The notes beneath the pieces were generated by a model. That model saw nothing but the letters and a program-made list of their open reading frames with translations. It was not told where the DNA came from and ran no database searches. A stretch of DNA of 64,000 nucleotides, taken from positions 1 to 64,000 of IMG/VR virus record IMGVR_UViG_3300027418_000009. The stretch is one strand, 5' to 3'. The position numbers and the translations under genes were made by a program. The stretch is from a virus. Positions within the stretch are counted from its first letter, which is position 1. Each line of letters begins with the position of its first letter. Positions 1 through 64,000 of this stretch are shown piece after piece.

Positions 1-423
1 AATGCTATGTATACTAGCCAGCAGCCTTCTGGTGGTCAGGCTACTAAGTTTTATTCCTCATGTATTGTTAAACTCTTTTCTTCAGAGTCAGACAATCAAG
101 CGATTAAAGGCAAGATCAAGGTAGGAGATAAGTTAATTGAAGAAAAAGTTGGAAGAACTATTCGTTGGGAATTACAGTTCTCTAAAACCTCTCCAGGGTT
201 CCAGTCTGGTGAGTATGATTTTTATTTTAGAGGTGACGATATTGGTCTTGATACCATTGGCGATTTGGTTACTACCGCAGAACTAAATGGTATTGTAGAA
301 CGAACTGGTGCTTGGTACATCCTACCTGACGGATCAAAAGTTCAGGGCAAAGAAGCATTTATTAATCGTGTTAGAGAGGATCTTGACTTGCAAGAATCAA
401 TCAAGTCTAAGTTAAATGGCTAG
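1..423 (+). CDS. recA: RecA-like recombinase, C-terminal part (5' end outside window)
   Basis: The frame is open at base 1, so the start lies outside the window; an in-frame ATG at 7 is internal. The visible 140 residues match the end of the RecA core: a GGQATKFYSS segment like RecA's GGNALKFYAS, a PGFQSGEYDFYF strand like APFKQAEFQILY, then a GAWY turn and a short basic helical tail. RecA-family proteins coat single-stranded DNA and drive homologous strand exchange; phage versions serve replication and repair. The ATP-binding motifs would be upstream and are not seen. It leads a recombination and nuclease operon. Confidence 0.85.
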   Translation, partial: NAMYTSQQPSGGQATKFYSSCIVKLFSSESDNQAIKGKIKVGDKLIEEKVGRTIRWELQFSKTSPGFQSGEYDFYFRGDDIGLDTIGDLVTTAELNGIVERTGAWYILPDGSKVQGKEAFINRVREDLDLQESIKSKLNG

Positions 424-592
424 TTATACAGTTTATACTGGAAAGTTTGTTTGCCATGAGTGCAAGGCAGAAGTTAAATCTTTAAGGCTTTATGCTGAGA
501 CAAAGACAATGACTTGGATGTGCCCAGCAAAACATTTAAGCACAGTCAAGTTTGGTAAGCAGAAATGGAAGGGCAATGACAGAGAAGAGTGA
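416..592 (+). CDS. small Cys-containing protein, 58 aa
   Basis: The ATG overlaps the end of the recA-like gene by 8 nt, implying translational coupling. Residues 13-16 form C-H-E-C and a further Cys follows near residue 36, suggesting a small zinc-binding fold. It is basic toward the C-terminus. Family not recognised; its place between recombinase and resolvase-like genes suggests a DNA-metabolism accessory. Confidence 0.6.
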   Translation: MASYTVYTGKFVCHECKAEVKSLRLYAETKTMTWMCPAKHLSTVKFGKQKWKGNDREE

Positions 593-857
593 GTCCAAGA
601 GGATAGGTGCTAAGCAGCACAAGAACTCTGGTCGTAATACTCAAAAGGGAGATGCTTCCTGGAAAAACTTTGTCGTAGACTTTAAAGAAGTTGGAAAGTC
701 TTTTACATTAAACAAAGAGGTTTGGGCAAAGGCTACAACCGATGCCATGAAGAACGGCAAGGATCCAGCCATAGTAGTCGTAATGGGCGAGGGCAACTCT
801 AAAGTAAGACTTGCTATAATTGAGATGAGTATATTAGAAGATCTAGTGGAGGAATGA
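576..857 (+). CDS. small PDDEXK / Holliday-junction-resolvase-like protein, 93 aa
   Basis: The start at 576 overlaps the previous gene; an in-frame ATG at 552 would overlap it further. The layout RNTQKGDASW, then VVDFKEVGKSF, then VVVMGEG and a closing strand resembles small phage resolvases of the PDDEXK superfamily. GD and the D-F-K triplet would be the metal and catalytic residues. This is a pattern-level call. It sits between recA and the Cas4/RuvC-like genes, which fits recombination. Confidence 0.5.
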   Translation: MTEKSESKRIGAKQHKNSGRNTQKGDASWKNFVVDFKEVGKSFTLNKEVWAKATTDAMKNGKDPAIVVVMGEGNSKVRLAIIEMSILEDLVEE

Positions 858-1162
858 TGGAACAACAGGTAACAACAATAGACATGATAAACGGCTTGGC
901 AGAAATTGCTGACTATATGGAGGACGAAGAACTTACTACAGCCCTTACAATGATTGCTAAGTTAATTATTAAACCAGACATTCCAATCAATGTCGCCCAT
1001 GTTGAAATTGTAAGACTTCAGGCAATCGCTGCTAAGATGGCTTTTAAAGCAACTTGGATGGCAAATGTTGATAAGTCAGATCGTGGAAAGAAGAATCTTT
1101 ACTACACGGCAGCAGAGTCGTTAAACAATTTAGTATCTGCGTTAAAGTATATTACACGCTAA
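854..1162 (+). CDS. hypothetical helical phage protein, 102 aa
   Basis: The start overlaps the previous stop (ATGA). The protein is almost entirely helical, with an acidic N-terminal half and a C-terminal KKNLYYTAAESLNNLVSALKY helix. Similar small helical proteins are common in recombination operons of actinobacterial phages, but the function is not known to me. It is followed by a short gap with a promoter, so it probably ends the first transcription unit. Confidence 0.65.
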   Translation: MMEQQVTTIDMINGLAEIADYMEDEELTTALTMIAKLIIKPDIPINVAHVEIVRLQAIAAKMAFKATWMANVDKSDRGKKNLYYTAAESLNNLVSALKYITR

Positions 1163-1164
1163 TA

Positions 1165-1173
1165 TGCTATACT
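1165..1173 (+). promoter_or_regulatory. extended -10 promoter (TGCTATACT)
   Basis: TGCTATACT lies 25 nt upstream of the Cas4-like start in a 36-nt intergenic gap. TGN plus TATACT fits a sigma-70-type extended -10 element; no good -35 is seen. Confidence 0.5.
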
Positions 1174-1198
1174 TATACTAATAGAAACGAGCATAAAA

Positions 1199-1999
1199 AT
1201 GACAAAAAGTTTATTACAGCAGGTTATGATAAAGCAAGAGAAGGCTTCAGTCCATCCAATAGATGTTGCTGGACTAACTGAAAAAATTCAGTCTGGCTAT
1301 ACTGTTAATCGAGTTGACAAACACACACAAAAGAAAACGTTTGCACCTTCAACAATTGCATATGGTCACGGAGAATGTCCAAGATATTGGTACCTAGCCT
1401 TCGATGGCCAAAACTTTCAAGATGATGCAACACCATTTAGCGCTGCAAACATGACTGCAGGAACTAAATCTCACGAAAGAATCCAAGAAGCAATGGGTAA
1501 TGTTCCAGACTTCCTTGTTGATTCAGAATTTAAAATTACTCATAATGATCCACCAATCTTTGGGTATGGGGATGTTATTGTTAATTGGCAGGGAGAAGAA
1601 CTCCTTGGTGAAATTAAGACAATGATGAATGAAGGTTTTGAATATCGAAAGGCTCATTTAAAGCCTAAGACTGGGCACCTAGTTCAACTCTTAATCTACA
1701 TGAAAATATTAAAGAAAGCCAAGGCAGTTCTAATCTATGAGAATAAAAATAATCATGAGATTTTAGTTTTGCCAGTAGAAGTAAATGATTATTATCGTCG
1801 GTGGGTAGACCAGACGTTTGAATGGATGAGATCAGTTCGTAAGGCTTGGGTCGACAGAACCCTACCTGAAAAGAACTATCGATCCAATTCAAAGATTTGC
1901 AAATCATGTCCAATTAAACAGGCATGTGCAGACGCTGGCCCAGGAGTCTTTAAAATAAAGTCCATGGAGCCTATAGATGAAGCATTGTCAATGGTGTGA
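1199..1999 (+). CDS. Cas4-like / RecB-family PD-(D/E)XK exonuclease
   Basis: The 266-aa protein has the marks of a Cas4-type nuclease. Cys60 and the C-terminal C234-x2-C237-x5-C243 group would hold a 4Fe-4S cluster. Asp125 (GYGDVIV), E138-I-K140 and the QLLIY motif near 163-167 form the PD-(D/E)XK active site. Phage Cas4 homologues are thought to process DNA ends in recombination; no CRISPR array or other cas gene is in this window. It lies with recA- and RuvC-like genes, which supports a recombination role. The preceding promoter suggests it can begin its own transcript. Confidence 0.85.
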   Translation: MTKSLLQQVMIKQEKASVHPIDVAGLTEKIQSGYTVNRVDKHTQKKTFAPSTIAYGHGECPRYWYLAFDGQNFQDDATPFSAANMTAGTKSHERIQEAMGNVPDFLVDSEFKITHNDPPIFGYGDVIVNWQGEELLGEIKTMMNEGFEYRKAHLKPKTGHLVQLLIYMKILKKAKAVLIYENKNNHEILVLPVEVNDYYRRWVDQTFEWMRSVRKAWVDRTLPEKNYRSNSKICKSCPIKQACADAGPGVFKIKSMEPIDEALSMV

Positions 2000-2252
2000 T
2001 AACGTATTCACAACAGAAATAAAATACCAGATCTACTGTTCACAAGAATGTAGAGAAGGTGCAACAAAAGAAAAAATTGCTGCACGGTACATAGTTGAAA
2101 GACGTCAAAAAAGAATAGGCAAAGAGAGAAAATGCAAATGTTGCGATGAATTGTTGTCTATATATAATGACGAAAGTCTTTGTGTAAAGTGTAACATTAA
2201 TCCAAAAGATGTAACAAAAGCATTAAAAGAAATTAAGGATAACTTAAAGTGA
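1977..2252 (+). CDS. zinc-finger protein, 91 aa
   Basis: Three CxxC-type pairs are visible (CQWC, YCSQEC, CKCC, then CVKC), typical of small phage zinc-ribbon proteins. The first part, CQWCDNVF to YCSQECRE, resembles the CGxxF-KYCSxxCR modules found in phage DNA-binding proteins. It overlaps the Cas4-like gene by 23 nt. A DNA-binding accessory role is inferred. Confidence 0.7.
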   Translation: MKHCQWCDNVFTTEIKYQIYCSQECREGATKEKIAARYIVERRQKRIGKERKCKCCDELLSIYNDESLCVKCNINPKDVTKALKEIKDNLK

Positions 2253-2842
2253 AACTAGCAGAGGCAATAGGGACTAAGGCTCCAAAAACTATTTGTGCTA
2301 TAGACGCAAGCACCAATAGCCTTGCCTTTGCTTTGTTTGACACACAAGAAAAAACCTTGATTACAATTGGTAAAATAAACTTTGAGGGAAAAGACACATA
2401 TCAAAAAGTGATGGATGCTGGTAAAAAAGTAAAAGCATTTTTTGATATCTATGGTGGTTTTGAGGCAATAGTAATTGAGCACACAGTATTTATGAATAGC
2501 CCTAAGACTGCTGCAGACCTTGCTCTAGTCCAAGGGGCCATACTTGGATCTGCAGGGCAGACTGGAACAAAGGTTATTGGCAAGGTCTCTCCTATTACTT
2601 GGCAAAACTATATTGGTAATAAAAAGATTTCTAAGGATGAAAAGTTTTACATTAAAGCACAAAACCCAGGAAAGTCTGACTCATGGCTAAAGACCTATGA
2701 AAGAAACCTTCGCAAAGAAAGAACAATTAAGTTTATTAATGTTCAATACGACAGAACTATTACTGATAATGATGTGGCAGATGCTTGTGGTATTGGGCAC
2801 TGGGCTATGAAAAATTGGGGTAAAGCAATTGGAACAGAATAG
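2249..2842 (+). CDS. RuvC-like Holliday junction resolvase
   Basis: GTG start at 2249, overlapping the previous TGA. The 197-aa protein shows the RNase H-like RuvC fold: Asp19 in ICAIDAST, Glu77 in AIVIEHT, and a C-terminal Asp cluster in TDNDVADA (about 173-178). RuvC enzymes cut four-way junctions with Mg2+ to resolve recombination intermediates before packaging. Neighbouring recA, Cas4-like and terminase genes fit this. The central region (about 120-165) is basic, as expected for DNA contact. Confidence 0.8.
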   Translation: MKLAEAIGTKAPKTICAIDASTNSLAFALFDTQEKTLITIGKINFEGKDTYQKVMDAGKKVKAFFDIYGGFEAIVIEHTVFMNSPKTAADLALVQGAILGSAGQTGTKVIGKVSPITWQNYIGNKKISKDEKFYIKAQNPGKSDSWLKTYERNLRKERTIKFINVQYDRTITDNDVADACGIGHWAMKNWGKAIGTE

Positions 2843-2870
2843 CAGCCCTACTCAGTTAAAGGCACACGCA

Positions 2871-3089
2871 ATGATTGAACATCTTATCTTACAGAATGCT
2901 GTAGAAATGTCAGGGATTGACAGTAAGACTGGTGAAATGCTATACTATATTACAGATAAACTAAAGACTGTAAACCCAAAACTATATAGAGAACTAAAGG
3001 GAGACTTTGAAAGAAGGATGTTTGAGATAATTGATAAAGGTCCTGAATCAATGCAATGGAAGTTTAATGCGGAGTTCTTTGATGAGTAA
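2871..3089 (+). CDS. hypothetical protein, paralogue of the gene at 15831
   Basis: ATG 2871 is preceded by AAAGG at good spacing; an in-frame TTG at 2829 would add 14 residues. The core (VEMSGIDSKTGEMLYYITDKL, then P-LY) matches residues 10-40 of the 109-aa product at 15831, so the genome carries two copies of this small family. Function unknown. The ending FFDE recalls the YFDE ending of the paralogue. Confidence 0.65.
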   Translation: MIEHLILQNAVEMSGIDSKTGEMLYYITDKLKTVNPKLYRELKGDFERRMFEIIDKGPESMQWKFNAEFFDE

Positions 3090-3234
3090 ACTATACACTA
3101 ATGAACTTTGGCTAAAGAAAAGGTTTCATCTTGACAAGAAAACTCCTGATGAGATTGCAAAAGAGTGTGGAGTTACAGTAGAAACTATTTATGTATATCT
3201 GGCAAAATTTGGATTAAGGAGATCAAAGAGATGA
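3082..3234 (+). CDS. small helix-turn-helix DNA-binding protein, 50 aa
   Basis: The ATG overlaps the previous stop by a few bases. The sequence TPDEIAKECGVTVETIYVYLAKFGL is a standard helix-turn-helix, like the HTH module found alone or attached to phage HNH enzymes. No other domain is present, so it is probably a DNA-binding regulator or packaging accessory. Confidence 0.7.
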   Translation: MSKLYTNELWLKKRFHLDKKTPDEIAKECGVTVETIYVYLAKFGLRRSKR

Positions 3235-3356
3235 AAAAATTAAAGATATCATTAGCACTGGCTGTACTGGCAAGTGCGGTTGGAGTTAGTTATGCTCTAT
3301 TTACACTAAGAGGAATGCCAGATACGTTTGATTGGGAAGAGGATGAAGATGAGTGA
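3231..3356 (+). CDS. small membrane protein, 41 aa
   Basis: The ATG overlaps the previous stop (ATGA). Residues 4-24 form one hydrophobic segment after a short KK start, and the C-terminus is strongly acidic (EEDEDE). A single-pass membrane or secreted micropeptide of unknown function. Confidence 0.55.
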   Translation: MKKLKISLALAVLASAVGVSYALFTLRGMPDTFDWEEDEDE

Positions 3357-3591
3357 TAACCTAAATATTACGGTTGACCAAGTAAATCATCCTGTTCATT
3401 ACACTACAGATCCTTCTGGTGTTGAGTGTATTCAGATTACTCGTCATAGAAATTTTAATATTGGGAATGCCTTTAAGTACCTTTGGAGAGCGGGACTTAA
3501 AGATGAGTCCAAGACTATTCAAGACCTTGAGAAAGCAATCTTTTATATCAAAGATGAAATTAATAGACTAGAGGGAAAGTATGTCAATTGA
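3349..3591 (+). CDS. DUF3310 family phage protein, 80 aa
   Basis: The start at 3349 overlaps the previous stop. VNHPVHYTTDPSGVECIQIT, then GNAFKYLWRAGLKDE and a LEKAIFYI helix are diagnostic of DUF3310, sometimes labelled phage nucleotide kinase although no kinase motif is visible. Common next to replication and packaging genes. Confidence 0.85.
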   Translation: MSDNLNITVDQVNHPVHYTTDPSGVECIQITRHRNFNIGNAFKYLWRAGLKDESKTIQDLEKAIFYIKDEINRLEGKYVN

Positions 3592-4114
3592 AGAAGACTT
3601 GGTTAAACACCAAGATCAGATTAATAATGTTGTAGAAGAATATTTAAAAGGTAATGACCCTACACAGATCTCTAAAGATCTTGCTATACCAAGACAAAGA
3701 GTTGTTGCTTACATTGATGAGTGGAAGGTAAGTGCTTCTAACAATGCAGCAATCCGTGCTCGTGCTAAGGAGGCCTTGTCAGGCGCAGATGCCCACTACA
3801 GCAAATTGATTTCAAGATCTTACGAGGTTATGGATGAAGCATCTATGACTAATAATCTTAGTGCAAAGACTGCTGCAATTAAACTGGTTATGGATATTGA
3901 GTCTAAAAGAATTGATATGCTACAAAAGGCTGGACTGCTTGAGAATAAAGAATTAGCAGAAGAGATGATGGAGATTGAGAATCGTCAGGAAGTTTTGATT
4001 GCAATTCTTAGAGATATTGCTTCTGAATATCCACAGGTTCGTGATGAGATCATGAGAAGACTTTCTACTATATCAAAAGAAAATGAAGTTATAACGGTAA
4101 TAGCAGATGTATGA
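3581..4114 (+). CDS. terminase small subunit (putative)
   Basis: The 177-aa protein lies directly before the large terminase with an 8-nt overlap. Residues 20-45 form a helix-turn-helix (DPTQISKDLAIPRQRVVAYI), followed by a long helical region that could form the oligomerisation core. Small terminase subunits bind the packaging site and hand DNA to TerL. The call rests on position and architecture rather than a strong motif. Confidence 0.7.
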   Translation: MSIEEDLVKHQDQINNVVEEYLKGNDPTQISKDLAIPRQRVVAYIDEWKVSASNNAAIRARAKEALSGADAHYSKLISRSYEVMDEASMTNNLSAKTAAIKLVMDIESKRIDMLQKAGLLENKELAEEMMEIENRQEVLIAILRDIASEYPQVRDEIMRRLSTISKENEVITVIADV

Positions 4115-5876
4115 TGAGTTTTTAGAAGTCCTTAAGGATAATAACTTTAGAGAGACTCCAGTAAATGCTAAGGAGTTTGTTGAAGGTGAAGCATACTTAG
4201 GTCAGCCCCCATTATCACAAGTACAGTATGACATTGTAGAAGCAATGAGTCAAATCTATAGACAAGAAGATCTGGTTGATTTGATGGGCACAGAAGACGG
4301 AACCCGTTACTATAAAAAATATACTAAGAATGAGATTATCCTGCAACTTGGCAAGGGATCTGGAAAAGACTTCGTATCAACAGTAGCCTGTGCATATATA
4401 GTATATAAACTATTGTGCTTAAAGGAGCCAGCAAGATACTACGGAAAGCCTTCTGGAGACGCTATTGATATTATTAACGTTGCGATTAACGCCCAACAAG
4501 CAAAGAACGTTTTCTTTAAAGGTTTTAAAAACAAGATTGAAAACTCACCTTGGTTTGCTGGTAAATATAACTCTAAGGCTGAGAGTATTGAGTTTGAGCA
4601 TGCTATTACTGTTTACTCTGGTCACTCAGAAAGAGAATCACACGAAGGATTAAACCTTTTAGTAGCAGTCCTTGATGAGATCTCTGGCTTTGCCCAAGAT
4701 GTTGGAACTGGAAATGACCAAGGAAAAACTGCTGATAATATCTATAAGGCTTTCCGTGCATCAGTTGATTCTCGTTTCCCTGATCTTGGTAAGGTTGCAT
4801 TGCTTTCCTTCCCCCGTTATCCTGGAGACTTTATTTCACAGAAGTATGATGATGTTATTGCAGATAAAGAAGTTATAACAAAGACTCATAAGTTTACTAT
4901 GAATCCAGATTTACCAGAAGGAGCAGAAGGAAACTATTTAGAAATTTCCTGGGATGAAGATACAATTCTTTCATACAAATATCCAGGAGTATTTGCATTA
5001 AAGAGACCAACCTGGGTAGTAAATCCAACTAGATCAGTAGATGATTTTAAGATTTCATTCTTCACAGACCTTGGAGATGCAATGCAAAGATTTGCTTGCG
5101 TACCAACTTATTCTACAGATGCATTCTTTAAGCAAATAGAAAAAGTCAGATCATGTATGACACTGAGAAACCCACTAGACAATCATAGAAGGTTTGATGA
5201 AACCTTTAAACCAGATCCAAACAAAATTTATTATGTTCACGCAGACCTTGCACAAAAACACGATAAATGTGCTGTTGCTATTGCTCACGTAGATAAGTGG
5301 GTAAATATACAGGTCATTAATAACTATGAACAAGTAGCACCTATTGTAGTAGTAGATGCAGTAGCATGGTGGGAACCAAAGATTGAAGGCCCAGTAAATC
5401 TTTCAGAAGTAAAACAATGGATCCAAAACCTTAGAAGACTAGGGTTTAATTTAGGAATGGTTTCCTTTGACCGTTGGCAATCTTTTGACATTCAAAATGA
5501 ATTAAAGCAGGTAGGAATAAGAACTGATACTGTTTCTGTTGCAAAGAAGCACTATGAGGATATGGCTATGCTTGTGTATGAGGAAAGAGTTGCTATGCCA
5601 GCGATTGATTTATTATTTGAAGAACTAACAGAGTTAAAAATAATGAAAGGCAATAGAGTTGACCACCCAAGAAAATCTTCTAAGGACTTAGCAGATGCCG
5701 TGTGTGGAGCAATATTTGGGGCAATATCACATACCCCAAAGGATAATAACACTGAAGTGGAGATTCATACTTTTAGGGATAAGCCCAGAGTTGACAACCC
5801 CTTCACCAATGTGATAGAATATAAACCTATGCCAAATGATGTAAAAGATTATTTGGATAGATTCAATCTACTATAA
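4107..5876 (+). CDS. terminase large subunit
   Basis: The 589-aa protein has a packaging ATPase with Walker A at 82-88 (GKGSGKD) and Walker B at 186-191 (VAVLDE), then an RNase H-like nuclease starting with HADLAQKHD and MVSFDRW and ending with DLADAVCGAIFGA. The ATPase pumps DNA into the procapsid and the nuclease cuts concatemers. Length is normal for the family. No portal gene follows directly, which departs from the usual packaging-capsid order; the virion core genes must be elsewhere. Confidence 0.95.
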   Translation: MYDEFLEVLKDNNFRETPVNAKEFVEGEAYLGQPPLSQVQYDIVEAMSQIYRQEDLVDLMGTEDGTRYYKKYTKNEIILQLGKGSGKDFVSTVACAYIVYKLLCLKEPARYYGKPSGDAIDIINVAINAQQAKNVFFKGFKNKIENSPWFAGKYNSKAESIEFEHAITVYSGHSERESHEGLNLLVAVLDEISGFAQDVGTGNDQGKTADNIYKAFRASVDSRFPDLGKVALLSFPRYPGDFISQKYDDVIADKEVITKTHKFTMNPDLPEGAEGNYLEISWDEDTILSYKYPGVFALKRPTWVVNPTRSVDDFKISFFTDLGDAMQRFACVPTYSTDAFFKQIEKVRSCMTLRNPLDNHRRFDETFKPDPNKIYYVHADLAQKHDKCAVAIAHVDKWVNIQVINNYEQVAPIVVVDAVAWWEPKIEGPVNLSEVKQWIQNLRRLGFNLGMVSFDRWQSFDIQNELKQVGIRTDTVSVAKKHYEDMAMLVYEERVAMPAIDLLFEELTELKIMKGNRVDHPRKSSKDLADAVCGAIFGAISHTPKDNNTEVEIHTFRDKPRVDNPFTNVIEYKPMPNDVKDYLDRFNLL

Positions 5877-5889
5877 GAAAAGGAACAAA

Positions 5890-7275
5890 ATGAATTCATT
5901 TAAGAAAATCTCAATTGCTACTGCTGCAGCCCTAGCAATCGTTGGACTTTCTGTAGCACCATCTTCGGCAGCACCACTAGCCGTAACGGTTGCAACAGCG
6001 ACTAACGCAACTACATCAGCAGCACCAGCAACAGTAGCAGTTCCATCAAGTAATGTTATTACTTCTGGAAACACTATTGCTCTTGCAGCAACAGCAGACA
6101 CAGGTACAAATGTTACCTTTACTGCTTCATCAACTGTAAAGTTGGTAACAGCACTTAACACAACAGATGCACCAAAGACAGTCGCATCAGGTGTTTCAAC
6201 AGTTACAATTGCTTCTGCTGGATCAGCAGTAACAGTTTATGCTTACACAACTACAACAGCAGTTGGTTCAGTAACCATCACTAATGGTTCATACTCAACA
6301 ATTGTTTACATCTCAGGTACTGCTGGAGCAGCATACAACCTAGCACTAACAGTTCCTTCTGCAACAGCAGTTGGCACAGTGCCTACAATTGCTCTAGTAA
6401 CAACAGATGTATTCGGAAACTCAGTTTCAGATACAGCAACAGTAACCTTAATTGGTTCAACATTTGCTGATGGTTCTGTCACCAAGTCACTAACTACAGC
6501 AACAGCAACAAACACTTCAACTGGAGCAGTTCTTGGAACTGTAACAGCAGCCCTAGCAACATCAGTTGCTGGTGAAGTCACAGTAGTTGCAACAGGCCTT
6601 GCATCAGTAACAGCCGTAACTGGTCTTGCTGCTCCTGTAAAGTCTGTCATTGCTAAGTTCACAGTTTCTGATCTTTCAGGAATTATTGCAGGACTTAAGT
6701 CAGACCTTGCAGTTGCTAACGCAACTAACGCAGCACATGTTGCAGACAAGTCAGCACTAGCAGCAGCAGTTGCTGCATCAAACAAGGCAAGAGATGATTT
6801 CTCAACTGCCCTTGCAAGCGCAAATGTTCAGATTGCTAAGGCTCTTACTGAAGCAGCAGATGCTAAGAAGGCAAGCGATTCAGCAATCAAGGCTCTTACA
6901 GAAGCAAACGCTGCTACAGAAAAGATCCTTGCTGATCTTAAGGTAGAACTTGCAGCAAGCAAGGCAGATCTTGCAGCATCTAATAAGTTGTTTGATGCAC
7001 TAAAGGCTTCATCTGCTAAGGCACTTGCTGATCTAAAGGCTTCTTCTGATAAGGCTCTTGCAGATGCTATCGCAGCACATGCTAAGGCTCTTGCAGATGC
7101 TAAGACACTTTCAGATAAGGCTCTTGCAGATGCAAAGACACTTTCAGATGCAACAGCAGCATCAGTCAAGGCAGCAAATGACCTTGCAGCAGCAAAGGCA
7201 AAGGCTGACTATAACAAGTTGGCTGCAAAGTGGAACAAGGCTAATCCAAAGGCCAAGGTTGCACTAAAGAAGTAA
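5890..7275 (+). CDS. exported Ala/Thr-rich protein with coiled coil, 461 aa
   Basis: AAGGA precedes the ATG. Residues 1-28 are a clear signal peptide (basic start, hydrophobic core, SSAAP end). Residues 30-260 are Ser/Thr/Val-rich beta repeats like bacterial Ig-like or adhesin domains. Residues 265-440 are an Ala/Lys/Asp coiled coil with KALADAK-type repeats, and the tail is Lys-rich. Composition resembles host envelope proteins more than virion parts. A phage-encoded surface or envelope-modifying protein is inferred. A terminator follows. Confidence 0.7.
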   Translation: MNSFKKISIATAAALAIVGLSVAPSSAAPLAVTVATATNATTSAAPATVAVPSSNVITSGNTIALAATADTGTNVTFTASSTVKLVTALNTTDAPKTVASGVSTVTIASAGSAVTVYAYTTTTAVGSVTITNGSYSTIVYISGTAGAAYNLALTVPSATAVGTVPTIALVTTDVFGNSVSDTATVTLIGSTFADGSVTKSLTTATATNTSTGAVLGTVTAALATSVAGEVTVVATGLASVTAVTGLAAPVKSVIAKFTVSDLSGIIAGLKSDLAVANATNAAHVADKSALAAAVAASNKARDDFSTALASANVQIAKALTEAADAKKASDSAIKALTEANAATEKILADLKVELAASKADLAASNKLFDALKASSAKALADLKASSDKALADAIAAHAKALADAKTLSDKALADAKTLSDATAASVKAANDLAAAKAKADYNKLAAKWNKANPKAKVALKK

Positions 7276-7292
7276 TTTCACTTCATAAGTTA

Positions 7293-7326
7293 GGGGGTTG
7301 GCCATGTGCCAGCCCTCTTTCTTTTT
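7293..7326 (+). terminator. rho-independent terminator
   Basis: A 10-bp stem (7293-7302 with 7308-7317, two G-U pairs) around a CATGT loop is followed by a T-rich tail. It ends the terminase and exported-protein unit. Confidence 0.8.
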
Positions 7327-7335
7327 GCAATAAAA

Positions 7336-7344
7336 TGATATAAT
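7336..7344 (+). promoter_or_regulatory. extended -10 promoter (TGATATAAT)
   Basis: A perfect extended -10 lies between the terminator and the PA14 gene, leaving a leader of about 27 nt that ends in a G-run. Confidence 0.65.
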
Positions 7345-7377
7345 AACCTTATTACACATTGTGTATTTAAGGGGGAA

Positions 7378-10101
7378 TTGGAGATTAGAAGATTATTACG
7401 CATACTGTTAGTGCTATCTCTAGCCTTATTCCCACTCATTGTAGGCATTGACAAGGCTCATGCAGCAGAAGGCTTGACTGCCCAGGTTTACAATGTCCTG
7501 GGACAGAACAATGCCCCTTATATACCCCAGGGAGCCTCTCCAGTAGTAACTACAAATGTACCTAACATTGACTTTCAATGGGGTGGTGGTAGCGTCCTTG
7601 GAGGCCCATCAGAGGATGTTATAGTAAGGTTTACGGGGTCAATTAGAAGCGATTCTACTCAAGACATATCATTTTTAGCAACAGCAGACGATGGTACAAG
7701 GCTATATATTGATGGAGTCTTAGTGGCAGATGACTGGAGAGACAAGGGTGGGGGAGGAACTACAACTGCCCCAATAGCCTTTACAGCAGGAGTACCTAAA
7801 ACCATAGAATTAATGTACTATGAAAATGGTGGTGGAGCAAACGTATTTTTAAACTGGGATCAATCTGGATCAATGCAGATCATCCCATCATCAGCCTTTA
7901 CTTCACAAGCAGCACCAGTAGTTAAAACAATAGGGCCACCAAGGAACCTCACTGTCGTTGATGGTGCAACTACAACGGTTTTAGATTGGGATGCTCCAGA
8001 TACTGGTAACACTCAACCAGAAAGATATGCAATAAGTTTTAATTGTTCTGGGTGTAACGGATGGGGAATTGCAACTGGAAATGTTGGCGGACCTAATTCA
8101 CTTAATACAACAATAACAATTGATCACTCATTGCTTGAGTCACTAAGACCAAGCGGGACCGTATGGTCATTTCATATTAGATCAGACAATGATACATTAG
8201 CGCTATACTCTCAAAACTCAAATGTTGTTACATTAAAAATTGGAAAGACTGCTGAAGAGATTGCAGCAGAGCAAGCAGCAGCACAGGCTGCCATTGATGC
8301 AGAGAACGCAAGACTCGCTGCAATTGCTGCAGAAGAAGCAAGGTTAGCAGAAATAGCAAGACTAGCAGAAGTGGCAAGGCTTGCAGAGATTGCTAGACTA
8401 GCAGAGGTTGCTAGGTTAGCAGAGGTTGCTAGGCTTGAAGCAGAAGCAGCAGCGTTGTTAGCAGCACAGCAAGAAGAGGCAAGAATTGCAGCAGCAACTG
8501 CTGAGGTTGCAAGATTAGCAGAGGTTGCAAGATTGGCTGAGGTTGCAAGACTCGCAGAGGTATCACGACTTGCTGAAATCGCAAGACTCGCAGAGGTAGC
8601 AAGATTGGCAGAGGTTGCAAGATTGGCAGAGGTAGCACGACTTGCTGAAATCGCAAGACTGGCTGAAGCAGAAAGACTTGAAGCAGAAAGAATTGCAGCA
8701 GCAACTGCTGAGGTCGCTAGACTTGCTGAAGTAGCACGACTTGCAGAAGTTGCTAGGTTAGCAGAAGTAGCAAGACTTACAGAGATTGCTAGGTTGGCGG
8801 AAGTTGCTAGGATTGCAGAAGTAGCACGACTTGCAGAAGTTGCTAGGTTAGCAGAAGTTGCAAGACAAGCAGAAGCAGAAAGAATTGAAGCAGCAAGAAT
8901 CGCAGCGCAGGTTGAGGCTGCTCGTGTAGCAGCAGAAGTAGAGGCTGCTCGTATAGCCTCTGAGGTTGAGGCAGCAAGAATTAAAGCAGAAGCAGAAGCA
9001 AAAGCAGAGGCTGAAAGAATTAAAGCAGAAGAAGCAGCAAGAGAAGCAGCAAGAATTAAAGCAGAAGCAGAAGCAAAGGCAGAGGCTGAGAGAATTGCAG
9101 CAGAGATTGAAGCAGCAAGAATTAAAGCAGAGATAGAGGCCAAGCAAGAAGCAGATCGTATTGCAGCAGAGGCTGCAGCAAAGAAAGCAGAAGAAGAAAG
9201 AATTGCTGCAGAAATAGCCAAGGCTAAAGCAGAGGCAGAAGCAAAGGCTGCAGAGGAGGCAAGGTTGAAGGCAGAGGCTGAGGCAAAAGCCAAGGCAGAA
9301 GAAGATGCACGACTTGCAGCAATAAAGAAAGCAGAAGAAGAAGCCAGAGCCAAAGCAGAAGCAGACAGGCAGGCACAAATTGCTAAAGATAAAGCAGCAG
9401 AAGAAGCAAGAATATTAGCAGAGCAAAAGGCTAAAGAAGCGGAGGCTGCAAGAATAAAAGCAGAGGAAGATAGAAAGATTGCTGAGCAAAAGGCTTTGAC
9501 TGACGGAAAGATTACAGCAGAAGATACTAAAAAGGTTTTAGATAACATTAACTCTGATGGTAAAGTAACTCAGGCAGAAGTTAAGAGTATTGTAGAAGCA
9601 ATTAAACAATCAGATGCTCCATTAACTGTTGAGCAAAAAGATTTAATTGCAACAGTAGTCATTGCAGCAGCAGTTTCATCTGGAGAAAATGTTACGGCAA
9701 CACAAATTCAAGATGCTGGTATTGAATATAAAGATCTTCCAAAAGAAACTCCTGTTGAAGTTAGAACATCTGAAAGCGGAGAACCACTTGTAATTACAGC
9801 AGAAGTTGCTGCAAATGTAGAATTGGTTACAGATGCTGGAGCATTGTTAGAAGCAGCATTTACTGATCCAGGAGCAGCACTTGCTGCCATTGGAAGTATT
9901 GGTGCAGATATGACTGAAGGAGAAAGAGAAGAGGCAACAGATATGGTTGTTGCAACAGTTGTCGCAGCAGGAGCAGCAATGAACGCTGTCGGTGCTGCAG
10001 CAGGATCCACTGGAGGATCATCATCAGGAAGTAGTTCTGGTGGAGGATCAGGTGGAGGAGGAGCCTCTGGCAATTCCAAGGGAGTAAGGAGAAGACCATG
10101 A
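7378..10101 (+). CDS. PA14-FnIII-coiled-coil exported protein, 907 aa
   Basis: TTG start at 7378; a G-run lies only 2 nt upstream, so the exact start is unsure. Residues 1-30 are a signal peptide ending AHA-AE. About 32-175 is a PA14 domain (ATADDGTRLYIDGVLVADDW), a carbohydrate-binding fold. About 184-290 is FnIII-like. About 295-690 is a long Ala/Glu/Arg coiled coil with ARLAEV repeats, then AARIKAEAEAK repeats. About 710-880 is a conserved globular end (EYKDLPKETPVEVRTSE, later SIGADMTEGE), then a Gly/Ser stretch and RRRP. A host-glycan-binding fibre or envelope protein is inferred. Confidence 0.75.
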   Translation: MEIRRLLRILLVLSLALFPLIVGIDKAHAAEGLTAQVYNVLGQNNAPYIPQGASPVVTTNVPNIDFQWGGGSVLGGPSEDVIVRFTGSIRSDSTQDISFLATADDGTRLYIDGVLVADDWRDKGGGGTTTAPIAFTAGVPKTIELMYYENGGGANVFLNWDQSGSMQIIPSSAFTSQAAPVVKTIGPPRNLTVVDGATTTVLDWDAPDTGNTQPERYAISFNCSGCNGWGIATGNVGGPNSLNTTITIDHSLLESLRPSGTVWSFHIRSDNDTLALYSQNSNVVTLKIGKTAEEIAAEQAAAQAAIDAENARLAAIAAEEARLAEIARLAEVARLAEIARLAEVARLAEVARLEAEAAALLAAQQEEARIAAATAEVARLAEVARLAEVARLAEVSRLAEIARLAEVARLAEVARLAEVARLAEIARLAEAERLEAERIAAATAEVARLAEVARLAEVARLAEVARLTEIARLAEVARIAEVARLAEVARLAEVARQAEAERIEAARIAAQVEAARVAAEVEAARIASEVEAARIKAEAEAKAEAERIKAEEAAREAARIKAEAEAKAEAERIAAEIEAARIKAEIEAKQEADRIAAEAAAKKAEEERIAAEIAKAKAEAEAKAAEEARLKAEAEAKAKAEEDARLAAIKKAEEEARAKAEADRQAQIAKDKAAEEARILAEQKAKEAEAARIKAEEDRKIAEQKALTDGKITAEDTKKVLDNINSDGKVTQAEVKSIVEAIKQSDAPLTVEQKDLIATVVIAAAVSSGENVTATQIQDAGIEYKDLPKETPVEVRTSESGEPLVITAEVAANVELVTDAGALLEAAFTDPGAALAAIGSIGADMTEGEREEATDMVVATVVAAGAAMNAVGAAAGSTGGSSSGSSSGGGSGGGGASGNSKGVRRRP
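8335..8880 (+). repeat. coding tandem repeat (ARLAEV/ARLAEI hexapeptide)
   Basis: Dozens of near-identical 18-bp units encode A-R-L-A-E-(V/I), broken twice by an AERIAAAT-type spacer. Codons vary between units, so the protein repeat is kept while the DNA drifts. Copy number is likely to vary between strains. Confidence 0.85.
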
Positions 10102-10271
10102 TGAAAGTAATAAAAGATATGATAGATCAATTGTGGACACTTTTGGGTATGTTTATTGCCTGGGTAGTCCTTGATGGCTCTGCAAAGACGATAGTGGGTT
10201 ATGCAATTATAGGAACACTAATTGCATGGGCAATTACCTATCCGATTAGAAATAGAGATGATGACGAATGA
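10098..10271 (+). CDS. small membrane protein, holin-like, 57 aa
   Basis: Overlaps the previous stop (ATGATGA). Two hydrophobic segments (about 13-26 and 32-49) are joined by a short GSAK turn, with an acidic RNRDDDE tail. First of three consecutive small membrane proteins; this form is common among phage holin-like genes. Confidence 0.65.
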   Translation: MMKVIKDMIDQLWTLLGMFIAWVVLDGSAKTIVGYAIIGTLIAWAITYPIRNRDDDE

Positions 10272-10480
10272 AAGATAAATTAATGTGGGTAATTACCCTT
10301 GGAATATTAGGCTTCATAGGCCTTGTAGTTATTGGAGAATACTCTTCAATGTTAATGCAACAGGCAACATCAGGAGAAAAGTTTTCAACTAACTCAGATG
10401 CAATCGCCTTAGTACAAAATGCACTGGTAGGACTAATAGGAATTATTGGTGGCTACTTTGCAGGAAAAGGAGAAAAATAA
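10268..10480 (+). CDS. holin-like membrane protein, 70 aa
   Basis: Overlaps the previous stop (ATGA). Two membrane segments (about 6-24 and 48-65) with a polar loop and a short Lys-rich end. A class II holin topology is plausible, in a cluster of three such genes; which one sets lysis timing cannot be told. Confidence 0.65.
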   Translation: MKDKLMWVITLGILGFIGLVVIGEYSSMLMQQATSGEKFSTNSDAIALVQNALVGLIGIIGGYFAGKGEK

Positions 10481-10764
10481 TGGCAACTAAAAAAATAGTA
10501 GAAACCCCAAAGCAAGAGCACCCACAGAAAGCAATAACAAATATTCTAATGAGAATTCTTGCGGTATTCGCAGCATCAGGACTATCAGTCTTGGGAGCAG
10601 GAGCCGTAGTAGGAATTGAAACTGTACAGGCAGTCATGCTTGCAGGACTCTTAGGGGTAGCCACAGTTATTGAAAGACTGGCAAGGGCTTTTTTGGACGA
10701 TGGAAGGCTATCATTAACAGAAATAAATGATGCCTTTAAAACGGTAGATAAAAAGGCTAATTAG
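10480..10764 (+). CDS. holin-like membrane protein, 94 aa
   Basis: Starts at the last base of the previous stop codon. A polar N-terminus is followed by two hydrophobic segments (about 22-45 and 48-64) and an acidic soluble tail. Third member of the small membrane cluster, about 2 kb ahead of the CHAP endolysin. Confidence 0.65.
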   Translation: MATKKIVETPKQEHPQKAITNILMRILAVFAASGLSVLGAGAVVGIETVQAVMLAGLLGVATVIERLARAFLDDGRLSLTEINDAFKTVDKKAN

Positions 10765-10780
10765 TCATTATCACCCCTAG

Positions 10781-10809
10781 TTGACAGCCCCTCTAGGCAA
10801 TGGTATACT
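10781..10809 (+). promoter_or_regulatory. sigma-70 promoter fused to an inverted repeat
   Basis: TTGACA (10781-10786), a 17-nt spacer and TATACT (10804-10809) form a near-perfect promoter. AGCCCCTC at 10785-10792 pairs with GAGGGGCT at 10826-10833, so the -35 sits in the left arm of a stem that may also terminate upstream transcription; the right arm carries the ribosome-binding GGAGGGG of the next gene. Confidence 0.8.
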
Positions 10810-10838
10810 TAATTATACCTATCTGGAGGGGCTTTCGC

Positions 10839-11363
10839 ATGACCGTTATTGCTGTTTTAAAACATGAAGACAAAATTTATATGGCTGGAGATCGTGGAGC
10901 ATCAGATGATGGTACCATTCTAGCACTTGAAGCACCAAAAGTTTGGAAGACTGGTCCCTATTTAATTGGCTATGCAGGATCAATGGACGGAGAAAGAATT
11001 CGTCACAACTTTAAACCAACTGCTCCCACTCTCAAAGATACAGATAGATTTATGCATACAAAGTTTATTAAAGAACTTCGTGAATTTTACAATGAGTTCT
11101 GGGTTGACACATCTAAAGAAGGAGACCTTGGATTAATTATCTGTGTCCGTGGACAAATCTATGAACACAGTTCTGGAGATATGTCTTTATCTAAGTACAT
11201 GCTTCCATATCTGGCTATGGGATCTGGATCAGAGTATGCATATGGGGTTTTATATGCAACAGATAAGCAGAAAAATGCAAGGAATAGAGTGACGCAAGCA
11301 GTAAATGCTGCTATTAAATTTAACCCATCATGCATGGGTCCAGTTGACGTTGTCAGTCTTTAG
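10839..11363 (+). CDS. HslV/proteasome-like Ntn-hydrolase peptidase, 174 aa
   Basis: The start at 10839 is chosen because GGAGGGG precedes it and an earlier in-frame ATG at 10800 lies inside the promoter. After Met removal the chain begins with Thr. Counted from that Thr, the catalytic residues fall exactly where HslV and proteasome beta subunits have them: Thr1, Asp17 (AGD) and Lys33 (PKV), with a GYAGSMDG segment like HslV's GFAGGTAD. An ATP-dependent protease subunit or assembly protease is inferred; no partner ATPase is seen here. Confidence 0.8.
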   Translation: MTVIAVLKHEDKIYMAGDRGASDDGTILALEAPKVWKTGPYLIGYAGSMDGERIRHNFKPTAPTLKDTDRFMHTKFIKELREFYNEFWVDTSKEGDLGLIICVRGQIYEHSSGDMSLSKYMLPYLAMGSGSEYAYGVLYATDKQKNARNRVTQAVNAAIKFNPSCMGPVDVVSL

Positions 11364-11378
11364 GAGTATACTTTTAAT

Positions 11379-11582
11379 ATGAATCATTCACACGACGATC
11401 TGTCGCCTGAAGAGCAAGAGTTTGGTATCTGGCTTGAAAACGGTATAGAAAGAGGCTGGGTTACACCTCCTTATTGCAATACACATGATGGTGGATACGA
11501 ATATATGGGTGAAGAAGAGTTAGAAGAGTGGGACGCAGGTGGCGACCCATGTCAGCATGTCATCAGATTGATGATATCGTAA
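11379..11582 (+). CDS. hypothetical acidic protein, 67 aa
   Basis: An acidic, His/Cys-containing protein with LSPEEQEFGIWLENGIERGWV, PYCNTHDGG and GGDPCQHVIRL. The pattern recalls small conserved proteins of actinobacterial phages of unknown function. The two Cys and several His residues may bind metal. Confidence 0.65.
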   Translation: MNHSHDDLSPEEQEFGIWLENGIERGWVTPPYCNTHDGGYEYMGEEELEEWDAGGDPCQHVIRLMIS

Positions 11583-11599
11583 AAATGAAAAGGAATAAA

Positions 11600-12376
11600 A
11601 TGAAGAAAATCGTAGCACTAGTAGCAGTATTATTTTCAGTTGTAGTACCAGTTCAATCACAAGCAGCAGACGCAAAGTCTCTTGTTATTATTGATTCTTA
11701 TTTTGATTCAAGAGTTACAACATCAGCAATTACTTCATTAGGAACTGTGTGTAATACAGTAAAGCCAGTTAAAAATGCTACACCTTCATCTCCATACAAT
11801 CATGGAAATGCTATGTATGCTGTGGCAAAGTTGCAAAATCCATCACTTAACATTATTCCAATCTGTGCATCAAATGCCCAGTCTGATGTTTTCCCAAGCC
11901 AGTTGATCTCATCACTAACATGGGTAAAGAATAATAAGTCTAAGGTAAGCGCTGTCTCTATCTCTTTGACTTTTAATAAAACACAAACAGAGTGTCTACC
12001 ATTTGGACCTTCTAAAAATGTAAGCATTATCAAAGCAGACGATAAGGCTATTCGTGACCTTGTAAATGAATTATCAACATCTGGAATTCCAGTATTTGCA
12101 TCAGCAGGTAACGACACAAATAAATCTGTAAGTTACCCAGGATGTATTGCTAATACAATGGCAGTTGCTCACGCTGATGAAACAGGAAAGCCATTGGCTC
12201 GTGCAGATGTCAACACTGACTATTTTGTAAAGTTATCTGATGACGGGTCTAAGTGGTCTTATTCTACACCTCTGACTGGCCTTGTTTCACAGTCTTCTTC
12301 ATCTGCAACAGCAGCACTTGCTGCTATGTGGGTTACCAATCCAATCGCACCAGGAATTGTTAAGCCAAAGATTTAA
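11600..12376 (+). CDS. exported subtilisin-like serine protease, 258 aa
   Basis: ATG 11600 has AAAGG at good spacing; another ATG at 11585 does not. Residues 1-23 are a signal peptide ending SQAA. The S8 family order is visible: Asp32 (VIIDSYFD), His68 (NHGNAMYAV), oxyanion Asn171 (FASAGND) and the nucleophile region SQSSSSATAALAAM with Ser234 best placed. The protein is shorter than bacterial subtilases and lacks a clear propeptide; the usual GTS before the nucleophile is replaced by SSS. A role in host-surface or virion protein cleavage is inferred. Confidence 0.75.
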   Translation: MKKIVALVAVLFSVVVPVQSQAADAKSLVIIDSYFDSRVTTSAITSLGTVCNTVKPVKNATPSSPYNHGNAMYAVAKLQNPSLNIIPICASNAQSDVFPSQLISSLTWVKNNKSKVSAVSISLTFNKTQTECLPFGPSKNVSIIKADDKAIRDLVNELSTSGIPVFASAGNDTNKSVSYPGCIANTMAVAHADETGKPLARADVNTDYFVKLSDDGSKWSYSTPLTGLVSQSSSSATAALAAMWVTNPIAPGIVKPKI

Positions 12377-12383
12377 AAGGTTT

Positions 12384-12456
12384 TGGGCTGTAACTCAGTT
12401 GGTAGAGTGGCGAACTGTTAATTCGCAAGTCGTAGGATCGAGGCCTACCAGCCCAG
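12384..12456 (+). tRNA. tRNA-Asn (GTT)
   Basis: Cloverleaf by eye: 7-bp acceptor (TGGGCTG with CAGCCCA), D-arm ACTC/GAGT, anticodon stem GCGAA/TTCGC around CTGTTAA, T-arm GTAGG/CCTAC. No encoded CCA. Confidence 0.93.
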
Positions 12457-12460
12457 CAAA

Positions 12461-12534
12461 GGTCACGTAGTTCAGTTGGTTAGAACGCCACCCTGTCACG
12501 GTGGAGGTCGACGGTTCGAGTCCGTTCGTGATCG
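12461..12534 (+). tRNA. tRNA-Asp (GTC)
   Basis: Acceptor GGTCACG with CGTGATC (one G-U), anticodon stem CCACC/GGTGG around CTGTCAC, T-loop TTCGAGT. Lies 4 nt after tRNA-Asn, so both are likely processed from one transcript. No encoded CCA. Confidence 0.93.
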
Positions 12535-12558
12535 CAAATAAAGTGATATGATTGATAT

Positions 12559-12642
12559 GCTCTGCACGGGACCTTAGTGATGGATTAGTTACCCATTGGA
12601 TAGAGACCGTGGCGCAAGTCAGGTGAATTGCCTGTGCAGAGC
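12559..12642 (+). ncRNA. candidate structured RNA with perfectly paired ends
   Basis: GCTCTGCAC at 12559-12567 pairs with GTGCAGAGC at 12634-12642, closing an 84-nt element, with GG/CC extending the stem past one bulge. An extended -10 (TGATATGAT, TATGAT at 12547-12552) places the start of transcription at or near the first stem base. No T-loop or anticodon arm is seen, so it is not a tRNA, and no terminator T-run follows. It lies between the tRNA pair and the HNH gene. No known riboswitch or ncRNA class was recognised. Confidence 0.5.
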
Positions 12643-12657
12643 CTCAACATTTAGCGG

Positions 12658-12663
12658 TATAAT
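12658..12663 (+). promoter_or_regulatory. -10 box for leaderless HNH transcript
   Basis: TATAAT ends 7 nt before the HNH ATG, so transcription should begin at or next to the start codon. Confidence 0.55.
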
Positions 12664-12670
12664 AATATTA

Positions 12671-12943
12671 ATGACTGACAAAGAGTTAGTATTATATAAC
12701 AAACAACAGTTTAAAAAAAGACTGTTAGATATTAAAGAGGCGTCTGGGTGTGTTGATTGTGGTCTTAAAAATCACATTGTCTTAGACTTTGATCACCTTC
12801 ATGATAAAAAATATAACATTTCAAGAATGATTCATGACGGATTTTCTTGGGCAGCAATTAAAAAAGAGATTGCAAAATGTGAAGTAGTTTGTGCTAACTG
12901 TCATAGGATTAGAACTCATGACAGATTGACAGGTCAGGCTTAG
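12671..12943 (+). CDS. HNH endonuclease, 90 aa
   Basis: A zinc-binding HNH module fills the protein: CVDC, then VLDFDHLHDKKYNIS with the catalytic His, then CANCHRIRTHDR. HNH enzymes cut DNA with one metal ion; free-standing phage versions are often homing endonucleases. Its position beside tRNA genes and a structured RNA fits a mobile gene. Start chosen from the adjacent -10 box; no ribosome-binding site is present, consistent with leaderless translation. Confidence 0.85.
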   Translation: MTDKELVLYNKQQFKKRLLDIKEASGCVDCGLKNHIVLDFDHLHDKKYNISRMIHDGFSWAAIKKEIAKCEVVCANCHRIRTHDRLTGQA

Positions 12944-12955
12944 TTCTGATATAAT
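12926..12955 (+). promoter_or_regulatory. sigma-70 promoter for endolysin operon
   Basis: TTGACA (12926-12931), an 18-nt spacer and extended -10 TGATATAAT (TATAAT 12950-12955). A leader of about 30 nt carries AAGGAG before the endolysin ATG. The -35 overlaps the end of the HNH gene. Confidence 0.8.
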
Positions 12956-12992
12956 AGAGTGTAGTCTGTTTACTAGATAAAGGAGTTTTACC

Positions 12993-13631
12993 ATGGCAAT
13001 TAAAGGATCAGTAGAAGCAATCATTGAGGTTGCAAAGAAGGAAGTGGGCACAATTGAAGGCCCTAAAGATAACGAAACAAAGTACGGTGCATGGATTAAG
13101 GTTAACTTCCAGCCATGGTGCCAATCATTTGTTTCTTGGGCAGCATTTACTGCGGGAGTAAAATCATTCCCTAAGTCTGCATCAACAGTCGCAGCAGCAG
13201 ATTGGTTTAAGAAAGCAGAGCGTTGGTCAGATGCTCGTAATGATGATCCACAAGCAGGAGACTGGATCTATTTTGATTTCCCAGAAGATGGTGTAAATCG
13301 TATTTCACATGTGGGTATTTGCATTAAGAACAACGGTGATGGAACAATTCAAGTTATTGAAGGCAATACTTCAGGAACTGCAAAGGGAGACCAGCGTAAC
13401 GGAGGAATGTGCGTTGAAAAGACTCGTGGTTATGTAAAGAACAACAAGAAGAAGTTGGTCAATGCTGTAGTTGGTTGGGGTCGTCCAGTTTATTCTGGAG
13501 AAGAAAATGCTCCACTACTAAACAAGTTATCAGAAACTCCTGTAGTAGCACCTAAAAAGGCTGCACCAAAAGAGATTAAGCCAGTAGCAAAGAAGTCATC
13601 TGGTGGCGGTAAGTCACAGGTAGCACTGTAA
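12993..13631 (+). CDS. CHAP-domain endolysin
   Basis: The 212-aa protein is a single CHAP (NlpC/P60-like amidase or endopeptidase) domain: Cys43 in PWCQSFVSW, His106 in ISHVGIC and an acidic/Asn residue near 123-125. The C-terminal 45 residues are Ala/Lys/Pro-rich and end in a Gly/Ser linker, perhaps a simple wall-binding tail. It would cut peptidoglycan peptides after holin action. Strong AAGGAG site and its own promoter; a second muralytic gene lies at 57047. Confidence 0.88.
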   Translation: MAIKGSVEAIIEVAKKEVGTIEGPKDNETKYGAWIKVNFQPWCQSFVSWAAFTAGVKSFPKSASTVAAADWFKKAERWSDARNDDPQAGDWIYFDFPEDGVNRISHVGICIKNNGDGTIQVIEGNTSGTAKGDQRNGGMCVEKTRGYVKNNKKKLVNAVVGWGRPVYSGEENAPLLNKLSETPVVAPKKAAPKEIKPVAKKSSGGGKSQVAL

Positions 13632-13633
13632 TA

Positions 13634-14374
13634 ATGTCTAAAGATATTTATTTTATTGCAAAAGATCAGTTTGGTTTTGACACACAGTTAAGGCCTTATC
13701 CTGCTTCTTCTGGTGTTCCTAAGTGGTTCAAAGATGAACTGCCTTATGAAGTCAGTGATGAAAATAAAAAAGGTGGAACATTAATTGTAAAAGATGGCGC
13801 TTCGAATGCCAGTTTTAAAAAGTGCACACCTATGTTAGATGCAATTACTTCTGGATATATTGTTCCATTATTTACAGATGTACAGGTAAGAATTGAGTCT
13901 GATGGATTTCAAAGGATAACTTGGAGAACTGTTCAAAATCCTTTTGAGGGGCATGGAGATGTCTTTCAAAAACATGGAGACAGTGCAGCAAGAGTGAAAC
14001 CTCCAACTGGATATGGCAAGGTATTTAAGTATATGAACACTTGGATACCTAAGACTCCACCAGGATACTCTACAATGATAAGTCATCCTGCTGGGTATGA
14101 AGATGGTCCATTTAGAGCAATACCAGCAATAATTGATACTGATAGTTCTGTATTAGAGGTAGTTTTTCCTGTATGGCTTCAAGAAGGGTTTGAGGGCATT
14201 GTTCTAAAGGGAACTCCTATGATTCAGTTAACACCTTTTAAAAGAGATACATGGCAGTCTCACTTCCTTAGTTATGAGGGAGATGAACACAAAAAACTTC
14301 AAGAAAGAAATTTTAACTCAACAATTTTTAATAACTATATTAAGAATCACTGGACAAAGAAGGTATATAGATAA
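13634..14374 (+). CDS. DUF6065-like phage protein, 246 aa
   Basis: A predicted beta-rich protein. FKKCTPMLDAITSGYIVPLFTDVQV and PASSGVPKWFKDELP match the pattern of phage proteins in which a KKC-P-LDA-SGY-IPL core is conserved, which I associate with DUF6065. TP-GYSTMISHPAGY adds a second motif. Function unknown; it starts 3 nt after the endolysin stop. Confidence 0.6.
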   Translation: MSKDIYFIAKDQFGFDTQLRPYPASSGVPKWFKDELPYEVSDENKKGGTLIVKDGASNASFKKCTPMLDAITSGYIVPLFTDVQVRIESDGFQRITWRTVQNPFEGHGDVFQKHGDSAARVKPPTGYGKVFKYMNTWIPKTPPGYSTMISHPAGYEDGPFRAIPAIIDTDSSVLEVVFPVWLQEGFEGIVLKGTPMIQLTPFKRDTWQSHFLSYEGDEHKKLQERNFNSTIFNNYIKNHWTKKVYR

Positions 14375-14781
14375 TGTATGAATACTATGTAAGAAAAGTA
14401 GAGAATGTCGTAGATGGAGATACCATTGATGTTCTTATTGATTTAGGGTTTGATATCCTATTTGCATCTCGTGTTAGACTGGCTGGTATTGATACCCCTG
14501 AGTCCCGTACTAAGGACCTTGCTGAGAAGGCCCTAGGTCTAGAAGCCAAGGAGTATCTAAAGAAGGCTCTAAAGGACGCTAAGTCTGTTGTAATTAAGAC
14601 TGAGAAGATGGATTCATCTGAAAAGTATGGTCGCATTTTAGGCTGGGTATATGTAGATGGAAACACCGTATCACTTAATGATATGATGATTAATGATGGA
14701 TATGCTTGGGGTTATCTTGGAGATACCAAAGTAAAAGATTTTGGTGCACTTGCAAAGGCAAGGAAGAAAAGCGGTAAGTAA
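14374..14781 (+). CDS. staphylococcal-nuclease-like (SNase) protein
   Basis: A complete 135-aa SNase fold: VVDGDTIDV, RVRLAGIDTPESRTKD and EKYGRILGWV carry the Arg, Glu and Arg active-site residues and the metal-binding Asp. No signal peptide, so it acts inside the cell, perhaps degrading host DNA or RNA. It shares one base with the previous stop. Confidence 0.88.
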   Translation: MYEYYVRKVENVVDGDTIDVLIDLGFDILFASRVRLAGIDTPESRTKDLAEKALGLEAKEYLKKALKDAKSVVIKTEKMDSSEKYGRILGWVYVDGNTVSLNDMMINDGYAWGYLGDTKVKDFGALAKARKKSGK

Positions 14782-14966
14782 TGCCAGCGTATGATTATGT
14801 TTGTTCAGACTGTAATTTAGAATATACAAAAGTTAGAGGAATGTCAGAAGATGATCCAGGTTATTCCTGTGAGAGTTGCAATGTTCCTCTAACTCGTGTA
14901 TACTCATCTATAGGAGTTACTTTTAACGGTAGCGGATTCTATAAAACAGACAATCGAAAGGTATAA
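14781..14966 (+). CDS. FmdB-type zinc ribbon protein, 61 aa
   Basis: MPAYDYVCSDCNLEYTKVRGM followed by CESC and GVTFNGSGFYKTD is typical of the FmdB family of putative regulators. Two CxxC knuckles would bind one zinc. Starts on the last base of the previous stop. Confidence 0.8.
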   Translation: MPAYDYVCSDCNLEYTKVRGMSEDDPGYSCESCNVPLTRVYSSIGVTFNGSGFYKTDNRKV

Positions 14967-14967
14967 T

Positions 14968-15237
14968 ATGAGTGTGATAACAGATAAGATTTTTAACCGT
15001 GAAGTTGATGAGGTTAAGGAATGGACTCTCGGTCCTAAAGATAGATGTGACAGTTGTAATGCTGAAGCCCTTGTAAAAGTAACTGGAATCTCTGGGGACT
15101 TAATGTTCTGTGGACACCACTACAACAGGATTATGGCAATTCCTGATGGGTACAATAGTATGATGTCCTTTATGATAAGCATTGTAGATGAACGAGAAAA
15201 ACTAATAGAGAATAGAGCAAAGGGAGAATCCTACTAA
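14968..15237 (+). CDS. DUF7455-like protein, 89 aa
   Basis: RCDSCNAEALVKVTGISGDLMFCGHHYNR matches the small CD-C-A-A-V-GDL-FCGHH pattern of a family common in actinobacteria and their phages. A C-x2-C and C-x-H-H zinc site is likely. The C-terminal part is helical. Function unknown. Confidence 0.75.
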   Translation: MSVITDKIFNREVDEVKEWTLGPKDRCDSCNAEALVKVTGISGDLMFCGHHYNRIMAIPDGYNSMMSFMISIVDEREKLIENRAKGESY

Positions 15238-15560
15238 TGAATAACAATAAATTTTATATTCTGGTTGCCGACTGGTGTCCATATTGCAGAGCAGCAAAGA
15301 GTGCTATCTTTGATCTGGTAGAAAAGTATTACTCAAATAATAACATTGTTTTAATTGAAGATAGTGCAAATGAGTATAGAGAGATTTCTTCACAACTAGA
15401 AGCAGATATGATTCCAGCATTTGTAATAGCAGATGAAAATGGGAAAAAGATTAAGGCTTATGACGGCTCAGATAGATCATTTGAGGCACTTCTTGGTTTC
15501 TATGCTGAGAATACAGGAACAAAGGTTCTTGAAGAAGACCAACCAATTTATAGCAACTAG
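15237..15560 (+). CDS. thioredoxin-fold protein, CPYC type (glutaredoxin-like)
   Basis: FYILVADWCPYCRAAK is a thioredoxin-fold active site with the CPYC sequence of glutaredoxins. The cis-Pro region is DMIPAFVIAD. Phage glutaredoxins commonly supply electrons to ribonucleotide reductase; none is visible here. Overlaps the previous stop by one base and is followed by a second thioredoxin. Confidence 0.82.
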   Translation: MNNNKFYILVADWCPYCRAAKSAIFDLVEKYYSNNNIVLIEDSANEYREISSQLEADMIPAFVIADENGKKIKAYDGSDRSFEALLGFYAENTGTKVLEEDQPIYSN

Positions 15561-15568
15561 GAGTAGTT

Positions 15569-15829
15569 ATGTCAACAGTATTATATTTTACAGCCCAATG
15601 GTGCGGTCCTTGCAAGGCAATGAAGCCAATTGTTGAAGAGTTTGAAAAAGAATATTTAGAGCCATCAGTCATAAGGATTGATGCTGATGATGAATTCAAA
15701 TTGGCTCAAGAGCATAAAATTCAGGCTGTTCCTACTTTTATTCTTTTGTCTGAAGAAGGCGAAGAGTTGAATCGTTGGAAGGGTCCAATGAATAAGGAAA
15801 AGTTTAAAAAATTTGCTTTAGGAGAATAA
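15569..15829 (+). CDS. thioredoxin
   Basis: TAQWCGPCKAMKP is the classical thioredoxin active site and AVPTFILL holds the cis-Pro. The protein is short (86 aa, about 20 less than typical) but has all core elements. It is a disulfide reductase for phage or host enzymes. GGAG-like spacing to the ATG is good. Confidence 0.9.
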   Translation: MSTVLYFTAQWCGPCKAMKPIVEEFEKEYLEPSVIRIDADDEFKLAQEHKIQAVPTFILLSEEGEELNRWKGPMNKEKFKKFALGE

Positions 15830-15830
15830 C

Positions 15831-16160
15831 GTGAATCCAGACGATCAGATTGAAAATATGATCCTTGATGGATCGCTAGAGGTTTCTGGGATTGATGAGG
15901 AGACTGGAGAGTTTCTTTATACTTTTACAGAAAAACTAGCAAAAAACTATCCAGAACTATATAAAGATACACAAACATATTTCTCAAAAGAAATGATGTT
16001 CCTGTGGGAAAATAATTTTGTTGTTATGGATGTTACAGATTCAAACCCTTTGGTTTCATTAACAGAAAAAGCATTGGACAAAGAAGAGGTGGCAAAACTA
16101 AGTCCAGAGGTTCAAATAATGCTTAAAGAGGTTGTAAGAGTCCTGTATTTTGATGAATGA
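15831..16160 (+). CDS. hypothetical protein, paralogue of the gene at 2871
   Basis: GTG start. Residues 8-40 (MILDGSLEVSGIDEETGEFLYTFTEKL) match the 2871 product; this copy carries an extra acidic helical half and ends YFDE. Unknown function. Its stop codon abuts the -10 box of the next gene. Confidence 0.7.
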   Translation: MNPDDQIENMILDGSLEVSGIDEETGEFLYTFTEKLAKNYPELYKDTQTYFSKEMMFLWENNFVVMDVTDSNPLVSLTEKALDKEEVAKLSPEVQIMLKEVVRVLYFDE

Positions 16161-16166
16161 TATAAT
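16161..16166 (+). promoter_or_regulatory. -10 box for leaderless transcript
   Basis: TATAAT followed by exactly 6 nt and then ATG at 16173. Confidence 0.55.
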
Positions 16167-16172
16167 TAAACT

Positions 16173-16601
16173 ATGATAAGCCTAGAGTATTTTGTTGGTG
16201 CTTTTGTTGGCATATTTTTTATTATTTTTATTCAAAACAAAAACAAAATAAAGATTAATAAAAAAGACTTTGTTATTAAGTATAGCCAGTCTCACATGCT
16301 TGAAATAGTTAAACCCTTACTTCCACCTCAAGAAGGTAAAAAAATAAATAAAAATACACAGGCATACAAGCATGAAGAAAAAACCAATGTTCGTGTAATA
16401 GTTTTAGATGGTCAGGCTTTTTGGATCAGGGACAACCTGTTTTATTCTGCCGACTTTTTGGGGGATGTGATTGATAAAGACTCAACATCCGTAGTTGACA
16501 CAATGGGTATGGACAAGGTACAATTAGACAAGATGCTTTTTATAATAGATCAACTAAGAGATGGGAAAGACAATGATAGTAGCAGTTCAGGGAACAAGTA
16601 G
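16173..16601 (+). CDS. membrane-anchored hypothetical protein, 142 aa
   Basis: Residues 4-22 form one N-terminal membrane segment; then a Lys-rich region and a soluble domain (VRVIVLDGQAFWIRDNLFY, later DKVQLDKMLFIIDQL). The Ser-rich end overlaps the next gene. Function unknown. Confidence 0.65.
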   Translation: MISLEYFVGAFVGIFFIIFIQNKNKIKINKKDFVIKYSQSHMLEIVKPLLPPQEGKKINKNTQAYKHEEKTNVRVIVLDGQAFWIRDNLFYSADFLGDVIDKDSTSVVDTMGMDKVQLDKMLFIIDQLRDGKDNDSSSSGNK

Positions 16602-16923
16602 TTTTAGTGACTACAACGTGTTTCTTCGTGCTATGGGTGTTGCCATGTCAGCATTAAAAGATGAAGATCAGTATTTCTATGTTTACTCAGCAGGTCCAGG
16701 TGCTCTTAACTCCATGGTCTCTGAGTTTGTAAACTTATCTGAAAGAGGAATGAAATCTCGTGGAAAGAAGATAAAGTTTTATAAAGTAGCACCAAGTTGG
16801 ATAGAGGATAATCTGGTAGATATAAACTACTTTGCATTCTTTTCATTGCCAAATGAGCAGCAATCTAAACTTGTAGAAAAGGCATTAAATCAAAATATTG
16901 AAACCGCAATATTTAGTTACTAA
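16573..16923 (+). CDS. SLOG-like small protein, 116 aa
   Basis: MIVAVQGTSSFSDYNVFLRAMG begins with a Rossmann-type strand and G-T-S-S-F turn like nucleotide-binding SLOG proteins, and YVYSAGPGALNSMVSEF adds a second such strand-turn. ATG 16573 gives this clean start; ATG 16561 would add four residues. The SLOG assignment is inferred. Confidence 0.6.
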   Translation: MIVAVQGTSSFSDYNVFLRAMGVAMSALKDEDQYFYVYSAGPGALNSMVSEFVNLSERGMKSRGKKIKFYKVAPSWIEDNLVDINYFAFFSLPNEQQSKLVEKALNQNIETAIFSY

Positions 16924-16932
16924 GGGAGAGAA

Positions 16933-17142
16933 ATGAATATTACATCATTAGAAAAAATGGAAGAAGTCGTTGCAAAGAACAAGTCCTTGTTTTGGGATGG
17001 ATGGACAGTGGTAAACTCATATGTTTCTGATAAGGCAAGAACTTCTAACCAAGGTGCTTTTAGGAATGGTCAATGGCATTTTCAAAAGCGCTTTGAACCA
17101 ACAACACTTGGCTGGGATATACCTGATAAGTTTGTAGGATAG
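16933..17142 (+). CDS. hypothetical protein, 69 aa
   Basis: Strong AGGGAGAG site. The sequence (MEEVVAKNKSLFWDGWTVV, AFRNGQWHFQKRF, GWDIPDKFV) has a Trp-rich pattern I associate with small conserved actinophage proteins. Function unknown. It lies directly before the WhiB gene. Confidence 0.65.
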   Translation: MNITSLEKMEEVVAKNKSLFWDGWTVVNSYVSDKARTSNQGAFRNGQWHFQKRFEPTTLGWDIPDKFVG

Positions 17143-17143
17143 T

Positions 17144-17431
17144 ATGCCTAAGCATGAGTGGAAAGACGATGGACTTTGTTTAGACTATGATACAAACTTA
17201 TTCTTTGATAAGTATGAAGAGGATGCATTTCTTAGACCAGCAGTAGATAAACTTTGTTCCACGTGTCCAGTTTCAAATACTTGCTTTGCAGTGGGCATAT
17301 CTCAAAAAGAATGGGGAGTGTGGGGAGGAGTATTCCTTGAAAGTGGTATAATATCTAAGGAGTTTAATAATCATAAGACTAAAGAGGCCTGGGCAAATAC
17401 TTGGGAAGCACTAACAATAGAAAAAGGATAA
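17144..17431 (+). CDS. WhiB-family Fe-S transcription factor
   Basis: Cys12, Cys38, Cys41 and Cys47 give the C-Xn-C-X2-C-X5-C set that binds a 4Fe-4S cluster, followed by the GVWGG turn (58-62) and a basic, AT-hook-like end (NNHKTK). WhiB proteins occur only in Actinobacteria and their phages and bind the sigma-factor region 4 at promoters. A phage copy could redirect host transcription or affect superinfection and cell division. It is the best single clue to host phylum in the window. Confidence 0.92.
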   Translation: MPKHEWKDDGLCLDYDTNLFFDKYEEDAFLRPAVDKLCSTCPVSNTCFAVGISQKEWGVWGGVFLESGIISKEFNNHKTKEAWANTWEALTIEKG

Positions 17432-17432
17432 A

Positions 17433-18446
17433 ATGACAGCCACAACAATACTTCATAACACTACTGAACGCAATCCTGTTTTCAAATATTCTTGGCACCC
17501 TCAAATTTTGGGGGGACAAGGGCAATCACATAGGTTTCTAAATACTCCAGTAGTACCAGGAGAGGTAAATCTTAAGTTAGTAGAGCGTGATCCGAATACG
17601 ATGGTTTTTGTATCAGATCAGCCAAAGGTTTTTATGACTATGTTTAACGGACCATATCACTTTTTTCATGAGACGGTTGCTCCTTTTTTATATCAATTTG
17701 AAAAGACTCCAGAAGCATTATTCATATTTGATATTAGAAACATGTATGAAATGGACGAAAAATATCTAAAAATGTTTTCAAGACTACTATCAAAACTTAA
17801 AGCAAACTTTAGATTTATTAAAACAGATGAGTCAACAAATATAGTTGCTGATAACTTTTATACTCAGACCACACTAAATGATGATGTCAATCCAGGAAAT
17901 GCTGTTTATGATCTTTGCAGAAAGTTTATTATTACAGAAGATGTAAAGCCTTTTAGAAAGGTTTATCTAAGCAGAAAGTCTATGGGCAATAGGGACTATG
18001 AAGACACATTTGTTGATGGCCCATCATTTAAAAATGATAACAGGATAGATAATGAAGAAATTTTAGAAAACTTTTTTACTTCTATTGGGTTTGAAGTTGT
18101 AAGTCCAGATATAAAATTTGAAACATTTGAGGATCAAGTAAAGTTCTTTTATGAAACTGAAACCCTTGTTCATTTAACTGGTGGAGGTGGCACAAACGCT
18201 ATTTTTATGCAACCAAGATCAAACATAGTTGAGTTAGTAACTACAATGGTTGTAAATAATAATACAAGAGAGGATGGAATGAAGGACTCAGAAGAAGCCC
18301 TACATCATTTCTATTCAGCATATGCATTCAATAAAGATCACAACTACATAAGCATACAAAATAAAAGCAGAAAAGCAACAGACATTGTAAACAAAATAAA
18401 CAATGACAAACTTCTTTCTGCAATATTTGAAAGGATTACCACGTGA
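17433..18446 (+). CDS. GT61-like glycosyltransferase (copy 1)
   Basis: The 337-aa protein follows the GT61/DUF563 pattern: RKVYLSRKSMGNRDYED, NRIDNEEILENFFTSIGFEVVSPD, F-DQVKFFYETETLVHLTGGGGTNAIFMQP. GT61 enzymes transfer pentoses or hexoses to glycans. It starts a five-gene glycan cassette and shares a domain with the next gene (tandem duplication). Modification of host wall glycan or virion glycans is inferred. Confidence 0.8.
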   Translation: MTATTILHNTTERNPVFKYSWHPQILGGQGQSHRFLNTPVVPGEVNLKLVERDPNTMVFVSDQPKVFMTMFNGPYHFFHETVAPFLYQFEKTPEALFIFDIRNMYEMDEKYLKMFSRLLSKLKANFRFIKTDESTNIVADNFYTQTTLNDDVNPGNAVYDLCRKFIITEDVKPFRKVYLSRKSMGNRDYEDTFVDGPSFKNDNRIDNEEILENFFTSIGFEVVSPDIKFETFEDQVKFFYETETLVHLTGGGGTNAIFMQPRSNIVELVTTMVVNNNTREDGMKDSEEALHHFYSAYAFNKDHNYISIQNKSRKATDIVNKINNDKLLSAIFERITT

Positions 18447-19435
18447 GCATATCAACAATAAAACAGACAAACAAAGACCATCTAACACACTATGAAGGTT
18501 ACTACACTATAGAGTTTGATCGGCCTAGTTTAAGGTTTGACATAGTACACCCAAAAGAAGGTCATGTTGAAGAATTCACTGATACTTTTCCTTCTTTTTG
18601 TTCTCCTGATAAAAAGATTTTGTTGTCATTAAATATTGGAATGTATAATTTTTACTATACCTGCGTTCCTGCAATATTGTTATCGCACAGAGAACAACCA
18701 GATGCAACATTGCTATTAGACTCTTCTGGAGTTACTTGGGAAGATGAAAAAAGTTACTATAAGTTTCTTAAAAGATTCCTAGATGATCTTGGAATAAAGT
18801 ACATCATTGAAGACATGTCTAAGTTTAGTAAAATTTATATTAATAACTTTTATTCAGCAGATTGGTTTACAAGATCAGAAGATGAACTTGAACTGCTTTA
18901 TAAGGCTGTAATGCCGTATGTAAAAAATCCATCAGTGAGACCATTTAGAACTGTCTATATAAGTAGAGGCAAAGTAGAGGACAGAACTTTTAAATATACT
19001 AAGCCAGGAGCCAGTTTTGCTGGAGACAATAGAATTTTAGATGAAGAAGTTCTTGAGAAATTCTTTATTGATAATGGGGTTGAAGTTATCTATCCAGAAG
19101 ACATTCCAGATTTTGCAGATCAGATAAATTACTTTTACGAAACAAAGACATTGATTTCTTTAACAAGTTCTGGAATAGCAAACTCTTTATTCATGAAACC
19201 AGGTGGAACAATTCTTGAGATAGTGACACCTCTTCTTCAAGCAATGGGAAATCCTTTCGATCCAAATAATCCAGTAGATGTCAGAGAAGACATTCATCAC
19301 ATATACAATGCGATGGCTTACAACAAAAATCACTATTACTTATCAATACAAAATCATGATAGACAATCACAAACTATTATTAATAAGATGCTAAATCATG
19401 ACTCTTTCTCCTCTCTTGTTAGAAACAATAAATGA
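18443..19435 (+). CDS. GT61-like glycosyltransferase (copy 2)
   Basis: GTG start, overlapping copy 1 by 4 nt. The layout is the same: FRTVYISRGKVEDR, NRILDEEVLEKFFIDNGVEVIYPED, QINYFYETKTLISLTSSGIANSLFMKPGG. Copy 1 has GGGG where this one has SSG in the ligand loop, so donor or acceptor may differ. The copies are clearly diverged, so the duplication is old. Confidence 0.8.
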   Translation: MSISTIKQTNKDHLTHYEGYYTIEFDRPSLRFDIVHPKEGHVEEFTDTFPSFCSPDKKILLSLNIGMYNFYYTCVPAILLSHREQPDATLLLDSSGVTWEDEKSYYKFLKRFLDDLGIKYIIEDMSKFSKIYINNFYSADWFTRSEDELELLYKAVMPYVKNPSVRPFRTVYISRGKVEDRTFKYTKPGASFAGDNRILDEEVLEKFFIDNGVEVIYPEDIPDFADQINYFYETKTLISLTSSGIANSLFMKPGGTILEIVTPLLQAMGNPFDPNNPVDVREDIHHIYNAMAYNKNHYYLSIQNHDRQSQTIINKMLNHDSFSSLVRNNK

Positions 19436-20787
19436 AAAAATTAATAATATTTGATCTTGATGGTGTCCTTATTGATAGCAAGGGGATGCACTTTGATGCT
19501 TTAAATAAGGCTCTTGCTGGTGTAGATGAAAAGTATGTTATATCTAAAGAAGAGCAGGCAACAATATATGAAGGTCTTCCTACTCACTCCAAGTTAAACC
19601 TTTTGTCAGATCGCAAGGGACTTAGCAAGGAGAGCCATAGAGATATCTGGATGGACAAACAAAGAATAACTGTAGATATGTTTAGCAACATACCCGAAGA
19701 CACTGAGTTAATTTCTTTCATGGAATTAATAAAGAAAAATAATATTAATATTGCTGTTGCCAGCAATAGTATTTTAGAAACAATTGAGATATGTTTAACA
19801 AGACTAGGAATCAAAGATTTTGTAGAGCATATAGTTAGTAACGAAGATGTTAAACATCCTAAGCCTCACCCAGAAATGTATTGGAAGGCAATGTCATATT
19901 TCGGCTGCATCACTGATGATACTATTATATTTGAAGATAGCATTGTTGGAAGGATTGCTGCTATTGATAGCAAGGCTACCTTAATAAAAGTAAAAAATAG
20001 AAGAGATCTAGACTTAGATAAAATTGAAAAGGCTGTTACTATATTACTATCAAATAAAGGTTCTTGGAAGGAGTCTAACCTGAACGTTCTAATACCCATG
20101 GCAGGGGCTGGAAGCCGTTTTGCGGAGGCTGGATACGCTTTCCCTAAGCCACTTATAGATGTACACGATAAACCCATGATTCAGGCTGTGGTGGACAATC
20201 TGGCTATTGAGGCTACCTACACATACATTGTACAAAAATCTCACTTTGAGAAATATAATCTTAGTTATCTTCTTAATGCTATAACCCCTAACTGCAATAT
20301 TGTGCAGGTAGATGGAGTAACAGAAGGAGCAGCAGTAACATGCCTATTGGCTAAAGAGTTTATCAACAATGACGAGCCTCTAGTAATGGCTAACTCTGAT
20401 CAAATAGTTGATTGGAATAGTAGAGAGTTCTTGTATGAAATGCATAGCAAGAATGCTGATGGTGGCATTGCTACCTTCAAGTCTACCCATCCAAAATGGT
20501 CATATGCGAAAGTAAATGAATTGGGACTGGTAACTGAGGTTGCTGAAAAGAAACCTATTAGTGATGATGCTACTGTTGGTATTTATTATTGGAAGCACGG
20601 ATCTGATTTCGTAAAGTATGCAGAGCAGATGATTGAAAAAGATATCAGAGTAAATGGTGAGTTCTATACTTGCCCTGTTTTTAATGAGGCTATTGGAGAT
20701 GGAAAGCAAGTTTATACAACCACAGTTAATAAGATGTGGGGCATTGGAACTCCAGAAGACCTTAATTACTATCTATCAAATAAATAA
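19432..20787 (+). CDS. HAD phosphatase-nucleotidyltransferase fusion, 451 aa
   Basis: Residues 1-205 are a beta-phosphoglucomutase-type HAD hydrolase (FDLDGVLIDS, then HPKPHPEMYW, then FEDSIVG). Residues 213-451 are a sugar-1-phosphate nucleotidyltransferase (LIPMAGAGSRFAEAGYAFPKPLIDV with the G-G-R-PKP signature, then ANSDQIVDW). Together they could process a sugar phosphate and make its NDP form for the adjacent GT61 enzymes. The fusion is unusual and stays in one frame without a break. Confidence 0.85.
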   Translation: MKKLIIFDLDGVLIDSKGMHFDALNKALAGVDEKYVISKEEQATIYEGLPTHSKLNLLSDRKGLSKESHRDIWMDKQRITVDMFSNIPEDTELISFMELIKKNNINIAVASNSILETIEICLTRLGIKDFVEHIVSNEDVKHPKPHPEMYWKAMSYFGCITDDTIIFEDSIVGRIAAIDSKATLIKVKNRRDLDLDKIEKAVTILLSNKGSWKESNLNVLIPMAGAGSRFAEAGYAFPKPLIDVHDKPMIQAVVDNLAIEATYTYIVQKSHFEKYNLSYLLNAITPNCNIVQVDGVTEGAAVTCLLAKEFINNDEPLVMANSDQIVDWNSREFLYEMHSKNADGGIATFKSTHPKWSYAKVNELGLVTEVAEKKPISDDATVGIYYWKHGSDFVKYAEQMIEKDIRVNGEFYTCPVFNEAIGDGKQVYTTTVNKMWGIGTPEDLNYYLSNK

Positions 20788-20789
20788 CA

Positions 20790-21581
20790 ATGAAGATATT
20801 TTTTAATTGTTTGGTCTATAAAGATCCAGATGTTGTAGGCGATTTAATTCTTAATATTAAAAAGTTTGTAAAAGATCCTGTGATTGTTTTGCATGTGTCA
20901 CCTGATTTTAATGATTTTGATTTCAATAGATTTTCTTCTATAAATAATGTTTATATTAATCCTAACAGATATGCTCATGGTCAATGGGGTACAAAAATAA
21001 AAGCATTGGTTTCAAACCATGACCTGCTAATAAGCAAGAGCATAGGCTTTGATTATGAGATTATATTTTATCCTAAGATGTTGTTTATTAGACATGGGAT
21101 AGAAGAATATTTAGATGGAGTTGATGCTTGTATGCCAACGCCAACAAAAGAAAAAAGAGATGCAATGGAGTACGCATTAAATACAAAAATGGATGTCTTT
21201 ACTGAAGAAGAAAAAACCTTTTTTAATAATGACATTGAAAAGTTTTTGGTAGAGGGTATTTCTTTTAGTAAAACAATTTCAAACAGAATGTATGAAATGA
21301 TAAAGTGCACACCTCTGTATAATAGAGAGGGTCATTGCTATGAAGAGTTTATAGTCCCCACTGTAGCCAAGTATTTTTCAGAAAAAGTAAAGGACTATCC
21401 TGGTATAATTAGTTATTGGGACCTATCTATAGAAGACCTAAAGTTGATTTTAAGCGGGGAAATAAATAAATTTTCTTCGTTTTTCACAGATAGTCAGAAT
21501 ATAGATCAGGTATACTTAGTTCATAAGGTAGACTATGGGTATAACAATCCCGTACGAAAGTTAATAAGGGAGATAACATGA
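20790..21581 (+). CDS. putative glycosyltransferase-like protein, 263 aa
   Basis: The N-terminus (MKIFFNCLVYKDPDVVGDLILNIKKF, VIVLHVSPDF, INPNRYAHGQW) resembles GT14/core-2-type branching enzymes, whose N-terminal domain has such strands. HGIEEYLDGVDACMP could be the acceptor side. No clear DXD motif. Assignment rests on this pattern and on the glycan cassette context. Confidence 0.5.
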   Translation: MKIFFNCLVYKDPDVVGDLILNIKKFVKDPVIVLHVSPDFNDFDFNRFSSINNVYINPNRYAHGQWGTKIKALVSNHDLLISKSIGFDYEIIFYPKMLFIRHGIEEYLDGVDACMPTPTKEKRDAMEYALNTKMDVFTEEEKTFFNNDIEKFLVEGISFSKTISNRMYEMIKCTPLYNREGHCYEEFIVPTVAKYFSEKVKDYPGIISYWDLSIEDLKLILSGEINKFSSFFTDSQNIDQVYLVHKVDYGYNNPVRKLIREIT

Positions 21582-22018
21582 TTAAAATAGCACACCGTGG
21601 TAATGTGATGGGGCCAGTTCCAGTATTGGAAAATCGCCCAGACTACTTACTTGATGCAATCGCACAGGGTTATGATGTAGAGGTAGATGTTTGGTGGCAT
21701 CAAAATGCAATATGGTTTGGTCATGATGAGCCACAATACATTGTTTCACCAGAAGAGTTTTACAAGATCAGAGATAAGGCTTGGTTTCATTGCAAGGACT
21801 TCAATGCTTTAGATCATTTTATTAATAAGCAGCCAACAGCAAGATTCTTTTGGCACCAACAAGATGACTTCACACTAACAAGTAACGGATACATCTGGAC
21901 CTATCCAGGTAAGGCAACTGGAAGTAATTCTATTAAGGTTGATCTTAGATTAGATAGTAATGAATTAATGTACACTCCTGCGGGGATTTGCACAGACTAC
22001 CCGTATCTGATACAATAG
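21578..22018 (+). CDS. GDPD/PI-PLC-like phosphodiesterase-fold protein, 146 aa
   Basis: IAHRGN, LENRPDYLLDAIAQGYDVEVDVW and FGHDEPQY match the start of glycerophosphodiester phosphodiesterases, with the His, Glu and Asp metal ligands. It is only about half the usual length and stops after CTDYPY, so the C-terminal half of the barrel is missing or rebuilt. Overlaps the previous gene by 4 nt. It may act on teichoic acid or lipid glycerophosphates; inferred. Confidence 0.65.
   Translation: MIKIAHRGNVMGPVPVLENRPDYLLDAIAQGYDVEVDVWWHQNAIWFGHDEPQYIVSPEEFYKIRDKAWFHCKDFNALDHFINKQPTARFFWHQQDDFTLTSNGYIWTYPGKATGSNSIKVDLRLDSNELMYTPAGICTDYPYLIQ
21988..22016 (+). promoter_or_regulatory. sigma-70-type promoter
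   Basis: TTGCAC (21988-21993), a 17-nt spacer and TACAAT (22011-22016) with an upstream TG. It overlaps the end of the GDPD-like gene and would drive the small-gene operon from 22042. Confidence 0.6.
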
Positions 22019-22041
22019 ATATCTAATAGATAGGCTTCATA

Positions 22042-22248
22042 ATGTTTTCATGGGTATTAGCCGTAATTGGCGTTACAGGCATCTTCTTTGTTGGTCGTAA
22101 GACCATTTGGGGATGGTATGTGTTATTGTTTAATGAAGTACTTTGGATTGCTTATGCTATCAATACAGATCAGTATGGTTTTATATTTAGTGCATTAGCC
22201 TATGCTGCTGTTTATATTAAGTCCTACCTACATTGGAAGAGAGAATAG
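22042..22248 (+). CDS. small membrane protein, 68 aa
   Basis: Three hydrophobic segments with GRKTIWGW and EVLWIAYAINTDQYGF, a pattern I associate with small PnuC-like or actinophage membrane proteins. Function unknown. No strong ribosome-binding site. Confidence 0.65.
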   Translation: MFSWVLAVIGVTGIFFVGRKTIWGWYVLLFNEVLWIAYAINTDQYGFIFSALAYAAVYIKSYLHWKRE

Positions 22249-22250
22249 TA

Positions 22251-22487
22251 ATGTATACAGATTCAATGAGAAGAGCCTTTAGATCACTTAGAGGACCAAA
22301 GAATTTTGAACTTCAAATAGTAGATCATGACAACTTTTTAACAGTAAAGGCAAGTGAAAAACAATTTATGAGCCTTTCTGGTGAAGAAAGAAAAGAAGCA
22401 GTAGAATATATGGTTCGTGCAAAAAAAGCCCTAGAAGACAACGGAGCAATTGTACTCTTAGTTCGTGAAGGAGGCAAAGAAGATTAA
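22251..22487 (+). CDS. hypothetical protein, 78 aa
   Basis: Start at 22251, two bases after the previous stop. Soluble, mixed alpha/beta (FELQIVDHDNFLTVKASEKQF, then a helix and AIVLLVREGG). Family not recognised. Its end contains the AAGGAGG site of the next gene. Confidence 0.65.
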   Translation: MYTDSMRRAFRSLRGPKNFELQIVDHDNFLTVKASEKQFMSLSGEERKEAVEYMVRAKKALEDNGAIVLLVREGGKED

Positions 22488-22623
22488 GAATATAATTATT
22501 TGTAAAATAATTGGACACAAAAGCAGAATATCTAAATGTCCATTTACTTTAAACGTTTACGATGTATGTGATAGATGCCAAGGCACAGTGATCATTGGAA
22601 GTTGGAATCCAAATGAACAGTAA
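22483..22623 (+). CDS. small zinc-binding protein, 46 aa, possible ATT start
   Basis: No ATG, GTG or TTG fits. An AAGGAGG site (22468-22474) sits 8 nt before an ATT whose last base begins the TAA stop of the previous gene, copying the ATGA-type overlap seen elsewhere. The alternative in-frame GTG at 22465 has no site. The product has CKIIGHKSR, a single Cys, then CDRC, a likely zinc knuckle. Confidence 0.5.
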   Translation: MKNIIICKIIGHKSRISKCPFTLNVYDVCDRCQGTVIIGSWNPNEQ

Positions 22624-22702
22624 CTCAGAGATATGGTTTGATGATGAGTTTCCTAGAGATGGAAGTTTAGACTATTATGTATGGAGGGATTTAAATGATT
22701 AA
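22613..22702 (+). CDS. acidic micropeptide, 29 aa
   Basis: ATG 22613 overlaps the previous gene and the stop overlaps the next start. The acidic, aromatic product (SEIWFDDEFPRDGSLDYYVW) has no recognised family. Tight overlaps on both sides favour a real gene. Confidence 0.45.
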   Translation: MNSNSEIWFDDEFPRDGSLDYYVWRDLND

Positions 22703-23120
22703 CACTATTGTTTCTTTAATATTTCTTATTTTGTTTCTTTTTTCTTTTTTTTCATCTTCACACTTCTGGCTTGAAAATAAAAAACTCAAGGTTCTTGTTG
22801 CTCAAACAAAAATAGATCTTGAAATTGCTTCAAAGTTTTTTGTAGAAGAGTTTAATGAAAAACAAGATAATGAACAACAGGCAAAAGATGATTTTATAAA
22901 ATTTTTGTCAGAATCTCGTGACTGGTCATATACCTACATAGAGGATGTTCAGAGTACGATTGGTAAGTTTATTAAAGATATTGAGCCAGAAATAAAATAT
23001 TTTGACGAGTATGGGGTTGTTGGCTCAGCGTATCCTCACTACTATTCAATGAAGAAGATCTCTTCTGCCTATAAAGAACTAAAGGGGCTTCTTCCTGAAG
23101 ACTATGGTAAACTAGAGTAG
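22695..23120 (+). CDS. membrane-anchored helical protein, 141 aa
   Basis: Residues 3-22 form an N-terminal membrane segment, followed by a long helical, acidic domain (LKVLVAQTKIDLEIASKFFVEEF, DWSYTYIEDVQSTIGKFIKDI). The layout is like small membrane-tethered coiled-coil phage proteins. GGAGGG precedes the ATG. Function unknown. Confidence 0.65.
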   Translation: MINTIVSLIFLILFLFSFFSSSHFWLENKKLKVLVAQTKIDLEIASKFFVEEFNEKQDNEQQAKDDFIKFLSESRDWSYTYIEDVQSTIGKFIKDIEPEIKYFDEYGVVGSAYPHYYSMKKISSAYKELKGLLPEDYGKLE

Positions 23121-23290
23121 TGATAGAATTAAAAAATCCTAAAGATTTGCCTTACGCTGGCTATCAAGTCTGCGAAGTAAAAGACTGCAAAGAACAGTCT
23201 GAAAAAATTTGGGCATCTTCAGAAATAAGAATAATAGATTTATGCTTAAAGCATTACGATCAATTGAGAAATGAAAGGTATACACCATGA
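23120..23290 (+). CDS. small Cys/His protein, 56 aa
   Basis: GTG start overlaps the last base of the previous gene. Residues show C-x4-C, then a second C-x2-H (YQVCEVKDC, LCLKH), a zinc-site pattern. Function unknown. Confidence 0.6.
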   Translation: MIELKNPKDLPYAGYQVCEVKDCKEQSEKIWASSEIRIIDLCLKHYDQLRNERYTP

Positions 23291-23445
23291 AAGATATTAT
23301 ATTATCAATACTAACAGGTTTTGGGTGTGGCGTAGTATTTGCTGCATTCAAATTGCCAGTACCAGCACCACCAGTTTTTGCGGGAGTCGCAGGAATTATT
23401 GGTCTATGGATTGGTTTTACAGTACTAACAAAATTCATATCCTAG
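23287..23445 (+). CDS. XapX-domain membrane protein, 52 aa
   Basis: ATG overlaps the previous stop (ATGA). MKDIILSILTGFGCGVVFAA, KLPVPAPP and GIIGLWIGF follow the XapX (DUF1427) pattern: two membrane segments joined by a Pro-rich turn. XapX proteins are small bacterial membrane proteins of unknown role; finding one in a phage operon is uncommon. Confidence 0.75.
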   Translation: MKDIILSILTGFGCGVVFAAFKLPVPAPPVFAGVAGIIGLWIGFTVLTKFIS

Positions 23446-23455
23446 GAGGAATAAA

Positions 23456-23734
23456 ATGAATACAGAACAACTAAAGGCAATGCTAGCATCATACGGAAGA
23501 TCCGTTCTTGGTGCAGCCATCGCTCTATATATGTCTGGGGTTACAGATCCTAAGACACTTGCATACGCACTAATTGCTGCAATCGCACCTGTTGCATTGA
23601 GAGCAATCAACCCTAACGATTCTGCTTTTGGAAGACTACCAGAAGTACCAGAAGTCGAAAAGGCATTGAAGGCAGCGGGACTTAGGGTAACACCTAAGAA
23701 GTCTCCAGCAAAGAAAGCAGCAGCAAAGAAGTAA
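23456..23734 (+). CDS. membrane protein, holin-like, 92 aa
   Basis: AGGAGG precedes the ATG. The N-terminal half is hydrophobic (SVLGAAIALYMSGV and LIAAIAPVALRAI); then NPNDSAFGRLPEVPEVEKAL and an Ala/Lys-rich end. The pattern is one I associate with actinophage membrane or holin-like proteins. It ends the operon at a strong terminator. Confidence 0.65.
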   Translation: MNTEQLKAMLASYGRSVLGAAIALYMSGVTDPKTLAYALIAAIAPVALRAINPNDSAFGRLPEVPEVEKALKAAGLRVTPKKSPAKKAAAKK

Positions 23735-23747
23735 CTAATTAGATTAG

Positions 23748-23778
23748 CAGGCTAGGGTAGTTGACTAGCCTGTTTTTC
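23748..23778 (+). terminator. rho-independent terminator
   Basis: CAGGCTAG (23748-23755) pairs with CTAGCCTG (23765-23772), followed by TTTTTC. The -35 of the next promoter lies within loop and stem. Confidence 0.85.
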
Positions 23779-23789
23779 TATGCTATAAT
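23761..23789 (+). promoter_or_regulatory. sigma-70 promoter for hsp20, overlapping terminator
   Basis: TTGACT (23761-23766), a 17-nt spacer and TATAAT (23784-23789) with extended TGC. The leader is about 50 nt with AAAGGGG before the ATG. No CIRCE or ROSE-type hairpin was recognised. Confidence 0.82.
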
Positions 23790-23846
23790 TAAGGTACCTG
23801 CCCGATAGGGGGGTAAATTAACTTATTCGCTTGAAAGGGGAATAAC

Positions 23847-24260
23847 ATGGTAACAACAACCTTGGATCTATTTAATGATCCTTTTTTTATTGGCTTCAAC
23901 AGAGAGTTGAGTCGCCTAAATACAGCACATAAAACAAATTCACAATCATATCCACCCTACGATCTTCTAAAACTAGATGAAGATACATATCAGATCTCAT
24001 TGGCTATTGCTGGATTTTCCAGGGAAGACATTGATGTCTCAGTAGACAATGGAACTCTTATTATTAAGGGTGAGATTGTAGAAGTAACAGACGCTGAAGT
24101 AGTTCACAAGGGTATCGCTGGTCGTAAATTTGTACGATCATTTGCTCTTGGAGAATATATGGAAGTTACTTCTGCAGAACTAAAGGACGGCATGCTACAT
24201 GTTCATGTAGTTCGCATTGTTCCTGAAGATAAAAAGCCTAAGACAATCAAAATCAAGTAG
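23847..24260 (+). CDS. Hsp20 small heat-shock protein
   Basis: The 137-aa chaperone has an alpha-crystallin domain: PPYDLLKLDEDTYQISLAIAGF, REDIDVSVDNGTLIIKGE, RKFVRSFALGEYMEV and AELKDGMLHVHVVRIVPED, with the usual A-x-L-x-x-G-x-L. The tail holds the IKIK anchor motif. Hsp20s hold unfolded proteins and are often carried by phages of aquatic bacteria. It has its own strong promoter. Confidence 0.93.
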   Translation: MVTTTLDLFNDPFFIGFNRELSRLNTAHKTNSQSYPPYDLLKLDEDTYQISLAIAGFSREDIDVSVDNGTLIIKGEIVEVTDAEVVHKGIAGRKFVRSFALGEYMEVTSAELKDGMLHVHVVRIVPEDKKPKTIKIK

Positions 24261-24294
24261 TCACTAGTCCTGAGTATGACTAAAACTGCTCACT

Positions 24295-24323
24295 ATTCAT
24301 CTAAAGTTAACTTTTAGTTTACC
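24295..24323 (+). promoter_or_regulatory. three 11-bp direct repeats resembling an actinobacterial PhoP box
   Basis: ATTCATC (24295), GTTAACT (24306) and GTTTACC (24317) start exactly 11 bp apart, the spacing of GTTCACC-type PhoP repeats. They end 31 bp before the -10 box of pstS. Seen: the repeats. Inferred: binding by host PhoP under phosphate stress. Confidence 0.6.
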
Positions 24324-24354
24324 AATTATAACAAAAATTTACATTCAGATCAGA

Positions 24355-24360
24355 TATACT
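24355..24360 (+). promoter_or_regulatory. -10 box of leaderless pstS
   Basis: TATACT, 6 nt, then ATG 24367. No -35 at the usual distance, which fits activator dependence. Confidence 0.6.
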
Positions 24361-24366
24361 ATAAGT

Positions 24367-25413
24367 ATGAAATTTAAATTCATTGCTTTACCAATAGCAT
24401 TAGCCATATTTGCTAATGCTTTTTTTATTACTCCTTCACATGCTGATAACCTTCAAGGTGCTGGATCCACATTTGCTGCTAACTTTATAGACAGATGCAG
24501 GGTCGAATTTATGAAATCAACAGGAGATTCTGTTGTATATGGAGCATCTGGCTCAGGTGCTGGAAAGAATATGTTTACAAATGGAATAACAGACTTTGCT
24601 ATGTCAGATGTTCCTTATTCAGGATCAGAACAAAAACCATCAAAAGAGTTCACCTATGTACCATTAGTTGCAGGGCCAATTGGAATTATATACAAACTTG
24701 ATGAATATAAGATTACTATTAAGATGAGCAGAGATACACTTGCTAAAGTTTTTGCGGGACAAATAACAATGTGGAACGATCCACAAATACTAAAAGAAAA
24801 CATGATAGGAGCAAGACTACCTAAGATACCAGCAACAAAGATTAGAGTTGTATACCGTGTTGATGGTTCTGGAACTTCAGAAGTTTTTACTTCATATTTA
24901 AATGCAGTTGCTCCAGCAATCTGGACAAAGCCAGGCAACAAAAACTTTGGTACTGCATTCCCTGGAGACATATCTAGGCAGTATATGAACAGTGCTTCTG
25001 GATCACATGGAATTGCAATGGTACAAGGAACAACAAATGGATCTATTGGATATAACGAGATATCATATGCAAGAGGATTAAAAACAGTCTCTGTTGAGAA
25101 TGAGGCTGGAAGGTTTATGCAGCCAACAGTAGGCGCAGCCTCAGTATTCCTTGGAGACTTTGTTCCAGATAAAAGCGGGGTAGTTAAGATTAACTATAAG
25201 AACCCTAATAAACTATCTTATAACATATCTACTTTTACATATGGAATAGCATATAAAGAGAAAAACTCAAAGAATGATTCAGTTAAAAAGTTCTTTAACT
25301 TCATGCTTGATACCTGTGGCAAGAAGGCTGAGGACTTGGGATACTCCCCAATCAGGAGCGCTATGCTTAAGTTCTCAAAGGCAAGAGTAGCAGAAATAAG
25401 TTCAAAACCGTAG
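24367..25413 (+). CDS. pstS: PstS phosphate-binding protein
   Basis: The 348-aa protein begins with a signal peptide (residues 1-26, ending SHA-DN) and has the PstS fold: LQGAGSTFAANFIDR, GASGSGAGKNMFTNGITDFAMSD, VDGSGTSEVFTSYL and a closing segment LDTCGKKAEDLGYSPI. The AGST, GSG and SGT motifs bind phosphate. No lipobox Cys follows the signal, so it may be secreted rather than anchored. Phage pstS is an auxiliary gene known from cyanophages that raises phosphate uptake during infection. The upstream direct repeats suggest host phosphate control. Confidence 0.93.
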   Translation: MKFKFIALPIALAIFANAFFITPSHADNLQGAGSTFAANFIDRCRVEFMKSTGDSVVYGASGSGAGKNMFTNGITDFAMSDVPYSGSEQKPSKEFTYVPLVAGPIGIIYKLDEYKITIKMSRDTLAKVFAGQITMWNDPQILKENMIGARLPKIPATKIRVVYRVDGSGTSEVFTSYLNAVAPAIWTKPGNKNFGTAFPGDISRQYMNSASGSHGIAMVQGTTNGSIGYNEISYARGLKTVSVENEAGRFMQPTVGAASVFLGDFVPDKSGVVKINYKNPNKLSYNISTFTYGIAYKEKNSKNDSVKKFFNFMLDTCGKKAEDLGYSPIRSAMLKFSKARVAEISSKP

Positions 25414-25419
25414 TATAAT
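25414..25419 (+). promoter_or_regulatory. -10 box for RNA at 25427
   Basis: TATAAT lies immediately after the pstS stop codon and predicts a start near 25426. Confidence 0.5.
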
Positions 25420-25426
25420 AGACACT

Positions 25427-25543
25427 ATTCCGCTTAAGACTTTAAAAGGTTTTGCAACGGATGCTTCCTTGATGGAAGAGTTGGCAGGAGTTGAACCTTC
25501 GTGGCTAATAGACCTGAGCAGTCGTCTCTAAACTGCTCTTTTC
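25427..25543 (+). ncRNA. candidate small RNA with its own promoter and terminator
   Basis: The stretch holds no ORF with a ribosome-binding site. It contains a hairpin CTTCC/GGAAG, an outer pairing AAGGTT with AACCTT and a terminator hairpin GAGCAG/CTGCTC followed by TTTTCTT. With TATAAT at 25414 it would make an RNA of about 115 nt. It is not a tRNA on either strand. Function unknown; position after pstS is suggestive only. Confidence 0.55.
25516..25543 (+). terminator. rho-independent terminator
   Basis: Stem GAGCAG...CTGCTC with an 11-nt loop and a following T-rich tail. Confidence 0.75.
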
Positions 25544-25546
25544 TTA

Positions 25547-25555
25547 TGCTATAAT
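25547..25555 (+). promoter_or_regulatory. extended -10 for leaderless gene at 25562
   Basis: TGCTATAAT, 6 nt, then ATG 25562. Confidence 0.6.
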
Positions 25556-25561
25556 TATTAG

Positions 25562-26188
25562 ATGATAAAAGAGGGCGACTTTGTTATGGGCATGACATCA
25601 GAAGGCATGATTCATGGCATGGTAGAGCATATTATGAGTGAAGGTGGCACCTATGGTGTTCCTGGAACAGAGTATGCAATTGAGTCAATGCCACCAGAAA
25701 ACCCAGCAATGGCTGTTAGAATTTATGAAGAAGAAGACGGTACATGGGAACCAACAGCATACAGTATTGGAATGATGTACAAGGATGCTGAAGTTATTGA
25801 TATAAACAATCACAGCATGAAAGAAGAAGGTATGGATTCAGAAGTCGCAATGGCAATGTTTGATTCTCAATTGGGCAAAGCAGAAAATCCAATTATGCCA
25901 ACAGAGACCTACCAAGGTAAAGAGTATGATGGTTGCGGATGCCCAACATGTAAAGAGTTAAATGTAAACTGTGAGAACTGTCCTGTTTGTCAGGCAGAAG
26001 AAATGAAGAGCGATTGCTGTTCAGATCTAAACAAGCAAGCACCTTGTTGGGATGGTTATGTACAGCGTGGAATGAAGCCAGGAGCAGACGGTAAGCCAGT
26101 TCCTAACTGTGTTCCTGCTGCAAAGGCTTTGTTTGCTGATTTTGGCAAGGACTACACAAAGGTACAAACAGAGAGACACTCACTATAA
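25562..26188 (+). CDS. hypothetical Cys-rich phage protein, 208 aa
   Basis: Residues 1-80 form a small beta domain (GDFVMGMTSEGMIHGMVEHIM, YGVPGTEYAIESMPPENPAMAVRIYEE) of a kind I associate with phage structural or maturation genes. Residues 120-150 are a Cys cluster (GCGCPTCKE, CENCPVC, SDCC). Residues 158-180 read CWDGYVQRGMKPGADGKPVPNCV, a motif I have seen near capsid maturation genes. A structural accessory is possible; function unknown. Confidence 0.6.
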   Translation: MIKEGDFVMGMTSEGMIHGMVEHIMSEGGTYGVPGTEYAIESMPPENPAMAVRIYEEEDGTWEPTAYSIGMMYKDAEVIDINNHSMKEEGMDSEVAMAMFDSQLGKAENPIMPTETYQGKEYDGCGCPTCKELNVNCENCPVCQAEEMKSDCCSDLNKQAPCWDGYVQRGMKPGADGKPVPNCVPAAKALFADFGKDYTKVQTERHSL

Positions 26189-26316
26189 TGCCAAAGAAAA
26201 AAGCAGCAGCGTTTAATCCAGTACAGATAAAAGATGGATGGATTGTTAGACTATATAAAGATGGTCGAATTAAGTCTAAGATCGCTCCATACGAACCAAA
26301 ACATCCTAAAAAGTAG
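26188..26316 (+). CDS. basic micropeptide, 42 aa
   Basis: The ATG overlaps the previous stop. The product is strongly basic (MPKKKAAAFNP to KHPKK) around a strand-like DGWIVRLYKDGRIKSKI core. Nucleic-acid binding is possible. Its stop lies 3 nt from the opposing tRNA gene. Confidence 0.5.
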   Translation: MPKKKAAAFNPVQIKDGWIVRLYKDGRIKSKIAPYEPKHPKK

Positions 26317-26318
26317 AG

Positions 26319-26391
26319 TACCCCTGGCAGGAATCGAACCTGCGACGCTTGGCTTAGAAGTCCAACGTTCTGTCCACTGAACTACAGAGGT
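26319..26391 (-). tRNA. tRNA-Arg (TCT)
   Basis: Acceptor ACCTCTG/CAGGGGT (one G-U), anticodon loop CTTCTAA, T-loop TTCGATT. The anticodon stem TTGGA/GCCAA closes with an A-G mismatch next to the loop. No encoded CCA. Confidence 0.9.
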
Positions 26392-26395
26392 GTGG

Positions 26396-26469
26396 TACAC
26401 CAGGTAGGACTTGAACCTACGATAGCCGAATTATGAGTTCGGTGCCTTAACCAACTTGGCTACTGGTGC
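26396..26469 (-). tRNA. tRNA-Met (CAT)
   Basis: Acceptor GCACCAG with CTGGTGT, anticodon stem CCGAA/TTCGG around CTCATAA, T-arm GTAGG/CCTAC. CAT may read Met or, if lysidine-modified, Ile ATA. The G-T first pair is normal for an elongator rather than an initiator. Confidence 0.88.
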
Positions 26470-26475
26470 TAGACC

Positions 26476-26640
26476 TTATCTTGCTAATAGACCAACCAAG
26501 AACCCAACCATAAACATTGACATACCAATTACCCAGTGATAAGATTTAATTAACTGATCTTGAATAATTTGATACTTAATATTATCTGGAACAAAAACAA
26601 ATTCATCATCGCCCATGTCAATCTTATATTTACTATTCAC
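26476..26640 (-). CDS. membrane micropeptide, 54 aa
   Basis: GTG start with GGAG 8 nt upstream. The N-terminal 30 residues are polar (DDEFVFVPDNIKYQIIQDQLIKSY), then one membrane segment (WVIGMSMFMVGFLVGLLA). The downstream of two adjacent leftward membrane peptides. Confidence 0.55.
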   Translation of the reverse strand: MNSKYKIDMGDDEFVFVPDNIKYQIIQDQLIKSYHWVIGMSMFMVGFLVGLLAR

Positions 26641-26725
26641 CTTGGTTAACTCCTTTTGTCATAACTAAATAACATACTACATACCCTGCAATAAAAGCAG
26701 GAATTATAAATAAATAACTTATCAT
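26633..26725 (-). CDS. membrane micropeptide, 30 aa
   Basis: GGAG 7 nt before ATG. One membrane segment (SYLFIIPAFIAGYVVCYLVM) and a short polar tail whose codons overlap the next start by 8 nt. Function unknown. Confidence 0.5.
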   Translation of the reverse strand: MISYLFIIPAFIAGYVVCYLVMTKGVNQGE

Positions 26726-26743
26726 TGATATACTCCGTTCTCA

Positions 26744-27193
26744 TTAATCACGATTGCCATCCCAGTCACCAATCTTAGTAGTAGGAATTCCATAGTTTTC
26801 CCATAACTTAATAACACTAGGGTTATCATCTACTGCATGAAAAACATTCCAATGCTTCTTAATCTTAAGTAGAATATCTTTTTTAACTTCATAGTCTGGT
26901 CTGTTGTCATCATCACTACGCATATATAATGCGTGATGTCCAATATCGTTCTTGGCAAGCCAATAAGATGTTAGTCCACGCCAAACTTCTTTTCGTGAGG
27001 TAACAATAATAATATGCATCTGATCAAAGAATGCCTCATTAAGCATTTGGACTACTTCAAAATTTGGCAGGGCATCTATAGAAGCCTCATGAAAAGCCTC
27101 ATAGTCCCTATTAGAGCCACGAACATGGTGGATGTATGGATCTACATTGGCTAGCGTTCCATCTACATCGAATATTACTGCTAAGGGTTTCAC
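26744..27193 (-). CDS. HAD 3'-phosphatase domain, PNKP-like, 149 aa
   Basis: GTG start overlapping the upstream stop. VIFDVDGTLANV is the HAD nucleophile motif, IIIVTSRKEVWRG the second and AVDDNPSVIKLWENYGI the last. The arrangement is that of the T4 polynucleotide kinase 3'-phosphatase domain; the kinase half is absent. It may clean DNA or RNA 3' ends, for example at cleaved tRNAs; it lies among tRNA genes. Confidence 0.78.
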   Translation of the reverse strand: MKPLAVIFDVDGTLANVDPYIHHVRGSNRDYEAFHEASIDALPNFEVVQMLNEAFFDQMHIIIVTSRKEVWRGLTSYWLAKNDIGHHALYMRSDDDNRPDYEVKKDILLKIKKHWNVFHAVDDNPSVIKLWENYGIPTTKIGDWDGNRD

Positions 27194-27309
27194 TCGTGCT
27201 CCTTCATATGTTTAGATAAACTTTCATTAGCCATGATTCCCCATCTTAGTATCCATTCTTTTTTGCATACTGGACAAGTTAAAGACCTGTTGTGTTTTGT
27301 TTGATCCAT
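27190..27309 (-). CDS. C2H2-like zinc finger micropeptide, 39 aa
   Basis: LTCPVCKKEWILRWG, then SLSKHMKEH gives a C-x2-C...H-x3-H single zinc finger. Overlaps the next gene (GTGA). DNA- or RNA-binding is inferred. Confidence 0.6.
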   Translation of the reverse strand: MDQTKHNRSLTCPVCKKEWILRWGIMANESLSKHMKEHE

Positions 27310-27347
27310 AGTTCTATTCTACTCCTAAGAAGTTTGAAAGTCAAACG

Positions 27348-27418
27348 CTTCCAGACATAGACTCGAACTATGATTCACGGCTTCAAAGGCCGTTGTCCTG
27401 CCATTGGACGATCTGGAA
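27348..27418 (-). tRNA. tRNA-Gln (TTG)
   Basis: Acceptor TTCCAGA/TCTGGAA perfect, D-stem GTCC/GGAC, anticodon stem ACGGC/GCCGT around CTTTGAA, T-stem CATAG/CTATG. No encoded CCA. Confidence 0.93.
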
Positions 27419-27422
27419 TTAG

Positions 27423-27494
27423 TAGCCCTACAGAGAATTGAACTCTGCCCACCAAGATGAAAGCCTGGTATCCTAACCACTAGACGATAGGGCC
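27423..27494 (-). tRNA. tRNA-Glu (TTC)
   Basis: Acceptor GGCCCTA with TAGGGCT (G-U first pair), anticodon stem CCAGG/CTTGG around CTTTCAT, T-loop TTCAATT. Lies 4 nt from tRNA-Gln. No encoded CCA. Confidence 0.92.
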
Positions 27495-27498
27495 GTGG

Positions 27499-27569
27499 AG
27501 CGAGTGACCAGAATCGAACTGGCACAATCAACTTGGAAGGATGATGCACTACCATTATGCAACACTCGC
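27499..27569 (-). tRNA. tRNA-Gly (TCC)
   Basis: Acceptor GCGAGTG/CACTCGC perfect, anticodon loop CTTCCAA. The anticodon stem TCATC/GTTGA has one T-T mismatch. First of three tandem leftward tRNAs. No encoded CCA. Confidence 0.9.
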
Positions 27570-27590
27570 TTGTTTATTCAGTATAACAGA

Positions 27591-27746
27591 TTACTTGTTC
27601 TTATGTCTTTTACAAACAGGATATCTAGAAGCATCTGCACCTCTAAGAATAGGTCCACATATTTCACATTTAAGTTTAAGTTTAAATTCATAGTTATCTA
27701 TCTTATTAGACAACTCAAACATTGCTCGTACTTGTTCTTCTTTCAT
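27591..27746 (-). CDS. small zinc-binding protein, 51 aa
   Basis: A helical start (MKEEQVRAMFELSNKIDNYEF) is followed by CEIC and CKRH, a likely zinc site. It lies just upstream of tRNA-Gly and may share its transcript. Function unknown. Confidence 0.55.
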   Translation of the reverse strand: MKEEQVRAMFELSNKIDNYEFKLKLKCEICGPILRGADASRYPVCKRHKNK

Positions 27747-28036
27747 TCTTTATCCCAGTAGGCTTTCCCAAACTCATCATAGTCATCCCAACCAGCACCG
27801 TTTAAGTCTTTGCTTAATCCTTCTATGTCAAGTAAATAATATGTTCCCCAACGCTCATAAGGCTTATTAAGGATCTTCCACATTTTTGCGTGGTACTTAA
27901 ATCTAAAGCCAAGGTTATCATCTTCATCATAATTAAATGCTTTAACTAAATGATTACCAGCGTATTCACCAAGAAAATTTCCAATCCATCGTAATGGAAG
28001 TACTTTAGTCTTTTCAATCTTTGTTGTGTGTTTCAT
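27743..28036 (-). CDS. hypothetical protein, 97 aa
   Basis: Start at 28036 gives 97 aa; the longer frame to 28087 overlaps another gene. Aromatic and charged (RWIGNFLGEYAGNHLVKAFNY, then KPYERWGTYYLLDIEGLSKDL). Family not recognised. Overlaps its neighbours at both ends. Confidence 0.6.
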   Translation of the reverse strand: MKHTTKIEKTKVLPLRWIGNFLGEYAGNHLVKAFNYDEDDNLGFRFKYHAKMWKILNKPYERWGTYYLLDIEGLSKDLNGAGWDDYDEFGKAYWDKE

Positions 28037-28130
28037 CTTTAGGCACCCACACTTTCTTTCCATCTTTCCATACAGGCCAATAGCCAAGGCTACGCCAGTC
28101 CATTTGAGTTATCTTAGGTTCTTTTGGCAT
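28014..28130 (-). CDS. Trp-rich basic micropeptide, 38 aa
   Basis: Reads MPKEPKITQMDWRSLGYWPVW, then KDGKKVWVPKDE. A compact Trp-rich domain is possible. Overlaps the next gene by 23 nt, so this call is supported mainly by clean chaining of starts and stops. Confidence 0.5.
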   Translation of the reverse strand: MPKEPKITQMDWRSLGYWPVWKDGKKVWVPKDETHNKD

Positions 28131-28230
28131 AAGCACACCAAATTCTACCATCAGTCATTGTTTGATGCGTCTCCCAAAACAAAGGATCTTTTTGATGCAT
28201 CTCACACTTGACGCATTCATTTTTATTCAA
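28114..28230 (-). CDS. Cys/His micropeptide, 38 aa
   Basis: TTG start overlapping the upstream stop. CVKCEMHQKDPLFWETHQ and a final WC suggest a zinc-bound fold. Function unknown. Confidence 0.45.
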   Translation of the reverse strand: MNKNECVKCEMHQKDPLFWETHQTMTDGRIWCAYAKRT

Positions 28231-28396
28231 AGTCTACCTGAGTTTCAAAATGTCTAGTCATATAGTTATCTTTACCTCTTGCTATATGTGCAGCAGCAAG
28301 ACGCATACCTAATGCATTAGTTACACCAGACTCAATTGGCAAGGCTTCAATTTCCCTTGCTATTTCTTCTCTTAATGACATTTCATCTATGCTCAT
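28223..28396 (-). CDS. hypothetical helical protein, 57 aa
   Basis: ATG 28396 overlaps the upstream stop (ATGA), preferred to TTG 28405. Starts MSIDEMSLREEIAREIEAL; the MxIDEM start resembles the 53-aa product at 29380, so the two may be related. Function unknown. Confidence 0.6.
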   Translation of the reverse strand: MSIDEMSLREEIAREIEALPIESGVTNALGMRLAAAHIARGKDNYMTRHFETQVDFE

Positions 28397-28536
28397 GTTA
28401 GGCAATCAATACTTGTAATGGTCATGTATGGTTCTTCTCGCATGGCAATTGCTCTAGCCTCTTCTTCCGTGGCAGCCATAATGTCCAAATGAAAGGATCT
28501 ATCGTAGTCTAATAGTGATACTGTGTATACGTTCAT
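28393..28536 (-). CDS. hypothetical protein, 47 aa
   Basis: First gene of a leftward operon. VYTVSLLDYDRSFHLDIMAATEEEARAIAM looks like a small beta-alpha fold. No ribosome-binding site; a -10 box 6 nt upstream implies a leaderless message. Confidence 0.55.
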   Translation of the reverse strand: MNVYTVSLLDYDRSFHLDIMAATEEEARAIAMREEPYMTITSIDCLT

Positions 28537-28542
28537 ATATCA

Positions 28543-28548
28543 ATTATA
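28543..28548 (-). promoter_or_regulatory. -10 box, leaderless leftward operon
   Basis: TATAAT on the minus strand, 6 nt before the ATG at 28536. Divergent partner of the rightward box at 28582. Confidence 0.55.
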
Positions 28549-28581
28549 CACCCACCACCCCTTGAATGTCAAATATGATGA

Positions 28582-28587
28582 TATAAT
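28582..28587 (+). promoter_or_regulatory. -10 box, leaderless gene at 28594
   Basis: TATAAT, 6 nt, then ATG 28594. Confidence 0.55.
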
Positions 28588-28593
28588 AATCTT

Positions 28594-28830
28594 ATGCCAA
28601 CACCACCAAATTATCAAGGCGCATACAACAACGGCGCAGATTACGCTATAGGAGATATTATTCTTGCTGATGGTAACCCATACGGTATAGCAGGAGCATA
28701 TTATATTAGAAGCGGTAATCCAAACAACCCAGGGTATCCACCAGGAGACACAGGATCATGGAGCATATACAGCATGCCTAAAGGTATAGACGGCGCAGGA
28801 TCAATTACTGGTTCGGGCGAAATCGCTTAA
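28594..28830 (+). CDS. small Gly/Tyr/Pro-rich protein, possible CBM5/12-like fold
   Basis: The 78-aa product (YQGAYNNGADYAIGDIIL, NNPGYPPGDTGSW) has the Y-x-G-x-Y-x-x-GD-x-V and Trp pattern of small carbohydrate-binding or tail-attached domains. No signal peptide. A virion decoration role is inferred. Isolated rightward gene among leftward ones. Confidence 0.55.
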   Translation: MPTPPNYQGAYNNGADYAIGDIILADGNPYGIAGAYYIRSGNPNNPGYPPGDTGSWSIYSMPKGIDGAGSITGSGEIA

Positions 28831-28893
28831 TACGCTTTTAAAGTTCGGCGCAAAATAGAGGTTCTATAAACCTTCCCATGCCCTACACGGGCA

Positions 28894-29193
28894 CTATTGG
28901 TTAGTATCCATACTCTTATCCCATAGGACAAAACACTTAGTACATTGAATACCTTCTTCACGCATGTACCAAGTATGCTGACATTCTTTTTTGTTAACTG
29001 TTTTAACTTTTTTCTTCTTGGTCTTTGGGCTGCCTAATCCTTTAGCCTTCAACTGTTGCCTAAATGTACCATCTGGATCATGAACATGACATAGGCTGGC
29101 AGTTCTAAAGTTTTCTACTTTGTTCCAACACCTTGTTCCTCTGTTGGTAGTAGCAGTGCAGTTTCTTGTTTTAATATCCACCAAGGCACTCAT
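28894..29193 (-). CDS. zinc-binding basic protein, 99 aa
   Basis: CTATTNRGTRCWN and LCHVHDPDG resemble small phage zinc modules; the middle is Lys-rich (PKTKKKKVKTVNKKE), followed by CQHTWYMREEGIQCTKC. Two zinc sites linked by a basic stretch suggest nucleic-acid binding. The stretch 28831-28893 before it holds no gene, only a weak GCCC/GGGC hairpin. Confidence 0.65.
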   Translation of the reverse strand: MSALVDIKTRNCTATTNRGTRCWNKVENFRTASLCHVHDPDGTFRQQLKAKGLGSPKTKKKKVKTVNKKECQHTWYMREEGIQCTKCFVLWDKSMDTNQ

Positions 29194-29383
29194 TTCTTGT
29201 ATGATAAAGACGGATCTTAGTTAAAAGTTTGCGGGTATTGGCATTAATAAGTTCTCCACAAGCACCACAGTTCATATCCCATTCACCAGAGAAGAAGTCA
29301 TATCTGGCACCATACTTTTGTTTAGCATATTTGGCTATGCGAAAGGCAGTAAATGGGTCTGGGATTTCCATGTTCGTAATCAT
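29171..29383 (-). CDS. zinc-ribbon-containing protein, 70 aa
   Basis: An N-terminal helical part (PFTAFRIAKYAKQKYG) precedes NCGACGELI and a later single Cys. Starts in an ATGA overlap with the upstream gene and overlaps the downstream one by 23 nt. Function unknown. Confidence 0.6.
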   Translation of the reverse strand: MITNMEIPDPFTAFRIAKYAKQKYGARYDFFSGEWDMNCGACGELINANTRKLLTKIRLYHTRNECLGGY

Positions 29384-29541
29384 AGTTTGGCTACAAGGTC
29401 AGCAGCCATCTTAAGACCTTTTACAACTCCATCATGATAGTCTTGGTTCTTAATGACTTTAACCCTATCCCAAACATCATAAGACTCTTGCTTTAATCTA
29501 TCTGATATTTGCATTTTTAATACCATCTCGTCTATGTCCAT
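29380..29541 (-). CDS. hypothetical helical protein, 53 aa
   Basis: Reads MDIDEMVLKMQISDRLKQESY, then HDGVVKGLKMAADLVAKL; the second half has the pattern of a short conserved phage helix. First gene of a three-gene leaderless operon. Confidence 0.6.
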   Translation of the reverse strand: MDIDEMVLKMQISDRLKQESYDVWDRVKVIKNQDYHDGVVKGLKMAADLVAKL

Positions 29542-29547
29542 AGATCA

Positions 29548-29576
29548 AGTATATCCAATTTTGGCGGGGAAGTCAA
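29548..29576 (-). promoter_or_regulatory. sigma-70 promoter, leaderless leftward operon
   Basis: On the minus strand TTGACT (29571-29576), a 17-nt spacer and TATACT (29548-29553), then 6 nt to the ATG at 29541. Confidence 0.75.
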
Positions 29577-29577
29577 G

Positions 29578-29583
29578 TATAAT
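29578..29583 (+). promoter_or_regulatory. -10 box, leaderless gene at 29590
   Basis: TATAAT, 6 nt, then ATG. It lies directly beside the opposing -35, so the two divergent promoters probably compete. Confidence 0.55.
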
Positions 29584-29589
29584 AGACCT

Positions 29590-29907
29590 ATGAACGAAGC
29601 CATCCTATATATACTATACAGCCCCATACATAAGGCTGTCAAGATAGGGATATCAGATATATCAGGTAAGAGGTTTGCTAGTCATAGGACCAAGGGTTGG
29701 ATATTAGTCTCATATTGGCATTTTTTCGAACGGGATAAGGCAAGAGCCATAGAATCCCTAGTAATACAAACACTAAAGAAGAAACATGGGTCATACCTAC
29801 ATAAGGAGGATATGCCACAAGGGGGCTATACAGAGACATTTGATGCAAGTAAGGTTACTAAGAGAGGTTTGATCCGTATGGTCAATAAGGCTATTAAGAG
29901 TGTTTGA
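29590..29907 (+). CDS. GIY-YIG/T5orf172-like nuclease-fold protein, 105 aa
   Basis: LYILYSPIHKAVKIGISD is the GIY-YIG-type first strand (here LYI...VKIG), followed by an R and H in KRFASHRTKGW, and EDMPQGGYTETF is typical of the T5orf172 branch. Such proteins may be homing or defence-linked nucleases. The catalytic Tyr, Arg and Glu (RAIESLVIQ) appear present. Confidence 0.7.
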   Translation: MNEAILYILYSPIHKAVKIGISDISGKRFASHRTKGWILVSYWHFFERDKARAIESLVIQTLKKKHGSYLHKEDMPQGGYTETFDASKVTKRGLIRMVNKAIKSV

Positions 29908-30001
29908 TACCCTGGCATTTTGGACATTGCTTCGTAATCTCTTTTGTACCATAGGCTACTTGATACATACCCCCACAGTTAAAGCATAGGACATCTAACA
30001 T
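29894..30001 (-). CDS. zinc ribbon micropeptide, 35 aa
   Basis: CFNCGGMYQVAYGT and CPKCQG form a complete two-knuckle zinc ribbon. The end overlaps the opposing nuclease gene by 14 nt. Last gene of a small operon. Confidence 0.6.
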   Translation of the reverse strand: MLDVLCFNCGGMYQVAYGTKEITKQCPKCQGIKHS

Positions 30002-30084
30002 GTCATATCATCATCCATAGCACCACACAGAGTACAGGTTACTTGACCATCAAGGTCTAGTTCATATTTGCAGTCATGTGTCAT
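29995..30084 (-). CDS. zinc ribbon micropeptide, 29 aa
   Basis: C-x12-CTLCGAM with a final Cys; a minimal zinc ribbon. Overlaps the next gene by 7 nt. Confidence 0.5.
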   Translation of the reverse strand: MTHDCKYELDLDGQVTCTLCGAMDDDMTC

Positions 30085-30221
30085 TTAAAGAAGTCTATTC
30101 CTATATACCATCTAAAGAGATACAAACCAATTTCCCATTCGTGTTTGATCGGATAGCCCCAGTTATGGAGATATACTCCAAGAGAATAATTAGCGGTCAT
30201 CTTGCCATAGTGGAGTTTCAT
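30081..30221 (-). CDS. aromatic-rich protein, 46 aa
   Basis: MKLHYGKMTANYSLGVYLHN, WGYPIKHEWEIGLYLFRWY: a beta-rich, strongly aromatic micropeptide. Function unknown. Leaderless, first gene of three. Confidence 0.55.
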   Translation of the reverse strand: MKLHYGKMTANYSLGVYLHNWGYPIKHEWEIGLYLFRWYIGIDFFK

Positions 30222-30227
30222 ATATAC

Positions 30228-30233
30228 ATCATA
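30228..30233 (-). promoter_or_regulatory. -10 box, leaderless
   Basis: TATGAT on the minus strand, 6 nt before ATG 30221. The flanks are nearly identical to the promoter at 30539. A DnaA box at 30243-30251 lies just upstream. Confidence 0.5.
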
Positions 30234-30242
30234 TCATAGAAG

Positions 30243-30251
30243 TTATCCACA
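30243..30251 (+). promoter_or_regulatory. DnaA box (TTATCCACA)
   Basis: Exact consensus box, isolated, 10 nt upstream of the leftward -10 at 30228. Confidence 0.6.
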
Positions 30252-30254
30252 GGT

Positions 30255-30443
30255 TTAGACATAGTCTGGATGGTCTAATGGAGTAGGTGCTGTGATAAGA
30301 CATTTACATTCCATACATTGGGCATCATCCAATAAATACCCTGCGATTTCATAGGTTTGTGGATCAAACTCTACAGTTAACCTTAAGAGTGTTGAGTGAC
30401 AACAAGGACATACAGGTGTAGGGATACCTCTGATATCTATCAT
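30255..30443 (-). CDS. zinc ribbon protein, 62 aa
   Basis: TPVCPCCHSTLLRLTVEFD and CMECKCLI form the two zinc knuckles around a small beta sheet. Function unknown. Confidence 0.65.
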   Translation of the reverse strand: MIDIRGIPTPVCPCCHSTLLRLTVEFDPQTYEIAGYLLDDAQCMECKCLITAPTPLDHPDYV

Positions 30444-30445
30444 GG

Positions 30446-30532
30446 TTATCCAGCCATACGGATTTGTTGAAGATAGGCCATGTAGTTGAGAAAGATGAAT
30501 AGGCCTAGCATTATGATTAGGAAAGGTTTCAT
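30446..30532 (-). CDS. membrane micropeptide, 28 aa
   Basis: MKPFLIIMLGLFIFLNYMAY is one membrane helix. A leaderless message is predicted from the -10 box 6 nt upstream. Confidence 0.45.
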   Translation of the reverse strand: MKPFLIIMLGLFIFLNYMAYLQQIRMAG

Positions 30533-30538
30533 ATATCC

Positions 30539-30544
30539 ATCATA
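30539..30544 (-). promoter_or_regulatory. -10 box, leaderless
   Basis: TATGAT on the minus strand followed by 6 nt and ATG. Near-duplicate of the 30228 element. Confidence 0.5.
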
Positions 30545-30604
30545 TCACAGACAGGGGGAAATGTCCAATGTATCGTAATGTTTATATACCGTGGTTTTTT
30601 AAAG

Positions 30605-30657
30605 TTATCCACAGGCTATAGAACATATCTATTACATATGTTTGGTAGTTATCCACA
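30605..30657 (+). promoter_or_regulatory. two DnaA boxes
   Basis: Exact TTATCCACA at 30605-30613 and 30649-30657, both followed by GGCTA. Confidence 0.65.
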
Positions 30658-30702
30658 GGCTAAACGATAATTTGTATACCAGGAATTAGTGGTTTAGCAT
30701 AG

Positions 30703-30723
30703 TTATCCACAGGTTTATCCACA
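30703..30723 (+). promoter_or_regulatory. two tandem DnaA boxes
   Basis: Exact TTATCCACA at 30703-30711 and 30715-30723, start-to-start 12 bp. Confidence 0.7.
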
Positions 30724-31125
30724 GATTAATCTTACTGATAATATATTTAGACATTCTAGAAGTGGAGTGAAGTGGAGGATAGTGGAGTATGGAGCATTTT
30801 CAAGAAGGGCGTCGTAATCTTTAACGGCCAAACCTCCTATCTACAAAACCTCCTATCCCCCTTTGCCCCTTATACCACAAACCTTTCTATTTGTCAAACC
30901 TTACAAGACATGGGCATTATATACCATGAAACATGGTTTGTCAAGCCCAATTATTGTGCAAAACCTCATATAAAATTTGTACGAATTTGTGGATAAAATC
31001 AAATAAAATTAAATAAATGTTTTAAATGTTTTATAAAAGAATCAAAAAGTTATTGTTTTATATATGGTGGTTTTACTATAGGGATTTGGTATCAGATGAT
31101 CCTCTGTCCCCTGGGATTTTGGGCT

Positions 31126-31228
31126 GGTACGGGGAAGAAAAATGCTCCTTCGTAATGTCGTGGCGAGATTGTACCACCTCCCACTGACATGCCTGGTACG
31201 GGGAAAAAATTCCGTCCTTCGTAATGTC
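31126..31228 (+). repeat. iteron-like repeats 1 and 2
   Basis: Two copies (31126-31158 and 31195-31228) of TGGTACGGGGAA, an A-rich centre and TCCTTCGTAATGTC. Related copies lie at 31385, 31434, 34704 and 34743. Confidence 0.75.
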
Positions 31229-31384
31229 TTCTAGTATTATTAAACTTGCCGATGGCGGGGGATAGAAAAGACTATGCAAAATACCCTAGGTATAACATCA
31301 AACAACTATACCACAGTATGGGTTGATTTGACAAATTGGGATATGTTTGATATAAGGGTTTGATATATAAGGTTTGATATGCTA

Positions 31385-31466
31385 GGTACGGGGAAAAGAA
31401 ATGGCTCTTCGTAATAGAGGTTTGAAAAACCTAGGTTTGGGGAAAAGAATTGATCCTTCGTAATAA
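31385..31466 (+). repeat. iteron-like repeats 3 and 4
   Basis: Copies at 31385-31416 (GGTACGGGG) and 31434-31466 (GGTTTGGGG), each ending CTTCGTAAT. Confidence 0.7.
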
Positions 31467-31548
31467 AGGTTTGAGAAAACCTATGACTGATATGTCTGGT
31501 TTGATATAATTTGTCGATGAAATCTGGGGGGCCAGATGACTGATAAAC

Positions 31549-31860
31549 TTATTGCTCTTCTTCTATCTCTCCATTATCAACCTTGCGACCATACCCAAAT
31601 GTAAGGATAGCCCCAAGTGACTGATCTTCTAGAGCGTCAACTTCTTCTTCTGTGATACTTAGTAGTTTAAAAAACATCTGAGTAGTCTCTTCAATGTATT
31701 GTTCACCAAGGTCTGTAACCTCAGACACCAAACCATTTGCGTGACAGTATGCCAAAGGCAGACCAATGTCATTGTATTCTATAAACGCAGCAAAATCTTT
31801 GTCTGCCTTAAACTCTAGCCATAGTTGTGCTAGCATCCCTGCTTTATCTGCGAACTCCAT
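31549..31860 (-). CDS. conserved phage hypothetical, 103 aa
   Basis: FAAFIEYNDIGLPLAYCHANGLV, then QYIEETTQMFFKLLSI follow a pattern I have seen in many actinophage early proteins (D-F-x-YNDIGLPLAY, YI-ET). Acidic, helical, function unknown. Last gene of the leftward block before the candidate origin. Confidence 0.7.
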   Translation of the reverse strand: MEFADKAGMLAQLWLEFKADKDFAAFIEYNDIGLPLAYCHANGLVSEVTDLGEQYIEETTQMFFKLLSITEEEVDALEDQSLGAILTFGYGRKVDNGEIEEEQ

Positions 31861-32083
31861 TGTTGGGTCCTTTCATCTCTAGCATAAGTTTATCATACTC
31901 TTCCATTGCTGTCAAACTCAAAACCTCAAAGCGGTGGTAATTTATTAGTGGTAGATTTCTTACCATGTAATAACCTACTCTTTCTAAATCAACCGCAAAA
32001 TCTTGGGTCAGGAGTTTTCCTATCTGCTCTGCTAATCTTGTTTCTTTGTTGGCGGTTGCCGTTCGTCTGATTGAATAAGCCAT
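31844..32083 (-). CDS. conserved phage hypothetical, 79 aa
   Basis: GAGGAG precedes the ATG. A helical protein (AVDLERVGYYMVRNLPLINYHRFEVL) like small helical actinophage early proteins. Overlaps the next gene by 17 nt. Function unknown. Confidence 0.68.
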   Translation of the reverse strand: MAYSIRRTATANKETRLAEQIGKLLTQDFAVDLERVGYYMVRNLPLINYHRFEVLSLTAMEEYDKLMLEMKGPNNGVRR

Positions 32084-32101
32084 AGTTATCTCCTCTCTTT
32101 C

Positions 32102-32130
32102 ATTGTACCAAAAAAGTAGGGGGAGCGCAA
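32102..32130 (-). promoter_or_regulatory. sigma-70-type promoter inside terminator stem
   Basis: On the minus strand TTGCGC (32125-32130), 17 nt, TACAAT (32102-32107). The -35 is part of the stem GGAGCGC (32122-32128) / GCGCTCC (32146-32152), which ends the upstream leftward operon. Confidence 0.6.
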
Positions 32131-32152
32131 GCCATGCGTTAACCAGCGCTCC
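32122..32152 (-). terminator. terminator hairpin of leftward operon
   Basis: 7-bp stem GGAGCGC/GCGCTCC followed on the minus strand by a C/T tract and TTTTTT. Confidence 0.6.
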
Positions 32153-32179
32153 ACCCTGTTAATCTAAGGGACCCACTCC

Positions 32180-32545
32180 CTAGATCTGCTCAGCCAAAAC
32201 CTTTGGATGATATGCATTAATAAAATCTAGCCATGTAATAACATTTCCATTGTCATCAATAATAGTTTCTTTAGACACATCAATAATGACAGTGGTGTCA
32301 CCTAAATCAAAGTTGGTACCCGCAATTGCATAAATACCAAACCCTGTCTCATCTAAAATAGAATCTTGCATTAAATAACTAATCATCATACGGTTAAAAT
32401 ATGCTACATCACTCCACCTAGGCTTTGAATGCTGCAGGGCCATTGCTAGGTCCCGCTGCCATTCAGTCTCACCCCAATGGCTATAGAGTACTACAGATGC
32501 TTCGTCTTCAACATCCTTGAATACAAAATGGATCCGTGCTCCCAT
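32180..32545 (-). CDS. hypothetical protein, 121 aa
   Basis: Start at 32545 overlaps the upstream TAA (TAATG). Mixed alpha/beta: IHFVFKDVEDEASVVLYSHWG, then DVAYFNRMMISYLM and TVIIDVSKETIID. Family not recognised. Confidence 0.65.
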   Translation of the reverse strand: MGARIHFVFKDVEDEASVVLYSHWGETEWQRDLAMALQHSKPRWSDVAYFNRMMISYLMQDSILDETGFGIYAIAGTNFDLGDTTVIIDVSKETIIDDNGNVITWLDFINAYHPKVLAEQI

Positions 32546-32703
32546 TAGTCTTCCTCCTCCACATAGTCTAAAACAACAACTGACATCTCTGCCCAAATTT
32601 CTTTGGCCAATTCAATCTCATCTTCTTTAGTGTCACTGAACATAACAAAGTTCATATGGGCACCGCTTGGTTCGTGAATAAGTTCTACTGTATATTCGTT
32701 CAT
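32545..32703 (-). CDS. hypothetical acidic protein, 52 aa
   Basis: MNEYTVELIHEPSGAHMNFV, then a helix and EEED end; a small beta-alpha fold. Tight TAATG coupling to the next gene. Confidence 0.6.
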   Translation of the reverse strand: MNEYTVELIHEPSGAHMNFVMFSDTKEDEIELAKEIWAEMSVVVLDYVEEED

Positions 32704-32855
32704 TTATTTTCCTCACATCTTGGGCAAGACTCAGGTGGTGTGCCAAAAAACTTCTTTCCGCAATTAGAGCATTTGAAGTATGGAACCGCAGTTGCTTCTT
32801 TCTCTCTAGCAATCATGTCTTTAACTGCTTGGTCGTGGTCGTATTCCTCTGTCAT
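32700..32855 (-). CDS. zinc ribbon protein, 51 aa
   Basis: A charged helix is followed by FKCSNCGKKFFG and CPRCEE, a complete zinc ribbon of rubredoxin-like spacing. Overlaps both neighbours. Confidence 0.65.
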   Translation of the reverse strand: MTEEYDHDQAVKDMIAREKEATAVPYFKCSNCGKKFFGTPPESCPRCEENK

Positions 32856-33298
32856 TTTATTTCCAATCCTACTAGGGTCATTTCTTCAAGTGTAGCACAT
32901 TGTGGGCATTTATACAAGTCGTGCTCATCAAAGGCATCTCTGATAGTATTATCAGGGTCCTCAAACTCAGCACTGCAGCCCTCACAGTAAAACCAGTTAT
33001 AACTAACTCGTACCTGTATATCAGTATCAGGAGGGCACGGAACCTCAGTGATGAAGTATCCTAATCTATTTACAAATCCCCAGCCATTCCAGACATAGGA
33101 CCCACCATCATCTCCATCTCCATACATCCAGATATTGGCAGGGGATTGAGACTTAACAAACTCTACCTCATCACCATATGTCTCAAACATAATGCCACCT
33201 TCACCATTATCAAATGAGGCATTACTGTCTATATGATTAAGGATTGGCTTATATGTATCACACCACTCATCAAAGTCCATTTCAATAAAGTTAGTCAT
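32852..33298 (-). CDS. hypothetical zinc-ribbon phage protein, 148 aa
   Basis: DFDEWCDTYKPILNHIDSNASFD, MFETYGDEVEFV, WMYGDGDDGG and FVNRLGYFITEVP follow a conserved phage pattern; the C-terminal part adds CEGCSAEFED and KCPQCATLEE as a zinc ribbon. Function unknown. Confidence 0.7.
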   Translation of the reverse strand: MTNFIEMDFDEWCDTYKPILNHIDSNASFDNGEGGIMFETYGDEVEFVKSQSPANIWMYGDGDDGGSYVWNGWGFVNRLGYFITEVPCPPDTDIQVRVSYNWFYCEGCSAEFEDPDNTIRDAFDEHDLYKCPQCATLEEMTLVGLEIK

Positions 33299-33569
33299 TC
33301 TTCTTTATCCTGTCACTAATGGCAAAAGCCAGTTGATATGTAAGGGCATATACTTCCACAAGGGCGTCCATTCTTCCTTCAGCCCGTGTTCTCTCCATAG
33401 AGAGCATTGCGTCTGAGTAGCCACCTTCACGCTCTTCAGCCTCAATCTCAGTATAATCGTTCTCTGCTTCTAGCATTAGGTTTTTAAGTTCCCCGTGTAG
33501 GATGTCAGTTCCTGACTCTCCCATATCAATTAGTTTTTGTAGTCGTGGGTCTAGTGTTGTATTCATCAT
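33291..33569 (-). CDS. hypothetical helical protein, 92 aa
   Basis: Acidic, all-helical (LIDMGESGTDILHGELKNLM, then RTRAEGRMDALVEVYALTYQLAFAI). Overlaps the next gene by 8 nt. Function unknown. Confidence 0.65.
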   Translation of the reverse strand: MMNTTLDPRLQKLIDMGESGTDILHGELKNLMLEAENDYTEIEAEEREGGYSDAMLSMERTRAEGRMDALVEVYALTYQLAFAISDRIKKND

Positions 33570-33778
33570 TAGTCTATTGTAGCCTCTAGCACTGACAAAA
33601 AGTGGTAGCAGGCAAGAATCTGTCCAGTAGTAGAAACATCTTCTAACTCTAAGTCCTTGTACTCATCACAGTCAAGGTCATCATAGAAGCCCATTTGCTT
33701 CTGTAGTTCCTCAGAGTCTTGCTCCAAGGATAGCAGGTGTAGTCTTACATATTGCTCAAATGTTTTTAAGTCGTTCAT
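33569..33778 (-). CDS. hypothetical helical protein, 69 aa
   Basis: ATG 33778 is chosen because a TATAAT ends 7 nt upstream (leaderless); a longer frame to 33832 runs into that promoter. Helical, acidic (EQYVRLHLLSLEQDSEELQKQM). Confidence 0.65.
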   Translation of the reverse strand: MNDLKTFEQYVRLHLLSLEQDSEELQKQMGFYDDLDCDEYKDLELEDVSTTGQILACYHFLSVLEATID

Positions 33779-33782
33779 AGTA

Positions 33783-34013
33783 TTAATTATACGGGTTCGT
33801 GTTGATTTTGACAACTTCACGGGGTGTGACATTGCTCACATCTGTAATGATAGGAGCGTGGGCTTCTTCATAACTAATATAGTTTAAGAACCTACCACAA
33901 GGGCACTTCATTTTCACTTCCCCCAGGGGAAAGCCAAAGTCATCCCTGACAGTAAACTCAACCAGGGCATCACACTCATCAGGATCACAAACAAAGGTAT
34001 ATCTACTCCACAT
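33783..34013 (-). CDS. zinc-binding protein, 76 aa
   Basis: YTFVCDPDECDALVEFTV, then KMKCPCGRFLNYI: a zinc ribbon with extended first strand. ATG 34013 preferred to TTG 34019. Its last codons contain the promoter of the next gene. Confidence 0.65.
   Translation of the reverse strand: MWSRYTFVCDPDECDALVEFTVRDDFGFPLGEVKMKCPCGRFLNYISYEEAHAPIITDVSNVTPREVVKINTNPYN
33786..33814 (-). promoter_or_regulatory. sigma-70-type promoter
   Basis: On the minus strand TTGTCA (33809-33814), 17 nt, TATAAT (33786-33791), 7 nt before ATG 33778. It lacks the TGTCAG spacer motif of the group starting at 34675. Confidence 0.65.
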
Positions 34014-34170
34014 TGTCAAAGTACCCTTCTGCCCATAGGCCTTGTAAGAAGTCGTGAGCAGTAACTAGATAGTTATGGATAGCAGGGTTCTCATCAGCAT
34101 TGATTAACAAATCAGCCTGATAAACCCCATAGGTCATATCTGCTAAATCTCTTTGTGTATAGCCTAACAT
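34003..34170 (-). CDS. hypothetical protein, 55 aa
   Basis: MLGYTQRDLADMTYGVYQAD, then AIHNYLVTAHDFLQGLWAEGYF. Start overlaps the upstream stop (TAATG). Helical, unknown function. Confidence 0.6.
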   Translation of the reverse strand: MLGYTQRDLADMTYGVYQADLLINADENPAIHNYLVTAHDFLQGLWAEGYFDNVE

Positions 34171-34301
34171 TATGCCACCATTTCTGTAAGAGTTAACCAA
34201 GTTGTACAATACTTACAATGCTCAATTTTTAGAGGGGATACAATAGAATGAGTACTATCAATGATAGCCTCAATCTTATCTAATACATCATCTAGTGTCA
34301 T
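34170..34301 (-). CDS. hypothetical micropeptide, 43 aa
   Basis: MTLDDVLDKIEAIIDSTHSI then CKYCTTW: helix plus one zinc knuckle. TAATG-coupled at both ends. Confidence 0.55.
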   Translation of the reverse strand: MTLDDVLDKIEAIIDSTHSIVSPLKIEHCKYCTTWLTLTEMVA

Positions 34302-34453
34302 TAGCCTACCTCTATCCCTGCGTAGTGTGCGATAGTATTAAGAGTAGTGTGGACATGGCAGTCACAAGCCTCTCCACCCATGTTTTCTTCAAACTCTAGG
34401 TGAGAGTAATTGCTTTCATATATTTCATTAATTAGGTCGTCTATGGTGTTCAC
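34301..34453 (-). CDS. hypothetical acidic protein, 50 aa
   Basis: GTG start in a GTGA overlap. NTIDDLINEIYESNYSHLEF, then CDCHVHTTLNTIAHYAGI; the C-x-C-H-x-H group may bind metal. Confidence 0.55.
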   Translation of the reverse strand: MNTIDDLINEIYESNYSHLEFEENMGGEACDCHVHTTLNTIAHYAGIEVG

Positions 34454-34668
34454 GCATATTCCTTTTCGTAGGCTGGGAGTGAGGTTACTACTAATTCTAA
34501 CATTTCGTCAGGGTATCTGTCAAGCACCCAATTAAGGGCCTGTCCAGCAGTCTTAAAGTCAGAGGCAGTAGTGCTCTCCCCATATCCTTGAATAGTTGCT
34601 TCCCAGCAGTCAACGCCACCAGGAGAGCAGGAGTAGTTCATTTCATATATTGCAACTTGTTGGGTCAT
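34450..34668 (-). CDS. hypothetical protein, 72 aa
   Basis: First gene of a long leftward operon. VAIYEMNYSCSPGGVDCWEA, then ALNWVLDRYPDEMLELVV; beta then helix. Leaderless from promoter 34675. Confidence 0.62.
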   Translation of the reverse strand: MTQQVAIYEMNYSCSPGGVDCWEATIQGYGESTTASDFKTAGQALNWVLDRYPDEMLELVVTSLPAYEKEYA

Positions 34669-34674
34669 ATATTA

Positions 34675-34703
34675 ATTATAGCGTAGGGGTCTGACAAATG
34701 CAA
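34675..34703 (-). promoter_or_regulatory. TGTCAG-class promoter P1
   Basis: Minus strand: TTGCAT (34698-34703), TGTCAG (34691-34696), 10 nt, TATAAT (34675-34680), 6 nt, ATG. Confidence 0.78.
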
Positions 34704-34768
34704 GGTTTGGGGAAAAATATTAGCCCTTCGTAAAGAAATTCCAGGAAAAATATCAGTCGTTCGTAAAG
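34704..34768 (+). repeat. iteron-like repeats 5 and 6
   Basis: Copies at 34704-34734 and 34743-34768 (GGGGAAAAATAT or GGAAAAATAT, then TTCGTAAAG). They lie between promoter P1 and a CRP-like palindrome. Confidence 0.65.
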
Positions 34769-34788
34769 TTATTTTAGGATAAATCTCA

Positions 34789-34804
34789 TGTGACCTAAAT
34801 CACA
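34789..34804. promoter_or_regulatory. CRP-like palindrome 1
   Basis: TGTGA-CCTAAA-TCACA, perfect half-sites, about 98 bp from the TGTCAG of P1. Confidence 0.75.
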
Positions 34805-34851
34805 TTTCCTCGGCAAATTTTTATTAATAAAAAATTATTACACGATCACAA

Positions 34852-34890
34852 AAAAAATGTTGAGCAGTTTTAATTCATGCTCAGGAATTT
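34852..34890. terminator. TGAGCA/TGCTCA terminator 1
   Basis: TGAGCA (34861-34866) pairs with TGCTCA (34878-34883); T-runs flank it on both strands. Ends the DUF932 gene. One of a repeated family. Confidence 0.7.
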
Positions 34891-34895
34891 TTTAT

Positions 34896-35912
34896 TTATG
34901 CGAGTGACATTACACCCTGTACAACTTTTAACAAACGATTTTTTTCTGCGTTAATAGCAGGGTCAAAACCACTTGCGGAAGCAAGGATAGATTCGTTAGA
35001 ACCACCACGAGCAGAACGGAACCAGTCAAGGCGTTCAGTTAGCGCATTGAAAGCACCCCACGCATTACCCGCAATCATTCCGTTAAACTCTCCTGTGTAG
35101 ATGTCATTGATAACATCAACCTTGTTTTCCCATTTCTTTACAGCACCCTTAGCGTCTTTTTCAGGCTTAGGATAAGCAGCAAGAATAATTTTGTTAAAGT
35201 CTAGCGCATTGACTTCTTTTTCAATCATAGCCTTAGCCATGATGTCAAATTCGTCCATGTACTTATTAGCCATGCCTAGAGTTTCTCTAGCAATAGCAAC
35301 TTTACCACTAGCGGTCTGTGTGTGGCGAATCTTGAAAGATTGCTTGATACCATTCTTTTTCTTGATTGAACCAAGAGCAAGATTGAGAGTGTTAGCGCAC
35401 ACTACACGAACAGGTGTAATGCTTGCTTGAATAGCGATTGAGCCGTCATGTGATGTGTTGATGAGCAAATAAGTTTTTACCTTATCAGATACACCATTAG
35501 GGTCAAGAACAGTTTCGCGTTCTAGTGCTAGTGCGCCAAATACTACACGCCCACCCTTAATTGAGCCAGCCGTTTCCCAACGACCACCACCATCAAGAAT
35601 GTTGTCACCAAATGAGAATAAATCCTCATTTTGTAAAACATGATAACGCTCACCTACTACACCTAAAATGTCAGTCTGTGTTGTATCTGTTGGGTTAGTA
35701 CGCAAAACATACTGGTATGCCTTGTCGCTTGTTAGATGTGTTGGGGTTTCTAAATCCTCAAGACGAACATTCCAATTATCAAGACTTGCTAATGAAAGCA
35801 TTTCTGATGTTGTTTTTTCATCTGTGAATACAGTACCCAATCCATGCCAAGCAGGTTCTCTAAATGAAGCAAAAGAAGCCTTGCCGTTTTGTGTTTCTAG
35901 GTCATGTGCCAT
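34896..35912 (-). CDS. DUF932 phage/plasmid-like protein, 338 aa
   Basis: A full-length DUF932 protein: REPAWHGLGTVFTDEKT, LGVVGERYHVLQNEDLFSFGDNIL, GSIKGGRVVFGALAL, PVRVVCANTLNLAL and WGAFNALTERLDW. The family is common in phages and plasmids; molecular function is unsettled. AAAAGGA precedes the ATG. Its codons are a little richer in G/C than surrounding small genes. Confidence 0.9.
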   Translation of the reverse strand: MAHDLETQNGKASFASFREPAWHGLGTVFTDEKTTSEMLSLASLDNWNVRLEDLETPTHLTSDKAYQYVLRTNPTDTTQTDILGVVGERYHVLQNEDLFSFGDNILDGGGRWETAGSIKGGRVVFGALALERETVLDPNGVSDKVKTYLLINTSHDGSIAIQASITPVRVVCANTLNLALGSIKKKNGIKQSFKIRHTQTASGKVAIARETLGMANKYMDEFDIMAKAMIEKEVNALDFNKIILAAYPKPEKDAKGAVKKWENKVDVINDIYTGEFNGMIAGNAWGAFNALTERLDWFRSARGGSNESILASASGFDPAINAEKNRLLKVVQGVMSLA

Positions 35913-35949
35913 GAGTTTATTTCCTTTTCTGTTGTTGTTATTATTTCAA

Positions 35950-35978
35950 GTATAGCAGGATAGTCTGACAAAAGCAAA
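35950..35978 (-). promoter_or_regulatory. TGTCAG-class promoter P2
   Basis: Minus strand: TTGCTT (35973-35978), TGTCAG (35966-35971), 10 nt, TATACT (35950-35955) with extended TGC. Drives the DUF932 gene. Confidence 0.8.
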
Positions 35979-36011
35979 TCGGGATAGTTAGACATGGACA
36001 ATCTGGACATT

Positions 36012-36027
36012 GTGAGAAAGATCACCC
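36012..36027. promoter_or_regulatory. CRP-like palindrome 2
   Basis: TGTGA-GAAAGA-TCACC, nine of ten half-site bases; centre about 76 bp upstream of the predicted P2 start. Confidence 0.55.
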
Positions 36028-36086
36028 CATCGTAACGGCGTGTCGATTTGACATTTCGTCGGCAAAAATTTCAAGGATTTTAAAAG

Positions 36087-36125
36087 TGAGCAGTTTTGCA
36101 CAGACATGCTCAGGTCCTTTATTAG
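36087..36125. terminator. TGAGCA/TGCTCA terminator 2
   Basis: TGAGCA (36087-36092) with TGCTCA (36107-36112); downstream of the 138-aa gene. Confidence 0.6.
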
Positions 36126-36135
36126 TAGCCCCCTA

Positions 36136-36552
36136 CTAAATTTCTATTCTATCCACACTGGATGACAAATAAGAAATAGAATCATCATTATAAGAAACAG
36201 AATCAAAATCAATATCATAGATTGCATTCTGTGCAGACTCTTCGTCTCGTGCATTAACAGTGACTGAGTATTGAACTGTAACTTCAACCTCAAACTCTTT
36301 TGTTAATTCAAAGCCACAGATTTCTGCAATTTCATTTGCTTCGTCTTCATTGATTGTTCCTGATTCAAGTGCACTAAAAGTCCACTCTTGCATTCCTTCA
36401 CGAATGCCGTTAAGTTGTGCAGCAGTATTAAAGTCACGAGTAGTAACTCTTGCAACATGCTCTTCAAGTTGCTTTATGCGTCCTTCATTTTCTACTAACC
36501 GTGACTCAAGAAATTCTCTTGTCATATAGTGGTTATCTGGTGCTTGCTCCAT
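36136..36552 (-). CDS. hypothetical protein, 138 aa
   Basis: An N-terminal coiled coil (RIKQLEEHVARVTT), then EANEIAEICGFELTKEFEVEVTVQYSVTV, a beta segment resembling one found in several phage proteins. Function unknown. Monocistronic under P3. Confidence 0.68.
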   Translation of the reverse strand: MEQAPDNHYMTREFLESRLVENEGRIKQLEEHVARVTTRDFNTAAQLNGIREGMQEWTFSALESGTINEDEANEIAEICGFELTKEFEVEVTVQYSVTVNARDEESAQNAIYDIDFDSVSYNDDSISYLSSSVDRIEI

Positions 36553-36584
36553 AAGGGGCCTCTTTCTGTTAGTTGGTTAATTTA

Positions 36585-36614
36585 ATTATACTGGGTGCCA
36601 CTGACAATTGTCAA
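36585..36614 (-). promoter_or_regulatory. TGTCAG-class promoter P3
   Basis: Minus strand: TTGACA (36609-36614), overlapping TGTCAG (36601-36606), 10 nt, TATAAT (36585-36590); 18-nt spacer. Confidence 0.82.
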
Positions 36615-37112
36615 TTACCAAGATGATGAGTAATAGAATGATAACTTATCAAATTCAGGCAGAGCAAAGACTCGCTCTAACTGAGTAATAGTATTCTTTA
36701 GGTCGTTCCAATACCATTCATCAATATCTGTTCCACCAAAGAAAAATCCTTCTTGTGGTGGCAATAGGCTTGGGTCCTTAGTTTCAAGTGCGTGTTCGCA
36801 GATAACCTTTAGTTCTGTTAGTTTATCTTGTGAAACATAGTAATCTCCGCAATTATCATTACCGCCTTGAACATTTGTGACAAACCAGTTGTGTATCTGA
36901 TTAGCCTTGCGCCAGTAGGCACAGGTGACCAATACTTCTGCTCCATACATATCTGTTGCTACATCTGTGAGTTGTGTGATTTCCATTAAGTCATTAAACT
37001 TAGGATATACCGCTTCAGGTGAGTTATAAGTTAATTCATCATTAGCCTGTAGTTTGTTCCAGTTGATTTTTTCAAAGTGCTTTCTTGCACTGAGATACAT
37101 ATCTAATCCCAT
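36615..37112 (-). CDS. conserved phage hypothetical, 165 aa
   Basis: Starts MGLDMYLSARKHF and continues TCAYWRKANQIHNWFVTNVQGG, LKVICEHAL and EGFFFGGTDIDEWYW: a widespread family in phages and bacteria (MGLDMYL...YWRKAN.IH.WFV...GFFFG). Function unknown. GGAG precedes the ATG. Confidence 0.8.
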   Translation of the reverse strand: MGLDMYLSARKHFEKINWNKLQANDELTYNSPEAVYPKFNDLMEITQLTDVATDMYGAEVLVTCAYWRKANQIHNWFVTNVQGGNDNCGDYYVSQDKLTELKVICEHALETKDPSLLPPQEGFFFGGTDIDEWYWNDLKNTITQLERVFALPEFDKLSFYYSSSW

Positions 37113-37139
37113 TGGGGCTCCTTCTTGTTGTTTATATTA

Positions 37140-37169
37140 ATTATACTGTGTGGGTCTGACATTTGTCAA
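37140..37169 (-). promoter_or_regulatory. TGTCAG-class promoter P4
   Basis: Minus strand: TTGACA (37164-37169), TGTCAG (37156-37161), 10 nt, TATAAT (37140-37145). The most complete member: TTGACAAATGTCAG carries a TGACA/TGTCA inverted pair. Confidence 0.85.
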
Positions 37170-37197
37170 GTGCCCTGGTGATCGTGGGGGAGTGTTG

Positions 37198-37220
37198 TGA
37201 GCAGTTTATAGTCGTACTCA
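37198..37220. terminator. TGAGCA-type terminator 3 (imperfect)
   Basis: TGAGCA pairs with TACTCA with one mismatch, in the same position relative to the next gene as the other copies. Confidence 0.45.
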
Positions 37221-37237
37221 GGACTTTCATTATCTAA

Positions 37238-37660
37238 TTATAGATACTGAGCGATTGCGTTGTAGGTTGATGTGGAAACTGTTTCCTCATCTGTCATCTT
37301 TAGCAAGCGAATTGCGTTTGTGATTTCTTTCTTTGACTCGCGGTAAGTGCTGGAGTGAATAACCTCAAAATCCTTTTCAGGTTCTGCTGGGAACTCTCCC
37401 TCTTTTGTCTTGATGTCAAAATCAACATTTAGCGTATCTGACCAAGAACGATAGTTGGTGCGTAGGTTTTCAGCCTTTGAGAAATGAGCCATAGCCCACT
37501 TTCCAATTTCTACTTTCCAAGCCTCATAAGCAAGGGTGAAGTTTGCTTCTTTTGCTGATTGTGTTGCGTAGTCTGCTTCTAGGGTAGCAAGTGCTTCCTC
37601 TAGTCCTGCGATTACTCGTACTGTTGGGATTTTTACATTTATTGCTTTTGTTCTAGCCAT
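37238..37660 (-). CDS. hypothetical protein, 140 aa
   Basis: Helical with a central coiled coil (GLEEALATLEADYATQSAKEANF) and a helical end (KKEITNAIRLLKMT). Possibly a structural or single-strand-DNA accessory; family not recognised. Monocistronic under P5. Confidence 0.65.
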   Translation of the reverse strand: MARTKAINVKIPTVRVIAGLEEALATLEADYATQSAKEANFTLAYEAWKVEIGKWAMAHFSKAENLRTNYRSWSDTLNVDFDIKTKEGEFPAEPEKDFEVIHSSTYRESKKEITNAIRLLKMTDEETVSTSTYNAIAQYL

Positions 37661-37696
37661 TGGGTTTTCTCTTTTCTTTGTTGTGGGTTAGTTTCT

Positions 37697-37720
37697 ATTA
37701 TAGCGTGGGGGTCTGACATT
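37697..37720 (-). promoter_or_regulatory. TGTCAG-class promoter P5
   Basis: Minus strand: AAATGTCAG (TGTCAG 37713-37718), 10 nt, TATAAT (37697-37702). No good -35. Confidence 0.72.
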
Positions 37721-37729
37721 TTACTGAAG

Positions 37730-37752
37730 TGAGCCTTTTTGTATCTTGCTCA
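37730..37752. terminator. TGAGCA-family hairpin 4
   Basis: TGAGCC (37730-37735) with TGCTCA (37747-37752), one mismatch; TTTTT in the loop. Confidence 0.4.
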
Positions 37753-37808
37753 GGATAGGTCACGCCACTTATTTATAGTGGCTGTACGCTAGCCACTTAG
37801 TAGTTAGA

Positions 37809-37973
37809 CTACTTTGCTGTCCAAGTTGTATAACGGGCTGAACCATTTACATCTAACTTCACACGCACATTTCCATTTGCTTGTGGAGTGATTTCTTGGA
37901 TTGTTCCTGTGACCTTTGACTTCTGAGTTGTGTAGAGGTCGCCTACCTTGTATGTGTTTGTTGCTACTGACAT
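37809..37973 (-). CDS. small beta-rich protein, 54 aa
   Basis: SVATNTYKVGDLYTTQKSKVTGTIQEITPQ, GNVRVKLDVNGSARYTTW: a small SH3-like or OB-like beta fold. RNA- or DNA-binding is conceivable. Monocistronic. Confidence 0.65.
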   Translation of the reverse strand: MSVATNTYKVGDLYTTQKSKVTGTIQEITPQANGNVRVKLDVNGSARYTTWTAK

Positions 37974-38019
37974 TGTGTTTCTCTTTTCTATTAGTTGGGC
38001 TGGATTGCCTTATGTATTA

Positions 38020-38048
38020 AGTATAGCAAAAAATCTAAGAAATAACAA
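38020..38048 (-). promoter_or_regulatory. promoter without TGTCAG motif
   Basis: Minus strand: TTGTTA (38043-38048), 17 nt, TATACT (38020-38025). It lacks the spacer motif shared by its neighbours. Confidence 0.6.
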
Positions 38049-38088
38049 ATCCATTTCCAAATAATCTCAAAATGTGAGACATTTTCTA

Positions 38089-38104
38089 TGTGATTTGCGT
38101 CACT
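38089..38104. promoter_or_regulatory. CRP-like palindrome 3
   Basis: TGTGA-TTTGCG-TCACT, nine of ten half-site bases, about 83 bp upstream of the predicted start of the 37973 gene. Confidence 0.6.
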
Positions 38105-38257
38105 AGGTTTCCTGCGTATAATACAATTTTAGCAGAAAAATCTCAAAAATACAAATTTTGGGGAATAATGTTAGTGTGTTCTTAAACACATTTTAGGCTG
38201 AGCGTGGCGGATTTGACAAATCAAAGATTTTGCGCCGATGATTTTTTTGCAGGGGAT

Positions 38258-38329
38258 CTAGGTCCCACTTGCCCCTAGTATATTTGCAAGCAACATCAGT
38301 GCTAGCAACACGTACAAAAAAGTTTCCAT
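38258..38329 (-). CDS. membrane micropeptide, 23 aa
   Basis: The ATG overlaps the upstream stop (TAATG). METFLYVLLALMLLANILGA is one hydrophobic helix. An alternative 60-aa frame (38193-38375) covers the same bases but runs through a repeated intergenic element. Confidence 0.38.
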   Translation of the reverse strand: METFLYVLLALMLLANILGASGT

Positions 38330-39063
38330 TACTTTTTAGTTGCGCTAAACACGATGTCTGCTTTATTGTAAACACAGAGTGAGCAAGATACGCATGCGGA
38401 CCCAGCAGTGCTAATTAGTGGAATGGCCTTTAAGTTTTCAGGACACTTAGCACCAGGCTTACCTATCATTTCTTTCATGTCTGCCTGCCCAATAGCAAAA
38501 TTCTTAGCAAGGTATGCTAGGCGAACACCAGAATTAATTTTAAGGTCAACACCAATTTTTACATTCTCACTATCAGTGCTAAAGTAAAGAGACAGGTTAT
38601 CAATATCCTTAAGCATGAGGGCAGCAGACTTCACACGAGTGTACACCCAAAATTGAATGTCAAGGTTATTAAGGATGATAGTCTTCCATGCCTCAGTGTA
38701 AGTATCATTAAAGAAATCTCCGTCCCAGTGGATACGAAATAGCATAGGGGCGTCTTTCTTGATACAGTCTGCCTTGAAATCATTAATCATATCAGTTAGC
38801 AATGCTTCCATAGTTAATTGATCTGCGTCTTTAAGTAAATCCCAATTGTGTAGTAGGTTAGCCTTTACACCCTTGAAGAGTTTTTCCAGTTTTCCTGCGT
38901 AGCATATGCTTTCACAAACACTAGTGGCACCAGGACACGAGAAAGCCTTTCCAGCAGGGAGACCAAAAGTATTTGCGATTGCTGCTTGTTTTCCATTTTT
39001 CGTGACAAGGTTAGCCACCTTTCTATCATTAGAGCGTTTTAGTTTAAGTGTATTAGTAGTCAA
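38329..39063 (-). CDS. GP88-family phage protein, 244 aa
   Basis: KAFSCPGATSVCESICYAGKLEKLFKG, FRIHWDGDFFNDTYTEAWK and CVSCSLCVYNK are hallmarks of the Gene Product 88 family. Three Cys groups suggest an Fe-S or zinc centre; the C-x3-C-x2-C layout recalls radical-SAM-like proteins. TTG start, overlapping the upstream gene by 11 nt. Function unknown. Confidence 0.8.
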   Translation of the reverse strand: MTTNTLKLKRSNDRKVANLVTKNGKQAAIANTFGLPAGKAFSCPGATSVCESICYAGKLEKLFKGVKANLLHNWDLLKDADQLTMEALLTDMINDFKADCIKKDAPMLFRIHWDGDFFNDTYTEAWKTIILNNLDIQFWVYTRVKSAALMLKDIDNLSLYFSTDSENVKIGVDLKINSGVRLAYLAKNFAIGQADMKEMIGKPGAKCPENLKAIPLISTAGSACVSCSLCVYNKADIVFSATKK

Positions 39064-39232
39064 GGGAGAGACTCATTTCTAGTGCCATGTCTTCATTCGT
39101 TACTGAGTCTGCTAATTCATTTGTCCAGCAATAATCACAGATAGGCATGAATTCATCAACCGCATTTTCTTTACATTTAGGGCAGGTTGTTGCGTAGTAT
39201 TCATCTAGCAGTTCATCATTTTCGTAGGTCAT
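39053..39232 (-). CDS. zinc-binding protein, 59 aa
   Basis: CPKCKENAVDEFMPICDYCW forms a two-knuckle zinc ribbon within acidic flanks. First gene of a two- or three-gene unit under P7. AAGGAG before the ATG. Confidence 0.65.
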   Translation of the reverse strand: MTYENDELLDEYYATTCPKCKENAVDEFMPICDYCWTNELADSVTNEDMALEMSLSLDY

Positions 39233-39235
39233 GGG

Positions 39236-39379
39236 CTATTCTCCTTGTTGTTTCTTTAATTGTAGCAGTTCGGACTGACATTTCCTACGATTGTAGGCTT
39301 TCTTTGAAGGCACGGCAGAGGCAGCATTAGAACGCCTTAGTTCCATAAGTCTGCGTAATTCCTCATTTGTTTTCTTCAT
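39236..39379 (-). CDS. basic protein, 47 aa
   Basis: MKKTNEELRRLMELRRSNAA, then a Lys/Arg-rich end. Its last 15 codons overlap promoter P7 and the next ribosome-binding site, so the C-terminus is uncertain. Leaderless. Confidence 0.5.
   Translation of the reverse strand: MKKTNEELRRLMELRRSNAASAVPSKKAYNRRKCQSELLQLKKQQGE
39259..39280 (-). promoter_or_regulatory. TGTCAG-class promoter P7
   Basis: Minus strand: AAATGTCAG (TGTCAG 39275-39280), 10 nt, TACAAT (39259-39264) with extended TGC. Inside the end of the 39236 frame. Confidence 0.7.
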
Positions 39380-39385
39380 ATAGCA

Positions 39386-39415
39386 ATACTAACACACATC
39401 TGATAAAAATGTCAA
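39386..39415 (-). promoter_or_regulatory. sigma-70-type promoter, leaderless
   Basis: Minus strand: TTGACA (39410-39415), 18 nt, TAGTAT (39386-39391), 6 nt, ATG 39379. No TGTCAG at the N10 position. Confidence 0.65.
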
Positions 39416-39425
39416 ATCCAGATCG

Positions 39426-39441
39426 TGTGATAAAAATCACA
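39426..39441. promoter_or_regulatory. CRP-like palindrome 4
   Basis: TGTGA-TAAAAA-TCACA, perfect half-sites, 10 bp upstream of the -35 of the 39386 promoter. Confidence 0.8.
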
Positions 39442-39527
39442 AAAAATTTTTCCCGCCCAGGATTGGGGGAAATAAAAATTGCCTTCTTAAAGATATTTTA
39501 TAAGGGTTACCAGTGAGTAGGTCAAGG

Positions 39528-39547
39528 TTATCCACAGGTTATACACA
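39528..39547 (+). promoter_or_regulatory. two DnaA boxes
   Basis: TTATCCACA (39528-39536) and TTATACACA (39539-39547), start-to-start 11 bp. Confidence 0.65.
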
Positions 39548-39562
39548 GACACACCCGAACGC

Positions 39563-39605
39563 GCCGATGAAAAAATTGCAGTTTTTATTCTGCAATCTTT
39601 TTTTT
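39563..39605. terminator. TTGCAG/CTGCAA terminator
   Basis: TTGCAG (39576-39581) with CTGCAA (39590-39595); T-runs on both strands. Next to a GCCGATGA copy. Confidence 0.75.
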
Positions 39606-39607
39606 AT

Positions 39608-39697
39608 TTATTCTTTTTCGATTTCATCTAACAATTCCCAAAGTATTGGTTCTAGTTCTTTAGAAACTAAATCTAATTTTTCTTGTAGTGTTTTCAT
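39608..39697 (-). CDS. acidic micropeptide, 29 aa
   Basis: MKTLQEKLDLVSKELEPILW, then ELLDEIEKE: one amphipathic helix. TAATG-coupled to the upstream gene and followed by a terminator. Confidence 0.5.
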   Translation of the reverse strand: MKTLQEKLDLVSKELEPILWELLDEIEKE

Positions 39698-39891
39698 TAC
39701 TGAACCAACCCTTCGAACCATTGAGAAAATCCACCTGTAAAGAATACCTCTTCACCTTGCGAATTAGTGAGTGTTGCGATTACTGATTCAGTTTCATCAT
39801 TAACCTCAAGAATCTCTTTTACAAGATAATTTTGGTTATTGGAGATAAACAGTTTTCCAACAGTGATTTTATTGATTATTGATAGTGACAT
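39697..39891 (-). CDS. hypothetical beta-rich protein, 64 aa
   Basis: KLFISNNQNYLVKEILEVND, SVIATLTNSQGEEVFFTG: a small beta barrel is likely. TAATG-coupled at both ends. Confidence 0.6.
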   Translation of the reverse strand: MSLSIINKITVGKLFISNNQNYLVKEILEVNDETESVIATLTNSQGEEVFFTGGFSQWFEGLVQ

Positions 39892-40037
39892 TAGTTTTCT
39901 ACTTTCTTTAGTTCATGATTATTATTAAGGGGGCGATTGTTATTAGAGAACATGGACTCTATAACCGCTTTATCTTTTATTGATTGAGCAATTCTTTTTT
40001 CTTGTTGCTCTTTAAGAATTCTATCAAAGGTACTCAT
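39891..40037 (-). CDS. hypothetical charged helical protein, 48 aa
   Basis: MSTFDRILKEQQEKRIAQSI, then an Asn-rich tail. Coupled by TAATG to both neighbours. Confidence 0.55.
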   Translation of the reverse strand: MSTFDRILKEQQEKRIAQSIKDKAVIESMFSNNNRPLNNNHELKKVEN

Positions 40038-40144
40038 TAGTCAAAGTATCCAAATTCTCCTATGCAAGAACCACAGATACCTGAGAATTCTTGCTCATGC
40101 TTTTCGCAATAAGCGACTTTCTTTTTTTCATTAGTGTTAGTCAT
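40037..40144 (-). CDS. zinc micropeptide, 35 aa
   Basis: YCEKHEQEFSGICGSCIGEF: C-x2-H...C-x2-C zinc site. First gene under P8; AAAGG before the ATG. Confidence 0.58.
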   Translation of the reverse strand: MTNTNEKKKVAYCEKHEQEFSGICGSCIGEFGYFD

Positions 40145-40193
40145 TTTTGACCTAACCTTTCTTAGTGAGAGTTTCTCACTTTCTTACTCTGTA

Positions 40194-40223
40194 AGTGTAG
40201 CACGAAAGGCTGACATTTATCAA
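40194..40223 (-). promoter_or_regulatory. TGTCAG-class promoter P8
   Basis: Minus strand: TTGATA (40218-40223), TGTCAG (40210-40215), 10 nt, TACACT (40194-40199) with extended TGC. Confidence 0.75.
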
Positions 40224-40264
40224 GTTACTAGGCAGTAATTCCACATAGTAAGACGCTCAAGGCG

Positions 40265-40280
40265 TGTGATAGTAGTCACA
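40265..40280. promoter_or_regulatory. CRP-like palindrome 5
   Basis: TGTGA-TAGTAG-TCACA, perfect half-sites; centre about 85 bp upstream of the predicted P8 start. Confidence 0.8.
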
Positions 40281-40284
40281 AGAG

Positions 40285-40319
40285 TTATCCACAAGAGTTA
40301 TCCACAACAGTTATCCACA
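40285..40319 (+). promoter_or_regulatory. three tandem DnaA boxes
   Basis: Exact TTATCCACA at 40285, 40298 and 40311, each exactly 13 bp apart, directly after CRP-like palindrome 5. Confidence 0.78.
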
Positions 40320-40320
40320 G

Positions 40321-40350
40321 GCGCCGATGAAAATTTGTCGGCATTTTTTT
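40321..40350. terminator. GCCGAT/GTCGGC inverted repeat
   Basis: GCCGAT (40323-40328) pairs with GTCGGC (40337-40342), followed on the plus strand by a T-run. It lies at the end of the next leftward operon and may block opposing transcription. Confidence 0.55.
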
Positions 40351-40592
40351 TACTCACCTTCTTCAATAAAAACATAAAACGGAATTGTTGCGTTGTAAAT
40401 AAATTTAGTAAATTCTTTTTCACCAAATTCATTTTGTGTTTCTACTTCATAGTTATCGCCTGTACCATCAGTAGAAATAGAAATGACTTCAACAATATCA
40501 TTTTCAATTCTGATTAAATCACCAACCATTAACTGATCTGGTGTTAAGTTATCTGCGTGAGTTAATTCCATAGCAATCATTGTATCAGACAT
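40350..40592 (-). CDS. hypothetical protein, 80 aa
   Basis: ATG 40592 preferred; a frame from 40610 would overlap the upstream gene. TPDQLMVGDLIRIENDIVEVISISTDGT suggests a small Hint-like or SH3-like beta barrel. Function unknown. Confidence 0.62.
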   Translation of the reverse strand: MSDTMIAMELTHADNLTPDQLMVGDLIRIENDIVEVISISTDGTGDNYEVETQNEFGEKEFTKFIYNATIPFYVFIEEGE

Positions 40593-40593
40593 T

Positions 40594-40887
40594 TTATTCC
40601 TCATCTTCATCTAGTGGGTCAATAAACCAAGATAGGTGGTGCTGTTCAATTATAGCCCACGCAGGTGCTTGCTTGCTACCTTTATAGGTTATCTGAAAGT
40701 CACCAACCATAGGCATGTCAATTAAGCGGTTATAGTCCTCATCATAGGCTGCGTCAATAGCCTCAATACAAGGGGCAACCATTTCTGAGGGTACGGGTGG
40801 ATAGTGATTACCTTTCAAGTGATAAAGTAATTGTGTTTCAAGGTCTAGTACCTCATCTTTTATTCCTAGTGCTGTTACTGATCCCAT
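40594..40887 (-). CDS. hypothetical protein, 97 aa
   Basis: A helical start, then HYPPVPSEMVAPCIEAIDAAY and ITYKGSKQAPAWAIIEQHHL. No family recognised. Acidic end (DPLDEDEE). Confidence 0.62.
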   Translation of the reverse strand: MGSVTALGIKDEVLDLETQLLYHLKGNHYPPVPSEMVAPCIEAIDAAYDEDYNRLIDMPMVGDFQITYKGSKQAPAWAIIEQHHLSWFIDPLDEDEE

Positions 40888-40890
40888 TAT

Positions 40891-41055
40891 TTATACCTCT
40901 ACGCTTTCGTTGTTGTTAGTTAATTGCTTTATGTCCGCAACATAGACATTATCTTTATCTATTCCATACTTTAATTGGAATTGAAAGACATCTATGGCTT
41001 CATCATAGTTTTCTGCTTGGACATCTATGTAGGTTAGAAATTCAAAAGTTTCCAT
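40891..41055 (-). CDS. hypothetical small beta-alpha protein, 54 aa
   Basis: FEFLTYIDVQAENYDEAIDVFQ: looks like a small RHS/DUF-type beta-alpha domain common in phage early genes. Coupled to the upstream gene by a one-base overlap. Confidence 0.58.
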   Translation of the reverse strand: METFEFLTYIDVQAENYDEAIDVFQFQLKYGIDKDNVYVADIKQLTNNNESVEV

Positions 41056-41276
41056 TATTTTGATACCACCATTCCTGTTGTGTAAAAAGTTTTTGTGTGT
41101 AACTTACCTGAAGGTTCAGATAAATTAACTACCCTGTATTCTTTAGCATCTCCATAGTCAATAAAACTATTAAAGACATTTACTGCGTCAAGGGCATTAG
41201 AATAGCGTCCAACCCAAAGTGTATTGGTGTCACTATCATTGGTGCTAGTTACTGAGTATAGGTATTCATTATTCAT
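41055..41276 (-). CDS. hypothetical beta-rich protein, 73 aa
   Basis: EYLYSVTSTNDSDTNTLWVG, ALDAVNVFNSFIDYGDAKEYRVVN. Similar in layout to the downstream 54-aa gene. Overlaps the upstream stop by one base. Confidence 0.6.
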   Translation of the reverse strand: MNNEYLYSVTSTNDSDTNTLWVGRYSNALDAVNVFNSFIDYGDAKEYRVVNLSEPSGKLHTKTFYTTGMVVSK

Positions 41277-41419
41277 TAGTTATTCTCCTTAGTGATAAAT
41301 AATTGGTGTGGATTACAATCGCAAGACTCTGTATCAAAGTCCTCACCCTGTGCCCAAAATTGCCAACCTTGCCCATAGCATTTTTCGCAATTTTCTATTT
41401 CTGTGTATAGTGTTTTCAT
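41276..41419 (-). CDS. zinc micropeptide, 47 aa
   Basis: CEKCYGQGWQFW, then CDCNPHQ, like half of a DnaJ-type CxxCxGxG zinc domain. Function unknown. Confidence 0.6.
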   Translation of the reverse strand: MKTLYTEIENCEKCYGQGWQFWAQGEDFDTESCDCNPHQLFITKENN

Positions 41420-41429
41420 TACTCCCATT

Positions 41430-41633
41430 TTAATTTTCTACCTTTACTGCTACTGTACGGCATACGACTTTTCCAAAATTATTAGGGCGTACTTCCACTA
41501 GATAACTTTCGCAACCCTGATACCATACGGCTTTAGGGTGTATCTCTGCTGAGATAATTTCTCCTGTAAGGGTACGGGAGCGGTATTGTGTTCCTACAAG
41601 TAGGTGTTCTATTGTATAGACATTTGCTGACAT
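41430..41633 (-). CDS. hypothetical beta-rich protein, 67 aa
   Basis: First gene under P9, with AAGAAAGAGG before the ATG. TIEHLLVGTQYRSRTLTGEIISAEIHP: a beta barrel. Function unknown. Confidence 0.62.
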   Translation of the reverse strand: MSANVYTIEHLLVGTQYRSRTLTGEIISAEIHPKAVWYQGCESYLVEVRPNNFGKVVCRTVAVKVEN

Positions 41634-41665
41634 TTGCCAACCTCTTTCTTTTTGTTGTTAATTCT

Positions 41666-41687
41666 ATCCTACCATGAGGGTCTGACA
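41666..41687 (-). promoter_or_regulatory. TGTCAG-class promoter P9
   Basis: Minus strand: AAATGTCAGACCC (TGTCAG 41682-41687), 10 nt, TAGGAT (41666-41671). The -10 is weak; no -35. Confidence 0.65.
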
Positions 41688-41811
41688 TTTCTGCTAGACA
41701 CGCCCAAAGTAAATAGACTTTCTTTTTTTACTTACTATGTAAGTCTAGCCTATTAGACATAAATTATCAACCTACTAGCCAGTAAGTCCAAATGGTGAGA
41801 CGCTCAAGCCA

Positions 41812-41827
41812 TGTGATAAATCTCACA
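41812..41827. promoter_or_regulatory. CRP-like palindrome 6
   Basis: TGTGA-TAAATC-TCACA, perfect half-sites, followed by a GTCGAT/ATCGGC repeat. Confidence 0.78.
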
Positions 41828-41849
41828 GCGTGGCAACACGCCCGAACGC

Positions 41850-41912
41850 GTCGATGAAATTTTTATCGGCAAAAAATTGAGCAGTTTTAAATCTTGCTCA
41901 GGATTTTTTATT
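41850..41912. terminator. inverted repeat plus TGAGCA terminator 5
   Basis: GTCGATGAAA...TTTATCGGC (about 41850-41870) is followed by TGAGCA (41878-41883) pairing with TGCTCA (41895-41900) with a T-run. Confidence 0.65.
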
Positions 41913-42065
41913 TTATTTATTAAGTCGTTCAGTTCGCAACGCAACTTGTAATCTGCGAATTTCTTTATGCTGTTCAATATTTTGTTTCCAAAATAAACAC
42001 ATCATAGTTACAGATCCAGCAAGCGCAATTGTAATTGCGATTAGTGTTCCAGTATCTAAAATCAT
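41913..42065 (-). CDS. membrane-anchored micropeptide, 50 aa
   Basis: Residues 5-25 are a membrane helix (TGTLIAITIALAGSVTMMCLF), then a basic helical tail (QHKEIRRLQVALRTERLNK). Resembles small phage membrane adaptor peptides. Confidence 0.58.
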   Translation of the reverse strand: MILDTGTLIAITIALAGSVTMMCLFWKQNIEQHKEIRRLQVALRTERLNK

Positions 42066-42262
42066 TTAGTCATCTCCAATTCTTTATAGCAAGCAATAGC
42101 AAATTTAGTTGAGTCAAATCTTGGGTTATCTGTTTCAAACATTAGAGAAAATTCATCTACTAAGTCAGCAAATAAAATTTCTCCTTGTTCATCAAAAACA
42201 GAAGTAGCAAAATAATTGCTAAGAATTTCAGCAGTAGCAACATAGTCTTTACGGGTCATCAT
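42062..42262 (-). CDS. hypothetical helical protein, 66 aa
   Basis: VATAEILSNYFATSVF, ILFADLVDEFSLMFETDNPRFD, then FAIACYKEL. Overlaps neighbours by 4 and 1 nt. Function unknown. Confidence 0.62.
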   Translation of the reverse strand: MMTRKDYVATAEILSNYFATSVFDEQGEILFADLVDEFSLMFETDNPRFDSTKFAIACYKELEMTK

Positions 42263-42471
42263 TAGTTTGCCACCTTTAGAATTGCGTATGAACCGCGCTC
42301 ATTGATTTCTTTAAGTGCAGGCTCTAAGGCAGGCGCAATTAAATCTTTTAGCATACTTTCAAGTAATTGAATTCGTGTGAATTCATCAAGTGCTAAGACC
42401 TGTTGAGCGATTGGGTGAGTTTCATCAAATTCTGTTACGAATTTTAGATTGTGTTCTATTGAGATTGTCAT
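42262..42471 (-). CDS. hypothetical helical protein, 69 aa
   Basis: EFDETHPIAQQVLALDEFTRIQLLESMLKDL and a closing RGSYAILKVAN strand. Function unknown. Confidence 0.62.
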   Translation of the reverse strand: MTISIEHNLKFVTEFDETHPIAQQVLALDEFTRIQLLESMLKDLIAPALEPALKEINERGSYAILKVAN

Positions 42472-42490
42472 TTATTTTATTTCCTATTCT

Positions 42491-42688
42491 TTAGTTTGAG
42501 TTTGAGGGGATTAGAGTGCCACGCATTGTGCCACTAATTCCAAGAGAGTCACAAGCGACTCTAACGGATACGCCAACAGGTAATTGAGTTGGGTAAGTTG
42601 AGATGAATTGAGCAACCGCACCTTTAGAGGGTAGGCTGATTGTTTTTACAGAACCATTAAAGGTTTCTAGTTTTAGAGTGTAAGTCAT
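42491..42688 (-). CDS. hypothetical beta-rich protein, 65 aa
   Basis: TYTLKLETFNGSVKTISLPSKGAVAQFISTYP then SVRVACDSLGISGTMRG. First gene under P10, with AAAGGAAG before the ATG. Confidence 0.62.
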   Translation of the reverse strand: MTYTLKLETFNGSVKTISLPSKGAVAQFISTYPTQLPVGVSVRVACDSLGISGTMRGTLIPSNSN

Positions 42689-42723
42689 TATTTGACTTCC
42701 TTTCGTTTTTAAGTGATAAGACT

Positions 42724-42745
42724 ATCTTACCATTAGGGGCTGACA
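42724..42745 (-). promoter_or_regulatory. TGTCAG-class promoter P10
   Basis: Minus strand: AAAATGTCAGCCCC (TGTCAG 42740-42745), 10 nt, TAAGAT (42724-42729). No -35. Confidence 0.68.
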
Positions 42746-42755
42746 TTTTGGCTAC

Positions 42756-42806
42756 TTATTTGCTAAGGCTCACTGTGATACTGGTCACATTTATTTGCTT
42801 AGGCTC
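42756..42806 (-). repeat. GAGCCT-AGCAAATAA repeat pair around a CRP-like site
   Basis: Minus strand copies at 42791-42806 and 42756-42771 (GAGCCTNAGCAAATAA) enclose CRP-like palindrome 7. Two plus-strand copies lie at 44978 and 45011. Confidence 0.65.
42774..42789. promoter_or_regulatory. CRP-like palindrome 7
   Basis: TGTGA-TACTGG-TCACA, perfect half-sites; centre about 64 bp upstream of the predicted P10 start. Confidence 0.8.
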
Positions 42807-42909
42807 ATTAGCCAATTTGTCCTTTATTTAATTTTTTTCTATACCTAGAAGTATAGCAGACCAAACCCCAAAAGTCAAATTTAGACACGCACAAATCGGA
42901 CATTTTGAC

Positions 42910-42925
42910 TATGATTTACATCACA
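42910..42925. promoter_or_regulatory. CRP-like palindrome 8 (imperfect)
   Basis: TATGA-TTTACA-TCACA, nine of ten half-site bases, next to a GCCGATGA terminator. Confidence 0.5.
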
Positions 42926-42935
42926 TTTTGCCGAT

Positions 42936-42970
42936 GAAAAAATCGCAGTTTCTACACTGCGACCTTTCTT
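42936..42970 (-). terminator. TCGCAG/CTGCGA terminator
   Basis: TCGCAG (42943-42948) with CTGCGA (42957-42962), followed on the minus strand by TTTTTT; preceded by GCCGATGA. Same design as the 39563 terminator. Confidence 0.72.
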
Positions 42971-42974
42971 TTAT

Positions 42975-43118
42975 TTATTCAACAGGTAAAATTTCAAACA
43001 CATCAAAATTTTCTAATTCGCTTTCACTAAGTTTAGTAAAAATTTTATTTAAATTAAAAACTGCTTGTAGATCTGTATCTGCTTCAGTTACAAAACTGAT
43101 TAAAACATTTCTTTTCAT
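42975..43118 (-). CDS. hypothetical protein, 47 aa
   Basis: NVLISFVTEADTDLQAVFNLNKIFTKL and an acidic end (LENFDVFEILPVE). Last gene of its operon, followed by the terminator at 42936. Confidence 0.55.
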   Translation of the reverse strand: MKRNVLISFVTEADTDLQAVFNLNKIFTKLSESELENFDVFEILPVE

Positions 43119-43283
43119 TTACTTTCCTTTCTTGTATAAGAAATCCCACGCCTTACGGCATAAGATGATTGACTTACAGTTATCACAACAGATAACACCA
43201 TGAGGGTTTAAGTCAAGGTCATAGATGTCTATGCTAGTGCTAACCGCACCGCATACTGATTTAATTGGTACATAGGTACTCAT
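43119..43283 (-). CDS. zinc-binding protein, 54 aa
   Basis: VICCDNCKSIILCRKAWDF gives a CC-x2-C...C cluster after a short beta part. Function unknown. Confidence 0.58.
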   Translation of the reverse strand: MSTYVPIKSVCGAVSTSIDIYDLDLNPHGVICCDNCKSIILCRKAWDFLYKKGK

Positions 43284-43402
43284 TTATTTTCCTCTTTCAT
43301 TTTTTCTTGAATTGCTTTTGATTTCATTAGGGCTTCTAAGCCTTTACCTAATGAGGCAAGGCGTTGAGCCTCTACCATTTGTTTGTATTCATCTAATTTC
43401 AT
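43280..43402 (-). CDS. helical micropeptide, 40 aa
   Basis: KLDEYKQMVEAQRLASLGKGLEALMKSKAI: one amphipathic helix pair. Overlaps both neighbours by 4 nt. Confidence 0.55.
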   Translation of the reverse strand: MKLDEYKQMVEAQRLASLGKGLEALMKSKAIQEKMKEENK

Positions 43403-43521
43403 TTAGAGTAACTACCTTTCTTTATTGCCTCATCTAGCATTTTTGCTAAATCAGGGTGAATTCCTAATGCTGGACTTTCCCAGTAGGTTTCTAATTCTAA
43501 TTTTTCTACAAAATCTTTCAT
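43399..43521 (-). CDS. helical micropeptide, 40 aa
   Basis: KDFVEKLELETYWESPALGIHPDLAKMLDEAIKKG. The ATGA overlap with the next gene supports it. Function unknown. Confidence 0.55.
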   Translation of the reverse strand: MKDFVEKLELETYWESPALGIHPDLAKMLDEAIKKGSYSK

Positions 43522-43526
43522 TAGTA

Positions 43527-43751
43527 TTACTCCCAACTTCTATTAGTAGCGTACACCTTGCGAGTGCTAGGTGTGTAGTTTTCTAACTCTGTTAGAGAAA
43601 CTTCTAGGATAGTACCTTTAAGAGATACTAAGTCTAGGTATTCGTTAGCGTAGACTTCGCTAGGCACTACTAGAGTCGTAGTGCTAAACTCTCTTGATAG
43701 AGGATAGTTAGGGTTAGAGTTATGCTCTACCTTGTAGGTTAGTGAAAACAT
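43527..43751 (-). CDS. hypothetical beta-rich protein, 74 aa
   Basis: FSLTYKVEHNSNPNYPLSREFSTTTLVVPSEVYANEYLDLVSLKGTILEV. First gene under P11, GAAAGGA before the ATG. Function unknown. Confidence 0.62.
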   Translation of the reverse strand: MFSLTYKVEHNSNPNYPLSREFSTTTLVVPSEVYANEYLDLVSLKGTILEVSLTELENYTPSTRKVYATNRSWE

Positions 43752-43804
43752 TTTGTTTTCCTTTCTTTAAGAGATTTACTTATTGTTCAATCTTTATACT
43801 AGTA

Positions 43805-43826
43805 AGTATAGCACGGGGTACTGACA
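43805..43826 (-). promoter_or_regulatory. TGTCAG-class promoter P11
   Basis: Minus strand: AAAATGTCAG (TGTCAG 43821-43826), 10 nt, TATACT (43805-43810) with extended TGC. Confidence 0.76.
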
Positions 43827-43864
43827 TTTTGACCTGTATTTCGGGCGTGTCTGAAAAGTATTTT

Positions 43865-43880
43865 TGTGATAAACCTCACA
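43865..43880. promoter_or_regulatory. CRP-like palindrome 9
   Basis: TGTGA-TAAACC-TCACA, perfect half-sites; centre about 74 bp upstream of the predicted P11 start. Confidence 0.8.
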
Positions 43881-43884
43881 TAAG

Positions 43885-43905
43885 TTATACACAGCCTGTG
43901 GATAA
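43885..43905. promoter_or_regulatory. inverted pair of DnaA boxes
   Basis: TTATACACA (43885-43893, plus) and TTATCCACA on the minus strand (43897-43905), next to CRP-like palindrome 9. Confidence 0.68.
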
Positions 43906-43932
43906 CCTCGATGAAATTTTTATCGGCGATTT

Positions 43933-44034
43933 TTATTCACTTTTTACAGATAAATAAAAACCGCTAATTAAACAGATCATAGAAAACCAAAACAATGCGT
44001 TTCCACTTTCAAAAAAAGTTTGATAAAAACTCAT
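43933..44034 (-). CDS. membrane micropeptide, 33 aa
   Basis: MSFYQTFFESGNALFWFSMI then CLISGFYL: one membrane helix. ATGA overlap with the upstream gene. Followed by a CGAT/ATCG inverted repeat. Confidence 0.48.
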   Translation of the reverse strand: MSFYQTFFESGNALFWFSMICLISGFYLSVKSE

Positions 44035-44171
44035 TTTTTATAAACCTTCTTTCCATAGTATTCATCAAATTCAGTTATAGTCATTAGACCTTTATACTCA
44101 TTACAGAAACCGCAAAATAGCGTTCCCTGAGAATAAGTGTTTTCACAAAAGCAACAAATTAGAGTACTCAT
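44031..44171 (-). CDS. zinc ribbon protein, 46 aa
   Basis: ICCFCENTYSQGTLFCGFCNEY: two CxxC knuckles, a complete zinc ribbon. One-base overlap with the upstream stop. Confidence 0.62.
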   Translation of the reverse strand: MSTLICCFCENTYSQGTLFCGFCNEYKGLMTITEFDEYYGKKVYKK

Positions 44172-44350
44172 TATTTAGACACATACCAATCTGTCCACAT
44201 AGGTAGACGCTCAGGGTCACCATCATAGTAGTAACGCTCAATGTTATTTTCACAATCTTGACAGAAAGTAAATTGCTCATCTCCAATTTCTGAGATAGCA
44301 GATTTCATTGGATTGTGCTCTACGCACTTTTTATTTTCTAGTGTTATCAT
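44171..44350 (-). CDS. zinc-binding protein, 59 aa
   Basis: ATG 44350 preferred to TTG 44359. KCVEHNPMKSAI, then FCQDCENNIERYYYDGD: C-x2-H plus C-x2-C zinc site. Function unknown. Confidence 0.6.
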   Translation of the reverse strand: MITLENKKCVEHNPMKSAISEIGDEQFTFCQDCENNIERYYYDGDPERLPMWTDWYVSK

Positions 44351-44406
44351 TTTTGACAACCTTTCTTTTTTTTATTAGTTAATTTTTATTAAGTTTTTTT
44401 ATCTAA

Positions 44407-44601
44407 TTACTTAGATGTTGGAAGTGAGTTACCACAGCGACTATGGTAGCATTTTCTACCATACTTGTCACCTTCTGGTGTACACATTTCGTGGATTGTA
44501 GCAGGTGCTAAAACAACCTGACCACATTGGCAGGTATTCATTAAACCTGCTGGGTAATCGCTTACTGTAGCGAATCCCTGACCAAAGATACTATTTGACA
44601 T
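44407..44601 (-). CDS. zinc-binding protein, 64 aa
   Basis: First leftward gene of the block. NTCQCGQVVLAP, then CTPEGDKYGRKCYHSRCGN: several Cys/His groups. AAAGGA before the ATG. Confidence 0.62.
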   Translation of the reverse strand: MSNSIFGQGFATVSDYPAGLMNTCQCGQVVLAPATIHEMCTPEGDKYGRKCYHSRCGNSLPTSK

Positions 44602-44652
44602 TTTATGTCCTTTCTAAGTTTGAGAACCTTTCTCAACTTTCTTTATACTGTA

Positions 44653-44674
44653 AGTATAGCAGGGGGGTCTGACA
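44653..44674 (-). promoter_or_regulatory. TGTCAG-class promoter P12
   Basis: Minus strand: AAATGTCAGACCCCCC (TGTCAG 44669-44674), 10 nt, TATACT (44653-44658) with extended TGC. Confidence 0.8.
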
Positions 44675-44723
44675 TTTAGGGGGGTATAAAACGGACATTG
44701 TGGACATTGTGATGTAGCACACA

Positions 44724-44739
44724 TGTGATATAGACCACA
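44724..44739. promoter_or_regulatory. CRP-like palindrome 10
   Basis: TGTGA-TATAGA-CCACA, nine of ten half-site bases; centre about 85 bp upstream of the predicted P12 start. A shorter TGTGA-N5-CACA lies just beside it. Confidence 0.6.
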
Positions 44740-44755
44740 TTTGCCGATGATCTAT

Positions 44756-44860
44756 ATAGGGGGTATATACATAGGGGGTACCTGTATGGGGGGGTACCTG
44801 TATGGGGGTACCTATATAGGGGTACCTGTATAGGGGGTGTGTATATAGGGGGGGTATTTT
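44756..44860 (+). repeat. G-tract tandem repeat array
   Basis: Seven G-runs of 4 to 7 bases are separated by TATATACATA or TACCTGTATA-type spacers; most units read GGGGGTACCTGTAT. The array sits between GCCGATGA and TTTTTTATCGGC and between two CRP-like sites. No coding frame. G-quadruplex potential is evident. Confidence 0.8.
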
Positions 44861-44872
44861 TTATCGGCGTTT

Positions 44873-44888
44873 TGTGATGGACATCACA
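44873..44888. promoter_or_regulatory. CRP-like palindrome 11
   Basis: TGTGA-TGGACA-TCACA, perfect half-sites, 22 bp upstream of the rightward -35 at 44910. Confidence 0.8.
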
Positions 44889-44909
44889 TGCGACACGCCG
44901 TGTTATAAC

Positions 44910-44938
44910 TTGACTTTTAAGGGTAGATGTGTTATTAT
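44910..44938 (+). promoter_or_regulatory. rightward sigma-70-type promoter
   Basis: TTGACT (44910-44915), 17 nt, TATTAT (44933-44938); TATACT at 44936-44941 is an alternative -10. Drives the rightward small genes. Confidence 0.62.
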
Positions 44939-44975
44939 ACTAGTATAAGAAAAATTAAATAGAGTTAAAAGGTCA

Positions 44976-45029
44976 ATGAGCCTAGCAAATAAGATAACAA
45001 AAAGTTATATGAGCCTAGCAAATAAGTGA
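44976..45029 (+). CDS. 17-aa peptide with internal repeat (possible leader peptide)
   Basis: AAAAGG precedes the ATG. The product MSLANKITKSYMSLANK repeats MSLANK, because the DNA repeat GAGCCTAGCAAATAAG occurs twice. The stop overlaps CRP-like palindrome 12. Could be a translated leader or a chance product of the DNA repeat. Confidence 0.3.
   Translation: MSLANKITKSYMSLANK
44978..45026 (+). repeat. GAGCCTAGCAAATAAG direct repeats
   Basis: Exact copies at 44978-44993 and 45011-45026; relatives at 42756 and 42791 on the other strand. Degenerate GAGCCT and GCAAATAA pieces continue to about 45195. Confidence 0.75.
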
Positions 45030-45040
45030 CCTAAATCACA
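45025..45040. promoter_or_regulatory. CRP-like palindrome 12
   Basis: AGTGA-CCTAAA-TCACA; the sequence GTGACCTAAATCACA is also found in palindrome 1. Confidence 0.6.
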
Positions 45041-45232
45041 TAGTACACGCTCCACATAGTGAGACTACTAGTGAGTATACTAGACAGTACGGGAAATGTC
45101 TGCTAGTATTACTACTATAACAATTAAATAAAAAAGTTTGAGCCTTTAGGGTGAGCCTCTAGAAATAGAGCAAATAAATCTAAAGCAAATAAAACTTAGC
45201 CCCTATTAACTAAAAAAGAAAGGTGGTCAAAA
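45041..45232. other. AT-rich leader without gene
   Basis: About 190 nt between the repeats and the first rightward gene; holds degenerate GAGCCT and GCAAATAA pieces. No clear ORF or terminator. Confidence 0.5.
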
Positions 45233-45442
45233 ATGACTACATTAAATAACTACTATAACGAAATACGCTCTGATATTGCTAAAGAGTTTGGATTAGAGGC
45301 AGCAGGTTACGCCCCTGTCCCTAAGTACGCATTGACATTACGCCAATGTCAAATACTAAACAATAAGTACCCTATGGATAAGGCTAAGTATATTGTTAAA
45401 CGCTACATGTCCCTATATGGTAACAAAAAGGTAGGTAAGTAA
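45233..45442 (+). CDS. hypothetical basic protein, 69 aa
   Basis: AGAAAGGTGG precedes the ATG. TLNNYYNEIRSDIAKEFGLEAAGYAPVPKYALTLRQCQIL, then a basic helical end. Function unknown. First rightward gene after the divergent region. Confidence 0.65.
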   Translation: MTTLNNYYNEIRSDIAKEFGLEAAGYAPVPKYALTLRQCQILNNKYPMDKAKYIVKRYMSLYGNKKVGK

Positions 45443-45535
45443 ATGAGCCTACCCCTTATTGTCCTAGCCTTGTCAGTGCTATGCGCTATAATTGTACTAA
45501 TCCCTACTATGTTAGATAAGGATAGCGAATTCTAA
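45443..45535 (+). CDS. membrane micropeptide, 30 aa
   Basis: MSLPLIVLALSVLCAIIVLI is one membrane helix followed by MLDKDSEF. Starts GAGCCT like the upstream repeat; TAATG-coupled to the next gene. Confidence 0.5.
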   Translation: MSLPLIVLALSVLCAIIVLIPTMLDKDSEF

Positions 45536-45639
45536 TGCACCTATACCTATGTTCATCATGCAACACGCTTGCTATAGTGACACAAAAAAATAAACAAATA
45601 ACAATCAACCCATGTTCATGCACAACAGAAAAGAGATAA
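45535..45639 (+). CDS. zinc micropeptide, 34 aa
   Basis: LCSSCNTLAIVTQKN and CSC: a short zinc ribbon. TAATG-coupled start. Confidence 0.5.
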   Translation: MHLYLCSSCNTLAIVTQKNKQITINPCSCTTEKR

Positions 45640-45643
45640 ATAA

Positions 45644-45853
45644 ATGAATACAAATACATGCAAGGTAATTAACTGTGACTCAACAGAATTGGTCTATAGT
45701 GGTACAGATGCCTTTATGCTAGGCATTAACACAGAAACCTATTGCTATAACTGTGCTAACGCATACGCACAGATAGATAGAGTTATGTCTAAGGTACGTC
45801 AAGATTACCTAGACTCACTCACTCCAGTATCAACACTCACTACATCAGACTAG
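45644..45853 (+). CDS. zinc-binding protein, 69 aa
   Basis: CKVINCDSTELVYSG and CYNCANAYAQIDRV: two zinc knuckles with a helical tail. AAGAGA before the ATG. Function unknown. Confidence 0.62.
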   Translation: MNTNTCKVINCDSTELVYSGTDAFMLGINTETYCYNCANAYAQIDRVMSKVRQDYLDSLTPVSTLTTSD

Positions 45854-45860
45854 GAGATAC

Positions 45861-46154
45861 ATGTTAGATTTTATTACATCACCATTTGAATGGTTTGCTA
45901 ATGTAGTCCAATACTCACTTATTTTTATGGCAATTATTATGTTAGTACTAACAATAGGCGCGGTAGTTGCAATACCTTTAGGATTAAAACTATTAGGTGT
46001 TGCATTTGCTAAAACTATTGTAGTAGAAACTAGTAAAGTGTTAAAAGATTTAGGTATTAACAAAATAGATGCTAAGCAATCTGAGGACATCAAAACACTC
46101 AAATACCACTATGACCAAAAGGTAGTCCCTATTTTAAGTAGGGTCAAAACATAG
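45861..46154 (+). CDS. membrane protein, 97 aa
   Basis: Residues 15-55 are two hydrophobic segments (YSLIFMAIIMLVLTIGAVVAI, LGLKLLGVAF), then a helical charged tail. AGGAG before the ATG. Last gene of the rightward group. Confidence 0.65.
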   Translation: MLDFITSPFEWFANVVQYSLIFMAIIMLVLTIGAVVAIPLGLKLLGVAFAKTIVVETSKVLKDLGINKIDAKQSEDIKTLKYHYDQKVVPILSRVKT

Positions 46155-46165
46155 TTAGTGGGGGC

Positions 46166-46195
46166 GGTACCATCCAATTAAATGAGGGTGGTACC
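46166..46195 (+). terminator. GGTACC hairpin
   Basis: GGTACCATCC pairs with GGGTGGTACC (one G-U). The T-tail is poor, so termination is uncertain. Confidence 0.45.
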
Positions 46196-46207
46196 CTATG
46201 CCTCAAC

Positions 46208-46240
46208 AATTTAGCAGATCAATTTAGCAGATCAATTTAG
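46208..46240 (+). repeat. AATTTAGCAGATC tandem repeat
   Basis: Two exact 13-bp copies and a third partial one in the gap before the 46381 gene; the rest of 46241-46368 is AT-rich with no gene. Confidence 0.65.
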
Positions 46241-46368
46241 TATCTGATCCACAATTATGTGCTCACTATTATTTTGATTTGCTTTTTTTAAAATTATGTA
46301 TCGTACATTTAATAAAAATATTCAGATTTACCACAAAGTGAAAATAAATAATTTTTCAGATTTTGTGC

Positions 46369-46374
46369 TATACT
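46369..46374 (+). promoter_or_regulatory. -10 box, leaderless
   Basis: TGCTATACT (TATACT 46369-46374), 6 nt, ATG 46381. Confidence 0.6.
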
Positions 46375-46380
46375 GAATCT

Positions 46381-46503
46381 ATGAAACTATTCCAGATCCT
46401 GTCTCCAAAAAAGGGTACATCTAAAGAAGCAATCGACATTGTTAAAGAAGAAGGCTGTGGTGGTAACTGTACCTGTAAGACTAATCCTTCTCAGTCTTCT
46501 TAA
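46381..46503 (+). CDS. Cys-rich micropeptide, 40 aa
   Basis: MKLFQILSPKKGTSKEAIDI, then CGGNCTCKT and a Ser-rich end. Short C-x3-C-x-C metal-binding motif. Its 3' end overlaps the opposing methyltransferase gene by 23 nt. A clean leaderless promoter supports the gene. Confidence 0.55.
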   Translation: MKLFQILSPKKGTSKEAIDIVKEEGCGGNCTCKTNPSQSS

Positions 46504-47194
46504 AATCAGCAAAACGCTTCCTAGCAAGTTTTAACTGTATCTCCGATATGTCATTATAGACAGAGTTGCGTCCTGTGCTTTCTGCTGCAAGAACAACAGT
46601 TCCTGTTCCTCCAAAGAGTTCTGAAACAGTATCTCCTTCAAGTGTAAACATCTTAATTAAGTGTTTGGTTAATTCTAATGACATTGCATCTGAGGTATAT
46701 GCCAGGGTAGCGTATAACTCTCTCAATTGTTCATGATCATTCTTAAACTCTAAAATAGGATTAAGGTGTTTGTTAATGTACTCTTTGTCATGTCTGGGAA
46801 GTCCTTTTGATAGATGTATAACATATGCGTAAGAAGGATAGATTCCATCAGCGGTTTCCTGATCATAGTATGACCAGACCATAGTAACATTATGTTGAAG
46901 ATTTGATTTTTTTGCAACGGTAGATAGATATCTATGCATCAAGTCATAATCTGATGATGGCAGAACCATAAGAATGCTTCCATTATGCTTTAAGGCTTTG
47001 GCTGCGTTGTGCGTAACCTTGACAAGATTTTTAATAAAGGCTTTTTTGTTTTTTACTTTATTTAGTTGTTTTTCAGGTCTAGCATATCTATTGACGTCAA
47101 CTCCAAAATACGGAGGGTGCAGAATAAACAACTCAATAGACTCATCTACAACAATTTCTTCCATAGCATCGCCATTTAAATATTCATGCTTCAT
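46481..47194 (-). CDS. N4/N6-type DNA methyltransferase
   Basis: The 237-aa protein has IELFILHPPYFGVD (catalytic motif IV, residues 26-29 HPPY) and a C-terminal SAM-binding part (TVSELFGGTGTVVLAAESTGRNSVYNDI). The order IV before I is that of the beta class. HPPY is uncommon; most enzymes have D, N or S first, so activity needs checking. No restriction partner is seen, so it may protect phage DNA. Confidence 0.8.
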   Translation of the reverse strand: MKHEYLNGDAMEEIVVDESIELFILHPPYFGVDVNRYARPEKQLNKVKNKKAFIKNLVKVTHNAAKALKHNGSILMVLPSSDYDLMHRYLSTVAKKSNLQHNVTMVWSYYDQETADGIYPSYAYVIHLSKGLPRHDKEYINKHLNPILEFKNDHEQLRELYATLAYTSDAMSLELTKHLIKMFTLEGDTVSELFGGTGTVVLAAESTGRNSVYNDISEIQLKLARKRFADFKKTEKD

Positions 47195-47224
47195 AATTTA
47201 CCTTATTCTGATCGTATATAAACA

Positions 47225-48217
47225 TTATACCTTATAGTGACCTATGATATGTTCACGCTTATCATGCAGGGTAATTCCAGATTTTTCCTGGAACTGATCA
47301 TATAATTCTTTTGAGCCTATGCCATATACGCCTAAAGACATATCCCCAGTTAGAATCTTAGCAGCCCTATTATAAGAATGCCCGTTCATGTTATCCCAAT
47401 CGGGGTTATCATCCCAGTGTAGCCTTCTCTTATCTGTTCTGTACTCGTCGTTATAGGCATGCCACATATAATGGAAAGATGGGTTGATCAATTTGACTCC
47501 CCTGGTATAAAACCTCAAGGCCAAGGTTGGTTCTTCGCCAATAAAGTACAGTTGATGATCATATGGAATAGCCTTTATAATTTTTGCATCGCAAAACAAG
47601 GAGTTAGCACAAAGGAAGTAGGCTTCATATCCGTACTTAGAGTACTCAACGTCATACCATATTGGCCATGGCATTGACTCTCCTTCTTTCCAGCCCATAA
47701 AACCGACTAGTGGCTTCTTTCCAAAATCATAAAAGTTTTCTTCTCCAGTTTCGTGGTTTCTTCTAAAACCTCTTGGGTGCATGGTAAAGGCTATATCAGA
47801 TCCCCAATGTTTTTCACACATAACATAATTTTCAAGAACAACCTTATCCCAGTTTGGAATAAATCTAGAATGAGAATCTATTTGTAAATAATAATCGTGT
47901 TCAATTCTTCTAGATGCAATTTCTCTTGCCCAACATGCTCCCTGGCTTTCTTGCCAAGAAATTTTTTCATATCTTAGTTGTTCTTCTGGAATAAAAGAAA
48001 GATCTGGATGTTCTTGTGGGGCAGCCTGGGAAACAATAGAAAAAAACAACCTATTTTTAAATGCAGCATTCTCATAGGCATTTCTAACTGTATTCACAAG
48101 ATCTGGATCTCGATAACTTGCAATAGAAATAAAAATTGTTTTTATGTTTTGGTTTGTATTTATCTTTGGAGCATTAACCTTACCAACTAGCGGAGGAATC
48201 GAAGGTATACGAATCAT
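47225..48217 (-). CDS. GlcNAc-transferase-like glycosyltransferase, 330 aa
   Basis: ATG 48217 overlaps the upstream stop (ATGA). TIFISIASYRDPDLVNTVRNAY, QGACWAREIASRRI and YYLQIDSHSRF match the Skp1-type GlcNAc-transferase family (PF11397-like), with D-S-H as the metal site. A paralogue lies at 55679. Phage members are thought to decorate virion or host glycans; inferred. Confidence 0.78.
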   Translation of the reverse strand: MIRIPSIPPLVGKVNAPKINTNQNIKTIFISIASYRDPDLVNTVRNAYENAAFKNRLFFSIVSQAAPQEHPDLSFIPEEQLRYEKISWQESQGACWAREIASRRIEHDYYLQIDSHSRFIPNWDKVVLENYVMCEKHWGSDIAFTMHPRGFRRNHETGEENFYDFGKKPLVGFMGWKEGESMPWPIWYDVEYSKYGYEAYFLCANSLFCDAKIIKAIPYDHQLYFIGEEPTLALRFYTRGVKLINPSFHYMWHAYNDEYRTDKRRLHWDDNPDWDNMNGHSYNRAAKILTGDMSLGVYGIGSKELYDQFQEKSGITLHDKREHIIGHYKV

Positions 48218-48984
48218 TTCCAATCAACCTCTTCATCATATGTAACAGAATACTCTCCCATATATACTTCAGCATAAGAAATTATATCCTTACTATATCT
48301 CATTACCGTGTTAATACCTACCTTGTCGGACACGTACTTCTTACCGTCTAAAATCGGCTCAAAGGGCACACCAGAGAGTTCAAAGGCATTGTTTAGGGTA
48401 TCTATGTACCTAGCCTTTCCAAACCTCTTAGAAACCAATGCTTGGCTTGTTTGGGTTTTTCTAAATAGATTATCTGCTTCAATAGATTCTGGAGAATTCT
48501 CAATAATGTAGTCAATAGAAGGATGGCTCATCCGAGTAGACCATGCTCGCATATTCCTTGCATACGACTCCATGTTTCTTAGAGTCGAATCTGCATATGC
48601 CATGCGTAGATGGTCAGAGTGAGATGTAGGAACCTCTATCGCGTCGGCGATTAAAAAAGCGGTTGCGTATGGGAACTTGTTAGTGTATATCTTTTCGGCG
48701 AAGTGTACATTCGGATTAAACGAGTTTAGTGCCATCCCGTCGACTAAAAGCCTCATATGATTTCCGATTGACACATATTCCGAACGATTCATATCGCAAT
48801 CAACAAACAAACATTCTGACGGATCTATACCATCGGCGAGACATAAAATATTTTTGTCGTATGTGCCGACGACTTTAGAACCGTTATGTCGATTTAAAAA
48901 CTCTGCTGAAAGAATTCCATCTGCATCTGGGGATATAATTAGATTTGTCGAATGCTGCAGGGTATTGATTATGGCTGTTTTCAT
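48214..48984 (-). CDS. DHH-like phosphoesterase-fold protein, 256 aa
   Basis: ATG 48984 preferred over TTG 48993 for spacing from AGGAG. LIISPDADGILSAEFL and LFVDCDMN resemble the first two DHH motifs (D-x-D-G, then D-D) of RecJ/NrnA-type phosphoesterases, but a DHH triplet is not seen. The stretch 48650-48900 is richer in TCG/GTCG codons than neighbours, perhaps of foreign origin. Function uncertain. Confidence 0.5.
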   Translation of the reverse strand: MKTAIINTLQHSTNLIISPDADGILSAEFLNRHNGSKVVGTYDKNILCLADGIDPSECLFVDCDMNRSEYVSIGNHMRLLVDGMALNSFNPNVHFAEKIYTNKFPYATAFLIADAIEVPTSHSDHLRMAYADSTLRNMESYARNMRAWSTRMSHPSIDYIIENSPESIEADNLFRKTQTSQALVSKRFGKARYIDTLNNAFELSGVPFEPILDGKKYVSDKVGINTVMRYSKDIISYAEVYMGEYSVTYDEEVDWK

Positions 48985-49003
48985 TTTATTCAAATACTCC
49001 TGT

Positions 49004-49009
49004 TATAAT
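49004..49009 (+). promoter_or_regulatory. -10 box for the 49019 gene
   Basis: TATAAT, 9 nt, ATG 49019. Leaderless or nearly so. Confidence 0.5.
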
Positions 49010-49018
49010 AATATAGTT

Positions 49019-49285
49019 ATGACAATACAAGACTGGGCTTCCTTAATCGTAGCGATACTTACAATTGTATCATCAATCGCCTTTTCTATCAAGTGGCTAG
49101 TCAAACATTATCTCAGCGAACTTAAGCCTAATTCTGGATCGAGTCTCAAAGATCAGGTTTCAAGATTAGAAAGTGCTTTAGACGATCAGAGAATTGACTC
49201 TATAAAATCTAGAGATCGACAAGAAAAGAAACTTGATGAAATGTATCAAATTCTAATTAAGCATATTGCTGATAATAGTAAATAA
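49019..49285 (+). CDS. membrane-anchored coiled-coil protein, 88 aa
   Basis: Residues 8-28 are a membrane helix (SLIVAILTIVSSIAFSIKWLV); 35-88 are a charged coiled coil (SLKDQVSRLESALDD, DRQEKKLDEMYQILIKHI). The layout recalls small phage holin- or spanin-like partners. Isolated between the glycosyltransferase block and the fibre operons. Confidence 0.65.
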   Translation: MTIQDWASLIVAILTIVSSIAFSIKWLVKHYLSELKPNSGSSLKDQVSRLESALDDQRIDSIKSRDRQEKKLDEMYQILIKHIADNSK

Positions 49286-49479
49286 CCTAATTTGCCTATT
49301 TGCTATATATAGTATATAAGATATATAAATATAAACCTTTAAAGATAGTTCTTTTTTCTTATATATTTTAAGTATACACTATCCCAGTTTTGACTAAGTA
49401 TTACAAAGAAGACAAAACGGACATTAACCATTATAACAATCTGATAACTTTTAATCTTAGTGTCCAGATTGTACTGATA

Positions 49480-49551
49480 TGATATAATTTAAGTTGACTA
49501 GTACTCTGGTTTGTCCTTCATACCCACCAGCCTGAGTACTAGTCTTTTTTT
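49480..49551 (+). promoter_or_regulatory. promoter followed at once by a terminator (attenuator or small RNA)
   Basis: Extended -10 TGATATAAT (49480-49488) predicts a start near 49495. ACTAGTACTC (49497-49506) pairs with GAGTACTAGT (49534-49543), followed by CTTTTTTT. A transcript would be about 55 nt. The -10 of the next gene lies 5 nt beyond. Confidence 0.62.
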
Positions 49552-49555
49552 ATGG

Positions 49556-49561
49556 TATAAT
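49556..49561 (+). promoter_or_regulatory. -10 box for the fibre operon
   Basis: TATAAT, 9 nt, ATG 49571. Confidence 0.5.
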
Positions 49562-49570
49562 CTAAGTATT

Positions 49571-49951
49571 ATGAATCTTTGTTCACCTGAGATATTTGGA
49601 GCAGATCCAGCCAGAATTAAATGGCAGATTGTTAGAGGAGATACCTCTCCGCTTCGTGTTGAATTTTTAGAAGATGACGAAGTAACATATTTTGATATAT
49701 CTGATTGGACATTTGAGGCTACTACTTATGATCCTCAGTCTGACATTCTTGATTCCCTGGAAGTTTCACGTGGAACAGGATATGTTGATATTCTTGCCCC
49801 TGCATCTATTACAGAACTATGGGGGTTTGGTTTTAAACCAGTTGTAACGGAATTAACTTTTGACCTTCAAGTAACTATTAATGGAGAAACCATTTGGACA
49901 CCATTGATTGGAACTATCTCTGTCCTTGGAGATATTACAGGTAGCCTATAA
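49571..49951 (+). CDS. tail/baseplate-associated protein, 126 aa
   Basis: IKWQIVRGDTSPLRVEFLED, then DISDWTFEAT: the W-x-VRGDT start recurs in the 58265 product (TVVWTVVRGDTSGFKVYVTD), so both belong to one beta-sandwich family seen in receptor-binding baseplate proteins. Start set by the -10 box at 49556; a longer frame from 49511 covers the terminator. Confidence 0.65.
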   Translation: MNLCSPEIFGADPARIKWQIVRGDTSPLRVEFLEDDEVTYFDISDWTFEATTYDPQSDILDSLEVSRGTGYVDILAPASITELWGFGFKPVVTELTFDLQVTINGETIWTPLIGTISVLGDITGSL

Positions 49952-50037
49952 TGGCAGTTGTAAAAGTATCAACTCCTAGACCTGAGTTGCCAGCAGTAAT
50001 TAAAATTAAGAACAAAATATTTAAAGTAAAATCATAA
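49951..50037 (+). CDS. basic micropeptide, 28 aa
   Basis: ATG overlaps the previous stop (TAATG). STPRPELPAVIKIKNKIFKV is basic and strand-like. Unknown. Confidence 0.4.
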   Translation: MAVVKVSTPRPELPAVIKIKNKIFKVKS

Positions 50038-50057
50038 TTCCGTGAGATAATCAATCC

Positions 50058-50789
50058 ATGGCTGCTTCTAAATCTATGGACTTTCCCAGTGCAAAAAAGT
50101 CTGGCTACGCAGCGCAAGTAGAACAGAATCAAAATACATACCAAGAGAATACACTATCATTTCTTCCAGTACCTGGACCACAAGGTCCTCAAGGTCCCGC
50201 AGGTAGAGATGGCAAAGATGGAAAAGATGGATCAGTTGGACCTCAAGGCCCAGAAGGACAAAAGGGACAAAAGGGAGAAAAAGGATCTTCTGGACAAAAC
50301 GGATTAAGTTCTTTATCTTCTTCAGGTCAACAAGCAGGTTGGTCTTCATATTTTACAGATTCTGAAATTGAGATTAGGCTAGGAGCAACAAGAGGAACTG
50401 ACGGATGGGTAAGCCTATACATCTCTGATGGAGAAAAGAATGAGGAATTTTTGCCAAAGGACTGTGTAAGTCTATGGAATCCACACTCAAGAATGCTAAA
50501 TTTTAAAGGACTAAAAATAGGATCTCAAGTTTTTGTAACTTACAACCTAGAGTTGACAACCTTTACTCAAAATACTGAAGTCTGGATGAGAACCTTCTTT
50601 CCATCACACGAGCAGGAAATTGCACACCTAGTAGGGTCTTTTAAATATCAACACACCTACAACATATCTATCACACAGCAGGTATTTATTGAAAACCAAA
50701 AAATGTGGGGTAACGGAGCAGTTCCTCAATTAAGAACAGATTTTGACGCATCCGTAATCCTTAATTCTATCTACGTCAGCGTGGTATAA
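50058..50789 (+). CDS. collagen-like fibre protein, 243 aa
   Basis: Residues 37-82 are Gly-X-Y repeats (GPQGPQGPAGRDGKDGKDG and onward), a triple-helical stalk; residues 90-243 are a beta-rich head (WVSLYISDGEKNEEFL, FVTYNLELTTFTQ). A trimeric appendage is likely. A GATAAT box 6 nt upstream makes it leaderless. Confidence 0.8.
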   Translation: MAASKSMDFPSAKKSGYAAQVEQNQNTYQENTLSFLPVPGPQGPQGPAGRDGKDGKDGSVGPQGPEGQKGQKGEKGSSGQNGLSSLSSSGQQAGWSSYFTDSEIEIRLGATRGTDGWVSLYISDGEKNEEFLPKDCVSLWNPHSRMLNFKGLKIGSQVFVTYNLELTTFTQNTEVWMRTFFPSHEQEIAHLVGSFKYQHTYNISITQQVFIENQKMWGNGAVPQLRTDFDASVILNSIYVSVV

Positions 50790-50790
50790 T
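50785..50790 (+). promoter_or_regulatory. -10 box in a stop codon, leaderless
   Basis: TATAAT overlaps the TAA of the collagen-like gene; 6 nt then ATG 50797. Confidence 0.6.
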
Positions 50791-50796
50791 AAAACT

Positions 50797-51228
50797 ATGG
50801 CATTTCCAGGAGAATTAAATATTAGTTACTACAAAGGTGACACCTACGAGTTTAAAATCTACCCTAAAAAGACAGATGGCACAGTTTTTGACCTATCTGC
50901 ATTTATTCTTTTGTATGACGACGACTCAAACTCATCAACACCTCAAGTTGCCTATGACACTTCAAAATTTGTTTTTTCTACATCTAGAGGAGCCTCTGGT
51001 GTAGCAAATCAAAGAGCATGCTATTCAAAAATTTCTGATGACAAAACACATATTGTTTGTGCAATTAGACCAGCAGACGGATTAACAATGACAGCAGGAA
51101 CACAGTATGTTTACGATGTTCAGGTTTCTACAAACACTTCTGCAAATGGCTATCCAGTTGTTCATACTCTTCTAAACGGATTTATAACCGTAACAGATCA
51201 AGTCGCAACTGGCTCTGGAACTCCCTGA
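50797..51228 (+). CDS. tail/baseplate-associated protein, 143 aa
   Basis: ISYYKGDTYEFKIYPKKTDGTVFDLSAF resembles BppU-type N-terminal domains (KGDT-F-F-DLS). The rest is beta-rich and ends VTDQVATGSGTP. A virion component is inferred from neighbours. Confidence 0.65.
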   Translation: MAFPGELNISYYKGDTYEFKIYPKKTDGTVFDLSAFILLYDDDSNSSTPQVAYDTSKFVFSTSRGASGVANQRACYSKISDDKTHIVCAIRPADGLTMTAGTQYVYDVQVSTNTSANGYPVVHTLLNGFITVTDQVATGSGTP

Positions 51229-51240
51229 TTAAGGAATAAT

Positions 51241-51819
51241 ATGGCAGACGTACTTTTATCAACAGACGACATGACGGTACTTGGTGGTCCAGCCTCTATT
51301 TCTGTTGACCTTGATTTTGGTCCTGCTGGAACACGTGGAAGTCTTTGGTATACAAATTCATCAGGCGCCCCAACCTCAACTCTTCCAGTTTCCAATCCAA
51401 ATGTTTTTGATATTTGTATAAACACAAATCCAGGGCATGTAGACTATCTATATATTTATCAATACAAAAATGTAAGTGGAACTAATTCTTGGAGCAAGTT
51501 GTTTAAACTAATTCCAAATACTTATAGCGTAAATAGGTCTGTAACTTTTGCAGCAGGAGAACAAAGAGTCAATATTCCCGTTGCAAGCCTAGTCCCATCT
51601 TCTATGATTGGAACAGCAACTTCGGCAAACTTTAACATTCAGTACTCAATAACTGGAAATGACGAACCTCTCGCCTCTTCAGTCTCTGTTCTTCCATTGG
51701 AGAGCGTAGATACTGTATTATCTCTGCCTTTACTTTTTAAAGCGGTTGAATATAACGGAACAGGTTGGGTAGATTTGGCTAAATCAGTAACAGTCCATCT
51801 ATTCATTACCGTGGTATAA
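51241..51819 (+). CDS. tail-associated beta protein, 192 aa
   Basis: AAGGA before the ATG. ISVDLDFGPAGTRGSLWYTN begins a series of beta segments (RSVTFAAGEQRVNIPVASL), ending with a hydrophobic strand. Likely an appendage component; family not recognised. Confidence 0.6.
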   Translation: MADVLLSTDDMTVLGGPASISVDLDFGPAGTRGSLWYTNSSGAPTSTLPVSNPNVFDICINTNPGHVDYLYIYQYKNVSGTNSWSKLFKLIPNTYSVNRSVTFAAGEQRVNIPVASLVPSSMIGTATSANFNIQYSITGNDEPLASSVSVLPLESVDTVLSLPLLFKAVEYNGTGWVDLAKSVTVHLFITVV

Positions 51820-51838
51820 TCTAAAGTGGTGATAACTT

Positions 51839-52291
51839 ATGACTGAGAACATTGACGGTACCCCAAACGGAACTGGTTTATTCAATACCAAGATTCCAGC
51901 ACTTTCAGACGCAGCAGATATACAAGCAGCGCTAAAGTTATATCACTATGGCTCGTATACTTATGACGGTGCCAATACTAACACTTCTTCTTTGACAACT
52001 CCATCTATTGCAAGCCACTTACAGTCATTATCAAATAGAGTTACTGCACAAGAAAACCTTGGAGTTGGTTCTGAATATAGCGCAACTTTACCTACAACAC
52101 CAGTAGAGGGATATATTTGGATGGATTCAAACTCAACAGCAACAGTTACTCAAATTGTTTCTACTGCAAGTTATCAAACAACCGCTCCAACAAATGGTCT
52201 TACTCAAGGAATGCTTTGGGTAGACTCAGACTCATCACCACTAAAAATGTATGTATACTCAGGTACTGCCTGGTTAGAGATAGGTGCATAA
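51839..52291 (+). CDS. tail-fibre-associated protein, 150 aa
   Basis: FNTKIPALSDAADIQAALKLYHYG, a short helical piece, then two repeats VEGYIWMDSNSTAT and LTQGMLWVDSDSSPLKMYVYSGTAWLEIG, common fibre modules. A TATAAT at 51815-51820 overlaps the previous stop. Confidence 0.65.
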   Translation: MTENIDGTPNGTGLFNTKIPALSDAADIQAALKLYHYGSYTYDGANTNTSSLTTPSIASHLQSLSNRVTAQENLGVGSEYSATLPTTPVEGYIWMDSNSTATVTQIVSTASYQTTAPTNGLTQGMLWVDSDSSPLKMYVYSGTAWLEIGA

Positions 52292-52407
52292 TGAGTGACG
52301 AAAGAGATCAGATGTTAAAAGAAATTGCAATTGCCAAATTTGTTGAACTAGGATTTACAGAGGCAGAACTAAGAGCATTGGGGTTGAGATCAGATGGCAA
52401 CAACTAG
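52291..52407 (+). CDS. small helical protein, 38 aa
   Basis: ATG overlaps the previous stop (TAATG). DERDQMLKEIAIAKFVELGF then TEAELRALGL forms two helices. Overlaps the next gene by 14 nt. Perhaps a fibre chaperone. Confidence 0.5.
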   Translation: MSDERDQMLKEIAIAKFVELGFTEAELRALGLRSDGNN

Positions 52408-53023
52408 TAGCGTTGGTAAAACAGCATACATTTATGATCAAGGTACTGATACTTGGTATCCAGTTTCTGGAACTACAAATGCAGCAGCAAATTTTGACTG
52501 GTCAGGAGCACACTCATTTGGTTCTACAGTATCTTTAAATGATGTTGTTGTATCAAAAGCAGGAGTAAATAATTTTGCAACATCAACAGTTAGAGATGCT
52601 GTAATCACCGCACCCCCTGAAGGCCTTGTTGTTTTTGTACGACAAGATGCATCAGGAAATCAAATTAATCAAATTCAATATTATCATGCTGGTAAGTGGA
52701 GAAACTATAATGACTCTTGCTGGCTTGAAACCAAAACTGCAGACTATCAAATAGTTCTTTTAGATGCTGGAAAAACAATTAGAGTTGAGTCATCGTCTAA
52801 CGTAACAATTACTATTCCATCTTATGCAACAATCCCATTTGTCGTTGGACAAAAAATTGAGATTGTTAGAAAAGGTAGTGGAGAAGTATCTATCGCACCT
52901 GCAGCAGGAGTGACTCTTTATAGCAAGAATTCAAATAGAAAAATTGCAGCACAATGGTCTGGCGCTGTTTTAGTAAAAGATGATACAAATGCATGGATTC
53001 TTATTGGCGATTTGAAAGCGTAG
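52394..53023 (+). CDS. tail-fibre protein, 209 aa
   Basis: VGKTAYIYDQGTDTWYPVSG, NFDWSGAHSFGSTVSL, then a jelly-like end (KIEIVRKGSGEVSIAPAAGVTLYS, WSGAVLVKDDTNAWILIG) typical of phage fibre tips. No signal peptide. Confidence 0.7.
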   Translation: MATTSSVGKTAYIYDQGTDTWYPVSGTTNAAANFDWSGAHSFGSTVSLNDVVVSKAGVNNFATSTVRDAVITAPPEGLVVFVRQDASGNQINQIQYYHAGKWRNYNDSCWLETKTADYQIVLLDAGKTIRVESSSNVTITIPSYATIPFVVGQKIEIVRKGSGEVSIAPAAGVTLYSKNSNRKIAAQWSGAVLVKDDTNAWILIGDLKA

Positions 53024-53029
53024 GATCAG

Positions 53030-55066
53030 ATGCTTGGATTCCTTGGCTTATGGTCTTCATCAAAAGGTATGGTCTTAGTACCAAATCTTTCTGGACTTAC
53101 ACAGGCACAAGCAATTTCAGCAATACAATCAGCAGGACTGACTGTTGCCTCAATTATTTCTACAACCTCAACATCAGACTCTAATCTATCAAATAAGGTT
53201 GCACTACAAACTCCTGCATCTGGAACTCTAGTTGATTATGAAACCACTGTTGATCTTTCTATTTATAACTATGTAGCAGTAACAACAACTACCACAACAA
53301 CTTCTGGCGGTGGCAGTGGACCTGTAACAACATCAGCCCCAGTTGCAACTATAAGTAATTTAACATATACAAAAACTGGTACTACTACTGGAACTCTTTC
53401 TTGGTCTGGAAGCAATATAAATAATTATCTGTTTACTGGAAACTCATCTTTATATCCATCACCATACAACTATGGAGCATACACTGCAACATGGCCAGGA
53501 AACCTTGTTAACTTGACTGAAGGGCAGTCTTATACAGTCACTATAACTGTGATAAATAGTGCTGGTGCTGGAAACTCACAAACCATTACTTTTGCTCACC
53601 CAGTTGTTACTACAACTACTACTACAGTTGCTCCTACAACTACAACTACAACAACTACAACAACTGTTGCACCACTTCCAACACTACCAACACCAGTAAT
53701 TCAAACATATGCTGGCTGGCAAGTTTATCCAGGATCAGTATATGCAACATTTAACATAACTAACTTTGATTCAACATATACAACAACTTATACTTCTACT
53801 CTTGGAACTCAGAATCCCGAATTCCCCGAAGAATTTATTGTTGAAAATTTAACACCAAATCAATCCTATACGGTTTATATAACTGCATCTAAGGATGGGT
53901 ATACAAGTTCTACTGGTTCATCAACATTTACTGCAAATCCTGCAAATAATCCTACTACTACCACTACAACGGTTGCCCCTACAACAACTACAACTACCAC
54001 TACAACGGTTGCCCCTACAACAACTACTACAACAACTGCAGCACCAGCAACTGGTACAGCGTATCTATCATATTGCTTCCTCGGAACCCCTGTAGAAGAA
54101 TCATATCCTGTTAATTCCGATAACACGCTTGTACAAGATATTAACCAAGCAATTGCTGCCTACACTTCATTTCTTCAAGGTTTAAATCCTCCAGCAACAA
54201 GTATTTCGGTTTCAATAGTTTCTCAGCCTGCAGCACCAACAAGTTGTCCACCTGTAAATACAACTACAACTACAACTACTGTAGCACCTACAACTACAAC
54301 TACAACCACTGTAGCACCAGGTGCATTTACTATTAGCGGTATATCTTCAACTACAAATTCTGTAACTTATTCTTGGTCAAACCCTCCAGCAGGAACTGCA
54401 TTCTATACTGTTCAATACTCTGATAATGATGCAGTCTATCCATCAGAAACAACAGGGTCAACATCTAAGACATTTACTGGTCTTGCTCCAAACACTTTAC
54501 ATACAGTTTTTGTTACCGCAAAAAATTCTAACAACGGCTATTTAGCAGATGCCAGTGCTTCTATTTCTACAAGTGGTGCTGCAACAACTACCACAACCAC
54601 AGTTGCTCCAACTACTACTACAACCACAGTTGCTCCAACTACTACTACAACCACAGTTGCTCCAACGACTACCACAACTACAGCATCCCCTGCAACCACG
54701 ACAACGACAACAGCATCCCCTGCAACCACGACAACAACAGGCCTTGACTGCTCTGGAAATACTTGCGATCCAGCACGAAGTTACACTGGCACAAGATCTG
54801 TTTCAACATCTGTATGTGCTTCTGGAACAATGAACACTTATACTTGTTGGACTCCAGGAACATGCGATAATGTTACTACTGACACAGGTTGTGTTGCTAC
54901 TGGTTCAACTACGACTACAACAACTGCAGCACAAGAGGTATCCAGACTTTGTACATCATTTAACGTTGCGAACCAAGACTGTGTATCTCAAGGATGCAGC
55001 AGCGGAGGTTGCGGTAGCGGTTCAATATGTACATCAGGAGTTGAATATAGATGTGCTTACCTATAA
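53030..55066 (+). CDS. PASTA plus mucin-like Thr-repeat appendage protein, 678 aa
   Basis: Residues 15-78 form a PASTA domain (VPNLSGLTQAQAISAIQSAGLTV), a fold that binds muropeptides. Three FnIII-like domains follow, separated by long Thr runs with VAPTTTT motifs (about 85-95, 200-225, 310-340, 420-435, 520-570). The C-terminus is Cys-rich (CSGNTCDP, then CVSQGCSSGGCGSGSIC). The Thr tracts are candidates for O-glycosylation. AGGA before the ATG. A cell-wall-binding fibre is inferred. Confidence 0.75.
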   Translation: MLGFLGLWSSSKGMVLVPNLSGLTQAQAISAIQSAGLTVASIISTTSTSDSNLSNKVALQTPASGTLVDYETTVDLSIYNYVAVTTTTTTTSGGGSGPVTTSAPVATISNLTYTKTGTTTGTLSWSGSNINNYLFTGNSSLYPSPYNYGAYTATWPGNLVNLTEGQSYTVTITVINSAGAGNSQTITFAHPVVTTTTTTVAPTTTTTTTTTTVAPLPTLPTPVIQTYAGWQVYPGSVYATFNITNFDSTYTTTYTSTLGTQNPEFPEEFIVENLTPNQSYTVYITASKDGYTSSTGSSTFTANPANNPTTTTTTVAPTTTTTTTTTVAPTTTTTTTAAPATGTAYLSYCFLGTPVEESYPVNSDNTLVQDINQAIAAYTSFLQGLNPPATSISVSIVSQPAAPTSCPPVNTTTTTTTVAPTTTTTTTVAPGAFTISGISSTTNSVTYSWSNPPAGTAFYTVQYSDNDAVYPSETTGSTSKTFTGLAPNTLHTVFVTAKNSNNGYLADASASISTSGAATTTTTTVAPTTTTTTVAPTTTTTTVAPTTTTTTASPATTTTTTASPATTTTTGLDCSGNTCDPARSYTGTRSVSTSVCASGTMNTYTCWTPGTCDNVTTDTGCVATGSTTTTTTAAQEVSRLCTSFNVANQDCVSQGCSSGGCGSGSICTSGVEYRCAYL

Positions 55067-55078
55067 AGGAGAAAATAA

Positions 55079-55459
55079 ATGATTAATGATATAGATATAG
55101 AGTTTCAGTCTGATCAAGGTAAGGGGCAGGCATTAGTGTGGGTGATTGATGGAGAATGTTTGTATGATCTTCCATTAAATAAAAACTATGCAAGCATGTT
55201 CTTAGCAACAACTGATATACTTGATGTATCAAATGAGTATCCAGATAATGAAGGAATCACTGTGAGATTAATTAATAATGGAGTTACTTTAGAAGATTTT
55301 AATACCTCTGAATATTTTGGAAGTATTCTTTTAAGCAGCCCACAGATATTGGATCTAGCAGACTACCCATATGGCAGGTATGTACAATCTCCAAACGCAC
55401 AGTTTGATGGTGAGAAGTTTATAATTTTAAATCAAGACGTTACTGATTTTCTACCGTAG
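55079..55459 (+). CDS. hypothetical protein, 126 aa
   Basis: AAAGGAG before the ATG. VWVIDGECLYDLPLNKNY, LSSPQILDLADYPYGRYVQSP: a compact acidic protein, likely an appendage partner. Family not recognised. Confidence 0.6.
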   Translation: MINDIDIEFQSDQGKGQALVWVIDGECLYDLPLNKNYASMFLATTDILDVSNEYPDNEGITVRLINNGVTLEDFNTSEYFGSILLSSPQILDLADYPYGRYVQSPNAQFDGEKFIILNQDVTDFLP

Positions 55460-55472
55460 AATAGGATAAACA

Positions 55473-55700
55473 ATGACAAGTCGTTGGGAAGAATACAAAG
55501 CAAAAAATGGAGTAACTCCATTAGATTTGCTTAACCCAAAAACAAAAAAAGCAGAAAAGACTTTGGGGGAGGAAAGGTTTGAGATATGCAAAGCCTGCCC
55601 AGAATTGATACAGGTAACCTCTCAATGTAAAAAGTGTGGCTGCTTCATGAAAATCAAAACAGGTCTAGAGGCAGCAACATGTCCAATCGGAAAGTGGTAG
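55473..55700 (+). CDS. zinc-binding protein, paralogue of the 56627 product
   Basis: CKACPELIQVTSQCKKCGCFM and CPIGKW: a conserved Cys signature. The same module, CLGCKHLIKMTKQCKKCGCFM...CPIGKW, is in the 56627 product. Both flank a glycosyltransferase. Function unknown. Confidence 0.68.
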   Translation: MTSRWEEYKAKNGVTPLDLLNPKTKKAEKTLGEERFEICKACPELIQVTSQCKKCGCFMKIKTGLEAATCPIGKW

Positions 55701-56596
55701 ATAGCATATTTGTTTCTATAGCATCATTCCGTGATGCTGAATTAACAAACACCCTGTATAGTCTATTATCTCAAGCAAAAGACTTAGGCAAGATTCACGT
55801 TTGTATTTTTTCTCAGGATGAAGATGACAAACATCCAAAACTAGAAAATCTGTTTGACCTATTTGGAGTATCAGACTACACATATAAAAAGATCAACTAT
55901 GTAGATTCTTCTGGAGTAGGATACGCAAGAAATTACATTCAAGATTTTATTAAGCCTGAGCATGACTTCTTCTTGCAAATTGATAGCCACTCAAGATTTG
56001 CTGAACACTGGGACGAGATGCTTGTTGATGATTATAAAAAATGTTATAGTAATTGGACAAGTGAGATCATCCTGACCTCTTACCCACAAGGTTATGTTTA
56101 TGATGAATATGGAAACACTTATTCTGATAAATTTGAAAGACCTACTGCAGTAAAGGGGGTAATTTCAGAAAGTGAGACACTAAGATATAACTGTAAATAT
56201 ACAGAGTATATTGGAGAAGATTTTGGAATGCTTACTGGATACTTTTGTGCAGGCATGGTTTTTGGAAAAACAGAGTCTTTTTTAAATACTAGATATGATC
56301 CATGTATATATTTTAATGGAGAGGAGCAAACCCTTTCTATTAGGTTTTATGAAAAAGGGGTTAAGTTAATTGCCCCGCCAAGGAATTATATTTTTCATGA
56401 TTACAGCGGTAAAAAAAGAAAAAGGCAGTGGGATGGAGATCAAGAGGCTCACATCAAAAATGACCAGGCATCTGCTCAGAGACTGAATGATTTTTATACT
56501 GGTAATTTGGCTGACGAACGATACTCTTTAATAGACATCTCTTCACTACAGTCCTGGATAGACTGCTTTGTAGATCAAGATCACCTAGATTCTTGA
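55679..56596 (+). CDS. GlcNAc-transferase-like glycosyltransferase (copy 2), 305 aa
   Basis: Start at 55679 overlaps the zinc gene by 22 nt. SIFVSIASFRDAELTNTLYSLL, SGVGYARNYIQDFI and FFLQIDSHSRFAEHWDEM repeat the signature of the 47225 gene (PF11397-like), including D-S-H. FNGEEQTLSIRFYEKGVKLI is the second shared motif. Sitting among fibre genes, it may modify fibre Ser/Thr; inferred. Confidence 0.78.
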   Translation: MSNRKVVDSIFVSIASFRDAELTNTLYSLLSQAKDLGKIHVCIFSQDEDDKHPKLENLFDLFGVSDYTYKKINYVDSSGVGYARNYIQDFIKPEHDFFLQIDSHSRFAEHWDEMLVDDYKKCYSNWTSEIILTSYPQGYVYDEYGNTYSDKFERPTAVKGVISESETLRYNCKYTEYIGEDFGMLTGYFCAGMVFGKTESFLNTRYDPCIYFNGEEQTLSIRFYEKGVKLIAPPRNYIFHDYSGKKRKRQWDGDQEAHIKNDQASAQRLNDFYTGNLADERYSLIDISSLQSWIDCFVDQDHLDS

Positions 56597-56626
56597 TATG
56601 ATATAATTAATAAAAAGGGAGTTTTT

Positions 56627-56869
56627 ATGTCAGAAGACAAACCAGTAAGACCTTGGGATATGTTTAATAAAAATATTGGTAGGGTCAAGCCAGAGGTTGC
56701 AGAAGCAAGACTTGCTGCCTGTCTAGGATGTAAGCATTTGATTAAGATGACCAAGCAGTGCAAAAAGTGTGGTTGTTTTATGGAAGCAAAAACAAAACTC
56801 CCACATGCAGAATGCCCTATAGGAAAATGGGGCAAAGAGAAAGAACTATATACAGAGGAGATCGAGTAA
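56627..56869 (+). CDS. zinc-binding protein, 80 aa
   Basis: Extended -10 TGATATAAT (56599-56607) and AAAGGGAG precede it. CLGCKHLIKMTKQCKKCGCFM and CPIGKWGKE match the 55473 product. The N-terminus is a short basic helix. Function unknown. Confidence 0.68.
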   Translation: MSEDKPVRPWDMFNKNIGRVKPEVAEARLAACLGCKHLIKMTKQCKKCGCFMEAKTKLPHAECPIGKWGKEKELYTEEIE

Positions 56870-57078
56870 TGACAGAGCCAAGAAGTTTTGCCCTAATAGT
56901 AGACAATGTAGTTCAGGCTACATTTGATGTTTCCCCAGAAGCCGAAGCAGCCTTTATAAAAGAAATATCTGGGCTAAATGATATTCCCGTAGGAACAAAA
57001 TTTAACCCAGATACTCAGTCTTTTTACTCAGATTTGTCTGACAATCCTATTCAGGAAAGCGATTCATCCATTCTTTAG
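56869..57078 (+). CDS. hypothetical acidic protein, 69 aa
   Basis: ATG overlaps the previous stop (TAATG). SFALIVDNVVQATFDVSPEAEAAFIKEI then KFNPDTQSFYSDL: a small fold like phage fibre-end or tape proteins. Converges with the opposing transglycosylase by 32 nt. Confidence 0.6.
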   Translation: MTEPRSFALIVDNVVQATFDVSPEAEAAFIKEISGLNDIPVGTKFNPDTQSFYSDLSDNPIQESDSSIL

Positions 57079-57595
57079 TTCTTGGAGTCAAGCCTTTCCA
57101 GGCTGACCAATCTTTTCCACCGTTTGACATATGAAATGCAATTTGTGCATTTACAACGGGATTTAGAAGGTCTGAGTTAGTTACAAGGTTAAACTTGTCT
57201 CTACGATCAGGACCTAGCATGCCAATCATATTAATCTGAAACATACCATAAGAACTGTCGCCAGTCCCAGTATTTCCATTAAATCTGATTGGTTGTCCAT
57301 TAGACTCTTTTTTGGCTATTGCCCAAGCCTCCTTTAGATCGTTGCCCCTAAAGCCAACGAGGTATAAAAGTTCCTTGAGTTCACCATCGGTTAGAGAACC
57401 CTTATTTTCAAACTTTTTTAATTTTTGCTCTGTAGAAACACTTAAAGCCTCTTGCGAGGCTTGACTTGTTACAACTACAGGTTTTGTACTTAAGTTGTTG
57501 CGTTCACTAGCATTAGCAGCATTTAAACCTTGTGCTGACATTACTATAATCGTGAGTATTCCGATGAGTTTTTGTTTATCTTGTGTTATGTTCAT
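57047..57595 (-). CDS. exported lytic transglycosylase (SLT), 182 aa
   Basis: Residues 1-30 are a signal peptide (KLIGILTIIVMSAQGLNAANA). The catalytic Glu is in AWAIAKKESNGQPIRFN, followed by DSSYGMFQINMIGML and VNAQIAFHMSNGGKDWSAWK, the SLT motifs. It would cut glycan strands in the wall. It opposes its neighbours. AAGGAGG before the ATG. Confidence 0.85.
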   Translation of the reverse strand: MNITQDKQKLIGILTIIVMSAQGLNAANASERNNLSTKPVVVTSQASQEALSVSTEQKLKKFENKGSLTDGELKELLYLVGFRGNDLKEAWAIAKKESNGQPIRFNGNTGTGDSSYGMFQINMIGMLGPDRRDKFNLVTNSDLLNPVVNAQIAFHMSNGGKDWSAWKGLTPRTKEWMNRFPE

Positions 57596-57614
57596 CTGTT
57601 TCCTCCTTAGAAAC

Positions 57615-57650
57615 GAAAAACCCCTTTCAGGGTTGTTACTACCAAGTATA
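57615..57650 (-). promoter_or_regulatory. promoter and 5' hairpin of the transglycosylase
   Basis: Minus strand TATACT (57645-57650) with upstream TGT, then AACCC/GGGGTT hairpin and TTTTTCG (57615-57637) within the leader. It may stabilise the message or act as an attenuator. Confidence 0.55.
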
Positions 57651-57737
57651 ACATAATTTTACCCCAAAAGTCAATTTTGAGCACATTATTTTTAAAATGG
57701 CAAATGTAGACATTGAAAAGTGGTATAATGAATCATT

Positions 57738-58247
57738 ATGACAAATACAAGCGGATCTTTCCCATTACCATACCCAGAGTCTTCTGATCCAGTTAATGTT
57801 CATGGAGATATTAAAGACTTGGCTTCAGAAGTAAGTCAAACGCTGAGCGCTTTAAATTTATCTATTATTCAAATTAATGTTATAAATAATTCTGGATCTG
57901 CAATTACAGCAGGATCTCCCGTATATGCAACGGGATACACAACAGCAACAACAGTTTCAAAAGCAACACCAACAACTTCCCCAATTCTAGGATTAGCAAA
58001 ACAAGCGATAGCATCAGGTGCATCAGGAGTTGTTGTAGTTGCAGGAGTTTTAAACAATATTAATACAAGTTCTTTCGCTAACGGAGATGTTCTTTATGTT
58101 GGAGCCACTGGAGGCTTGACAAACTCAAGACCTGCAGGTGGTTCAGGAGCAGTAGGAATAGTAGCACAGGCTGCTACTGCTGGAACAATTATTGTTGAGG
58201 CAAAAGGCAACGGTACATGGGGGGCACTAAAGGCTGGACTAGCCTAA
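57738..58247 (+). CDS. virion surface/tail-associated protein, 169 aa
   Basis: TATAAT ends 8 nt upstream. INNSGSAITAGSPVYATGYTTATTV, GVLNNINTSSFANGDVLYVGATGGLT: a beta-rich pattern like DUF2190 decoration proteins. Function inferred. Confidence 0.62.
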   Translation: MTNTSGSFPLPYPESSDPVNVHGDIKDLASEVSQTLSALNLSIIQINVINNSGSAITAGSPVYATGYTTATTVSKATPTTSPILGLAKQAIASGASGVVVVAGVLNNINTSSFANGDVLYVGATGGLTNSRPAGGSGAVGIVAQAATAGTIIVEAKGNGTWGALKAGLA

Positions 58248-58250
58248 TAG

Positions 58251-58259
58251 TGATATAAT
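58251..58259 (+). promoter_or_regulatory. extended -10, leaderless
   Basis: TGATATAAT, 5 nt, ATG 58265. Confidence 0.58.
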
Positions 58260-58264
58260 AAACC

Positions 58265-58681
58265 ATGGCAACTTTAAGAGGATCTCAAACATCATACGAC
58301 ATAGGAAATAAACCTCCTACAGTTGTTTGGACTGTAGTTCGTGGAGATACTTCTGGCTTTAAGGTTTATGTAACTGATGATGCAAAGGTCCCGCTAATTT
58401 TAAAGGGTGCTGGATCTGAATGGGACATCGCTATGAAGATTAAAAGACCAACCCTTGCAGCAGACAAAGGAGTCATCACTGATAACGCAACTACAATCAT
58501 GGCATTGCATCCAGTTGCAGATGAAGACGATTTAGTTGGAGAGTTTACAGTTTGGCTTACAGCAGAAGAGTCTAATGTCTTACAAACAGGAGACATCTTT
58601 GATATTCAAGTGTCAGACCCAACAAGAGTTTGGACAGTTGCTCAGGGCAGCATGAAAATTCTTGAAGATGTAACAGATTAA
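58265..58681 (+). CDS. tail/baseplate-associated protein, 138 aa
   Basis: VVWTVVRGDTSGFKVYVTDD and EWDIAMKIKRPT; paralogue of the 49571 product by the W-x-VRGDT start. Beta sandwich. Coupled to the next gene by one base. Confidence 0.65.
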   Translation: MATLRGSQTSYDIGNKPPTVVWTVVRGDTSGFKVYVTDDAKVPLILKGAGSEWDIAMKIKRPTLAADKGVITDNATTIMALHPVADEDDLVGEFTVWLTAEESNVLQTGDIFDIQVSDPTRVWTVAQGSMKILEDVTD

Positions 58682-58905
58682 TGGCCACAGCAATAATTCT
58701 TGATGAACTAAGTAACAACACAAAACGAATTTTCCCAATTGACTACCCAGTAGTTCAAATAGAAAACCTTGAAAGAACTGTATCTATAAGCGAAGTATTA
58801 CCCTTTAGGGTTCGTTTTACAGCAATACAGGTACAGGCAATTGGCTTAGGAAATACCCCAGCAATTCCCCTACAAGTAATTGGATACAGCAATTACATTC
58901 TTTAA
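58681..58905 (+). CDS. hypothetical protein, 74 aa
   Basis: IILDELSNNTKRIFPIDYPVVQIENLERTVSI, then a beta end. Partner of the previous gene; unknown. Confidence 0.58.
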   Translation: MATAIILDELSNNTKRIFPIDYPVVQIENLERTVSISEVLPFRVRFTAIQVQAIGLGNTPAIPLQVIGYSNYIL

Positions 58906-58920
58906 TTAGTTAGAAATAGA

Positions 58921-58929
58921 TGCTATAAT
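58921..58929 (+). promoter_or_regulatory. extended -10, leaderless
   Basis: TGCTATAAT, 6 nt, ATG 58936. Confidence 0.62.
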
Positions 58930-58935
58930 ACCATT

Positions 58936-59385
58936 ATGGCTAAGATATCAGTTTCAAGCGTTAAGGGGTTATTCCAAACAGGTGATAGACCCACTCAAGA
59001 AAATTATGTAGATTTAATTGATACCCTTTCATCCCAAGCAACAGAGTTGGGATCAGCAGGTAACAACAACGAAAATACAATTGCGGATATTCAAAACGTA
59101 ACTGTAATTGATAATTTTGATGCCACACAATGGCGAATGGTCAAGTATATTATTTCAATATCCAAGACTACAGCAGGGGACAATAAGTTCTATGCAACCG
59201 AAATAAGTATTCTTGTTGACGGTACAGATGTATCTGTTAATGAGTATGGAACAATCGACAATGATGGGAATATTGGCACCATTAATGTCTCTCGCACTGG
59301 AAATACCGTGGCTTTATCAGTCACTCCAGATCCTGCGATCAAGCCAGTCACCGTACGATATGCTCGTATGGGACTTAAGGCATAA
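58936..59385 (+). CDS. tail-fibre protein, 149 aa
   Basis: KGLFQTGDRPTQENYVDLIDTL is a common start of small fibre proteins. The rest (WRMVKYIISISKTTAGDNKFYATEISILVDGTDVSVNEYGTI) shares its end layout with the 59403 product (HTEISKVLLTL...AITEYGIV), so the tip domain is duplicated. Confidence 0.7.
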   Translation: MAKISVSSVKGLFQTGDRPTQENYVDLIDTLSSQATELGSAGNNNENTIADIQNVTVIDNFDATQWRMVKYIISISKTTAGDNKFYATEISILVDGTDVSVNEYGTIDNDGNIGTINVSRTGNTVALSVTPDPAIKPVTVRYARMGLKA

Positions 59386-59402
59386 CTAAGGAGATATAAA
59401 AA

Positions 59403-61496
59403 ATGGCAACAGTAAATAAAGATTTTAAAATTAAGAGTGGTCTCATTGTTGAAGGTACAACAGCGACAGTCAACAACTTTGACGTTCTTACAAAGAAAAC
59501 AGCAGATCAAAATTATATTATTGATCTTATTGGTGGTACAGCAACATCTGCTAACACAGCAAACACAGTTGTAAAGCGTGATGCTACTGGAGATTTTGCT
59601 GCTGGTGATATTACAGCAGACTTGATTGGTAACGTAACTGGTACAGTATCAGATATTTCAAACCACGATACCGATGATCTTGGTGAGGGCACAATTAACC
59701 AATATTTCACAAACCAAAGAGCACTTGATGCAACTAACGCTGCATATGATGCAGCAGGTACAGGAGCAGCAGAAGCAGATGTAGTAGCAGGAGATCTTTC
59801 AGATCACGAAGCAGCAACAGCAGCACACGGTGCAACAGGTGCGGTAGTTGGAACAACGAACACACAGACATTAACAAATAAGACTATTGGAGATACACTT
59901 AACTTCACTGGGGCAGGAGCAATGACAATCAACTCTGATTCTCATATCGTTCTTACTCCAGCAGCAGGCTCTTCTGTTAAGTGGGGTGCAGATGTTCTTG
60001 CAACTCGTGGTTACGCAGATCAAGCAGAAGCAGATGCAATTTCAACAGCATCAGCAGATGCTACAACTAAGGCTGACGCAGCAGAAGCAGACGCTATCTC
60101 AGCAGCAGCAACAGATGCAACTAACAAAGTAGCAGCAGAAGCAGCACTTAGAGTTTCTGGAGATTCAGCATCAGTTGCTACAGCATCAGCAGACGCTACT
60201 TCAAAGGCAAATGCTGCACAAGCAGCAGCAGAAGCAACAGCAGCAGCAGATGCTACTGCAAAAGCAGATGCAGCACAAGCAGCAGCAAATGCTTACACAG
60301 ATGCCGAAGTTGCAGCACTTGTTGACTCAGCACCAGCACTTCTTGATACACTTAATGAATTAGCAGCAGCAATTTCAGATAATCCAAATTATGCAACAGA
60401 CCTTGCTACAGCAGTTGGTGAAAAGGTAGCAAAGGCTGGCGACACAATGACTGGAGCCTTGACATTGTCAGGTGCCCCTACATCATCATTACATGCAGCA
60501 ACTAAGGGTTATGTAGATACAGCAGAATCAAACGCTGCATCAGACGCTACTTCAAAGGCAAATGCTGCACAAGCAGCAGCAGAGGCTACAGCATCAGCAG
60601 ACGCAACTACAAAGGCTAACAATGCTAAGTCAGGTGCAGAAGCAACTGCTTCATCAGATGCAACTTCAAAGGTTGCTGCAGAAGCAGCACTTAGAGTATC
60701 AGGTGATTCAGCCTCAGTAGCAACTGCTTCAGCAGATGCAACAAGCAAGGCAAACGCTGCACAAGCAGCAGCAGAAGCAACTGCTTCAGCAGATGCAACA
60801 AGCAAGGCTAACGCAGCAAAGTCTGCAGCAGAGGCCACAGCATCAGCAGACGCTACTTCAAAGGCAAATGCTGCACAAGCAGCAGCAATTGCACACGCAG
60901 ATGCACTTGATACAGATGATGTTGCAGAAGGAACAGCACAGTACTTTACAGATGCTCGTGCCAAGGCTTCAGCAGCAGATCTTTTGACTGGCGCTACAAA
61001 GACTAACATTACCATAACAGGTTCAGGTTCAGGCCTTGTTATTACCGCAGAAAACGGTGTAGCAGATTCTGATACTGATGATCTTGATGAGGGTACAACA
61101 AACCTTTACTTCACAGATGTCCGTGCAGTAGATGCTCTTGAAGCAGTTGTTCCAAACTTCACAGCAGTTGAGTTAAACTCAGTTGCTAAGCAAGTTGCAG
61201 CAACACTTTCAGCACCAACAGCAGGAGTTCAGACAGCCCACGCTTTTGCAAAGGCTGACTACCGTTCAGCAGAATACCTTGTAAAGGTTGCCTACGGAAC
61301 ACATACTGAAATCTCAAAGGTCCTCTTGACACTTGATACTTCAGACAACATTGCAATTACTGAATACGGAATTGTCGGAACAAATGGCTCAGCGTCATCA
61401 GTTTCAGCAGGTATTTCAGGATCAAACGTACAACTTCAGGTTACAACCGTTAACAATAACTCAACAGTTACTGTTGTCGGAACACTTGTTGCGTAA
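59403..61496 (+). CDS. tail fibre with Ala-rich coiled coil, 697 aa
   Basis: AAGGAG before the ATG. Residues 1-75 form a capping head (DFKIKSGLIVEGTTATVNNF). HDTDDLGEGTINQYFTNQRA and SDTDDLDEGTTNLYFTDVRA are repeated modules. Residues 205-510 are DATSKANAAQAAAEATASA repeats in a trimeric coiled coil. The C-terminal 110 residues form the tip. Long fibre for host contact. Confidence 0.85.
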   Translation: MATVNKDFKIKSGLIVEGTTATVNNFDVLTKKTADQNYIIDLIGGTATSANTANTVVKRDATGDFAAGDITADLIGNVTGTVSDISNHDTDDLGEGTINQYFTNQRALDATNAAYDAAGTGAAEADVVAGDLSDHEAATAAHGATGAVVGTTNTQTLTNKTIGDTLNFTGAGAMTINSDSHIVLTPAAGSSVKWGADVLATRGYADQAEADAISTASADATTKADAAEADAISAAATDATNKVAAEAALRVSGDSASVATASADATSKANAAQAAAEATAAADATAKADAAQAAANAYTDAEVAALVDSAPALLDTLNELAAAISDNPNYATDLATAVGEKVAKAGDTMTGALTLSGAPTSSLHAATKGYVDTAESNAASDATSKANAAQAAAEATASADATTKANNAKSGAEATASSDATSKVAAEAALRVSGDSASVATASADATSKANAAQAAAEATASADATSKANAAKSAAEATASADATSKANAAQAAAIAHADALDTDDVAEGTAQYFTDARAKASAADLLTGATKTNITITGSGSGLVITAENGVADSDTDDLDEGTTNLYFTDVRAVDALEAVVPNFTAVELNSVAKQVAATLSAPTAGVQTAHAFAKADYRSAEYLVKVAYGTHTEISKVLLTLDTSDNIAITEYGIVGTNGSASSVSAGISGSNVQLQVTTVNNNSTVTVVGTLVA

Positions 61497-61531
61497 TAAA
61501 AAATAAAAATAGTTGGAAGAGGGAGTAGTAA

Positions 61532-61981
61532 ATGACAACAGTCGCAAAAGACTTCAAGGTAAAGAATGGACTCATCGTTGCAAACGGTGGTTCTTTTGGC
61601 GGGACAGTTGAGGTAGCAACACCTACATCAAATAGCCACGCAGCAACCAAGGAGTATGTTGACTCAAGATCAATGGCTGTTGGCGCTACTGCTCCTTCTT
61701 CACCAACTAATGGAACAATGTGGTTAGACACTGCAACAAACAGAGTTAACTTCTATTACGATGGAACTTGGTATACCCAAGCAACTATTGATGATACAAA
61801 TAATCTTCCAGAACACATTCACGATACTGCAATTGATGGAACAGGTTTCATCGTTTCGCAGTTCTATAATGGAGGAAGTTTTAACAGCCCATTGGGTGTA
61901 GGATTAGATGCAGGTGGACCAGACTCAACAGTTTGGACAGTTGTTTTTGATGGCGGTAGTGCAGTAGATAACTTCAATTAA
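61532..61981 (+). CDS. tail-fibre protein, 149 aa
   Basis: VAKDFKVKNGLIVANGGSFGGTVEVATPTSNSHAATKEYVDSRS parallels the first residues of the 697-aa fibre, then GTMWLDTATNRVNFYYDGTWY and a Gly-rich tip. GGGAG before the ATG. Confidence 0.78.
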   Translation: MTTVAKDFKVKNGLIVANGGSFGGTVEVATPTSNSHAATKEYVDSRSMAVGATAPSSPTNGTMWLDTATNRVNFYYDGTWYTQATIDDTNNLPEHIHDTAIDGTGFIVSQFYNGGSFNSPLGVGLDAGGPDSTVWTVVFDGGSAVDNFN

Positions 61982-62035
61982 ATTGATGTTATAATAAGAT
62001 AGATAATAATGGGCAGCACCCATAAGGAGATATAA

Positions 62036-64000
62036 ATGGCAACTAGAATGCAACAGCGCAGAGGAACTGCGACACAATGGACAACAGCAAACCCAACTTT
62101 AGCCCCAGGCGAAATTGGATTCGAAACAGATACCAACCAGTTTAAAATTGGTGACGGTGTTAATCAGTGGGAAGACCTATCTTACTTCAAGAACCTTGAA
62201 GATCTAGGTGGCTCACTAGATGATTATGTCCCTCTTACTACAAAAGGCCAAGCAAATGGCGTTGCCTCTCTTAATGCTCAAGGAGTCATTCCTTCTGAGC
62301 AAATTCCTTCTCTAGTCGGCCTTGATACAGAAATTACAACTGCTGTAAATAATGCAGTTACCGCACTTGTTGATGGCGCTCCTTTAGCCCTTAATACACT
62401 TAACGAGTTGGCAGCAGCAGTAAATGATGACGCATCATACGCTGCATCAATGACTCTTATTACTGACCAACTAGCAGAAAATTTAAGTGATCACGAAGTA
62501 GATACTACAACACACGGCGCAACAGGAGCAGTTGTTGGAACAACTAACACTCAGACATTAACTAATAAGACAATGTCTGGTGCAAGCAATACTTTTAGCG
62601 CAATCCCACAATCAGCAGTTACTGATTTGGTTTCAGATATCTCAACAATTGAGACTGACATTACTACTATTGAAGGAAACATTTCTGGCCTAAATACTGC
62701 TGTAGGACTTCGTGCCACATCAGCAGACCCAACATTCACAGGAACAGTTATTCTTCCAGCAACAACATCAATTGGTACACTTACTTCAACAGAACTAGGA
62801 TATCTTGATGGAATTACTTCATCAGTTCAAACACAACTAGATGCTAAAGCAGAGTCTTCTTCAATTACTGAAGCAGCACAAGAAGCAGTAAACGCTGCCC
62901 TAGTTGCGGGTACAGGATTAGACAAGACCTATGATGATGAAGCAAATACAATTACTATTGACATAGATTCAACAGTAGCAACTAAGACTTATGCAGATAA
63001 TGCAGTAACAACTCACAAAGATGCTACAACAAATATTCACGGCATTGTAGACACTGCAGCACTCGCAACTAAGACTTATTCGGACTCAGCAGTAAGCACA
63101 CACTCTATTGATACAACAGATGTACATGGTATTGCAGATACTTCAGCACTAGCATTGACAGCGACAGTTAACACAGCGCTTGATCTAAAAGCACCCCTAG
63201 CATCCCCTACTTTTACAGGTACGGTATCTGGTGTTACTAAGACACATGTAGGCCTAGGAAATGTTGATAACACAACAGATGCACTAAAGCCAGTTTCAAC
63301 TGCTACACAGACAGCACTTGATGCAAAACTTGATTCCTTAACTGCTTCAACAACATATGCACCATTATCTTCTCCAACATTTACAGGGACTGTAACACTT
63401 CCTGCTAATACAATTTCACAATCAATGATGAGTGACGATTCGGTTGGAACAAACGAAATTGTTGCACTTGCAGTAACAGAAGGAAAAATTGCAGACGGAG
63501 CAATAACAAACGCAAAAGTTTCAGCCACTGCAGCAATTGCAACATCTAAAATTTCAGGACTTGACACAGCCCTTGGACTACTAGCACCAATCGCTTCTCC
63601 TACTTTTACTGGCACAGTTGCTGGTATTACTAAAGGAATGGTTGGGCTTGGTCTTGTAGATAATACTGCAGATACAAGTAAGCCAGTTTCAACAGCCCAG
63701 GCTTCAGCAATTGCTACTGCTAAATCAGAAGCAATCGCAGATGCTACATCACAAGTAAATGCTCTTCTCACAGGAGCACCAGCAGCACTCAACACTCTTG
63801 ATGAGTTAGCAGCAGCCCTTGGTGATGACGCAAACTTTGCTTCAACAGTTACAACATCACTTGCTGCAAAGACTCCAGAACTTTATACATTTACACCTGA
63901 TGCAACAACAACAAGAGTTCTTGCTCTTGGCGATAAGTTCGCATCAATTAAATTTACAGGAGCAACAGCAACAAGTATTACTGTACCAACCAACGCATCA
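62036..64000 (+). CDS. long tail fibre, N-terminal part (3' end outside window)
   Basis: ATG with AAGGAG; the frame stays open to base 64000 (655 codons). Residues 1-50 (RMQQRRGTATQWTTANPTLAPGEIGFETDTNQFKIGDGVNQWEDLSY) form a pyramid-type N-terminal domain found in phage tropism proteins. TTHGATGAVVGTTNTQTLTNKT is shared with the 697-aa fibre. Then SPTFTGTV and VGLGNVDNT-KPVST modules repeat. It is the main adsorption fibre by size and position. Confidence 0.85.
   Translation, partial: MATRMQQRRGTATQWTTANPTLAPGEIGFETDTNQFKIGDGVNQWEDLSYFKNLEDLGGSLDDYVPLTTKGQANGVASLNAQGVIPSEQIPSLVGLDTEITTAVNNAVTALVDGAPLALNTLNELAAAVNDDASYAASMTLITDQLAENLSDHEVDTTTHGATGAVVGTTNTQTLTNKTMSGASNTFSAIPQSAVTDLVSDISTIETDITTIEGNISGLNTAVGLRATSADPTFTGTVILPATTSIGTLTSTELGYLDGITSSVQTQLDAKAESSSITEAAQEAVNAALVAGTGLDKTYDDEANTITIDIDSTVATKTYADNAVTTHKDATTNIHGIVDTAALATKTYSDSAVSTHSIDTTDVHGIADTSALALTATVNTALDLKAPLASPTFTGTVSGVTKTHVGLGNVDNTTDALKPVSTATQTALDAKLDSLTASTTYAPLSSPTFTGTVTLPANTISQSMMSDDSVGTNEIVALAVTEGKIADGAITNAKVSATAAIATSKISGLDTALGLLAPIASPTFTGTVAGITKGMVGLGLVDNTADTSKPVSTAQASAIATAKSEAIADATSQVNALLTGAPAALNTLDELAAALGDDANFASTVTTSLAAKTPELYTFTPDATTTRVLALGDKFASIKFTGATATSITVPTNAS

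What the first reader, a model, noticed from the sequence alone, without database searches (positions are those of the whole stretch)
24295..24360. Phosphate-type direct repeats before phage pstS
ATTCATC, GTTAACT and GTTTACC start 11 bp apart, then a leaderless -10 with no -35. Actinobacterial PhoP boxes are 11-bp direct repeats of GTTCACC-like units. This parallels cyanophage pstS, which is controlled by host PhoB, but would be an independent actinobacterial case.
Basis: partly seen in the sequence, partly recalled or inferred. Interest (0 to 1): 0.72.

Follow-up and report, generated by a model that had tools for sequence, protein, structure and literature searches.

The report
Phage phosphate gene with host-type switch
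A virus of lake actinobacteria carries a phosphate-uptake gene behind a promoter that copies, base-pair spacing included, the phosphate-starvation promoters of its probable hosts, so the gene is probably switched on by the host's own phosphate sensor when phosphate is scarce.

Summary
In detail: ATTCATC, GTTAACT and GTTTACC start at 24295, 24306 and 24317, exactly 11 bp apart. TATACT (24355-24360) ends 6 nt before the pstS ATG, and no -35 was found.

A weight matrix built only from Nanopelagicales (acI) pstS promoters ranks this triple first of ~128,000 positions in the window: 21.4 bits against 11.7 for the next, and 0 of 60 simulated windows reach it. In 26 non-redundant phages with pstS, 21 have the triple as the best site of their locus. 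Spacing 11 scores 13.1 bits on average, other spacings at most 3.3.

A TANNNT lies exactly 31 bp (20 phages) or 20 bp (6 phages) after the box, even where the leader length differs. In host genomes the same box lies before phoU, pstC and pstS. The leaderless host phoU promoters share the phage geometry: box, 31 bp, TANNNT, 6-7 nt, ATG.

The host regulator is probably the RegX3-like response regulator encoded beside phoU. I conclude that the phage pstS uses a host-type Pho promoter of the phoU kind. Binding and phosphate dependence were not tested. The idea is known from cyanophages; the phylum, operator type and geometry are new.

The parts
24295..24301 (+). Pho unit 1, ATTCATC (weakest unit)
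   Evidence: 4.5 bits
24306..24312 (+). Pho unit 2, GTTAACT
   Evidence: 7.1 bits
24317..24323 (+). Pho unit 3, GTTTACC, 31 bp before the -10
   Evidence: 9.7 bits
24339..24345 (+). in-phase position (TTACATT) of the promoter-proximal host unit; degenerate in this phage
   Evidence: -2.0 bits by the host matrix; host unit at +44
24355..24360 (+). -10 hexamer TATACT (TANNNT type), no -35
   Evidence: TANNNT at fixed gap in 26 of 26 phages; no -35
24367..25413 (+). pstS, phosphate-binding protein, 348 aa, leaderless start
   Evidence: PF12849 147.9 bits, cut-off 27; DGSGTS invariant in 16 phage proteins; PstS structures in PDB match. TIGR00975 at 192.4 bits falls below its 205 cut-off
23847..24260 (+). 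hsp20 small heat-shock protein gene, usual 5' neighbour of pstS
   Evidence: PF00011; found near pstS in most sister loci

Best explanation
The region is a host-type Pho promoter. Three 11-bp direct repeats form an operator for the host's phosphate response regulator, most likely the RegX3-like protein (the actinobacterial counterpart of PhoB/PhoP). When phosphate is low the sensor kinase phosphorylates the regulator. It then binds the repeats on one face of the helix and helps RNA polymerase use a -10 that has no -35, giving a leaderless pstS mRNA. The phage PstS would then deliver phosphate to the host PstCAB transporter while the phage replicates. Shown by sequence: the repeats, their conservation and spacing, their identity with host Pho operators, and the fixed phase to the -10. 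Inferred: binding, direction of control, phosphate dependence, and use of PstCAB.
For: Host-only matrix puts the site first in the window. 11-bp spacing is strongly preferred, and the site is the best of its locus in 21 of 26 phages. TANNNT lies 31 or 20 bp after the box in 26 of 26, also where the leader is longer (L051, L073). Host pstS: units at -11, 0, +22 and +44, and TANNNT at +60; the phage distance from unit 1 to the -10 is also 60. In 13 host genomes 14 of 24 pattern hits lie before phoU, pstC or pstS. Host phoU: gap 31 in 17 of 25 and box to ATG 43-44 in 18 of 25; the phage has 31 and 43. The regulator beside phoU has RegX3 (2OQR) as best PDB match. PMC7866108 describes 11-nt PHO-box units before pstS in Streptomyces.
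Against: No binding or expression data. The unit next to the -10 in host promoters is degenerate here. L071 and L075 have weak sites. The host is inferred, not known. PMC10976474 warns that predicted Pho boxes in cyanophages do not always bind PhoB.
Confidence: 0.87

Rival explanations
1. The repeats bind another OmpR-family or nutrient regulator (for example MtrA or GlnR) and the gene answers to a different signal.
For: Regulators of this family commonly bind direct repeats about 11 bp apart (general knowledge); binding was not tested.
Against: The matrix comes from pst promoters, and the same pattern in host genomes concentrates before phoU, pstC and pstS, next to the RegX3-like pair.
Confidence: 0.08
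2. The box represses pstS or is a relic of the captured host promoter, with expression set by the phage infection programme.
For: The promoter-proximal unit is degenerate.
Against: Spacing and phase to the -10 are kept in phage PstS lineages down to about 50% identity, which a relic would not do.
Confidence: 0.04
3. Chance repeats in AT-rich promoter DNA.
For: The region is AT-rich and GTTAAC-like words are simple; the pair alone is reached in 5 of 60 simulated windows.
Against: The triple is reached in 0 of 60 simulated windows, and strict spacing is conserved across 26 phages.
Confidence: 0.01

Closest known systems
Nanopelagicales phoU promoter (defined here)
   Same: Adjacent units, 31 bp, TANNNT, 6-7 nt, ATG; leaderless.
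   Different: The phage adds an upstream third unit, lacks a recognisable proximal unit, and drives pstS instead of phoU.
Streptomyces PhoP PHO box (PMC7866108)
   Same: 11-nt direct-repeat units before pstS.
   Different: Low-GC phage sequence; units are more AT-rich (GTTAACT, GTTTACC); binding not shown.
Cyanophage pstS under host PhoBR (P-SSM2; S-PM2 in PMC10976474)
   Same: A phage pstS placed under the host phosphate regulon.
   Different: Another phylum, another operator (the cyanobacterial consensus is PyTTAAPyPyT/A), and a PstS from another branch (33% identity).

Membership tests
Actinobacterial PHO box (PhoP/RegX3 operator) | Two or more GTTCACC-like units with an 11-bp period | tested here: met
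   Three units; host-derived matrix 21.4 bits; spacing test in 26 phages
Actinobacterial PHO box (PhoP/RegX3 operator) | Lies before a phosphate gene, in the same phase to the -10 as host boxes | tested here: met
   Gap 31 or 20 bp in phages; 31 in host phoU and 9 in host pstS, all 9 + 11n
Actinobacterial PHO box (PhoP/RegX3 operator) | Bound by phosphorylated PhoP/RegX3 | not testable with these tools
   needs protein-DNA binding data
Actinobacterial PHO box (PhoP/RegX3 operator) | Phosphate-dependent expression | not testable with these tools
   needs infected cells or matched transcriptomes
Cyanobacterial Pho box | Repeats of PyTTAAPyPy(T/A) (consensus in PMC10976474) | tested here: not met
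   Read from the sequence: units start with A or G, not C/T, and only unit 2 holds TTAA
PstS phosphate-binding protein | Phosphate-binding-protein domain over curated cut-off, with the RxDGSGTS loop | tested here: met
   PF12849 147.9 bits, cut-off 27; R164, D166-T170 and S171 invariant in the phage alignment
PstS phosphate-binding protein | TIGR00975 equivalog cut-off | tested here: not met
   192.4 bits against 205

The most novel reading that the evidence does not exclude
A whole clade of freshwater actinophages has converged on, or captured, the leaderless phoU-type Pho promoter of its hosts for pstS. By dropping the promoter-proximal unit and adding a distal one it has retuned the gene to a different level of phosphorylated RegX3 than the host's own pstS.
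Probability: 0.3. Interest if true: 0.65.

Novelty: new variant of a known kind. Interest (0 to 1): 0.56.

Why it matters
It suggests that phages in a second bacterial phylum also plug a phosphate-uptake gene into the host's starvation circuit. acI bacteria are abundant in lakes and now have cultured phages (PMC10202952), so the idea can be tested. It also gives a precise Pho-promoter model (11-bp units, -10 at 9, 20 or 31 bp) for finding other phosphate-responsive phage genes.

Tried and rejected
Scanning genome contigs with the phage PstS alignment found no cellular relative; looking for an acI 16S probe sequence in papers failed. A WhiB codon pattern found low-GC actinobacteria instead. RNA structure for the repeats: rejected. 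Rfam: nothing at the locus. Sigma-70 promoter with -35: none. Cyanobacterial-type Pho box: rejected by sequence. Chance: rejected for the triple. A wider phoU survey lost many loci to start-codon detection, so its counts rest on 26 promoters, 25 of them with a strong box.

Full report
Observation. The three heptamers ATTCATC, GTTAACT and GTTTACC start at 24295, 24306 and 24317, and TATACT lies at 24355-24360, 6 nt before the pstS ATG at 24367. No promoter with a -35 was found, and the stretch does not fold as RNA better than shuffles. The pattern GTTWACY-N4-GTTWACY without mismatch is found once in the window, at this place.

What the phage is. The window is part of a 66,216-base virus record. 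Its terminase is about 52% identical to those of Streptomyces phages of the Samisti12 kind. The 348-aa protein is a PstS by Pfam and by PDB matches, although it falls just under the TIGR00975 cut-off. In a tree the phage PstS form one clade (99/99), nearest to Nanopelagicales among the groups compared and far from cyanophage PstS. A profile of phage PstS scores up to 307 bits in Nanopelagicales. In a sample of the whole phylum it scores at most 189 bits, except for one genome at 269. The host is therefore probably a Nanopelagicales-like actinobacterium, but this is inferred.

Conservation in sister phages. 77 viral loci carry a relative. In 26 with non-redundant upstream DNA the best triple of units was sought with the host matrix. 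Mean score was 13.1 bits at 11-bp spacing and at most 3.3 at spacings 7-10 and 12-15. In 21 of 26 the site is the best of its whole locus on both strands. L071 and L075 have weak sites. A TANNNT stands exactly 31 bp after the third unit in 20 phages and exactly 20 bp in 6. The two values differ by 11. L051 and L073 have a ribosome-binding site and the ATG 68 and 58 bp away, yet keep 31 bp to the -10. So the box is tied to transcription, not to the start codon. It also stays with pstS where hsp20 is elsewhere or not found (L049, L051). In 18 aligned promoters the units carry more information than the stretch between box and -10.

Host comparison. 180 of 207 genomes of the order of Ca. Planktophila have a PstS relative. 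In 115 of 119 fetched loci pstS follows a gene with a PstB-like end. Unseeded motif search in 97 non-redundant intergenic regions found CCAATTGTTCACCTA. Aligned on it, units lie at -11, 0, +22 and +44 and a TANNNT at +60 (62 counts) or +59 (27 counts). The phage distance from unit 1 to the -10 is also 60. In 13 host genomes GTTNACY-N4-GTTNACY gave 24 hits: 7 before phoU, 5 before pstC and 2 before pstS; the remaining 10 are about what the reversed control pattern gives. PhoU and PstC were confirmed by NCBIfam. The phoU box lies between phoU and a divergent histidine kinase and response regulator pair, and the regulator's best PDB match is RegX3, 2OQR. In 25 scored host phoU promoters the gap to TANNNT is 31 in 17, and the box lies 43 or 44 bp from the ATG in 18. 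The phage has 31 and 43. This is the closest match of all.

Mechanism. Shown: operator-like repeats, their match to host Pho operators, and their phase to the -10. Inferred: binding by phosphorylated RegX3, activation at low phosphate, a leaderless mRNA, and supply of phosphate through host PstCAB. The proximal unit seen in host promoters is degenerate in the phage, so strength or threshold may differ from the host's.

Known background. In Streptomyces the PHO box is made of 11-nt direct-repeat units, and one lies before pstS (PMC7866108). Cyanophage pstS is controlled by host PhoBR in P-SSM2, and S-PM2 work warns that predicted boxes are not always bound (PMC10976474). Reports on acI phages looked at here, PMC10202952 and PMC6802176, mention no pstS. 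I found no paper on a Pho box in an actinophage, but the library lacks most subscription journals.

Verdict. The finding is a well-supported new case, in another phylum and with another operator type, of a known strategy.

Noticed in passing
window 24265-24292 (+); also near 25513 (+) and 34885, 36114, 37222, 41902 (-); loci L304-L383: A dispersed element that looks like an H-type RNA pseudoknot: variable stem, loop CTGAGCAT, then AAACTGCTCA whose end can pair with the loop. In 86 distinct viral copies the first three stem pairs form in all, with all four Watson-Crick pairs at positions 2 and 3; arms dealt out at random give three or more pairs in about 22%. At least 120 viral stretches carry it. 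Most copies begin within 30 nt after a stop codon (54 of 87). It is also in marine Siovirus roseophages between the ribonucleotide reductase and glutaredoxin genes. No Rfam match, no paper found by its letters. Function unknown.
   Followed up: partly
window 30241-30259, 30648-30665, 30702-30730, 39526-39544: Repeated TTATCCACAGG words that look like DnaA boxes, one place with two in tandem; possibly a replication origin that uses host DnaA.
   Followed up: no
Nanopelagicales genomes, phoU promoters (L249-L268, L424-L493): Host phoU seems to be read from a leaderless, Pho-box promoter with a fixed 31-bp gap, divergent from a SenX3-RegX3-like pair.
   Followed up: partly
window 24367-24450; host loci L127-L165: Phage and host PstS both start with a signal peptide that ends in AxA without a lipobox cysteine, unusual for substrate-binding proteins of Gram-positive bacteria.
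   Followed up: no
window 23847-25413 and sister loci: hsp20 and pstS are neighbours in most of these phages; cyanophage S-PM2 also carries an hsp20 with a predicted Pho box (PMC10976474).
   Followed up: no
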